A program made the position numbers and the translations under genes. This document shows, in pieces, positions 1 through 38,577 of a DNA stretch of 38,577 bases. Numbering within the stretch: the stretch's first letter is position 1; each line of letters opens with the position of its first letter. The notes under the pieces were generated by a model, which saw nothing but the letters and a program-made list of their open reading frames with translations, was not told the origin of the DNA and did not search any database. Origin of the DNA: Vreelandella subglaciescola (GTDB lineage: Bacteria; Pseudomonadota; Gammaproteobacteria; Pseudomonadales; Halomonadaceae); contig JAKDRW010000015.1 of assembly GCA_030454225.1 (NCBI GenBank), positions 1 through 38,577 of the forward strand, written 5' to 3'.

Positions 1-26
1 AAAGCGCATGGCATCAGAGCATAAAC

Positions 27-1862
27 CTATTCCACCGTGACGCTTTTGGCCAGGTTGCGCGGCTGGTCGACATCGGTGCCTTTGAGCACGGCAACGTGGT
101 AGCTCAAAAGCTGCAGCGGCAGGGTGTAGAGCAGCGGTGCCAGCGCTTCATGAACGCGGGGCAAGTGCAGGACGGTGACGTCGTCTTCGCTGTCGTCGAT
201 GCCGACGCTCTCGTCGGCGAAGACGAACAGCTGGCCGCCCCGGGCGCGGACTTCCTGCAGATTGGACTTGAGCTTTTCCAGCAGATCATCGTTGGGGGCG
301 ACGGAAATCACCGGCATTTCGCTGTCTACCAGCGCCAGCGGCCCGTGCTTGAGCTCGCCTGCCGGATAGCCTTCGGCGTGGATGTAGGAGATTTCCTTGA
401 GCTTGAGCGCGCCTTCCAGAGCAATGGGGAAGTGCGCGCCGCGGCCGAGAAACAGCGCGTGGTGCTTTTCGGCAAAGGCCTGGGAAAGCGCCTCGATTTC
501 GCCGTCCAGCGCCAGCACCTGACGGCAGATAGCGGGCAGCGTTTTCAGCGCGGCGACGATCTCGGCGTGCTCGCCGTTTGGGGTGGTTTTGCACTTGCCA
601 AGCGACAGGGTCAACAGCATCAGCGCGACCAGCTGGGTAGTGAAGGCTTTGGTCGAGGCGACGCCGATTTCGGGGCCGGCGTGGGTCATCAGCGCAATAT
701 CGGATTCGCGCACCAGGGAGCTTCCCGGCACGTTGCAGATGGCAAGCGAGCCGACGTAGCCAAGCCCCTTGGCAAAGCGCAGCGCGGCCAGGGTGTCGGC
801 GGTTTCCCCCGACTGCGAGAGCGTGACAAACAGCGTGCCCTCGGCCACCACCGGGTGGCGATAGCGAAACTCCGAGGCCACTTCAACCTGTACCGGCACG
901 CCGGCGTAGCGCTCAAGCCAGTAGCGCGCCACCAGCCCGGCGTGGTAGCTGGTGCCACAGGCGATGATCTGGATCTGGCGGGTTTGGGCAAACAGCGCCG
1001 GCGCCTCGGGGCCAAAGCTTTCTGCCGGCACGCTGTGCTCGCCCAGCCGGCCTTCCAGGGCTGCGCTAATTACCTTGGGCTGCTCAAAGATTTCCTTGAG
1101 CATGAAGTGGCGGTAGTCACCTTTGCTGGCCACGCCGTCGGCGTATTCGAAAATGCGAACCGGACGCTCGACGGCCCGCCCGTCGCGATCGACAATGTGC
1201 ACGCTGCCGCCGGCGCCAAGCTCGACCATGTCGCCTTCTTCCAGATAGATGAAGCGGTCGGTGACCTGCAAAAGCGCCAGCGGGTCCGAGGCCAGAAATG
1301 CTTCGTCGATGCCTACCCCTACCACCAGCGGGCTGCCCTGGCGTACGCCCACTACAATGCCGGGCTCCTGCGGGCTCATCACGCCTAGCGCGTAGGCGCC
1401 GCCCAGGGTGTCGACGGTTTGCTTGACGGCGTCAAACAGGCCCACACCGCCGGCGAGCACGTCGGCCAGGCGGTGGGCAATCACCTCGGTGTCGGTTTGC
1501 GAAGTAAAGGTATGGCCGCCGGCCTCAAGCTCGCGCTTGAGCGCTTCGAAGTTTTCAATAATGCCGTTGTGCACCACCGCTACCGTATCGCCGCTATGGT
1601 GCGGGTGGGCATTGGCCTCGGTAGGCTTGCCGTGGGTGGCCCAGCGGGTGTGGGCAATGCCTGCCGTGCCCGGCAGCGGCGCGCCTTCAAGGCAGTCAGC
1701 CAGGGCGGCGACCTTGCCCACGGCGCGGTGACGGGTGAGCGCGCCCTCATGCAGCACCGTCATGCCGGCAGAGTCGTAGCCGCGGTACTCCAGCCGTTTG
1801 AGGCCTTCGAGCAAGATACCTTGAACGTTGCGCTGGGCAACGGCGGCGATAATGCCACACAT
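27..1862 (-). CDS. glmS: Glutamine--fructose-6-phosphate aminotransferase (isomerizing)
   Basis: GlmS makes glucosamine-6-phosphate from fructose-6-phosphate and glutamine, the first committed step to UDP-GlcNAc for peptidoglycan and LPS. The protein is 611 aa (E. coli GlmS is 609). The start is fixed by MCGIIAAV, because Cys2 becomes the N-terminal nucleophile of the glutaminase domain once Met is removed. The frame stays open another 87 codons upstream, but that part overlaps glmU and is not family-like. AAGGAG lies 7-9 bases before the ATG. The glutaminase domain fills roughly residues 2-220 and includes HTRWATHGKP and HNGIIENF. Two SIS sugar-isomerase domains follow, with CGTSYHAG and SQSGETADT, and the C-terminal tail LAKSVTVE is the usual one. 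It follows glmU after 22 bp, the common glmU-glmS operon. Cytoplasmic. Confidence 0.98.
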   Translation of the reverse strand: MCGIIAAVAQRNVQGILLEGLKRLEYRGYDSAGMTVLHEGALTRHRAVGKVAALADCLEGAPLPGTAGIAHTRWATHGKPTEANAHPHHSGDTVAVVHNGIIENFEALKRELEAGGHTFTSQTDTEVIAHRLADVLAGGVGLFDAVKQTVDTLGGAYALGVMSPQEPGIVVGVRQGSPLVVGVGIDEAFLASDPLALLQVTDRFIYLEEGDMVELGAGGSVHIVDRDGRAVERPVRIFEYADGVASKGDYRHFMLKEIFEQPKVISAALEGRLGEHSVPAESFGPEAPALFAQTRQIQIIACGTSYHAGLVARYWLERYAGVPVQVEVASEFRYRHPVVAEGTLFVTLSQSGETADTLAALRFAKGLGYVGSLAICNVPGSSLVRESDIALMTHAGPEIGVASTKAFTTQLVALMLLTLSLGKCKTTPNGEHAEIVAALKTLPAICRQVLALDGEIEALSQAFAEKHHALFLGRGAHFPIALEGALKLKEISYIHAEGYPAGELKHGPLALVDSEMPVISVAPNDDLLEKLKSNLQEVRARGGQLFVFADESVGIDDSEDDVTVLHLPRVHEALAPLLYTLPLQLLSYHVAVLKGTDVDQPRNLAKSVTVE

Positions 1863-1884
1863 AGCGTTTCTCCTTGTCTGCGTT

Positions 1885-3252
1885 TTAGTCGCGCTTTTCG
1901 GGACGCGGCCAGTCGGCTTTTTCGCGCTGGGGCGTACGGGTAATGCCCAGCGCATGATCGCTAACGTCTCGGGCAATGGTCGAGCCGGCGCCAACCGTGG
2001 CGCCTTTGCCCACGTTGACCGGCGCCACCAGCGCGGTGTTGGAGCCGATAAAGGCGTCGTCACCGATTTGCGTGCGGTGCTTGTTGACGCCGTCGTAGTT
2101 GCAGGTGATCGTCCCCGCGCCAATATTCACATTGCGGCCCAGGGTGGCGTCGCCCACGTAGCTTAAATGATTGATCTTGCTGCCTTCGCCAACGTCCACG
2201 TTTTTGGTTTCAACAAAGTTACCCACCCTGGCGGCTACCGCCAGTCGCGTGCCCGGGCGCAGCCGGGCGTAGGGGCCAATGTGGTTGCGCCCGGCGGCCA
2301 CGCAGTGCTCCAGCACGCTATGGCTTGCCACCACGCTTTCGGCGCCCACGGTGGCGTTTTTGATCACGCAGTAGGGGCCGATGTGCACGCCTTCGCCCAG
2401 GCTGACATCGCCTTCAAACACGCAGCCTACGTCGATAAACACGTCGTGCCCACAGGTCAGCGTGCCGCGCACGTCGAGCCGCGCGGGGTCGGCAAGCGCC
2501 ACGCCCTGAGCCATCAGCTGCTCGGCGTAACGGCGTTGGTAGGCGCGCTCGAGGTGCGCCATCTGCGCGCGGTTGTTCACCCCTTCGACCTCGACCGGCG
2601 TTGCCGGCTGTGCAGTCGACACGCTCACACCTTCGGCCGCGGCCATGGCGATCACGTCGGTCAGGTAATATTCGCCCTGGGCGTTGTCGGCCGAAAGCCT
2701 GGGCATCCAGCGTTTCAGCTGGGCGGCGGTCATCGCCATAATGCCAGTGTTGCATTCGCTCAACGTCAGCTGCTCGGCGCTGGCGTCTTTCTGCTCGACG
2801 ATGGCCACCGCGCTGCCGGCGGCGTTGCGCACGATGCGCCCGTAGCCGTCGGGATTATCCAGCGTGACGGTCAAAAGCCCCATATGCTGCTCGTCGACGC
2901 GCTCGAGCAGCGCGGCCAGCGTCTCGCGGCGGATCAGCGGCACGTCGCCGTACAGCACCAGCACCCGGCCGTGGCCCAGGCCGTCCCGCGCGGGGGCCAC
3001 CGCGTGCCCGGTGCCTTTCTGTTCGGCCTGCACGCTAAAGCGTGCAGGCGCATCGTCAAGTGCTTCGCGCAGCGCGTCGCCGCCGTGGCCAATCACCACA
3101 TGGGTGCGCTGGGGCGCAAGCCCCGCCGCCGTATCGAGTACGTGGCGCACCATGGGCTTGCCGGCTAGCGGGTGCAGCACCTTGGGCAGGCTGGAGCGCA
3201 TGCGCGTGCCCTTGCCGGCGGCGAGAACGATAATATCCAACTCTTCGTGCAT
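1885..3252 (-). CDS. glmU: Bifunctional UDP-N-acetylglucosamine pyrophosphorylase / glucosamine-1-phosphate N-acetyltransferase
   Basis: GlmU acetylates glucosamine-1-phosphate and then uridylylates it, giving UDP-GlcNAc. The protein is 455 aa (E. coli 456). The N-terminal uridyltransferase domain opens with the nucleotide-binding motif LAAGKGTRMRSSLPKVLHPL. The C-terminal half is a left-handed beta-helix of hexapeptide repeats with NYDGVNKH and IGSNTALVAPV, typical of the acetyltransferase active site. The ATG at 3252 gives MHEELDIIVLAAGKG and is preceded by AAGGAT; an extra 41 upstream codons in the same frame overlap apbE and are not family-like. It starts 4 bp after the apbE stop and precedes glmS, so apbE-glmU-glmS may be co-transcribed. 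Confidence 0.98.
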   Translation of the reverse strand: MHEELDIIVLAAGKGTRMRSSLPKVLHPLAGKPMVRHVLDTAAGLAPQRTHVVIGHGGDALREALDDAPARFSVQAEQKGTGHAVAPARDGLGHGRVLVLYGDVPLIRRETLAALLERVDEQHMGLLTVTLDNPDGYGRIVRNAAGSAVAIVEQKDASAEQLTLSECNTGIMAMTAAQLKRWMPRLSADNAQGEYYLTDVIAMAAAEGVSVSTAQPATPVEVEGVNNRAQMAHLERAYQRRYAEQLMAQGVALADPARLDVRGTLTCGHDVFIDVGCVFEGDVSLGEGVHIGPYCVIKNATVGAESVVASHSVLEHCVAAGRNHIGPYARLRPGTRLAVAARVGNFVETKNVDVGEGSKINHLSYVGDATLGRNVNIGAGTITCNYDGVNKHRTQIGDDAFIGSNTALVAPVNVGKGATVGAGSTIARDVSDHALGITRTPQREKADWPRPEKRD

Positions 3253-3256
3253 GGGG

Positions 3257-4363
3257 TTATCCTTGTGGGTCTGCGGCGGGGTCATCGGCCACCTTGACGG
3301 CGTGCTCGGTGATAAAATCGGCGCCGATAAAATCGGCAAAGGCAGGGCTTGCCAGGCTTGTCCAGCCGTCATCATCGCGGATCAGCATCAGCACGCTAAG
3401 GTCCTGTGCCAGCGCCAGCGCCATGCCGTCTTTATCACCCAGCACCGTCATCGCCGTGGCCCAGGCATCCGCCCAGGCGTTGGACGGGTGAACCACGGTA
3501 ACCGAGGCCAGCGAGTGGGTAATCGGTCGGCCGGTGCGCGGGTCAATGGTGTGCGAAAAACGCTGACCGTCCTGCTCAAAGTAGTTGCGGTAATCGCCCG
3601 AGGTGGCCACCGACATATTCCCCAGGGGAATCACGAACTGGGCGCTTTTCTTGCCGTCCTGCGGCTTTTCTATGCCAATATGCCAGGGCGTTTGATCTGC
3701 GCTATCGCGATAGCCGTGGGTAATCAGGTCACCGCCCAGGTTGACCAGGTAATTCTCGATGCCCTGCTCATCCAGGTAGTGCGCCACGCGGTCGGTGCCG
3801 TAGCCCTTGGCCACGGCAGACAGATCCACAAACACGTCGCGGGTGCGCCGCGCGCGGTTTTTCTCGGCGTCGACGTCCAGGGCGTCAAAGCCCACCTGAT
3901 CAAGGCGTTCTTCGAGCTCATCCTCGTCGGGAACCGCCTTGGGCTTGGCTTCGGGGCCGAAGCTCCACAAATTGACCAGCCCGCCGATGGTAACGTCAAA
4001 GGCGCCGTCGCTTTGCCGGGAAATTTTCTGGCTGATCGACATTACCTTGATCAGTGGCGCCGGCAGCGTTTGCCACTCGCCCATCGGCGCGTGGTTGAAG
4101 GCGACCAAGTCGCTATCGTCGCGGTAGGTCGACATGGCTTCATCGACGCTTTCAAGCTCGGCCAGAAAGCCCTTTTCCAGCGCCTCGGCCTCGCTTTTGG
4201 TCAGCGGATCGGACACGCTGACCTGATAAAAGCTGCCGAACACGCCGCCGTCAAAGCTTACCGGACCGTCCAGCGTCTGCTCGCCCTGTGAGCAGCCGGA
4301 AAAAAGCGCCAGCGCCATAAGGCCGAGCCCCGCGGCCAGCGCTTTGAACGTTATATGTCGCAT
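3257..4363 (-). CDS. apbE: FAD:protein FMN transferase, ApbE family lipoprotein
   Basis: ApbE proteins attach FMN from FAD to Thr/Ser of flavoprotein partners such as NqrB/NqrC or RnfD/RnfG. This one is 368 aa. A lipoprotein signal ends in a lipobox-like LFSGC (Cys24), so it is probably tethered on the periplasmic side of a membrane. Family landmarks are VDLSAVAKGYGTDRV, LVNLGGDL, DPRTGRP and the C-terminal DAWATAMTVLG with its metal-binding Asp/Thr. ApbE is usually found beside nqr or rnf genes. Here it sits between uppP and glmU with no client flavoprotein in the window, so its substrate must be encoded elsewhere. The 4 bp gap to glmU suggests read-through. Function of the family is well established; the partner is unknown. 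Confidence 0.93.
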   Translation of the reverse strand: MRHITFKALAAGLGLMALALFSGCSQGEQTLDGPVSFDGGVFGSFYQVSVSDPLTKSEAEALEKGFLAELESVDEAMSTYRDDSDLVAFNHAPMGEWQTLPAPLIKVMSISQKISRQSDGAFDVTIGGLVNLWSFGPEAKPKAVPDEDELEERLDQVGFDALDVDAEKNRARRTRDVFVDLSAVAKGYGTDRVAHYLDEQGIENYLVNLGGDLITHGYRDSADQTPWHIGIEKPQDGKKSAQFVIPLGNMSVATSGDYRNYFEQDGQRFSHTIDPRTGRPITHSLASVTVVHPSNAWADAWATAMTVLGDKDGMALALAQDLSVLMLIRDDDGWTSLASPAFADFIGADFITEHAVKVADDPAADPQG

Positions 4364-4420
4364 GATAATGCCCCGCCCCGTTGTCTTAATCTTTTACGCA
4401 TAAACTATTGCCTGAATCTC

Positions 4421-5221
4421 TTAACCATAAAATAGCCACAGCAGCCACACGCCCAGCACGATGCGGTAGAGCACGAAGGGCTGCATGCCCAGCCGCGCAA
4501 TGAAGGCCAGAAAAAAGTGGATGCACAGATAGGCGCTGACGCCGGCAAGCGCCGTTCCCGTCAGCAGGGTGGACCATTCGATCGGCGCGGCCTGGCGGCT
4601 CAGGGTGATGATTTCCATGCCGCCGGCCAGCACCGTCACGGGGATCGACAGCAAAAACGAGAACCGCGCCGCCGCCGCGCGGCTCATCCCCACCATCAGC
4701 GCCGCAGTAATGGTAATGCCCGAGCGCGACGTGCCGGGGATCAGCGCCAGCGCCTGGGCGCAGCCGATCAGCGCGATATCTCGACCGCGCAGCTGGTATT
4801 CGTCGCGGGTGCCTTTGCGGGTCCAGTCGGCATAGCCCAGCAGCAGACCAAAGCCGATCAGCGCGACGCCAATAATCAGCGTGGAGCGCATATGCTGCTC
4901 GATCACGTCGCGAAAAATCAGGCCGACGATGCACACCGGCAGCGTGGCGAGTGCCACCCCCAGCGCGAGCCTTGCTTCGCCGTCGATGCCTTGGCCGCGA
5001 AGGACTTTAAAACTGCTTTGCAGCATGGTGAAAATTTCGCGGCGAAAATATGTCACCACCGCCAGTAGGCTGCCCATATGCAGGGCCACATCGAACGCCA
5101 ACCCCTGATCTTGCCAGGTGGTTAACGCCGGCACCAGAATCAAGTGGGCCGAGCTCGACACCGGCAAAAACTCGGTGAACCCCTGCACCACGGCTAATAC
5201 GATGACCTGCAACCAATCCAT
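4421..5221 (-). CDS. uppP: Undecaprenyl-diphosphatase (BacA/UppP family)
   Basis: UppP dephosphorylates undecaprenyl pyrophosphate, recycling the lipid carrier for peptidoglycan and other envelope polymers; family members can confer bacitracin resistance. The protein is 266 aa (E. coli 273) and strongly hydrophobic, consistent with a polytopic inner-membrane enzyme. Both catalytic signatures are present: QGFTEFLPVSSSAHL at residues 13-27 (Glu17, His26) and PGTSRSG at 162-168. It is followed after 57 bp by apbE and the glm genes, so the cluster has a cell-wall-precursor theme. The start is supported by the family N-terminus. It diverges from the CDF transporter gene across a 230 bp intergenic region. 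Confidence 0.97.
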   Translation of the reverse strand: MDWLQVIVLAVVQGFTEFLPVSSSAHLILVPALTTWQDQGLAFDVALHMGSLLAVVTYFRREIFTMLQSSFKVLRGQGIDGEARLALGVALATLPVCIVGLIFRDVIEQHMRSTLIIGVALIGFGLLLGYADWTRKGTRDEYQLRGRDIALIGCAQALALIPGTSRSGITITAALMVGMSRAAAARFSFLLSIPVTVLAGGMEIITLSRQAAPIEWSTLLTGTALAGVSAYLCIHFFLAFIARLGMQPFVLYRIVLGVWLLWLFYG

Positions 5222-5451
5222 GCGTCACCCTGAAAACGCCAGTAAAAGAAAGCCCGAAAAGAAGGCCCGAAAAAAAGCCCGCAGGCGAAAATCAATAACA
5301 GCAAAGCGCTAATTGACGGTGAATAACCGGCGCCCAAGAATACACGTCTACCGCGGCGTTGTCCGCCCCGGCGCCAGCAAGCCGCCGGCCACTTGCGCTA
5401 CACTAGCCGCGCGGCACCACGAGGAGTGCCCACGTTGCTGAGAAGTTATCC
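5222..5451. other. Divergent intergenic region between uppP and CDF gene with degenerate short repeats
   Basis: This 230 bp spacer must carry promoters for both divergent genes, but I could not assign a convincing -35/-10 pair to either. At 5249-5284 the core GCCCG, flanked by A-runs, recurs at 5252, 5265 and 5277, a degenerate repeat of period 12-13. On the uppP strand this reads as GGGC followed by T-rich runs. AAGTTATCC just before the CDF ATG resembles a DnaA box but deviates from it. Confidence 0.45.
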
Positions 5452-6633
5452 ATGAGCACTAGCATCGATTCCCGAGAAGAACAGCTTAATCGCGAGGCCA
5501 AGCGCGTCACCTACGTGGGCGCCTGGCTTAACGGCATCCTCAGCGTGGCCAAGGTCATCGTCGGCTCCTGGGTCGGCTCGGCGGCGCTGATTGCCGACGG
5601 CATCCACTCGTTTTCCGACCTGATTACCGATGCCTTTGTGCTGGCGGGCATTCACTATGGCCGCCAGGGACCCGACCACGACCACCCGTACGGCCACGGA
5701 CGCATTGAAACGCTGACTACCCTGCTACTGGGCAGCGTGCTGATCTTTGTCGCCGGGGGGATTGCCTGGTCAAGCCTGGACCGGCTGTTCAGCGGTGAAG
5801 GCATCGGCGCGCCGGGACTCTGGGCCATACTGCTCGCCGGCCTCGCCCTGCTCTCCAAAGAATGGATTTTCCGCTACACCATGCGCGTGGCCAAGCGGGT
5901 CCAGTCCAAGCTTTTGGAAGCCAACGCCTGGCATTCAAGAAGCGACGCCCTGTCGACCGTGGTGGTCCTGGTGGCGATGATTGCCGCGCAGTTTGGCCTG
6001 GGCTGGGTCGACGCCGTCGCCGCGATTATCGTCGGCCTGCTGGTGGGGAAAGTCGGCTGGGATTTGCTCTGGGAGTCGGCCCGGGAGCTGGTGGATACTG
6101 CGCTGCCCGATGCCACCCAGCAGCAAATGCACGACGTGGCCCAGCGCGTGCCGGGCGTCGATGGCGTGCACGACCTGCGCACGCGCCAGTCGGCCGGCTG
6201 GGCAATAGTCGATCTGCACGTGGTAGTCGCCAAGCGGGTCAGCGTTTCAGAGGCCCACGAAATCGGCAACGAAGTCAGCCGTCAGCTGCGCCATGCCTTT
6301 CCCGCACTAACCGACGTGACCTTTCACATCGACCCCGAAGACGACGCCGGCGAAGGCGACCCCAGCCGCCTGCCGGGGCTGCCACTGCGCCCGGAAGTGG
6401 AAGCGACCCTGGACGAACGCTGGTACGCCAATCCCATATGGCGCACCCGCGCCGAGCTGCAGCTGCACTACCTGAACGGCAAGGTCTCGGTCGCGCTGAT
6501 CGTCGGCGACGGTATCCATCAGCCGCCGCAGTGCCTGGCCAGCCAGCTCAAGGCGCTGGCCGGCGACGTTGAGTGGCTGGGTAACGTTGAAATTCTGCTG
6601 ATTACCCGCGCCACCAGCAGCGCCACCCGCTAG
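5452..6633 (+). CDS. Cation diffusion facilitator (CDF) family metal transporter with C-terminal extension
   Basis: CDF proteins export divalent cations (Zn, Fe, Mn, Co and others) as dimers in exchange for protons. The 393 aa protein has the cation-efflux membrane domain in about residues 15-215. It contains ADGIHSFSDLITD, whose Asp residues form the metal site, and HPYGHGRIETL. The cytoplasmic dimerisation domain follows at about 215-300 and ends near VTFHIDPEDD. About 90 further residues (from about 305) are absent from short CDF members such as E. coli FieF (300 aa); they contain WYANPIWRTRAELQLHYLNG. Metal specificity cannot be told from sequence here. GAGAAG precedes the ATG. The gene converges with mgtE, and the two stop codons overlap. 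Confidence 0.92.
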   Translation: MSTSIDSREEQLNREAKRVTYVGAWLNGILSVAKVIVGSWVGSAALIADGIHSFSDLITDAFVLAGIHYGRQGPDHDHPYGHGRIETLTTLLLGSVLIFVAGGIAWSSLDRLFSGEGIGAPGLWAILLAGLALLSKEWIFRYTMRVAKRVQSKLLEANAWHSRSDALSTVVVLVAMIAAQFGLGWVDAVAAIIVGLLVGKVGWDLLWESARELVDTALPDATQQQMHDVAQRVPGVDGVHDLRTRQSAGWAIVDLHVVVAKRVSVSEAHEIGNEVSRQLRHAFPALTDVTFHIDPEDDAGEGDPSRLPGLPLRPEVEATLDERWYANPIWRTRAELQLHYLNGKVSVALIVGDGIHQPPQCLASQLKALAGDVEWLGNVEILLITRATSSATR

Positions 6634-8033
6634 CCCACGTTGGTCAGCACGGCCGTGGCGATGCTGAAATAAATCACCACCCCGGAGGCGTCGATCAGCG
6701 TAGTCACCAGCGGCGCCGAGGCGGTCGCCGGGTCGAGCTTGAAGCGCTCAAGCACAAACGGCAGGCACATGCCCAAAAGGCTGCCAAACAGCACGATGGT
6801 GACCATGCTGGTGGCCACGACAAAGGCAACCGCATCGCCGCCGCGCATGATGCCAATCGGCGCAACCGCGATCGCCATGGTCAGCCCCAAGGAGCCTGCC
6901 ACCAGCAGTTCGCGCCCCAGCAGCTTACTCCAGTCCTTGACGCCGACATCGCCGGTAGCCATGCCGCGCACCATCAGCGTAGCCGCCTGGGCGCCGGCGT
7001 TGCCGCCGCTGCCGATCAGCAGCGGCAGGAAGAACACCAGCGCGACCTGGGCGGCAATGGTGTCTTCGAAGTAGGCGATGCCGGCACCGGAAAACAGGTT
7101 GGCGAATACCAGCAGCACCAGCCACATCACGCGCTTGCGGTATAGCGTCCACAGCGAAACGCGGCCGATGCCCTCTTCCAGCTGGCCGATCGACATCCCC
7201 TTGTGGATATCTTCGGTAGCCTCGGATTCAACCACGTCCATGGCGTCATCGTGGGTGACGATGCCCACCATGCGATTGCCGACATCGATGATCGGCAGCG
7301 CGATCAGGTCGTAACGCGCCACAATACGCGCGACCTCCTCCTGCAGCTCGTCCACCGCGGCGTTGATCACGTCCTTGATCATGATGTCGTCTACCAGCAC
7401 GCCGGGGGGCGTCACCATCAGCATGCGCAGCGACATGGTGCCGATCAGCCTGCCATTGTCCGAGAGGATATAAAGCTGGTAGACCGTTTCCGCGTCGGGG
7501 GCGGTCTGGCGCACCCGCATCAGCGCCTGCGATACCGTCATGCCGCTGGCAATGGCCACATAGTCAGAGGTCATGATGGCGCCGGCAGTGCCTTCTTCGT
7601 AGCTCGACATACGCTTGAGCTCTTCGCGCTCCTCGCGCGCCATGCGCCTCAGCAGCGCTTCACCGCGGTCTTCATCGAGCAGGTTGAACAGGTCAGCGCG
7701 CTCGTCAGAGCCCATTTCTTCGAGCAGCGTGAGCACCCGATTATCGGACAGCTCGCCGACCACCTGCAGCTGGTAGTCGCCGGGCAAATACCCCAGCACG
7801 TTGGCCGCGCGGTCGGTTTCCAGCATGTCGAGCGTAGCGATCGCCACGTCGAGGGCGTTATCGTCCTCGATCAGGGTTTCAATAACCTCGCCGATATCGG
7901 GCGAACGGATCTCGCTTAGCCGCTCGACCACGGCCTCGCGGTCGGGCGTATCGGTAGCCGCCGCGTCGTGGGCCGCCGGCAAGGCCAAGAGATCATTTTT
8001 TACCGCTTCGAGGGTATTATCATTTAGCGCCAT
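6630..8033 (-). CDS. mgtE: Magnesium transporter MgtE
   Basis: MgtE is a Mg2+-gated, Mg2+-selective inner-membrane channel. The protein is 467 aa with the standard order: an N-terminal superhelical MgtE_N domain (about 40-140), a CBS pair (about 140-265, e.g. IMTSDYVAI and GIVTHDDAMDVVESEATEDI), a connecting helix, and five transmembrane helices that include the pore segment GSGGNAGAQAATLMVRG. The ATG at 8033 was chosen because GGAGG lies just before it; 29 further upstream codons in frame run into the atp terminator region and look non-coding. Its stop overlaps that of the convergent CDF gene. Pairing a Mg channel with a divalent-metal exporter may be functional or accidental. Confidence 0.96.
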   Translation of the reverse strand: MALNDNTLEAVKNDLLALPAAHDAAATDTPDREAVVERLSEIRSPDIGEVIETLIEDDNALDVAIATLDMLETDRAANVLGYLPGDYQLQVVGELSDNRVLTLLEEMGSDERADLFNLLDEDRGEALLRRMAREEREELKRMSSYEEGTAGAIMTSDYVAIASGMTVSQALMRVRQTAPDAETVYQLYILSDNGRLIGTMSLRMLMVTPPGVLVDDIMIKDVINAAVDELQEEVARIVARYDLIALPIIDVGNRMVGIVTHDDAMDVVESEATEDIHKGMSIGQLEEGIGRVSLWTLYRKRVMWLVLLVFANLFSGAGIAYFEDTIAAQVALVFFLPLLIGSGGNAGAQAATLMVRGMATGDVGVKDWSKLLGRELLVAGSLGLTMAIAVAPIGIMRGGDAVAFVVATSMVTIVLFGSLLGMCLPFVLERFKLDPATASAPLVTTLIDASGVVIYFSIATAVLTNVG

Positions 8034-8118
8034 GGGTATCCTCCACGCGGCAGTGAAATCGCGATGATGCGTTTTGGCTATGTTAACAGACAATAAAACG
8101 GGGCTTTTCCCGCCGGGC

Positions 8119-8158
8119 AAAAAAACGCCCCCTGGATCCTTGTGGACTCAGGGGGCGT
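8119..8158 (-). terminator. Rho-independent terminator of the atp operon
   Basis: A perfect 10 bp stem (8125-8134 with 8149-8158) encloses a 14-base loop. On the minus strand it is followed by a run of seven T (8125-8119). It lies about 30 bp beyond the atpC stop, so it ends the ATP synthase transcript before mgtE. Confidence 0.92.
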
Positions 8159-8189
8159 GGTCTTCTTGGCCGGGGCCGCCGTCTTGCAA

Positions 8190-8615
8190 CTAGCGACCGG
8201 CCTTGTTGCGCAGCTGCTGGATAGTACGCAGCTTGGCCACCGCCTCGGCAAGCTCCGCCGACGCGCGGGTGTAGTCAAGCTCGGCGGATTTTTCGTTAAA
8301 CGCCTTGAGCGCCTCGCGGCGCGACTCTTCGGCGGCGGCCTCATCGAGGTCTCCCGCGCGAATCGCCGAGTCCGCAAGGATCGTGACGACATCGGGCTGC
8401 ACTTCCATGAAGCCGCCGGAAACGAAGAAGCTTTCTTCGTCGCCGCCGTCAAACTTCACGCGGACCGGCCCCGGTTTCAACGACGTCAGCAGCGGGGCGT
8501 GACCCGGTAAAATACCCAGATCCCCCGTCGTGCCCGATGCAATCACCTGCTCAACACTGCCCGAGTAGATGGCCGCTTCGGCGCTGACGATATTGCAATT
8601 AAAGCTATTCGCCAT
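8190..8615 (-). CDS. atpC: ATP synthase epsilon subunit
   Basis: Epsilon is part of the F1 central stalk and regulates ATP hydrolysis. The 141 aa length matches the family (E. coli 139). The N-terminal beta-sandwich is clear in IVSAEAAIYSG, GDLGILPGHAPLLTSL and FFVSGGFMEVQPDVVTILAD. The C-terminal helical hairpin carries A-rich segments ending RNKAGR. It is the last gene of the atp operon, 24 bp after atpD, and is followed by a strong intrinsic terminator. Confidence 0.98.
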   Translation of the reverse strand: MANSFNCNIVSAEAAIYSGSVEQVIASGTTGDLGILPGHAPLLTSLKPGPVRVKFDGGDEESFFVSGGFMEVQPDVVTILADSAIRAGDLDEAAAEESRREALKAFNEKSAELDYTRASAELAEAVAKLRTIQQLRNKAGR

Positions 8616-8639
8616 GGCGAATCCCCCTGGTAAACGGGA

Positions 8640-10031
<1,392 letters not shown>

Positions 10032-10059
10032 TTAAAACCTGCAAATGAAACCTGTGTGC

Positions 10060-10078
10060 CGGGAGGCAGTACCTCCCG
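10060..10078. other. Stem-loop between atpG and atpD
   Basis: CGGGAGG (10060-10066) pairs with CCTCCCG (10072-10078) around a five-base loop. There is no T-run on the minus strand, so it is probably not a full terminator. It may be an mRNA processing or stability element tuning beta against gamma output. Confidence 0.6.
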
Positions 10079-10083
10079 AGGCG

Positions 10084-10968
10084 TTATACAGCAGCGGCAC
10101 CGCCGACGATTTCAGAAATTTCCTGGGTAATGGCGGCCTGACGGGCCTTGTTGTATACCATTTCCAGATCGTCGACCAGGTCGCCGGCGTTGTCGGTAGC
10201 GCTCTTCATGGCAATCATGCGCGCCGCCTGCTCGCAGGCGCCGTTCTCCACCACTGCCTGATATACCTGCGATTCGATAAAGCGAACCAGCAGGCTATCG
10301 AGCAACGCCTTGGCATCCGGTTCATACAGGTAGTCCCAGCTTTGGGGACGGGCGTTTTCCTGCTCCGACCCGTTATCACCCACGTCGGGCGACAACGGCA
10401 GAAGCTGACGTACCACCGGCTGTTGCGTCATGGTGTTAACGAATTCGTTATTCACCACGTACAGGCGATCCAGCTGGCCTTCGTCATACGCTTCGAGCAT
10501 GACCTTGACGCTACCAATCAGATCTTCGGCCCGGGGTGCTTCGCCCAGGCCACTTTTGGCTGCCACCAGCTTACCGCCATATTTGTTGAAAAAGCTGCCG
10601 GCCTTGCTGCCCAGCGCGCAGAAATCAAGCTCTGCGCCCTGGTCGCGCCAGGCGGCGGCGTCTTTCAACACGGCTTTGAACAGATTGTTGTTCAACCCAC
10701 CGCACAGGCCGCGATCCGACGACACCACGATGTAGCCCACGCGCTTTACTTCGTCGCGTGCGACCGTATAGGCGTGCTTGTACTCGGGGTTGGCATCGGC
10801 AATGTGGGCGACCACGTTGCGGATTTGCCGGGCGTAAGGCTGGCTGGCCTTCATCAGATCTTGTGCTTTACGCATTTTCGACGCAGCCACCATTTCCATG
10901 GCGCTGGTAATCTTTTGCGTATTTTTAATGCTCCCGATCTGGGTGCGTATCTCTTTTGCAGCTGCCAT
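10084..10968 (-). CDS. atpG: ATP synthase gamma subunit
   Basis: Gamma is the rotating shaft of F1. The protein is 294 aa (E. coli 287). The N-terminal coiled-coil helix is [20 protein letters not shown] followed by [11 protein letters not shown]. The central Rossmann-like part has [17 protein letters not shown], and the C-terminal helix ends [17 protein letters not shown], both highly conserved. A short loop around [15 protein letters not shown] is more polar than in E. coli. It lies between atpA (68 bp upstream) and atpD. Confidence 0.98.
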
Positions 10969-11036
10969 AGCGATCTACCTTTCGTTCGTGGCTCTCAGAG
11001 AAGAAGGCAGGCCCACCCTGAGGTGAGCCAAACGCT

Positions 11037-12581
11037 TTACCAGGTCTGAGTGGCCTTGAACTGTTCAAGCACCGACTTCAGGCCGTCCTTGATCTCGTCG
11101 CCGTAGTCGCCAGACTGGTTGATCTTCTCCAGCAGCGCTGCGTGTTCGGCTTTGGCGTAGTCGTGCAGGGCGCTTTCAAAGTCCAGCACCTTGGTCACGT
11201 CAACGTCGTCCAGGTGGCCTTCGTTGGCCGCATACAGCGACAGCGCCATTTGCGCCACCGACATCGGCGAATACTGCTTTTGCTTCATCAGCTCGGTCAC
11301 CCGCTCACCGTGCTCAAGCTGCTTGCGCGTAGCTTCGTCGAGATCCGAGGCAAACTGCGAGAACGCCGCCAGCTCGCGGTACTGCGCCAGCGCCAGGCGG
11401 ACGTTGCCGCCGAGCTTTTTGACGATCTTGGTCTGCGCCGAGCCGCCTACGCGCGAGACCGACAGGCCGGCGTTGATAGCTGGACGGATGCCCGAGTTAA
11501 ACAGGTCCGTCTGCAAAAAGATCTGGCCGTCGGTGATCGAGATCACGTTGGTCGGAACGAACGCCGAGACGTCGCCGCCCTGGGTCTCGATGATCGGCAG
11601 CGCGGTCAGCGAGCCGGTCTTGCCCTTGACTTCACCGTTAGTGAACTTCTCAACGTAGTCAACGTTTACGCGAGCGGCACGCTCGAGCAGACGCGAGTGG
11701 AGATAGAACACGTCGCCCGGGTAGGCTTCACGGCCCGGCGGACGGCGCAGCAAAAGCGATACCTGACGGTAGGCTACGGCCTGCTTGGACAGGTCGTCAT
11801 AGACGATCAGGGCGTCTTCGCCGCGGTCGCGGAAGTATTCGCCCATGGTGCAGCCCGCGTAGGCCGCGAGGAACTGCATGGGTGCCGGGTCGGCGGCGCC
11901 GGCGGCAACGATGATGGTGTGCTCCATCGCGCCGTGCTCTTCGAGCTTGCGCACCATGTTGGCAACGGTCGACTGCTTCTGGCCGATGGCCACATACACG
12001 CAGGTAACGCCGGTGCCTTTCTGGTTGATGATGGCATCGATGGCAATCGCCGACTTACCGATCTGACGGTCACCGATGATCAGCTCACGCTGACCGCGGC
12101 CGATCGGCACCATGGCGTCGATCGCCTTGAAGCCGGTCTGGATCGGCTGGTCAACGCCTTGACGGGTGATAACGCCCGGGGCGACTTTTTCGACCGCGTC
12201 GGTCATCTTGGCGTTGATGTCGCCTTTGCCGTCGATGGGGTTACCCAGGGCGTCGACCACGCGGCCGATCAGCTCGGGGCCTACCGGCACTTCCAGAATA
12301 CGGCCGGTGCACTGGGCCACCATGCCTTCTTCCAGCTGCAGGTAGTCACCCAGTACCACAGCGCCTACGGAGTCGCGCTCAAGGTTGAGCACCATGCCGT
12401 AGATGCTGCCGGGAAATTCAATCATTTCACCAAACATCGCGTCTTCGAGGCCGTGAATTTTCACGATGCCGTCGGAAACGCTGACGATGGTGCCCTGATT
12501 ACGGGCTTCGGATGCGACGTCAAGCTTTTCGATACGCTGCTTGATGATGTCGCTGATCTCGGAAGGATTCAGTTGCTGCAT
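11037..12581 (-). CDS. atpA: ATP synthase alpha subunit
   Basis: Alpha is the non-catalytic nucleotide-binding F1 subunit. The protein is 514 aa (E. coli 513). The P-loop at residues 170-177 reads GDRQIGKS, where the usual form is GDRQTGKT. It still fits the general Walker A pattern GxxxxGK[ST] but has two substitutions at a nearly invariant place. Other landmarks are intact: [31 protein letters not shown] [36 protein letters not shown] and the arginine-finger segment [10 protein letters not shown]. The ATG and ends agree with the family. It follows atpH after 16 bp. Confidence 0.99.
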
Positions 12582-12597
12582 GCCATGTCCCTCAAAC

Positions 12598-13149
12598 TCA
12601 AGTGGTCAGCGCTTCGGAAAGGCGGTTCAATCGACCGCGCACCGAGCCGTCAATAACGGTATCGCCGGCGCGCAGGATGGCGCCGCCAATCAGCGACTTG
12701 TCCACCTGAGTGGTAATAGAGATGTCGCGATTCAGACGTTTTTTAAGCGCGTTGAGCAGCGTCGTTTGCTGCTTCTCATCGAGCTTAAAGGCTGACGTCA
12801 CGTTTACGTCGATACGCTGCTCGTGCGCTGCGCGCAGCTTTTCAAACTGGGCGGCAATCGCGTCAAGCGCGCCGAGGCGATGGTGTTGCGCCAGGGTGGT
12901 CAGGAAACGCGCAACGGCGTCGCCTGTGGCCTTGGCCGCTTTGTCGCCTGCCAGCAGGCCGGTCAAAAAGGCGACCTTCTGCTCGCTTGTGTACTGGGGG
13001 CTACCCAGCAGGCGGCTAGCGTCTGCATCGAGCGTCACCTGGCCCAAAAACGCCAGCGCGTCGGACCAGGCCTGGAGCGCATCGTGATCGCGCGCATAGT
13101 CAAACGCTGCTTTAGCGTAAGGACGAGCGACGGTAGTTTGTTCCGCCAT
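12598..13149 (-). CDS. atpH: ATP synthase delta subunit
   Basis: Delta (OSCP homologue) joins the peripheral stalk to F1. The protein is 183 aa (E. coli 177). It starts with [21 protein letters not shown], as expected for the N-terminal six-helix domain, split here as [12 protein letters not shown]. It ends with the conserved C-terminal domain containing [20 protein letters not shown]. It sits 11 bp after atpF and 16 bp before atpA in the standard order. Confidence 0.97.
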
Positions 13150-13160
13150 GGTTCACCTCC

Positions 13161-13631
13161 TTACAGTTCAGCAGCCAGCTCATCAAGCAGCTTGCGGTGC
13201 GCTTTTTCATCGACGGCGCCTTCCAGCACGCGCTCAGCGCCCAGTACCGACAGGTGGGCGACCTGCGAGCGCAGCTCTTCGCGAGCGCGCTGCATGTCCT
13301 GATCAATGGCGGCGCGGGCCCCGGAGATCAGACGTTCGCCTTCGGCGCGAGCCTGCTCGCGGGCGTCTTCGACAATCTGTGCGGAACGGTTATTCGCCTG
13401 CTCGAGAAGCTGCGACGCCTGCTCTTTGCTTTCGCGCAGCGACTGTTCTACCTGCTCTTGCGCCATTTCAAGGTCGCGAGAGGCACGGCTTGCAGCGTCC
13501 AGACCATCAGCAATTTTCTTCTGGCGCTCATGGAGCGCATTGCTGATCGGCGGCCACACATACTTTATGCAAAACCAGACAAAGATCGCGAAGGCGATCG
13601 TTTGCCCGATTAGCGTCATGTTGATATTCAC
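13161..13631 (-). CDS. atpF: ATP synthase b subunit
   Basis: Subunit b forms the dimeric peripheral stalk. The protein is 156 aa, the same length as E. coli b. One N-terminal transmembrane helix (GQTIAFAIFVWFCIKYVWPP) is followed by a long charged Ala/Glu/Arg-rich helix that forms the coiled coil and reaches delta. It lies between atpE (75 bp upstream) and atpH. Confidence 0.98.
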   Translation of the reverse strand: MNINMTLIGQTIAFAIFVWFCIKYVWPPISNALHERQKKIADGLDAASRASRDLEMAQEQVEQSLRESKEQASQLLEQANNRSAQIVEDAREQARAEGERLISGARAAIDQDMQRAREELRSQVAHLSVLGAERVLEGAVDEKAHRKLLDELAAEL

Positions 13632-13706
13632 AGGGATGTACCTCTGACAAGTTCGTGGCGACCGGAGTGAAACAAAACCGAGCGGCTAGCGCTCGGTAAA
13701 GCTTGC

Positions 13707-13961
<255 letters not shown>

Positions 13962-13985
13962 TTATGGGTTGAAAGTGTTGCTAGG

Positions 13986-15231
<1,246 letters not shown>

Positions 15232-15303
15232 TCAGGCCAGGTTCCAAGTCATGCGTCTCAAGAGCGCAAGCGCTTGTGATCACAGCCTGCAAAATCATGC
15301 GCG

Positions 15304-15332
15304 ATTATAGGGAAGCGCTATCGCTCCTTCAA
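15304..15332 (-). promoter_or_regulatory. Predicted sigma70 promoter of the atp operon
   Basis: On the minus strand TTGAAG (15332-15327) and a perfect TATAAT (15309-15304) are separated by exactly 17 bases. The expected transcript start is near 15297, about 66 bases before the atpI ATG. The -35 hexamer lies inside the palindrome at 15322-15342. Confidence 0.75.
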
Positions 15333-15342
15333 CCAAGGAGCG
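15322..15342 (+). terminator. Terminator-like palindrome over the atp -35 element
   Basis: CGCTCCTT (15322-15329) pairs with AAGGAGCG (15335-15342) around a five-base loop. On the plus strand it is followed by TATTTTTT (15343-15350), the form of an intrinsic terminator. No plus-strand gene lies upstream, and the U-tract is on the wrong side to end parB. It could stop antisense transcripts, end an unrecognised small RNA, or act as an operator. Confidence 0.45.
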
Positions 15343-15425
15343 TATTTTTTCGACGTTATCGGGCTATTTTGCCACTAAAGCGGAAGTTTTCGGGATAATA
15401 GCGCGCGGCAATACTAATAAGCCTG

Positions 15426-16376
15426 CTAGCGGATATGCCCCAAAATCCCATCCAGTTCTTCCAGGCTTGAGTAGCGAATAGTCAGCGCTCCCCGGCCCTT
15501 TTTGCCCTGCTTGATTGATACCGCTGCCCCCAGCTGCTCGCTGAGCGTCGTTTCCAGGCGTGCCACATCGGGGCTATTGGCCGGAGAAGCGACTTTTTGC
15601 GGGGGCGTTTGGGTCTGCGTCGCGACGTTTTTCACCAGCGCTTCGGTGGCGCGCACGGTCAGATCCTGATTGACCACGTCGTGGGCAATTTGGCGCTGCT
15701 GCTGGCCTTGGAGAGCGAGCAGCGCGCGGGCGTGGCCCATGTCCAGATCGCCGCGTTCGAGCAGAGTCTGAACGTCGGGCTCCAGGCTAAGAAGGCGCAA
15801 CAGGTTGGCCACCTGGGTACGCGATTTGCCCACGGTATCGGCGATTTGCTGCTGGGTAAGCGCAAACTCGTCGCTCAGGCGCTTGAGCGCCAGCGCTTCT
15901 TCTATCGCGTTGAGGTTCTCGCGCTGGATGTTTTCAATCAGCGAAAGCGCCAGCGCAACGTCGTCGCTAACGTCGCGGATAATCGCCGGAATAACGTCGA
16001 GCTCGGCAAGCTGGGCGGCGCGAAAGCGGCGCTCACCGGCAATAATTTCGTAGCGCTGCTCGCCCACCGCGCGCACCACGATGGGCTGCATGATGCCCTG
16101 GGCGCGAATCGAATCGGCAAGCTCTTCGAGCGCTTCGGGATGAAAGTCGCGCCGCGGCTGGTACTTGCCGCGCGCAAGCTGGCCCAGCGGCAATCGCTCA
16201 AGACGCTCGATGCCGGCGTCAGCGTCGCCGGCCGGTATTGCTGCTGCATTACCATCAGCACCGGCATCAACGGCGACGTTTGCCGCTTCATCGATGAGTT
16301 CCAAACCGTCACGTTGGCGGGCACCGGCACCGATTAGAGCGTCCAGCCCGCGCCCCAGCGCGCGTTTACGCGTCAT
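15426..16376 (-). CDS. parB: Chromosome partitioning protein ParB (Spo0J family)
   Basis: ParB binds parS sites, spreads as a CTP-dependent clamp and works with ParA to segregate origins. The protein is 316 aa. The start MTRKRALGRGLDALIGAG is the family N-terminus (ParA-interacting region) and has GAGGAA upstream. The frame is open for 71 more codons upstream, but these overlap parA. The CTP-binding motif GERRFRAAQ is clear, followed by SLIENIQRENLNAIEEA and the helix-turn-helix ALTQQQIADTVGKSRTQVAN. The C-terminal dimerisation segment is KKGRGALTIRYSSLEELDGI. A low-complexity Ala/Asp/Gly linker occupies about residues 30-55. Confidence 0.97.
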   Translation of the reverse strand: MTRKRALGRGLDALIGAGARQRDGLELIDEAANVAVDAGADGNAAAIPAGDADAGIERLERLPLGQLARGKYQPRRDFHPEALEELADSIRAQGIMQPIVVRAVGEQRYEIIAGERRFRAAQLAELDVIPAIIRDVSDDVALALSLIENIQRENLNAIEEALALKRLSDEFALTQQQIADTVGKSRTQVANLLRLLSLEPDVQTLLERGDLDMGHARALLALQGQQQRQIAHDVVNQDLTVRATEALVKNVATQTQTPPQKVASPANSPDVARLETTLSEQLGAAVSIKQGKKGRGALTIRYSSLEELDGILGHIR

Positions 16377-16407
16377 TCGCTTTTCCTCGTCATCAACCGA
16401 AAAGTTA

Positions 16408-17175
16408 TTACAGCGCCAGCCGCTGAAGCATTTCCTTGGCCAGTACGCGATAGGCCTGGCTGCCGCGGGAAAACCGGGCGTAGTGATTAACCGGCAGCCC
16501 GTGGCTGGGCGCTTCGGCCAGTTTGACGTTACGCGGAATCGTGGCTTTGAGCAGCTGGTCGCCGAAAAAACCGCGCAGCTGGCTATCAACTTCGCGGGTC
16601 AGGCTCATGCGCTTATCGTACATGGTGCGCAGGATACCCGAAATCTCGAGCGCGGGGTTGATGCTTTCCCGGATCTGTTCAATCGTGTCGAGCAGTGCGG
16701 AGAGCCCTTCAAGCGCGTAAAACTCGCACTGCAGCGGGATCAGCACGCCGTCGGCGGCGGTCAGCGCGTTGACCGTGAGCATGTTGAGCGACGGCGGACA
16801 GTCGATCAGTATCACGTCGTAGGCGTCGCTCAGCTCTTTCAGCGCGTTGGATAACCGACTCTGGCGCTGATCAATTTGCAAAAGCTCGACTTCCGCCGCG
16901 GTCAGGTCACCGTTGCCCGGCAATACGTCGTAGCCTGCTTCAAGCCCGCTGACGATCGCCTGCTTTGCGGTGGCGTCTTCCAGCAGCACGTCGAGCGCGC
17001 TTTTATCCAGCGCGTGCTTGTCGATGCCGCTGCCCATGCTGGCATGCCCTTGGGGATCAAGGTCGACCAGCAGGACGCGGCGTCCAAGGGCGGCCAGGCT
17101 GGCGGCCAGGTTGACAGCGGAAGTGGTCTTGCCTACGCCGCCTTTCTGGTTGGTCAGGGCAATGATCTGGCTCAC
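16408..17175 (-). CDS. parA: Chromosome partitioning ATPase ParA (Soj family)
   Basis: ParA is the deviant-Walker ATPase whose dynamic DNA-bound form moves ParB-parS complexes. The protein is 255 aa. The P-loop KGGVGKTT is at residues 11-18 with the signature lysine, followed by LLVDLDPQGHASMG and the Walker B-like ILIDCPPSL. The start codon is GTG at 17175-17173, immediately after the rsmG TAA (17178-17176), with a strong AAAGGAGGGG site inside the end of rsmG, so the two are tightly coupled. parB follows after 31 bp. Chromosomal parAB sits beside the origin in most bacteria, in agreement with the oriC candidate at about 20 kb. Confidence 0.98.
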   Translation of the reverse strand: MSQIIALTNQKGGVGKTTSAVNLAASLAALGRRVLLVDLDPQGHASMGSGIDKHALDKSALDVLLEDATAKQAIVSGLEAGYDVLPGNGDLTAAEVELLQIDQRQSRLSNALKELSDAYDVILIDCPPSLNMLTVNALTAADGVLIPLQCEFYALEGLSALLDTIEQIRESINPALEISGILRTMYDKRMSLTREVDSQLRGFFGDQLLKATIPRNVKLAEAPSHGLPVNHYARFSRGSQAYRVLAKEMLQRLAL

Positions 17176-17853
17176 TTACTCCCCTCCTTTTGGGGTCAGA
17201 ATCAAAAGCTGCCGTTCGGCGGTGGCAAAAGGCACCTCGAGCCGGTGGCGCTGCGCGAGCACGACGCTGGCCGGCAACGCCTCAAGCTCGTCGTCGGCGC
17301 CAGGGCCTTTCATCGCCAGCCAGCGCCCGCCGAGGGCCGGCAGTTGGCGCGTCAGGCTAATAAAATCGGCCAGGCTTGCGAAGGCGCGCGAGATCACCTG
17401 GTCAAAACCGCCGGCTTCGAACGACTCGACGCGAACTTGCTCTGCGGCGACGTTATCGAGTCCCAGCTCCATTATTGCCTGGCGTTGAAAGCGTACTTTT
17501 TTGCCGTTGCTGTCGAGCAACGTGACCTTGAGGTCGGGTATTAAAATTGCCAGCACCAGCCCCGGAAACCCGGGGCCGGCGCCCACGTCAAGCAGCGTTG
17601 TCGGGCGGATAAAAGGCACCACCGCGGCGCTGTCGAGCACGTGGCGAGAGACCATTTCTTTGATATCGCGCACCGCGGTGAGGTTATAAGCCCGGTTCCA
17701 CTTGTGCAACAGGGCCACCAGTCCCAGCAGCCGGCGGCGCTGCTCGTTATTGGCGGCAATGCCCAGAGCCTCAAGGCCGTCGTCGAGTCGCGAAGCGATA
17801 CCGTCGGGCAGCGTTTTGATCAGCGCCGCGGCGGCGTGCGTCAGGGTGCTCAT
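17176..17853 (-). CDS. rsmG: 16S rRNA (guanine(527)-N(7))-methyltransferase
   Basis: RsmG (GidB) methylates N7 of G527 in 16S rRNA using S-adenosylmethionine. The protein is 225 aa (E. coli 207), slightly long at the N-terminus. The AdoMet motif I is [17 protein letters not shown] (residues 87-103), preceded by [11 protein letters not shown] and HVLDSA, and followed by [14 protein letters not shown] and [12 protein letters not shown]. Its ATG overlaps the mnmG TGA by four bases (ATGA), the usual coupling of gidA and gidB. Confidence 0.98.
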
Positions 17854-19754
17854 CCGTTGGCCACCTCGGCCTGGTTGAGCAGGCGATGTTTTTTCAGGTG
17901 AATTAACAGGATCGATACCGCCGCAGGGGTCACGCCGGGAATCCGCGCGGCCTGGGCAAGCGTTGCCGGGCGGACGTCGCCGAGTTTTTGCCGCGTTTCG
18001 TTGGAAAGCCCGTCAATCTCGCTGTAATCAAGGCTATGCGGCAGCGGAGTGGCTTCGTGGCGCTTGAGCTTGTTGATCTCGTCTTGCTGACGGTCGATAT
18101 AGCCCTGGTATTTGGCCTGTATCTGCACCTGCTCGGCGACGGTGTCATTACTTACCGGCTGACCGTCGATGCCGGGCAGCGCGGCGATATCGGCGTAGCC
18201 AAGTTCGGGCCGCTTGAGCAGATCGTGCAGGGTAAATTCGCGTGCCAGCGGCTTGCCCAGCGTTTTGGCAAGGCTCTCACCGGCGGGCGATTTGGGCTGT
18301 ACCCAGGTGCTCGCCAAGCGCTGGTTTTCTTCTTCAATCGCCTCCCGCTTGGCGCTAAAGGCCTGCCAACGAACATCGTCGACCAGACCCAGCGAACGGC
18401 CGATTTCGGTTAAGCGTAAATCGGCGTTGTCTTCGCGCAGCAGCAGGCGGTATTCCGCCCGCGAGGTGAACATGCGGTAGGGCTCTTTGGTGCCCATGGT
18501 GATCAGGTCGTCCACCAACACGCCCAAATACGCCTCATCGCGGCGCGGCCACCAGGCCTCAAGCCCCGACGCACGGCGGGCGGCGTTGAGGCCGGCCAAT
18601 AGCCCCTGGGCGCCGGCTTCTTCATAGCCGGTAGTGCCGTTGATTTGGCCGGCAAAAAACAGGCTGTGGATAAATTTGGTTTCCAGCGAGTGTTTCAAAT
18701 CGCGCGGATCAAAAAAATCGTACTCGATGGCGTAGCCCGGTCGGGTGATATGGGCATTTTCCAGTCCGTTGATGGAGCGCACCAGTTCAAGCTGAATGTC
18801 AAACGGTAGCGAGGTGGAAATACCGTTGGGGTAAAGCTCGTGGGTATCGAGCCCTTCGGGTTCGATAAAAATCTGGTGGCTATCTTTATCGGCGAAGCGG
18901 CTTACCTTGTCTTCGATCGACGGACAGTAGCGCGGGCCAACGCCTTCGATATCGCCTGAATACATCGGCGAGCGATCCAGATTGGCACGAATAATATCGT
19001 GGGTGCGCGCGTTGGTGTGGGCAATGTGGCAGCTCATCTGGCGCGGGTGCATCTCGCGGTTGCCCAGATACGACATCGCTGGCGTCGGCGTATCGCCTGG
19101 CTGCTCGTCAAGCCTGGAGAAATCCACCGTGCGTGCATCGATGCGCGGCGGGGTGCCGGTTTTTAACCGGTCGACGCGAAACGGCAGCGCCCGCAGGCGA
19201 TCAGCCAGCGCGTTGGAAGGCGCATCACCGGCGCGGCCGCCGTGGCTTTTATCCAACCCGATGTGGATAACACCGCCCAAAAACGTGCCGGTACACAGCA
19301 CCACGGTAGCGCTGTGAAAATGAATACCGGTTTCGGTGACGACGCCGCGCACGGTGTCGTTATCCACAATCAGATCGCCGGCGGCCTGCTGAAAAATGGT
19401 CAGGTTCTGCTGGTTTTCCAGGGTGGTGCGAATGGCGGCCTTGTAACGAATGCGGTCGGCCTGCGCCCGGGTGGCGCGAACGGCGGGGCCTTTGCGAGCG
19501 TTGAGTACACGAAACTGGATGCCGCCCTTATCCGTTGCCAGCCCCATGGCGCCGCCCAGGGCATCGATTTCCTTGACCAAATGGCTCTTGCCAATGCCGC
19601 CAATGGCGGGATTACACGACATTTGTCCCAGGGTTTCGATGTTATGGGTCAGCAACAGGGTTTGACAGCCCATACGAGCGGAGGCCAATGCGGCTTCGGT
19701 TCCCGCATGGCCACCGCCGATGACAATCACGTCAAAGCGGTCGGGATAATTCAA
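17850..19754 (-). CDS. mnmG: tRNA uridine-5-carboxymethylaminomethyl modification enzyme MnmG (GidA)
   Basis: MnmG, with MnmE, installs the cmnm5 group on U34 of several tRNAs using FAD, NADH and methylene-THF. I place the start at TTG 19754, giving (M)[17 protein letters not shown] and 634 aa (E. coli 629). GAGG lies 6 bases upstream. An in-frame codon 36 residues further up exists, but that stretch is not family-like. The FAD Rossmann motif [13 protein letters not shown] is near residue 13. Other landmarks are [42 protein letters not shown] and [18 protein letters not shown]. mnmE is not adjacent. The gene borders the oriC candidate, and three perfect DnaA boxes occur inside its coding sequence. 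Confidence 0.97.
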
Positions 19755-19823
19755 AGGACACCTCGTCTTGTGCGTTTGGCACCGATGTGAAAAGCGCAGC
19801 AGCGCTCGAATGCTTGGCCGGGG

Positions 19824-19852
19824 AGTATAAACCTCCTGTGGGTAACCGTCAG
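19824..19852 (-). promoter_or_regulatory. Predicted mnmG promoter with DnaA-box-like spacer
   Basis: On the minus strand CTGACG (19852-19847) and TATACT (19829-19824) are spaced 17 bases, giving a start near 19817 and a leader of about 63 bases. A near-match DnaA box (TTACCCACA, one mismatch) lies in the spacer at 19837-19845. A consensus box abuts the -35 at 19855-19863. Confidence 0.65.
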
Positions 19853-19854
19853 GT

Positions 19855-19863
19855 TTTTCCACA
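19855..19863 (+). promoter_or_regulatory. DnaA box TTTTCCACA
   Basis: Matches TTWTNCACA exactly. It lies three bases upstream of the inferred mnmG -35 element. Confidence 0.7.
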
Positions 19864-19956
19864 CCGGTTTTGCATCAGCAGTGCCTTTTAATAACTACAT
19901 ATGTATTAAATAAAAGAAGTTCTGTTGTTGTTGTAATTACTGGTGTGGGCAGTTTC

Positions 19957-19965
19957 TGTGCATAA
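19957..19965 (-). promoter_or_regulatory. DnaA box TTATGCACA
   Basis: Exact match to TTATNCACA on the minus strand, just right of the AT-rich part and 9 bases from the 13-mer-like element. Confidence 0.7.
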
Positions 19966-19974
19966 ACCAATTTT

Positions 19975-19987
19975 GATCTTTATTATC
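19975..19987 (+). other. 13-mer-like unwinding element
   Basis: GATCTTTATTATC agrees with the E. coli oriC 13-mer GATCTNTTNTTTT at 10 of 13 positions and lies in the AT-rich segment. It is a candidate DNA-unwinding element. Confidence 0.5.
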
Positions 19988-19996
19988 AATACGTTG
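19984..19996 (+). promoter_or_regulatory. IHF binding-site consensus
   Basis: TATCAATACGTTG fits WATCAANNNNTTR at every fixed position. IHF bends E. coli oriC between the AT-rich region and the DnaA boxes, and this site has the equivalent placement. Confidence 0.6.
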
Positions 19997-20055
19997 TAGC
20001 GTTAATAATTACGCTTGAATGCTGCTGGGAAAGGGTTTGCAAGCGCTGGACGGCT

Positions 20056-20064
20056 TGTGCATAA
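20056..20064 (-). promoter_or_regulatory. DnaA box TTATGCACA
   Basis: Exact match to TTATNCACA on the minus strand. A near-match TTATCCACC follows 9 bases away on the plus strand at 20074-20082. Confidence 0.7.
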
Positions 20065-20225
20065 GAGGGGTAGTTATCCACCGGCGCAGATACGGACAGC
20101 TTCTCCACCGCGCTATACCGGCTTTATCACCGCGGCTGTGAACAACCCAGACGAATTCGGCTGGCCTACGGCTAAGCGCCGTATGACAGGCGGGGTGGAC
20201 TGAACGCAGGAAAATAAAAAATATA

Positions 20226-20234
20226 TTATCCACA
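20226..20234 (+). promoter_or_regulatory. DnaA box TTATCCACA
   Basis: Perfect strong-class DnaA box, directly preceded by a short A/T run (20211-20227). Confidence 0.75.
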
Positions 20235-20337
20235 GGCAAAAAACGCCCGTAAAGCGAGATTCTAAAGAAAAAAAGGACCGATAAGCCGTGTTTGTACCCC
20301 GGTGAGGGGCGGTTTCTTGAGAGGATCCGGGGGAGAA

Positions 20338-20346
20338 TTTTGCACA
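20338..20346 (+). promoter_or_regulatory. DnaA box TTTTGCACA
   Basis: Matches TTWTNCACA exactly. It is the box closest to the SDR gene, about 100 bp before its ATG. Confidence 0.6.
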
Positions 20347-20449
20347 GGGCTTGGATAAGGTCTTTGAGAGAGTCTTGAAGAGGGGCTTGAGAGAAAGAGA
20401 CCGGCAGGGGTAATCTGAAACGTCGTCTGTCACTCAACGGGAGCTCAGT

Positions 20450-21139
20450 ATGGATGATCGCGTATTGCTGATTACCGGCGCCTCCAGCGGTATTGGCGCT
20501 GCCACCGCCCGGGCCGCCGCCGAGAAAGGCTACAAACTGGTATTGGCGGCGCGCCGTCACGATAAGCTCGAAGCGCTTGCCGAGGAGATCGGTAAAGACC
20601 GGATGGTCACCGTAAGCTGCGACGTCACGTCGATGCAGGACCAGCAGGCTATGGTCGAACAGGCGCTGGAGCGCTTTGGTCGCCTGGATGCGGTGTTTGC
20701 CAACGCCGGGCGCGGCGGGTCACCCGGCGGCTTCAGCGAGGCGGATCACGAACAGTGGAAGGATATGCTGCTGACCAACGTCTACGGCGTCGGCCTGACG
20801 CTACAGGCGACGCTGCCCGCGCTCAAACAAAGCCAGGGTCACGTGCTGCTGACCGGTTCTGCTGCCGGGCGTGCCACGATTCCCGGCTCCATGTACAGCG
20901 CGAGCAAATGGGCGGTGACGGGCATTGGCTACAACCTGCGGGAAGAGCTGCGCGGTACGGGGATTCGCGTCACCCTGATCGAGCCCGGCATGGTGGATAC
21001 GGCCTTTTTTGACGAGCGCCCCACCCATGCCATGCAGGACGAGGATATCGCCAACGCGGTGCTCTACGCTCTCGACCAGCCCGCCCATGTGGACGTTAAT
21101 GAAATCCTTATCCGTCCGACGCCCAGCGTCAGTGCTTGA
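20450..21139 (+). CDS. Short-chain dehydrogenase/reductase (classical SDR, YdfG-like)
   Basis: This is an NAD(P)-dependent oxidoreductase of 229 aa with all classical SDR motifs: the cofactor loop TGASSGIG (9-16), NAG (85-87), Asn110, Ser137 and the catalytic YSASK (Tyr149, Lys153). The basic residues AARR at 33-36, after the second strand, favour NADPH. The C-terminus [11 protein letters not shown] is typical of the YdfG-like group that oxidises 3-hydroxy acids or serine analogues, but the substrate cannot be fixed from sequence. GGGAG precedes the ATG. It lies directly right of the oriC candidate, and its last 11 bases overlap the end of the convergent ABC ATPase gene. Confidence 0.9.
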
Positions 21140-21887
21140 GCACGCGAGACAGAAAGGCCTGGGTACGCTCGTGTTGGGGGGCATCAAACAGCTGCTCGGG
21201 CGGACCCTGTTCGGTAATTTCGCCCTGGTGGATGTAAATCACGCGGTCGGCGACTTCGCGGGCAAAGTGCATTTCATGGGTGACGATGACCATGGTCATG
21301 CCCTCCTTGGCGAGCTCGCGCATGGCGTCGAGCACTTCGCCGATCATCTCCGGATCGAGCGCCGAGGTGGGCTCGTCAAACAGCATTAGCCGCGGTTCCA
21401 TGGCCAGCGCCCGGGCAAGCGCTACGCGCTGCTGCTGGCCGCCGGAGAGCTGTGCGGGGTACTTGTCCGCCTGATCCTCGATGCCCACGCGCTCGAGTAG
21501 CCGATCGGCGGTTTGGCGGGCCTGCTGGCGGTTAGCACCGCGAACTTTAATCGGTGCCAGAGTCACGTTGTCGCGCACGCTGAGATGGGGAAACAGGTTG
21601 AACTGCTGGAACACCATGCCGACTTCGGTACGGATCTGCTGCAAGGCCCGGCCGCTTCTGCCGTACGGCTGCAGGGTCTTGCCATCGACGCCGAGGATGC
21701 CTTGCTGAAACTCTTCGAGGCCGTTGATACAGCGGATCAGCGTGGATTTCCCCGAGCCGCTGGCACCGATTACCACCACGACTTCTCCCGGCGTAATGGC
21801 AAGGTCGATATCCTTCAGCACGTGCAGGCTGCCAAAGTGTTTGTTGAGCTTTTTCATGCTCACAATGGGTTGTGTTGTTGCGTTCAT
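21129..21887 (-). CDS. Polar amino acid ABC transporter, ATP-binding protein (GlnQ-like)
   Basis: This is the ATPase of a polar amino acid importer, 252 aa. Walker A is GASGSGKST, the Q-loop is [13 protein letters not shown], the signature [19 protein letters not shown] and the Walker B is [27 protein letters not shown] carries the switch His. The sequence is close to the GlnQ/HisP/GltL group. It is the last gene of a three-gene operon (binding protein, permease, ATPase), 9 bp after the permease. The 3' end overlaps the convergent SDR gene by 11 bases. Confidence 0.95.
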
Positions 21888-21896
21888 GAGCCGTCC

Positions 21897-22568
21897 TTAT
21901 TCTCCGGCCAGGCCTTTGCGTTCCAGCACGGAAAGCAAAATGGAAAGTGTCCAGGTAATGGCCAGGTATAGAAGCGCCACCATGAAATACACTTCCATGG
22001 CGGTAAAGGTGGTGGCGATGTAAATCTGCCCCTGGCGGACCAGCTCACCGACGCCGATGACCGAAAACAGCGACGTGTCCTTGATGCTGATAATCGCCTG
22101 GTTACCGAGCGGCGGAATCATGCGGCGCAGTGCCTGGGGCCAGATGACGCAGCGAAACGCCTGGCTTCGCGAAAGCCCCAGCGACAGCGCTGCTTCGCGC
22201 TGGCCGCGCTCGATTGACTGCACGCCGCCGCGAACGATCTCGGAAATGTAGGCGCCGGAGTTTACCGCAATTGCGGCGATCCCCGCGGTCAGCGCGTTAA
22301 TCGGGCCGCCCAGCAGCTGGGGCAGACCGTAGAAGATAAACAGCACCTGCACCAGAATTGGCGTGCCGCGAAATATCTCAATATAGGCAATGGCCAGCCA
22401 GCGCAGCGGCCGCAGCGGACTGATACGCAGCAGGCCGAAGAAAATACCGATTACAAAGCCGATGGCCAAGCCGCCAAAGGAAATCAGCAGCGTCCAGGGA
22501 ATACCGGGCAGCAGGTGGGGGATTGAATCAATCGCCGCTGCCCAGTCAAAATTGAAAGATACGTCCAC
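21897..22568 (-). CDS. Polar amino acid ABC transporter, permease (HisM/GlnP family)
   Basis: The 223 aa inner-membrane permease has about five transmembrane helices and the family's N-terminal signature LLPGIPWTLLISFGGLAIGF. The cytoplasmic EAA-type loop, which docks the ATPase, is REAALSLGLSRSQAFRCVIW followed by PQALRRMIPPLGNQ. Only one permease gene is present, so it presumably acts as a homodimer, as GlnP does. It lies between the binding-protein gene (108 bp, with a stem-loop) and the ATPase gene (9 bp). Confidence 0.94.
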   Translation of the reverse strand: MDVSFNFDWAAAIDSIPHLLPGIPWTLLISFGGLAIGFVIGIFFGLLRISPLRPLRWLAIAYIEIFRGTPILVQVLFIFYGLPQLLGGPINALTAGIAAIAVNSGAYISEIVRGGVQSIERGQREAALSLGLSRSQAFRCVIWPQALRRMIPPLGNQAIISIKDTSLFSVIGVGELVRQGQIYIATTFTAMEVYFMVALLYLAITWTLSILLSVLERKGLAGE

Positions 22569-22617
22569 GTCGTCTTCTCCTGCAAAGGGACGATAAAATT
22601 GGGTGAATACAACGACA

Positions 22618-22647
22618 CAGAGCCGGGAGCAATGCCCACCGGCTCTG
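22618..22647 (-). other. Intergenic stem-loop after the binding-protein gene
   Basis: CAGAGCCGG (22618-22626) pairs perfectly with CCGGCTCTG (22639-22647) around a 12-base loop. No T-run follows on the minus strand. Hairpins placed here in ABC operons commonly protect the upstream binding-protein mRNA from 3' decay, giving more binding protein than membrane subunits. Confidence 0.65.
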
Positions 22648-22676
22648 ATAGAAGTGCTTGAGTTACCCGCCGTATG

Positions 22677-23492
22677 TTATTCGGCGTCGGGGGTTTCGCC
22701 AAACCACTTGGTGTAAATCTCTTCGTAGGTGCCGTCTGCCTGCATGTCGGCTAGCGCTTCGTTGGTGGGTTCAAGCCACTTGCTGCCCTTATGGAAGACG
22801 ATGCCGTACTGCTGGCCTTCGTACAGCGGGCCTAGCACCTTGGCGCGGCCTTCGCCCTGGGTTTGCGCAAAGTAGGCAACGTTGGGCGCGTCGTAGAAGG
22901 CGGCGTCAACGTTGCCGCCCAATAGCGCCATGTACATGTCGGAGGTGCCGGGGTAAGGCGTGATATCGGCGCTGTCGCCGAGCTTTTCTTTGAGGTAGTC
23001 GTAGCTCGTGGAGCCGATCTTGGTGGATACCGACTTGCCCTCAAGGTCTTCAACGGTTTTGATGTCGTCGTTGTCCTCGCGGACCATCAGGCGCAGGCCG
23101 GAATCGTAGTAGGGATCGGAGAAATCAACGACCTTGGCGCGTTTATCGGTGATGGTGGTGCCGGCAATGGCGATTTCCTGACTGCCGGTTTGTACCGCGG
23201 GAATGATTCCGGAAAACTTCATCGTGGTCAGGTTGACGTCAAACCCGGCGCGCTCGGCCACTTCGTTGATGATGTCCATGTCGAAACCGATCATTTCATC
23301 GGTGTCCGAATCGAGCATTTCAAAGGGCACAAAGCTTGGGTCGGTGGCCACGTTCACGCTGGGCTTGTCCTGAGCCATTACCGCACCGGCACTGCCAAGC
23401 CCGAGCGCGACAGCTGCGACCAGCATGCTCTTGGCCGTGGGCGTGCAGCTAATTGCCTGCTGCATGATGTTCGCCATGTTCTTGCTCGCCAT
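22677..23492 (-). CDS. Polar amino acid ABC transporter, periplasmic substrate-binding protein
   Basis: This is a solute-binding protein family 3 member of 271 aa. A signal peptide ends around GSAGAVMAQD (about residue 41). It is longer than usual at the N-terminus, so a start at Met6 (MANIMQ) is also possible; GGGGA precedes the first ATG. Family features are PSFVPFEMLDSDTDEMIGFD, DIINEVAERAGF, FSGIIPAVQTGSQEIAIAG and TDKRAKVVDFSDPYYDSGL. These resemble GlnH and lysine/arginine/ornithine binders. The exact amino acid is not predictable. It is the first gene of the operon with the permease and ATPase. Confidence 0.93.
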   Translation of the reverse strand: MASKNMANIMQQAISCTPTAKSMLVAAVALGLGSAGAVMAQDKPSVNVATDPSFVPFEMLDSDTDEMIGFDMDIINEVAERAGFDVNLTTMKFSGIIPAVQTGSQEIAIAGTTITDKRAKVVDFSDPYYDSGLRLMVREDNDDIKTVEDLEGKSVSTKIGSTSYDYLKEKLGDSADITPYPGTSDMYMALLGGNVDAAFYDAPNVAYFAQTQGEGRAKVLGPLYEGQQYGIVFHKGSKWLEPTNEALADMQADGTYEEIYTKWFGETPDAE

Positions 23493-23631
23493 GATTGTAT
23501 CCCCGTATTTATGGGTGCCTGTTCAAGGCTATTGTGGGTCTTTTTAACCTTGGCGAGAAACCGGCGGGGCGTCAAGCAGTGAAAGGTGGCAGGGTCAACG
23601 CTTTATCGACGCAAGACGGCTGGGATGGCGG

Positions 23632-23985
23632 CTAGACCATAAAAGAGGCGCCGCAGCCGCAGGTCGACGTAGCGTTGGGGTTTTGCACGCGAAAACGCGC
23701 GCCGGCAAGGCCTTCTTCATAGTCGACGGTGGAGCCGACCAGGTATTGGTACGACAGCGGGTCGACCACCAGGGTGGCGTCGCCAAAATCGATCAGCGAG
23801 TCGTCGTCGGCGACGCTGTCGGCGAAGTCAAAGCCGTACTGAAACCCCGAACAGCCGCCGCCGGTGACGTAAACGCGCAGCTTCAGCGTGGTGCTGTCTT
23901 CGTCTGCCATCAGCGCTTTAAGGCGCGTGCGAGCACTGGCGGAAAGAAGTAACGGAGTGGGGACAAAAGATTCTGCACTGCTCAT
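23632..23985 (-). CDS. erpA: Iron-sulfur cluster insertion protein ErpA (A-type carrier)
   Basis: ErpA is an A-type Fe-S carrier that delivers clusters to targets such as IspG and IspH. From the ATG at 23985 it is 117 aa (E. coli 114); an upstream in-frame TTG would add five residues, but GGGAG before the ATG decides for the shorter form. The three ligand cysteines are Cys45 in [11 protein letters not shown] and Cys109/Cys111 in [11 protein letters not shown]. It is a lone gene, with a predicted promoter at 24049-24078 whose spacer contains a small palindrome. Confidence 0.95.
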
Positions 23986-24048
23986 GGATATCTCCCGCAA
24001 GCGTCAGAGGTGTCGGGGGGAATCCCCCGTTGGCCGGTTAATTGTATA

Positions 24049-24078
24049 ATTATGGGTAATACCCAGCAAAAGGGTCAA
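24049..24078 (-). promoter_or_regulatory. Predicted erpA promoter with spacer palindrome
   Basis: On the minus strand TTGACC (24078-24073) and CATAAT (24054-24049) are spaced 18 bases. GGGTA-A-TACCC at 24054-24064 overlaps the -10 edge and could be an operator; in E. coli erpA is repressed by IscR. I did not find a clear IscR consensus. Confidence 0.55.
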
Positions 24079-24115
24079 CTTTTACCGGGTAGAAGCAAAA
24101 TATCAGCGCCGCGCA

Positions 24116-25150
24116 TCAAGGCATCAGCGCCGGTGCGCTCAGCCCTGTATTTTCGTCGAGACCAAACATCAGGTTGAGGTTTTGAATCGCCTGCCCCGAT
24201 GCGCCTTTCACCAGGTTATCAATCACCGACAGCACCACCACGGTGTTGCCGTTACCCGGGCGATGAACGGCCAGCCGGCAGGTATTGTTGCCTTTGACAC
24301 TGCGGGTCTCAGGGTGGCTGCCCGCGGGCATGACGTCAACGAAGGGCTCATCGGCATAGTAGCGTTCAAACAGCGCCTGCAGGTCGTCGGGCTCGGCGGT
24401 TAGCTGGCCATAGAGGGTGGCATGAATGCCACGAATCATGGGCGTCAGGTGCGGCACAAAGGTGAGATTGACGTCGCCGTTGTGCGCCTCGACAAGCCCC
24501 TGGCGGATTTCGGGCAGGTGGCGGTGGCCGTTAACGGCGTAGGCCTTGAACGACTCGCTGGCCTCGGCCAGCAGCGAGCCGACCTTGGCGCCACGGCCGG
24601 CGCCGGTCACGCCGGTCTTGCAGTCGGCGATCAGCTGGCCGGGGTCGATCATGCCGGCCTGCAACAGCGGCAGGAACCCCAGCTGTACGGCGGTCGGGTA
24701 GCAGCCGGGGACGGCCACCAGGCGCGCGTTTTTGATCGCTTCGCGGTGCACTTCCGGCAAGCCGTATACGGCTTCCTTGAGCAGCGCCGGGGCGCCGTGG
24801 GTCTGGCCGTACCAGGCTTCCCATTCGGGAATGTCGCGCAGGCGGAAATCCGCCGAAAGATCGATCACGCGGGTGCCGCGGGCGAGCAACTCGCCGGCCA
24901 GCGCGTGGGCCACCCCGTGGGGCGTGGCGAAAAACACCGCGTCCAGGGTGCCCAGCGTGTCGGCATCGGGTTCGCTAAACGCCAGGCTAGCGTAGTAGCC
25001 GCGTAAGTTGGGGTACATCTCTGCGACTTTTACCCCCGCCTCTGAGCGCGAGGTAATGACGTCGACGCTGACGCCCGGATGCTGAACCAGCAAGCGTAAA
25101 AGCTCTACGCCGGTATAGCCGGTACCGCCTACAATGCCAACCTTGATCAC
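24116..25150 (-). CDS. argC: N-acetyl-gamma-glutamyl-phosphate reductase
   Basis: ArgC reduces N-acetylglutamyl phosphate to the semialdehyde with NADPH in arginine biosynthesis. The start is GTG at 25150-25148, giving (M)[19 protein letters not shown] and 344 aa, with AAGGAG six bases upstream. Further upstream codons in frame are not family-like. The catalytic Cys150 is in [14 protein letters not shown], and the NADP loop is GGTGYTG at 8-14. [14 protein letters not shown] is also conserved. It is a lone gene, divergent from the ClC transporter. Confidence 0.97.
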
Positions 25151-25190
25151 GTTTGACTCCTTCGCGCTGTTGCGTTGTGTGCTGCCCTCG

Positions 25191-25217
25191 AAAGCCCGGG
25201 CAAAAGCCCGGGCAAAG
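25191..25217. repeat. 12-bp tandem repeat containing GCCCGGGC palindromes
   Basis: The unit AAAGCCCGGGCA occurs twice in direct tandem (25191-25202, 25203-25214) and a third copy begins with AAG. Each unit contains the self-complementary GCCCGGGC (25194-25201, 25206-25213). It lies in the 106 bp divergent promoter region of argC and the ClC gene. Confidence 0.85.
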
Positions 25218-25256
25218 CGCACCGAGCTGTCGAAGTGAATACGCCTATGATACACA

Positions 25257-27122
25257 ATGGGGCAAGTACAAGCGCAAAGACATCACAAGGACATCTATAG
25301 AGTGGCACGCGCATTCCGGTCGATTTTTACCCTTGAGCATTTTCGCCGCCAGCTCGCCAATGTGGATGCGCTGCCGCAGCTTTGCGTTTTGGGTCTGGTC
25401 TCGGGGATTATCACCGGCACGCTGATGGTCGGGTTTCGCTTTTTGCTCGGCCTGGGGGCGACGCTTTACATGCCCGGCGAGAGTCCGGAAGCCTTTGAAC
25501 ATCTGACACCGGCCACGCGCGCCGTCCTGCCGCTGATCGCAGTATTGCTGATTGGCCTGTGGCTTGGCCGCCAGCCGCCGGCCGGGCGTAAAATCGGTGT
25601 GGCCCACGTGATCGACCGGCTGACCTACCATCAGGGACGGTTTCCGCTGCGCAACTGGTTGACCCAGTGGTGGGTGGGGCTGGTCTCGGTGCTGGGCGGG
25701 CTTTCCGCCGGCCGCGAGGGGCCCGCCATTCACCTGGGGGCGGCAGCGGCAAGCGGGCTGGGACAGAAGCTGCGCCTGCCGCACAACAGTCTGCGCGTGC
25801 TGGTCGCTTGCGGCACCGCCGCGGGGATTTCGGCGTCGTTTAATACGCCCATTGCCGGGGTGATTTTTGCCATGGAAGTGGTGATGATGGAATACACCAT
25901 CACCGGATTTATGCCGGTCATACTGGCATCAACCGTCGGCGGCCTGATCGCCCAGCTGGCGTTTGGCCTGGAGCGTCCTTTTCAGGCCAGCGACGTGGCG
26001 TTTGGCTCGCTGATTAATTTGCCGTGGATTGTTGTCAGCGGCTTTGGCATCGGGATTCTGGCAGCGGGCTTTATGCGTCTGGCGCGTGCCGCCGAGCGCT
26101 TTCAGACAATACCGTTGACCGTTCGCTGTGCGCTGGTGGGTTTACTGGTGGGCGGGTCGGCGTGGTTTTACCCGCAGGTGCAAGGCATGGGGTACGACAC
26201 CCTGGGGCTGACGTTTAGCGGTACGGTAGCGATCGATGTGCTGTTGGCGGTGGCCGTGGGCAAATTATTGTTGACGGCGTTTACCGTCGCCTGCGGGATA
26301 CCGGTGAGCATTATCGGCCCGATTCTGGTAGCCGGCGGTGCGGCCGGCGCGCTGTTCGGCCTGCTGGGCGTGCAGCTGATGCCCGAGGTTTCGGCAAGCC
26401 CCGCGGTGTACGCGATGCTGGGCATGGCGGCGATGATGGGTGCCATTCTGCAAGCGCCGCTGGCTGCGCTGATGGCGCTTCTCGAGCTGACCCACTCCCC
26501 GAGCATGATGCTGCCAGGCATGCTGACCGTGGTCGTCGCGTGCCTGACCACCCGCCAGCTGACCGGGTACAAAGGCTTTTTCATCAGCGCCGTGTATGGC
26601 AGTCACCACCCGCTGCAGCATCCGCTGATGCAGGCGCTGTCGCGGATTTCGGTGCCGGCGGTGATGGAGCGCAATCTGGTGCGCAGCGAGCGGATGATTA
26701 CCCCCGCGGCGGCGCGTAAATTGCTGGAAACCAACCCGGTATGGCTGGTGATCGAGCGCTCAAGCGAAGACAAGCCGCCGCTGGCGCTGAAAGGGTCAGA
26801 GCTTGCGCGCTGGCTGTTGGCGCACGAAGAGGCGATTGAACAGCAACAGGAAGGCTTTGAGCGGGTCGACCTGCTGGAAATCCCCGGCAAACGGCTGGAA
26901 CTCGCTCCGATAGGCCTGCAGGCGACGCTGTCCGAAGCATTTCTGGCGTTGGAAAATAACGCCTTCGGCGCACTTTACGTGGTTCACGGTTACCGCCTCA
27001 AGCAGCCGCGGATTTCCGGTATCATTACCCGCGGCACGATCGAACGTCACTATCAATATACGAGCAATATACGAGCCGCTCGCCCGGGAGCCGCAACGCT
27101 GAAGAACGAACCTGAAAAATAG
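25257..27122 (+). CDS. ClC-family chloride channel/transporter with C-terminal regulatory region
   Basis: ClC proteins move chloride, either as channels or as Cl-/H+ antiporters. This one is up to 621 aa, with about ten membrane segments in residues 40-430 and a roughly 180-residue soluble CBS-like tail. The gating glutamate is Glu154 in GREGP (152-156). In the [19 protein letters not shown] region, the position of the inner proton glutamate (Glu203 of E. coli ClcA) is Val208, as in eukaryotic ClC channels. The GSGIP selectivity motif is replaced by RKIGVAHV. The start is uncertain: ATG 25257 has a poor ribosome site, and a -10-like TATGAT (25246-25251) lies just upstream, so GTG 25302 (606 aa) with AAGGA before it is plausible. 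Confidence 0.88.
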
Positions 27123-27166
27123 ACCTGAAAACACTACCATCTTCCCTGATGCATTAAGGAGCCCGC

Positions 27167-27598
27167 ATGTATTTATGGGTGAAGGCGATCCACCTGATGG
27201 CCGTTGTCACATGGTTTGCCGCGCTGTTTTATTTGCCGCGGCTGTACGTTTACCACGCCATCGCACGCGACAACGGCGAACGCGAGAGCATGGAAACCTT
27301 CAAAATCATGGAGCGCAAGCTGTATCGCGGCATCATGACGCCGTCGATGATTGCCGTTATCGTGCTCGGGGGCATCTTGTTGGCGCTTACACCGCAGTGG
27401 CTAAGCCAGGGGTGGATGCACGCCAAGCTGTTTTTTGTGGTCTTGCTGATTGCTTACCACCACGTGTGCCTGATTTATCTCAAGCAGTTTGCTCAGGACC
27501 GCTGCACTAAGCGCCAGGTTTTTTTCCGCTGGTTTAACGAGCTGCCGGTGATCGCGCTGGTGGCCATTATCATTTTTGCCGTGGTGAAACCCTTTTGA
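27167..27598 (+). CDS. hemJ: Protoporphyrinogen IX oxidase HemJ
   Basis: HemJ oxidises protoporphyrinogen IX to protoporphyrin IX in the heme pathway of many Gram-negative bacteria that lack HemG and HemY. The 143 aa integral membrane protein has four hydrophobic helices. It has the family N-terminus WVKAIHLMAVVTWFAALFYL (His9), PRLYVYH and MERKLYRGIMTPSM. AAGGAG precedes the ATG. Its TGA overlaps the ATG of thiD by one base, and hemL follows, so heme and thiamine genes share an operon. Confidence 0.93.
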   Translation: MYLWVKAIHLMAVVTWFAALFYLPRLYVYHAIARDNGERESMETFKIMERKLYRGIMTPSMIAVIVLGGILLALTPQWLSQGWMHAKLFFVVLLIAYHHVCLIYLKQFAQDRCTKRQVFFRWFNELPVIALVAIIIFAVVKPF

Positions 27599-28422
27599 TG
27601 CTGCCGCCGCTTCCCCCCGTGGTTTTGGTACTCGCCGGGCATGACCCTACCGGCGGTGCGGGCATCATCGCTGATAGCGAGGCCATCGCCGCCAACGGCG
27701 GCTGGGCGATGACGATTCCCACCGCGCTGACTGTGCAAAACTGCCATGACGTCAGCCGCGTGATACCTGCCGATCCCGGGGTCATGCTGGCCAGCGCCGA
27801 GGCGCTTTTTGATATGCCGGTGGCCGCGATCAAGATCGGGCTGCTGGCAGACGCCCCGACGCTGATCGCCGCCGAACGCATTGTGCGGCGTTTTCCCGGC
27901 GTGCCGGTAGTGATCGATCCGGTGCTCAAGGCCGGCGGCGGCGCTGAGTTATCCACACCCGAGCTGTGCCGGCTGTTTGTGGATAAAATACTCGCGCACG
28001 GCGATATCCTGACGCCCAACCGCTATGAGCTGGCCCAGCTGACCCCCGAACTTGCTGACGCCGACGATACCCAGCGCGCCGTCGAGCTGATTTCCCAGGG
28101 CAGCCAGGGCGTACTGGTGACCGGCACCGATGACCCGCTTCCCCAAAGCGACGCGCAGACGGTAACGCATACTCTGCACACCCCCGAAAGCGCCCGCCAG
28201 TGGCAGTGGCCACGCCTGCCCGGCACCTATCACGGCTCGGGCTGTACGCTGGCGGCAGCGCTTGCCGCCCGTCTGGCCGCCGGTGAGGCGCTGCCTACGG
28301 CCTGCGAGCAGGCGCAGCACTTTACCTGGCAAAGCCTGTCGCACGGCTATCGGCCGGCGAATGGCCAGTATTTGCCCAACCGCTTTTTCCATGACAGTTA
28401 TGCTTATGCCAAGCAACTTTGA
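27598..28422 (+). CDS. thiD: Hydroxymethylpyrimidine / phosphomethylpyrimidine kinase
   Basis: ThiD phosphorylates HMP and HMP-P in thiamine biosynthesis and salvage. From the ATG at 27598 (overlapping the hemJ stop by one base) it is 274 aa. Ribokinase-fold landmarks are LAGHDPTGGAGIIADSEAI, the family GGAG motif, and the phosphate-binding loop YHGSGCTLAAALAA near residue 215, with the catalytic Cys. As I recall, Pseudomonas carries thiE between thiD and hemL; here hemL follows directly. Two perfect DnaA boxes in inverted orientation lie inside the gene. Confidence 0.93.
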   Translation: MLPPLPPVVLVLAGHDPTGGAGIIADSEAIAANGGWAMTIPTALTVQNCHDVSRVIPADPGVMLASAEALFDMPVAAIKIGLLADAPTLIAAERIVRRFPGVPVVIDPVLKAGGGAELSTPELCRLFVDKILAHGDILTPNRYELAQLTPELADADDTQRAVELISQGSQGVLVTGTDDPLPQSDAQTVTHTLHTPESARQWQWPRLPGTYHGSGCTLAAALAARLAAGEALPTACEQAQHFTWQSLSHGYRPANGQYLPNRFFHDSYAYAKQL

Positions 28423-28440
28423 CGCCAACGAGAGGATGCC

Positions 28441-29727
28441 ATGACCACTTCAGCCGAACTGTTTGAACTTGCTAGCCGCCATATTCCCGGCGGGGTAAAT
28501 TCGCCCGTGCGGGCATTCAAAGGCATGCACCGTCCGCCAGTGTTTATCGAACGCGCGCAGGACGCCTACCTTTACGACGTTGAAGGCAATCGCTACGTCG
28601 ATTACGTGGGCTCCTGGGGGCCGATGATTACCGGTCACGCCGACCGCGACGTGCTCGCCGCCGTGCGTGCCCGGCTGGATAACGGCCTGTCGTTCGGCGC
28701 CCCCACCGAGGTCGAAACCACCATGGCCGAGCTCATCTGCGAGATGATTCCGAGCATGGAAATGGTGCGCATGACCAGCTCGGGCACCGAGGCTACGATG
28801 TCGGCGATTCGTCTGGCACGGGGCTATACCGGGCGGGACAAAATCGTCAAATTTGAGGGCAACTATCACGGCCACTCGGATTCGCTGCTGGTCAAGGCCG
28901 GCTCCGGCGCGCTGACCCACGGCGTGCCCAACTCTCCCGGGGTGCCGGCGTCGCTTGCCGAGCATACCGTGACGCTGTCGTTCAACGACCCCGAAGGCGT
29001 GGAAGAGTGCTTCGCTGAAATCGGCGATCAGATCGCCTGCATTATCGTCGAGCCGGTTGCCGGCAACATGAACTGCATTCCGTCTACCCCTGAGTTTCTG
29101 GAGACGCTACGGCGGGTGTGCAACGAGCATGGCAGCGTGCTGATTTTTGACGAAGTGATGACTGGTTTTCGCGTAGCGATGGGCGGCGCCCAGGCGTACT
29201 ACAACATCATTCCGGACTTGACCTGCCTGGGTAAAATCGTCGGCGGCGGCATGCCGGTCGGCGCCTTTGGCGGCAAGCGCGAGATCATGGAGCAGATTTC
29301 GCCGCTGGGGCCGGTCTACCACGCGGGCACGCTGTCGGGGAATCCGCTGGCCATGGCCGCCGGCACCACGCTGTTGACCAAGCTGCAGGTACCGGGCTTT
29401 CACGATGCATTATCGCAGCGGGTCGAAACCCTGTGCACGGGGCTTCAAGAGCGCGCCGATGCTGCTGGCGTCCCCATGGTGGCGCAGTCGGCGGGCGGCA
29501 TGTTCGGGCTGTTTTTTACCGCGCAAACCCGGGTGGATAACTTTGCCCAGGCCACCGCGTGCGACCCCGAGGCCTTCCGCCGCTTCTTTAACGCCATGCT
29601 GGATGAGGGCGTGTACCTGGCGCCATCGGCGTATGAAGCCGGTTTCATGTCGAGCGCGCATACGGCCGAAGATATTCAGCTCACCCTCGACGCCGCGGAA
29701 AAGGCCTTTGCCAGCATGGCCCGCTAG
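28441..29727 (+). CDS. hemL: Glutamate-1-semialdehyde 2,1-aminomutase
   Basis: HemL converts glutamate-1-semialdehyde to 5-aminolevulinate in the C5 heme pathway, with PLP. The protein is 428 aa (E. coli 426). The PLP lysine is Lys265 in [16 protein letters not shown], with Asp237 in [12 protein letters not shown]. The gatekeeper-loop region is [20 protein letters not shown]. The N-terminus [14 protein letters not shown] is typical. The upstream hemJ acts late in the same pathway. A strong hairpin terminator follows at 29776-29805. Confidence 0.98.
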
Positions 29728-29775
29728 TGCGCTAGCCGTGCGTTGCGATTAAAACAAGCGTCAACACGCGCAATG

Positions 29776-29805
29776 CAAAGAGCCGCCATTCATGGCGGCT
29801 CTTTG
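29776..29805 (+). terminator. Intrinsic terminator after hemL
   Basis: CAAAGAGCCGCCAT pairs with ATGGCGGCTCTTTG around a tiny loop, a near-perfect long palindrome 48 bp past the hemL stop. The T-run is short and partly inside the stem, so it may work in both directions. Confidence 0.8.
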
Positions 29806-29920
29806 GCGTCTGAGGCGCATTATCAGTAAAAAACGTGCCAAATTTCGCCCGATCAAGCGCTTGGCCATCGCGTCAGGCCTGTACCCTGTATCCTTTGGGG
29901 CAGCACCATGATATGGATTC

Positions 29921-30052
29921 CTTGTACTTGAAGTGCTGTTTACCCTGCTGATCTCCGCCAAGGCCTGAATTCAGGAGGTAAAGCTCACCCGCCAGGATCA
30001 CTGGGGGCTGGCGCTGATCGTCATCGCCGCTATTTTCGTGATGTGGGCGTAA
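29921..30052 (+). pseudogene. Remnant of a DMT/EamA-type permease C-terminus
   Basis: In one reading frame 29921-29965 encodes LVLEVLFTLLISAKA. After a TGA (29966-29968) the same frame continues QEVKLTRQDHWGLALIVIA and on to VMWA before TAA at 30050-30052. This resembles the last two helices of DMT-superfamily permeases (EamA/RhaT type), where a helix, a charged turn with an Arg-Gln/Glu pair and a final helix are usual. No start codon with a ribosome site and no earlier domains are seen, so I call it a decayed fragment. The rest of the 383 bp gap between hemL and the regulator holds only terminators. Confidence 0.45.
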
Positions 30053-30080
30053 ACGCCCAAGGGGCCCTGAATTGAGGGCT

Positions 30081-30112
30081 AAAGGCCAGTCGTGCTGTGC
30101 CTGACGGCCTTT
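30081..30112 (-). terminator. Hairpin at the end of the LuxR-type regulator gene
   Basis: AAAGGCC (30081-30087) pairs with GGCCTTT (30106-30112), extended by GTC/GAC across a one-base bulge. It overlaps the regulator's stop codon, and the short T-run is inside the stem. Probably a bidirectional terminator. Confidence 0.55.
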
Positions 30113-30809
30113 ATTCCTCGGGACGCTGCTGCAGATTCCCCACGGTCTCGGCGTTGGGCACTAGCGGCCCTAGGTTCTGGTGTATCCAGTTGAGCGCCTG
30201 AATACGGTTATGCACGTTGATTTTACGAAAGATGTTGTACAGATGGGATTTTACCGTGTGCTCGCTGACAAACAGCTTTTCGGCGATCTGCTGGTTGGAA
30301 GACCCCGCGCTTAATAGCGAGATGATTTCCATTTCCCGGTTGGTTAAGCCGCAGGCCGGGCGAAAAGCGTTGCTCTGGTATTTGCGGTAGAACAAAATCA
30401 GCCGTGCCATCAGGTCTCGCGACATCCACAGGTCGCCGCCGAGCAGGGTGTGGATACCTTTACAGATCACCTCGAGACTTTCATTGCGATAGAAAATACC
30501 CTTCAGCTGCGTGCAGGTCAGCGTTTTCAATGCGTGATCCAGATCGGTTACGTTCAGCGCTGCCACGGGGGCCTTGGCGAGCGGTTCGGGCAGAGCTTCT
30601 TGCCAGGCGGAAAGCTTATCGATGGCCATATGATCGCTGTCGATCAGCAGCAGGGCGCGATCGTCCGCCGTCGCCTTGACGGTTTCGGCAGGCGATTGAA
30701 CGCGGATATTACAGCCGGTATGCTCGCTCAGATAATCAGCAAATAACTGAGTTTGCGGACTTTTTTCGGTGATGAGGTAAACGATATCGGTACTTTTATC
30801 CTGCGCCAT
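30111..30809 (-). CDS. LuxR/CsgD-family transcriptional regulator
   Basis: The 232 aa protein has a divergent receiver-like N-terminal domain (about 8-125, with LLLIDSDHM where a phospho-acceptor Asp might be) and a C-terminal LuxR helix-turn-helix at 155-213. The HTH contains LTNREMEIISLLSAGSSNQQ, IAEKLFVSEHTVKSHLYNIF and RKINVHNRIQALNW. The HTH and length are strongly reminiscent of CsgD, the curli/cellulose biofilm activator, but no csg or bcs genes are in the window. AGGA before ATG 30809 favours this start over the ATG five codons earlier. The 240 bp upstream region is extremely AT-rich, suggesting complex upstream control. Confidence 0.88.
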   Translation of the reverse strand: MAQDKSTDIVYLITEKSPQTQLFADYLSEHTGCNIRVQSPAETVKATADDRALLLIDSDHMAIDKLSAWQEALPEPLAKAPVAALNVTDLDHALKTLTCTQLKGIFYRNESLEVICKGIHTLLGGDLWMSRDLMARLILFYRKYQSNAFRPACGLTNREMEIISLLSAGSSNQQIAEKLFVSEHTVKSHLYNIFRKINVHNRIQALNWIHQNLGPLVPNAETVGNLQQRPEE

Positions 30810-30824
30810 GGAGATGATCCTCAT

Positions 30825-31067
30825 GCAGAGAAAGAGTGAGAAGGCCTCAGAAGAGTGTTGTATATTATTTGTTTTTTGTAAAATAAAGTGAAAAGTTAAT
30901 TTATGGTAGTACTGATGACTTTATAAATATTTGTTTTATATGTATTTAGATATATTTAACGTTATTTTTTCAAGTTAATTTAAATAGCACTATCGCTTAA
31001 GCCAAGCCGCCACTTTTGGCGGTTCAGCGCCCGGCGTACACTGACCGGCTGACCAGGAGAATTCTAT
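30825..31067. promoter_or_regulatory. AT-rich divergent regulatory region between CsgD-like gene and rdgB
   Basis: The part at about 30855-31000 is nearly all A/T with many TATTT/TTTAAA-type tracts, in sharp contrast to the GC-rich surroundings. It could bind H-NS/MvaT-like proteins or IHF. A small hairpin (CCGCCA-CTTT-TGGCGG) follows near 31010, and AGGAG precedes the rdgB ATG. I could not choose a single promoter among many AT-rich options. Confidence 0.6.
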
Positions 31068-31688
31068 ATGACCGCCATACGCACCCTTGTACTAGCCAGC
31101 GGTAATGCCGGAAAACTGCAGGAGTTCAACCAGCTTCTCCGCCCGCTCGGCATCGATGTACGCCCGCAGGCCGACTTTGGCGTGCAGGACGTTGAGGAAA
31201 CCGGGCTGACCTTTGTGGAAAACGCGCTGCTCAAGGCGCGCGAAGCCAGCCGGGTGAGCGGCCTGCCGGCGCTTGCCGACGACTCGGGGCTGGAAGTCGA
31301 TGCGCTCGACGGCCAACCCGGCATTTACTCGGCGCGCTACGCCGGCGAGCCCAAAGACGATGCGCGCAACAACGCCAAACTGTTAAGCGCCCTGACCGAC
31401 TGCCCCGAAGGGCAGCGAACCGGGCGTTATTGGTGCGTGCTGGTATATTTACGCCATACGGACGACCCAGTGCCGGTTATCGTTCAGCGTAGCTGGGAAG
31501 GCGAAGTGCTGGCCCATGCCCGCGGTGAAGGCGGTTTTGGCTACGACCCGCTGTTCTGGCTGCCGGCACAGGCGATGAGTGCCGCCGAGCTTGGCGCCGA
31601 TGAGAAGAACCGTCTGAGCCACCGCGGCCGTGCGTTGGGTGCGTTGGTGGATAAACTCAAGGCGGCGCACGGCAGGGAATTATCATGA
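31068..31688 (+). CDS. rdgB: XTP/dITP pyrophosphatase (RdgB/HAM1 family)
   Basis: RdgB hydrolyses non-canonical purine nucleotides (ITP, dITP, XTP) to monophosphates, keeping them out of DNA and RNA. The protein is 206 aa (E. coli 197). All family blocks are present: LASGNAGKLQEF, FVENALLKAREAS, ADDSGLEVDALDGQPGIYSA, GFGYDPLFW and the C-terminal LSHRGRALGAL. It is followed 55 bp later by hemW, the common rdgB-hemW pairing in gammaproteobacteria. Confidence 0.97.
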   Translation: MTAIRTLVLASGNAGKLQEFNQLLRPLGIDVRPQADFGVQDVEETGLTFVENALLKAREASRVSGLPALADDSGLEVDALDGQPGIYSARYAGEPKDDARNNAKLLSALTDCPEGQRTGRYWCVLVYLRHTDDPVPVIVQRSWEGEVLAHARGEGGFGYDPLFWLPAQAMSAAELGADEKNRLSHRGRALGALVDKLKAAHGRELS

Positions 31689-31743
31689 TCCGGGCAATAC
31701 GGATAAATCTAGCATGGTCAGGCGCCAGGGGGCGCAAAGCGAT

Positions 31744-32940
31744 ATGAATCGACCCGCTAACGGTCTGTCCGGTATAAATCGGCTGCCGCCGCTATCGCTT
31801 TACCTACACACTCCCTGGTGCGTACGCAAATGCCCTTACTGCGATTTCAATTCGCACGAATCGGGGCGCCGTGAACTGCCCGAAAGCGCCTATTTGAAAG
31901 CGCTGCTGCAGGATTTGGACCATGATCTGGCGCTTGCCGCCGGGCGCCCCCTGGAGACGATTTTTATCGGTGGCGGCACGCCCAGCCTGCTGTCACCGGC
32001 GTTTTATCGAACCCTGCTGGCAGAAATCCAGGCGCGCCTTGAGTTCGCGCCGGACATTGAAATCACCCTTGAAGCCAACCCCGGCACGACCGAACAGCGC
32101 CGCTTCAGCGGCTACCGCGACGCCGGTATCAACCGGATTTCGCTGGGGGTTCAAAGCTTTCAGGCCGCACAGCTGGAGGCGCTGGGGCGTATTCACAGCG
32201 GCGATGAAGCGACGCTTGCCGTGACCCAGGCGCGCGCCGCAGGGTTTGATAACCTAAATATTGATATCATGCACGGCCTGCCGGGGCAGACCCCGGCGCT
32301 GGCGCTGGATGATATTGAGCGCGCGCTGGCGTTATCGCCCGAGCACCTGTCTTGGTATCAGCTTACGCTTGAGCCCAACACCGCGTTTCATACTCATCCG
32401 CCGACGCTGCCCGAGGAAGAAGCGCTGTGGGATATTCAGGATAGAGGGCACGAGCGCTTGCAGCAGGCGGGGTTCTCGCGCTATGAAATATCGGCCTACG
32501 CGCAGCAGGATCGCTACAGCCGGCATAACCTCAACTACTGGAAGTTTGGCGACTATCTCGGCATCGGCGCCGGTGCCCACGGCAAGCTGAGCCGGATTGA
32601 TGAAGGTGGCCAGTGGGTCATCGAACGGCGCTGGAAAACCCGCCAGCCGCAGGCTTATTTGCAGCGCCAGCAGGATATGCGCGGATTTATTGCCGGCAAG
32701 CGCGAGGTCACCGCCGATGAGCTGCCGCTGGAATTTTGCATGAACGCGCTGCGCCTGACCGGGGGTATTGATGCCTCGCTGTGGCAGGCGCACACGGGGC
32801 AGGCGCAAGCCGTGTTACAAAGCCGATTACAAAGCGCCGTTAATAAAGGACTTTTTCAGGAATCGCGAGAAATACTGCAACCCTCACCCCAAGGTCTATT
32901 ATTCTTGAACGAACTGCTAACGGATATCAGCAATGCCTGA
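31744..32940 (+). CDS. hemW: Radical SAM heme chaperone HemW
   Basis: HemW (formerly annotated as coproporphyrinogen III oxidase-like) binds heme and a 4Fe-4S cluster and delivers heme to respiratory enzymes. From ATG 31744 it is 398 aa. The radical-SAM cluster motif is CVRKCPYCDFNSH, spaced C-x3-C-x2-C, and it lacks the extra Cys of HemN. FIGGGTPSLLS, EANPGT and NRISLGVQSF follow, with HNLNYWKFGDYLGIGAGAHG later. Thirty-eight further in-frame codons upstream overlap rdgB and are not family-like. An AGGGGG-type site precedes the chosen start. Confidence 0.95.
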   Translation: MNRPANGLSGINRLPPLSLYLHTPWCVRKCPYCDFNSHESGRRELPESAYLKALLQDLDHDLALAAGRPLETIFIGGGTPSLLSPAFYRTLLAEIQARLEFAPDIEITLEANPGTTEQRRFSGYRDAGINRISLGVQSFQAAQLEALGRIHSGDEATLAVTQARAAGFDNLNIDIMHGLPGQTPALALDDIERALALSPEHLSWYQLTLEPNTAFHTHPPTLPEEEALWDIQDRGHERLQQAGFSRYEISAYAQQDRYSRHNLNYWKFGDYLGIGAGAHGKLSRIDEGGQWVIERRWKTRQPQAYLQRQQDMRGFIAGKREVTADELPLEFCMNALRLTGGIDASLWQAHTGQAQAVLQSRLQSAVNKGLFQESREILQPSPQGLLFLNELLTDISNA

Positions 32941-32974
32941 CCCACGATATTTAATCACCCTTAAGGAGAAACGA

Positions 32975-33733
32975 ATGCGTATAACTCGAGTAATGGTGCC
33001 CCTTGCCGCGGCAATTCTGCTCGCCGGCTGTGCTTCGCAAAGTCCCTACGGCGGGCAAAATGGCGGCGGGCAAACGCAGCGCTCCAAAACGGGCACGGGG
33101 GCGGGCATTGGCGCGCTCGTCGGCGCGGCTGCCGGCGCGCTGTCGGGCGATGGCAGCACGAGCCGCCGCGACCGCGGGCTGATCGGTGCCGCCGTGGGTG
33201 CCGCCGCCGGCGCCGGCGTGGGCGCCTATATGGATCGTCAGGAAAATCAGCTGCGCGAAGGCCTGCAGGGCTCGCGCATTGAAGTCGATCGCCGCGGCGA
33301 CGATATCGTGCTCAACATGCCCAGCAGCGTAACCTTTGGCTTTGACTCGGCCGATCTGACCTCCGATGCGCGCAATGCGCTGAACGAAGTCTCCAACGTG
33401 CTGAGCCAGTACACCGATACCCGCGTCAATATCGCCGGCCACACCGACAGCACCGGGGATGCCAACTACAACCAAAAGCTGTCCGAGCGCCGGGCGCAGT
33501 CGGTGGGTAACTACCTGAGCCGCAATAGCGTGTCATCGTCGCGCCTTAACACCATGGGTTACGGCGAAAGCCAGCCCGTAGCGAGCAATAACAACGACGC
33601 GGGACGTGCGCAAAACCGTCGCGTGGAAATAACCCTCACGCCGACCGATAACGCCGGCAATCAAGGCCAGGGGCAACAGGGCCAGCGTCAAGGGCAACGC
33701 CAGGAGCAACCCCGGGGGCAGCGCCGCTACTGA
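32975..33733 (+). CDS. OmpA-family outer-membrane lipoprotein (YiaD-like)
   Basis: The 252 aa lipoprotein starts at ATG 32975 with an ideal AAGGAG site. The signal ends in LLAGC (Cys19, followed by Ala, so outer-membrane sorting is likely). A glycine-zipper region (GTGAGIGALVGAAAGAL and GLIGAAVGAAAGAGVGAYMD) spans about residues 45-90. The peptidoglycan-binding OmpA domain follows, with FGFDSADLTSDARNAL, IAGHTDSTGDANYN and LSERRAQSVGNYL. The last 25 residues are a Gln/Gly/Arg-rich low-complexity tail not seen in E. coli YiaD. It probably tethers the outer membrane to the wall. A perfect terminator follows. Confidence 0.93.
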   Translation: MRITRVMVPLAAAILLAGCASQSPYGGQNGGGQTQRSKTGTGAGIGALVGAAAGALSGDGSTSRRDRGLIGAAVGAAAGAGVGAYMDRQENQLREGLQGSRIEVDRRGDDIVLNMPSSVTFGFDSADLTSDARNALNEVSNVLSQYTDTRVNIAGHTDSTGDANYNQKLSERRAQSVGNYLSRNSVSSSRLNTMGYGESQPVASNNNDAGRAQNRRVEITLTPTDNAGNQGQGQQGQRQGQRQEQPRGQRRY

Positions 33734-33765
33734 TTCTAAGGAACGGTAGCTTCCGCTGAGCCTAC

Positions 33766-33797
33766 GCCCGCCATGCAGACGGCATGGCGGGCTTTTT
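33766..33797 (+). terminator. Rho-independent terminator after the OmpA-family gene
   Basis: An 11 bp perfect stem (GCCCGCCATGC, 33766-33776, with 33782-33792) encloses a five-base loop and is followed by TTTTT on the plus strand. Confidence 0.93.
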
Positions 33798-33874
33798 CGT
33801 GCGGTTACTTACCATTGTGAGCCGGGGTTGTTAACGACGGCTCGTAACACTGACTTTTTGTACGGCAGGTTGTC

Positions 33875-34720
33875 ATGCTCTCGTATCAGCACGCCTACCA
33901 CGCCGGCAACTTTGCCGATGTGCACAAGCACCTGACGCTGTTTGCAGTATTGCGTTATTTATTACGTAAAGAATCAGCGATTACATATGTCGATACCCAC
34001 GCCGGGCGAGGGCTGTACCCGCTAAGCGCCACCGAGAGCCAGCGGCTCCAGGAGCATCGTCGCGGCGTTGAGCCCGTCTGGCAGCATCGAGACGGCTTTG
34101 GCCAGGCGCTGCTCTTTGAATGGTGCCAGGCGCTGGGCGATACCCAGCCCGATAAAACGCTGTTGTCGCATTACCCCGGCTCGCCGTGGTGGCTGGGTAG
34201 AGCGCTGCGCGAGCAGGACGCGCTGCGCCTTTATGAGCTGCACCCGGGCGAGCATCGCCACCTCAGCGAACAGCCGCTTGCCAATAACGCCGCGCGTATT
34301 TTTGGCGACGGTCTTGAAGGGCTGAAGAAACAGCTACCCGTGACCTCCCCACGGCTGTGCGTGCTGATCGACCCCAGTTTTGAGCGCAAAGAGGAATACC
34401 AGGACGTCGCCGACACCGTGCGTTTTACCCTGGCCAAGGCGCGCCACGCCGTTTTGCTGGTGTGGTACCCGCTGCTGCCGGCCGCGCATCACACCGCGCT
34501 GGTGAATAATCTGGCCGCCAGCGGTATTGGTAAAATCTGGCGCAGCGAGCTGTTTGCGCGCACGCCGGGAAGCACCACCCACGGCATGTACGGCAGTGGC
34601 ATGCTGGTAATTAATCCGCCCTGGGGGATCGATGAAACGCTCAGCACGGCGTTTGATGAAATTGCTCCGCTGCTGGGCGAACGGTGCTACCACCGCGCAA
34701 GCTGGCTGGCGGGTGAATAA
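33875..34720 (+). CDS. rlmJ: 23S rRNA (adenine(2030)-N(6))-methyltransferase
   Basis: RlmJ methylates N6 of A2030 in 23S rRNA. The protein is 281 aa (E. coli 280), with the family N-terminus MLSYQHAYHAGNFADVHKH and YVDTHAGRGLY in the AdoMet-binding region. Motif IV, normally DPPY/F, reads DPSF at residues 166-169 (IDPSFERKEEY), a non-consensus third residue. Neighbouring conserved parts such as VWYPLL and GSGMLVINPPWG are intact, so the enzyme is probably functional. A single-gene unit behind a terminator. Confidence 0.95.
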   Translation: MLSYQHAYHAGNFADVHKHLTLFAVLRYLLRKESAITYVDTHAGRGLYPLSATESQRLQEHRRGVEPVWQHRDGFGQALLFEWCQALGDTQPDKTLLSHYPGSPWWLGRALREQDALRLYELHPGEHRHLSEQPLANNAARIFGDGLEGLKKQLPVTSPRLCVLIDPSFERKEEYQDVADTVRFTLAKARHAVLLVWYPLLPAAHHTALVNNLAASGIGKIWRSELFARTPGSTTHGMYGSGMLVINPPWGIDETLSTAFDEIAPLLGERCYHRASWLAGE

Positions 34721-34780
34721 TGCCCGCCCGAGCCGATAATAACCGCTTATTGACCGAGCCCAAGCCAACGGAACGCTAAC

Positions 34781-36334
34781 GTGTTTGCTTTTATTCGCCC
34801 CAATTTCCTTTTAACCGCCGTACTTGCAGCGACGCTAACGCTTGGCGGCTGTGCACTGCCGCCGCCCGACTCGCGCGTGGACAGCCAGGTGCTATCGCGG
34901 GCCCAGTCGACCGATACGCGCCTGGGCCACGCAGTGCAGGCGCGGCTTGACGACCACCCCGACGGGGTGAGCGGCATCTATCCGCTGGAAAATTCGTTAG
35001 ATGCCTTTACCGCCCGGGCGATGCTTGCCGAAGGCGCCGACAAAACCCTCGACGTGCAGTATTACATCTGGGCGGACGATACCACCGGACGGCTGCTGCT
35101 CAAGACGCTGCGCGAGGCCGCCGACCGCGGCGTGCGGGTACGGCTGCTACTCGACGATAACGGCATTGCCGGGCTGGATACGTCGCTTGCCGCACTGCAC
35201 GCGCACGATAATATCGAGGTCAGGCTATTCAACCCCTTCCCCGTGCGCCGGCCCAAGTGGATCGGCTATCTGTGGGAGTTTCCGCGGCTCAACCACCGCA
35301 TGCACAACAAGTCGTTTACCGCCGATAGCCAGGCCAGCATTATTGGCGGACGTAACGTGGCCGACGAATACTTCGGTGCCAACCAGCAAAGCCAGTTTGC
35401 CGATCTTGACGTGCTCGCGCTGGGGCCCGCCGCGCGCCAGGTGGGCGAAGACTTCGATCGTTACTGGGCCAGCGCCTCGGCATACCCCGTTGATCAGCTG
35501 CTACCCGTTGTGGACGCGCCGCAGGCGGTGCTCGATGAGACGCTAGAGCCGCCGGATAAGGCGACTGATGCACAGCGTTACGTCGAGGCGCTCGAGCAGT
35601 CCAGTTTTCTCCAGCGGCTGCTGGATGAAACGCTTGAGATGACCTGGGCCAAGGTCTCGGTAATCAGCGATGACCCCAAAAAAGCGCTGGGCAAAAGCCC
35701 GGATGAACGCCTGGTGAGCCGCCAACTCTCAAAGGCATTGGCTCAGCCGCGTTCCTCGGTGACGCTGGTGTCGCCTTATTTTGTGCCGACCGACTCGGGC
35801 GTCGCCCTGTTTGGCGAGCTTGAAGCCCAGGGCGTCGAGGTCACGGTGCTGACCAATTCGCTGGCAGCAAACGACGTGGCGCTGGTCCACGCGGGCTATG
35901 CCAACTACCGCAAGCTGTTGCTCAGGGGCGGCGTCAAGGTTTACGAGATGCAGCGCACGGCATCCAAGGATAGCAAGCGACACCGCAGCGGCGTTATGGG
36001 CAGCTCGGCCTCGAGCCTGCATGCCAAGACCTTCGCCATTGACGGTGAGGTGCTGTTCATCGGCTCGTTCAACTTTGACCCGCGCTCGACCCACCTCAAT
36101 ACCGAGATAGGTTTTTTGATCGAAAGCCCGGCGCTTGCCACCGCAATGGAAGAAAGCTTTGCCGAAGACGTGCCCCAAAGCGCCTACGAACTGGGGCTGG
36201 ATAACGACGACTTGCTCTGGGTAGAGCGCCACGACGGCAAGCAAATACGCCACGACCACGAGCCGGAAACCGGCCCGTTCAAGCGCTTCTGGGTATCGTT
36301 TCTTTCCTTTTTTCCCCTCGAATCGCTGCTCTAG
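34781..36334 (+). CDS. Phospholipase D / cardiolipin synthase-like lipoprotein
   Basis: The 517 aa protein has a GTG start and a lipoprotein signal ending LGGC (Cys24), so it is anchored to a periplasm-facing membrane. Two HKD motifs give a PLD catalytic pair: HNKSFTADSQASIIGGRN (His175, Lys177, Asp182) and HAKTFAIDGEVLFIGSFNFD (His414, Lys416, Asp421). QYYIWADDTTGRLL matches the cardiolipin-synthase-like group related to E. coli ClsC (YmdC), which uses PE plus PG. It may synthesise or remodel phospholipids. No partner such as YmdB is adjacent. The ribosome site is weak. Confidence 0.88.
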   Translation: MFAFIRPNFLLTAVLAATLTLGGCALPPPDSRVDSQVLSRAQSTDTRLGHAVQARLDDHPDGVSGIYPLENSLDAFTARAMLAEGADKTLDVQYYIWADDTTGRLLLKTLREAADRGVRVRLLLDDNGIAGLDTSLAALHAHDNIEVRLFNPFPVRRPKWIGYLWEFPRLNHRMHNKSFTADSQASIIGGRNVADEYFGANQQSQFADLDVLALGPAARQVGEDFDRYWASASAYPVDQLLPVVDAPQAVLDETLEPPDKATDAQRYVEALEQSSFLQRLLDETLEMTWAKVSVISDDPKKALGKSPDERLVSRQLSKALAQPRSSVTLVSPYFVPTDSGVALFGELEAQGVEVTVLTNSLAANDVALVHAGYANYRKLLLRGGVKVYEMQRTASKDSKRHRSGVMGSSASSLHAKTFAIDGEVLFIGSFNFDPRSTHLNTEIGFLIESPALATAMEESFAEDVPQSAYELGLDNDDLLWVERHDGKQIRHDHEPETGPFKRFWVSFLSFFPLESLL

Positions 36335-36445
36335 CGCCGATGGCCTTAACCGCCGCCAGGGGCTTGAGACAACGGAACCCGCGCGCCGCGCTCAGCCGCC
36401 AAAGCCGCGCTGACTGAAAAGATTCGCGGATACTAGCCGGGTGAA

Positions 36446-37219
36446 CTAGTCGTTGTCGGCGGTGCCAGGGCCGGCACCGCCGTGGGACGCATCGGTAGAC
36501 TCGACGAGTATTCGCGTGGCCAGGTGTTTGAGCTTGTCCCACACGGCATCGTCGATGGTGATGCCGTCGAGTATGGCGCGTTCGCGGCTGGCCAGCAGCG
36601 CCGACTCCTTGTGGCAGGCCAGCAGGTCGTAGTCGTATTCCGAGCGCATCGAGGGCAGCAGCTCGACGTGGTTGGCAAACACCAGCGTGACGCTGTCGTT
36701 GGGCTCGTTTTCTTCGGGCACCTGGGTCACCGCATATACGCGGATTTCGGGCACCGTGCTGTTGGCGCGAAAGCCGACGACCTGCTCGGTCAGCGGGGTC
36801 TGGGCGTTGCGCCAGAAAGCGGTGACGTTCATCCCGCGCCCGGCAATTCGGGCCAGGTAGCCCATGATCAGCTGGCGGTTGTGGCAGCGGCGGATTTTGA
36901 TCACCGAAAGCCCCCGAGCGCGCGCCTTGGCGAAACCCAGCTCCAGCGCCAGGCTGGAGCTTTGCAATACGCTGTGGCCCTGGCCGTCGAGTACGGCAAG
37001 ATCGTCGTCGCTGTAAAGCAGCACCGGCGCGCGCTCTTCTGTCAGCTGTTCGGCCAGCAGGTAGTCAAGGCCGCGGTTGAGCGCCTCCAGCCCGTCGAGT
37101 TCGTAGAGCTGCATCCAGGCCACCATGTCGGCGGCATCGCTGGCGTCACCGTCCTCAAAATTCATGCCCTGAAAGGCTTTGCGGCAGAGTCCCTGTAGTT
37201 CGTTGTAGGAAACTTTCAT
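36446..37219 (-). CDS. Uncharacterised protein, DUF3726-like, resembling a degenerate LDH2 fold
   Basis: The 257 aa protein has no assigned function. From memory its N-terminus (MKVSYNELQGLCRKAFQGMN) fits DUF3726. The layout also echoes the malate/L-lactate dehydrogenase (LDH2) family: an N-terminal helical block ending in ELDGLEALNRGLDYL, where true members have G-x-x-SHG, then LGFAKARARGLSVIKIRRCH followed by a GYLARIAGRGMNVTAF block where LDH2 proteins have their NxxHxG segment. The SHG catalytic histidine appears absent. Its ATG overlaps the TGA of the upstream gene by four bases, so the two are translated together. The C-terminus is Gly/Ser/Asp-rich. No signal peptide or membrane segment is visible. 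Confidence 0.7.
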   Translation of the reverse strand: MKVSYNELQGLCRKAFQGMNFEDGDASDAADMVAWMQLYELDGLEALNRGLDYLLAEQLTEERAPVLLYSDDDLAVLDGQGHSVLQSSSLALELGFAKARARGLSVIKIRRCHNRQLIMGYLARIAGRGMNVTAFWRNAQTPLTEQVVGFRANSTVPEIRVYAVTQVPEENEPNDSVTLVFANHVELLPSMRSEYDYDLLACHKESALLASRERAILDGITIDDAVWDKLKHLATRILVESTDASHGGAGPGTADND

Positions 37220-38577
37220 GGCGTAGCTCCGGGTGTCGCAGTGGTGCGGGTCTCGCTGGTGGCCGTCTCGGCTGAGGCGTCGAGGGAGGGCTCCAGCGGA
37301 AAGCTCCAGTCGTCGAAATCGCTCAGGTCGTCGGGCTCGGCGTTGAGCTCTTCGACCAGCGGCGCACCCTGGAACAGGGTGATGCGTACCCAGCGGTCCG
37401 ACTTGGGGTCAAAGCGGCTGGCGCCGAAAAACGACAGCTTGGTGCGTAGCAGGTGGATGGGTTTCATGTCGCGCGCCCAGAGGTTGGCGCGAATCTCGCC
37501 CAGCGGTGTTTCGACCATGGTCTGAATGCGTCGCACGATGTCTTTATAGCGCGAATGCTGGATCAAAAAATCCACCACCGTGGCGCGCGGGTGGTCGCCC
37601 AAATAGTCGGCTACGGCGCGGTGGGTGTCGGCCACCCGTGGCGCTATGGCCAGCTTGAGCTCACGATCGACGCCGGGCTCATGGCCGCGTACTCCGAGGC
37701 GCGGCTCTTCTTTTTCCATCGAGCGATACCAGAACCAGTAGCGGTTGTCGGGGTCGTCGAAGTCGTAGGTCAGCGCCCAGTCGTAGTGGGTTTCGATCAG
37801 CTGCTTGAGGCGCACCAGCGGCATTTCCGGGGTTAATTCCAGGCGCTCGTTGACGCCCATGCGGTTTTCGAACGGCTCGACAATGGCCGGATAAATTTCC
37901 AGCAGCAGGGTGTTGATCAGCTCCTGGGCCTCAAGCGGCAGCGCGCGATAGCCCCACTCGGTCAGCTCCTGCCACAGATCCTGGGTGAGCGGCACCTGTT
38001 CCAGCCAAATGCGCACCTCGGGCAGCACCGCGAGGGTTTCAGCGTTGCGCTCCCCCTGGTCGGTATCGGCGGTGACGGTTTGTTCCAGGTGGCGCTGGGC
38101 GCGGCTGAGCAGTACCAGCAGCCGGTCGCGCTGGGCTTCGTCGGGGTGCTGGGCGCTGATTTGGGCCAGCGCCTGCTCGCGGCTTTCGACCCACTGCTCG
38201 ATCAGCTGCGGATGATTGATCAAAAACGGCGCCATGCCCAGCCCGGTGGAGTTGCCGATGCCCAGATAGCGCTTGAGCGGCGTGGCCAACGCAACGGCGG
38301 TCGCCGGCGAGCGGCGCCGGGCGACGTGCTCGACCTGCTGGATGGAAAAGTGGCGCAGCAGGTAAACCGCCAGCATCTGGGCCGAGAACGGCCGCTGAAA
38401 GTCGGGGTTGTCCTTGAGCCGATCGAAATCGGCGAGGCCGAACTTGCCGTTGCCGTATACCGCGGTGGTGCGGTACAGGTAGCCGGCCTTTGTCAGCCAG
38501 GCGGGGTCGGGCTGGCGGCCGGCGGCGAGGGCTTCGCTAAAGGCGGTGAAGTTGCGCAGGCTGCGGTTGGCCCGGGA
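37216..38577 (-). CDS. Uncharacterised conserved-looking protein, 5' end beyond the window
   Basis: The frame is open from the right edge of the window to the TGA at 37216, giving at least 453 residues; the start is not visible, because the first internal ATG (38376) is preceded by 67 sense codons. I do not recognise the family. Compact motif-like segments suggest an enzyme: KAGYLYRTTAVYGNGKFGL, then KRYLGIGNSTGLGMAPFLIN, and RYWFWYRSMEKEEPRLGVRG later. The protein looks soluble, acidic and mostly helical, with a low-complexity Ala/Thr tail. Four-base overlap (ATGA) with the DUF3726-like gene implies joint function. Confidence 0.75.
   Translation of the reverse strand, partial: SRANRSLRNFTAFSEALAAGRQPDPAWLTKAGYLYRTTAVYGNGKFGLADFDRLKDNPDFQRPFSAQMLAVYLLRHFSIQQVEHVARRRSPATAVALATPLKRYLGIGNSTGLGMAPFLINHPQLIEQWVESREQALAQISAQHPDEAQRDRLLVLLSRAQRHLEQTVTADTDQGERNAETLAVLPEVRIWLEQVPLTQDLWQELTEWGYRALPLEAQELINTLLLEIYPAIVEPFENRMGVNERLELTPEMPLVRLKQLIETHYDWALTYDFDDPDNRYWFWYRSMEKEEPRLGVRGHEPGVDRELKLAIAPRVADTHRAVADYLGDHPRATVVDFLIQHSRYKDIVRRIQTMVETPLGEIRANLWARDMKPIHLLRTKLSFFGASRFDPKSDRWVRITLFQGAPLVEELNAEPDDLSDFDDWSFPLEPSLDASAETATSETRTTATPGATP

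Follow-up and report, generated by a model that had tools for sequence, protein, structure and literature searches.

A DnaA-box array upstream of mnmG as the probable chromosomal origin of replication in a Halomonas-type gammaproteobacterium

The region between mnmG (gidA) and the gene of an SDR-family oxidoreductase in a Halomonas-type bacterium raises the question of whether replication of the chromosome starts there. It lies in a 38.6-kb stretch of DNA (the whole stretch that was analyzed, hereafter the window), which is contig C65 of a 1.88-Mb assembly in 85 contigs that is 72% complete. When named genomes were searched with the MnmG protein of the window, the top matches came from Halomonas, with 85% identity in the best segment. 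The original prediction had proposed region 19755–20449 as the chromosomal origin, and this proposal gained support from the strand asymmetry of relatives, the architecture of the site, and the conservation of its DnaA boxes. We consider it very probable that the segment from about 19830 to 20240 is the chromosomal oriC of this gammaproteobacterium and that it is of the mnmG-adjacent type. This assignment is based on the sites themselves, on their conservation and spacing across the genus, and on the turnover of asymmetry in relatives.

The left border is formed by mnmG (17850–19754, minus strand; NCBIfam TIGR00136, 914 bits), and the array stands directly upstream of this gene, which is the position expected of a mnmG-adjacent oriC. 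NCBIfam models identified mnmG, rsmG, genes for ParA-type and ParB-type proteins, atpB, and the SDR gene in the window. On a hand-picked list of 27 genes, 12 of the 13 genes left of the site, mnmG counted, were on the minus strand, which bears out the predicted gene polarity, and 8 of the 14 genes on the right were on the plus strand. The SDR gene (20450–21139, plus strand; identified with NCBIfam) does adjoin the array in the window, as predicted, but it is a lineage-specific right neighbor rather than a general feature, since among 10 aligned relatives only the genome G009 has it at this place. The remaining nine have, next to the array, the 3′ end of a gene on the minus strand. Judging by eye, we take this gene to be the GlnQ-type gene found at 21129–21887 in the window, where the SDR gene sits between it and the origin. 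The SDR gene is probably a local insertion. In several relatives its start has a match at another genomic place, where a paralogue may be present.

All five exact TTWTNCACA boxes that had been claimed for 19755–20449 were found in their places, starting at 19855(+), 19957(−), 20056(−), 20226(+), and 20338(+), and the one at 20226 is the sole perfect E. coli-type box among them. Near matches also occur as claimed, though there are four rather than three at one mismatch, i.e., 19786(−), 19837(−), 20074(+), and 20137(−). Dinucleotide shuffles contained on average 0.064 exact boxes and at most 2, and none of 5000 reached five, which ruled out chance clustering. When the window was scanned in steps of 50, the same 695 bp proved to be the densest for boxes, with 5 exact ones and 9 at no more than one mismatch, while the whole assembly contains 103 copies of TTWTNCACA vs. 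32 of the pattern read backwards. Exact TTATCCACA boxes are found at other places too. Three of them lie inside mnmG (18665, 19262, and 19360) at offsets that are the same in relatives, which conserved codons alone could perhaps explain, and an inverted pair with starts 29 bp apart is located at 27949–27986. Two other contigs of this assembly carry similar pairs (C45:50318/50346 and C46:7902/7952), and these inverted pairs are possible DnaA-regulated or titration sites.

A DNA search with positions 19600–20600 of the window as the query returned matches in 33 of 38 genomes, the organism's own counted. All 24 other genomes of the genus matched, with matches extending past mnmG. Of 13 further genomes from the order, 8 matched, with a leftmost match that covered little more than the end of mnmG. 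The window and the 24 other genus genomes gave 25 genus sites, at which eight of ten tested box positions were conserved, while 20 control combinations of offset and strand gave at most 2/25 at two mismatches. From left to right, box TTACCCACA at 19837–19845 (−) is within one mismatch of TTATCCACA in 24/25 sites, and TTTTCCACA at 19855–19863 (+) is TTTTCCACA in 25/25. The weak position 19944–19952 (−), scored at row 19942 with a tolerance of 3, reads CTGCCCACA here and TTGTCCACA in 17/25 sites (at most one mismatch in 23/25, at most two in 24/25). The R1-like box TTATGCACA at 19957–19965 (−) is retained with at most one mismatch in 23/25 sites and at most two in 25/25. The same TTATGCACA occurs at 20056–20064 (−), where 16/25 sites have TCATCCACA (at most one mismatch in 19/25, at most two in 25/25), and it is followed by TTATCCACC at 20074–20082 (+), 117 bp from R1 (at most one mismatch in 22/25), and by the weak box TTGTTCACA at 20137–20145 (−), which is found in 19/25 sites at two mismatches or fewer and in 0/25 at one or fewer. 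Box TTATCCACA at 20226–20234 (+), present in 25/25 sites with at most one mismatch, forms the right end of the conserved array. The position 20105(+) was conserved in 0/25 sites, and the fifth exact box, TTTTGCACA at 20338–20346 (+), is present within two mismatches in 1/25, i.e., it is lineage-specific and probably outside the core.

Thus, the site has the conserved box cluster, beyond chance, that is looked for in a mnmG-type oriC. Exact boxes are fewer elsewhere, which speaks against the assignment: the 24 genus loci have 2 to 5 of them per 700 bp. The cluster is weaker in 8 of the 15 named Halomonadaceae, where the 1000 bp upstream of mnmG contain only one exact box, and the spacing of boxes across these 15 is less regular than in the genus. 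At one mismatch, position 20226 was recovered in 10/15 and 19837 in 9/15 of them, counts that are rough because several loci were anchored on the weak left box. The eight single-box loci are L035, L036, and L038–L043, and the array may have drifted there.

Between mnmG and the R1-like box lies an AT-rich stretch (19886–19945; 23% GC vs. 61% for the window), which by composition alone corresponds to the AT-rich element of a mnmG-type oriC and is a probable DNA unwinding element (DUE); it contains GAAGTTCTGT at 19916. The original prediction also placed a 13-mer-like element (10/13) at this stretch. Such elements are present but weak: the 13-mer consensus is GATCTNTTNTTTT, and the best elements have two mismatches to it, at 19919(+) and 20211(−), followed by one with three at 19975(+). 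The most AT-rich stretch of the window is located elsewhere, at 30831–31020, with GC content down to 16% per 100 bp; it adjoins a LuxR-type regulator gene (30111–30824, minus strand) and has no exact TTWTNCACA inside.

A perfect consensus for IHF had been predicted as well, and WATCAANNNNTTR indeed occurs once in the window, at 19984(+). This site (TATCAATACGTTG, 19984–19996, no mismatches) and the R1-like box have their starts 27 bp apart. The same offset was the best or tied for best at 25/25 genus mnmG sites, with a mean of 1.32 mismatches vs. 3.4 to 7.6 at other offsets, so that IHF stands at a fixed spacing from R1, as in a mnmG-type oriC. A search of 45 of 80 named loci plus E. coli for this R1–IHF pattern, with up to two mismatches and within 300 bp upstream of mnmG, found it in 9/15 Halomonadaceae, 5/7 Vibrio-to-Ferrimonas-type loci, and E. 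coli, in contrast to only 1/13 loci of Pseudomonas. Because the pattern is patchy across the other named loci, we restrict the claim of a common geometry to Halomonas and E. coli. In all six Pseudomonas loci listed, the 1000 bp upstream of mnmG do contain 2–3 exact boxes, and two of the six share the 117-bp minus-to-plus spacing.

The likeness to E. coli oriC (NC_000913, 3925744–3925975) is one of arrangement. It too lies directly upstream of mnmG and has R1 on the minus strand, from which the best IHF-like offset is likewise +27, with two mismatches. R1 and the next exact plus-strand box are 106 bp apart in E. coli, and the corresponding box here lies 117 bp from R1. However, the 45 bp to the left of R1 do not resemble those of E. 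coli (16/45 identical positions vs. a chance mean of 12), so the likeness is in geometry only.

The position of the array upstream of mnmG, together with a conserved AGTATAAA element that the boxes 19837 and 19855 adjoin, would also suit a region that is merely a DnaA-controlled mnmG promoter or a DnaA titration site. We regard this as highly improbable, since the array is nearly 400 bp long, has the origin-like R1–IHF geometry, and coincides with the turnover of skew described below; a mere mnmG promoter was rejected on the extent of the array and on skew.

A more serious competitor to the mnmG site is a second core with the R1–IHF geometry, absent from the original prediction, which is located upstream of dnaA. 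In the organism's own assembly, a cluster of three TTWTNCACA boxes occupies C44:211–430, and in the core as a whole (about C44 140–430) R1 is an exact TTATCCACA, IHF has a perfect site at +27, and there are an AT-rich stretch and additional boxes as well. The R1 box of this core is better than that of the mnmG core. R1 and IHF separated by 18 bp, with no more than two mismatches, were found at only two places in this assembly, C44:211 (dnaA) and C65:19957 (mnmG), both of them perfect. The dnaA gene was detected in 41/41 genus genomes, and of 31 dnaA loci, 24 were readable upstream; the remaining 7 were dropped because the contig begins at dnaA or close to it. The upstream DNA of these 24 loci is AT-rich and as a rule has an R1-like box near −290, then an IHF-like site and more boxes, and +27 was the best or tied IHF offset in 21/24. 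In G016, dnaA appears as two equal partial matches with TGA (C17:526–1233 and C19:700–1407), perhaps due to an assembly break in or near the gene.

With one mismatch allowed, this looser R1–IHF pattern had at least one match in 78/82 genus genomes and, as counted from the list, two matches 16–30 kb apart on one contig in 30/82; some genomes have further matches elsewhere. The two cores are 22–44 kb apart in Halomonas relatives. Over the 45 bp left of R1, 26 positions agree between the two cores of the present genome, whereas the best of 11,649 AT-rich 45-mers used as a control reached 24, and therefore the cores look related from their sequences, through either common descent or a constraint acting on both.

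It might thus be the rpmH–dnaA-side core (C44, about 140–430) that is the working origin, the mnmG array being a silent or historic copy. Besides its complete set of elements, the location of parS favors this reading. Each genome has 3 to 5 parS matches (at most two mismatches), located 3.1–8.2 kb right of dnaA in 10/11 relatives, 8.2–12.1 kb right of it in G009, and 3.2–7.1 kb right of it in contig C44, while the window contains no match at up to three mismatches. The parS sites cluster in the origin region, yet nearer the dnaA core than the mnmG core.

Strand asymmetry can tell the two Halomonas cores apart because 22–44 kb lie between them, and it was analyzed in relatives because the organism's own assembly is in pieces. 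We used eight and later 11 relatives in which mnmG and dnaA are on one contig or flank a contig's numbering start, and regions of 103–160 kb spanning both genes. In all 11, the regional minimum of cumulative GC skew was less than 3 kb away from the start of mnmG, at −1132, −1582, +2805, −150, −1582, −1126, −1231, −1958, −1295, +2340, and −2023 bp relative to start positions that are approximate, and 19.7–45.4 kb from dnaA. The check proposed with the original prediction, for which a minimum on the dnaA side was the contrary outcome, therefore came out in favor of mnmG. The window alone gave its lowest raw cumulative skew near 10–11 kb and a broad strand-corrected optimum at 18 kb.

The strand-corrected fit was made on fourfold-degenerate sites and combined a term for gene strand with a change-point; genes were called crudely as the longest open frames. 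The optimum lay 0 kb from mnmG, with −2 to +2 kb within 6 log units, while a change-point at +22 to +27 kb, the position of dnaA in 10/11 relatives, was 141 to 171 log units worse. Taken singly, 10/11 relatives preferred mnmG over dnaA by 8.0 to 26.0 log units, and the lone exception, G012, preferred dnaA by 4.4; in an earlier fit (eight genomes, 50-kb flanks, no intercept) 8/8 preferred mnmG, G012 by 0.9. The preference of G012 (L158–L164) may reflect a rearrangement of the mnmG–dnaA block. The log-likelihood advantage of mnmG summed to 168.5 over the 11 relatives, a figure that overstates the independent evidence because they share ancestry, and a position bootstrap of 60 replicates placed the change-point at −5 to 0 kb. 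On a chromosome-wide scale, skew was sampled along two complete chromosomes; in G021 it was negative in 12/13 stretches on the left and positive in 13/14 on the right, and in G009, in its own orientation, it was negative in 13/16 stretches below mnmG and positive in 11/12 above. The positive stretches below mnmG in G009 are at −15, −95, and −125 kb; the two farthest from mnmG (C1:1–50000) have wrong-sign skew, as inverted or acquired DNA would.

Strand asymmetry in relatives thus turns over at the site, as at a mnmG-type oriC, and this skew shows that replication has started mainly from the mnmG copy. In P. aeruginosa, the members of the origin pair are sited at dnaA and near gidA. As in Halomonas relatives, that chromosome is reported to have two origin-like regions (Jiang et al. 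2006, via PMC4403523 and PMC4285127), and only one of the two is essential under typical laboratory conditions (Gao 2015, PMC4403523). This precedent and the skew of G012 would fit a working origin at dnaA, but the turn of skew at mnmG (raw regional 11/11, strand-corrected 10/11) makes such an origin very unlikely, and the dnaA-side core was rejected as the main origin on the skew of relatives.

We also described the mnmG–dnaA block as a mixture, on a scale where m = +1 means copied from mnmG and m = −1 copied from dnaA. With m = 0.83 (genome bootstrap 0.58–1.08, position bootstrap 0.14–1.56), the block behaves like the right replichore. The wide interval leaves room for minor use of dnaA, and both cores are conserved, being the sole R1–IHF matches (at most two mismatches) in the organism's own assembly, so that both might be live, with replication able to start at either but mostly at mnmG. 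We hold this to be unlikely, because m is at least 0.87 in 10/11 genomes (G012, −0.41), which is little sign of dnaA use, and because the dnaA-side boxes have an ordinary alternative reading, namely dnaA autoregulation. The proposal overlaps with the preferred one, an origin at mnmG, which allows for minor use of dnaA, and the probabilities given to the readings need not add up to one.

From these features we infer that DnaA and IHF bind, the DNA unwinds, and initiation fires at the mnmG site. DnaA would bind the box array, and IHF would bend the DNA at 19984, so that the DnaA complex on the right is folded over the AT-rich segment 19886–19945. This segment would then open, the helicase would be loaded, and forks would depart both ways. 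The control of initiation probably differs from that in E. coli, whose oriC has 11 GATC motifs in 232 bp vs. 2 in 695 bp here, a number that shows no enrichment over the 3.4 expected from the window rate. SeqA, present in the E. coli control, was found in 0/41 genus genomes, including the organism's own 72%-complete one; of 14 control genomes, E. coli alone was positive. By both GATC and SeqA, the site does not resemble an oriC of the enterobacterial Dam/SeqA-controlled class, and re-initiation is therefore probably limited otherwise than in E. coli; our guesses are Hda-type inactivation or titration of DnaA by the core upstream of dnaA.

The motif GAAGTTCTGT was found at 20/25 mnmG sites, 14/15 named Halomonadaceae loci, and 0/24 dnaA sites. 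In the portion of its description drawn on here, gammaBOriS lists it as the DUE motif of Halomonadaceae oriC (PMC7174414), a likeness that the present site shows at 19916, and leaves the locus, the dnaA-side core, and the IHF spacing unnamed. The same text states that its training origins were picked near the skew minimum, and hence this evidence is not independent of skew. As the family motif lies within the site, gammaBOriS has very probably already placed the family origin here, and the oriC assignment is probably not new; as a mnmG-type oriC it is ordinary in kind. We found no experimental origin mapping in Halomonas or Halomonadaceae in the open-licence literature.

What raises the finding slightly above the ordinary is the second, similar core at dnaA. 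Rather doubtful, though worth stating, is the idea that Halomonas keeps two related, conserved cores 22–44 kb apart and uses both, mnmG as the main start and dnaA as a conditional start or a DnaA-sensing partner; with both cores in use, Halomonas would offer a natural case of a bacterial chromosome with two origins. For the genus, which is used in biotechnology, the analysis places the origin at mnmG and not at dnaA, near which the numbering of ten relatives begins. The gap of 22–44 kb makes Halomonas suited to asking which origin-like region of a gammaproteobacterium works, a question that is hard to settle by skew where the copies lie closer together.
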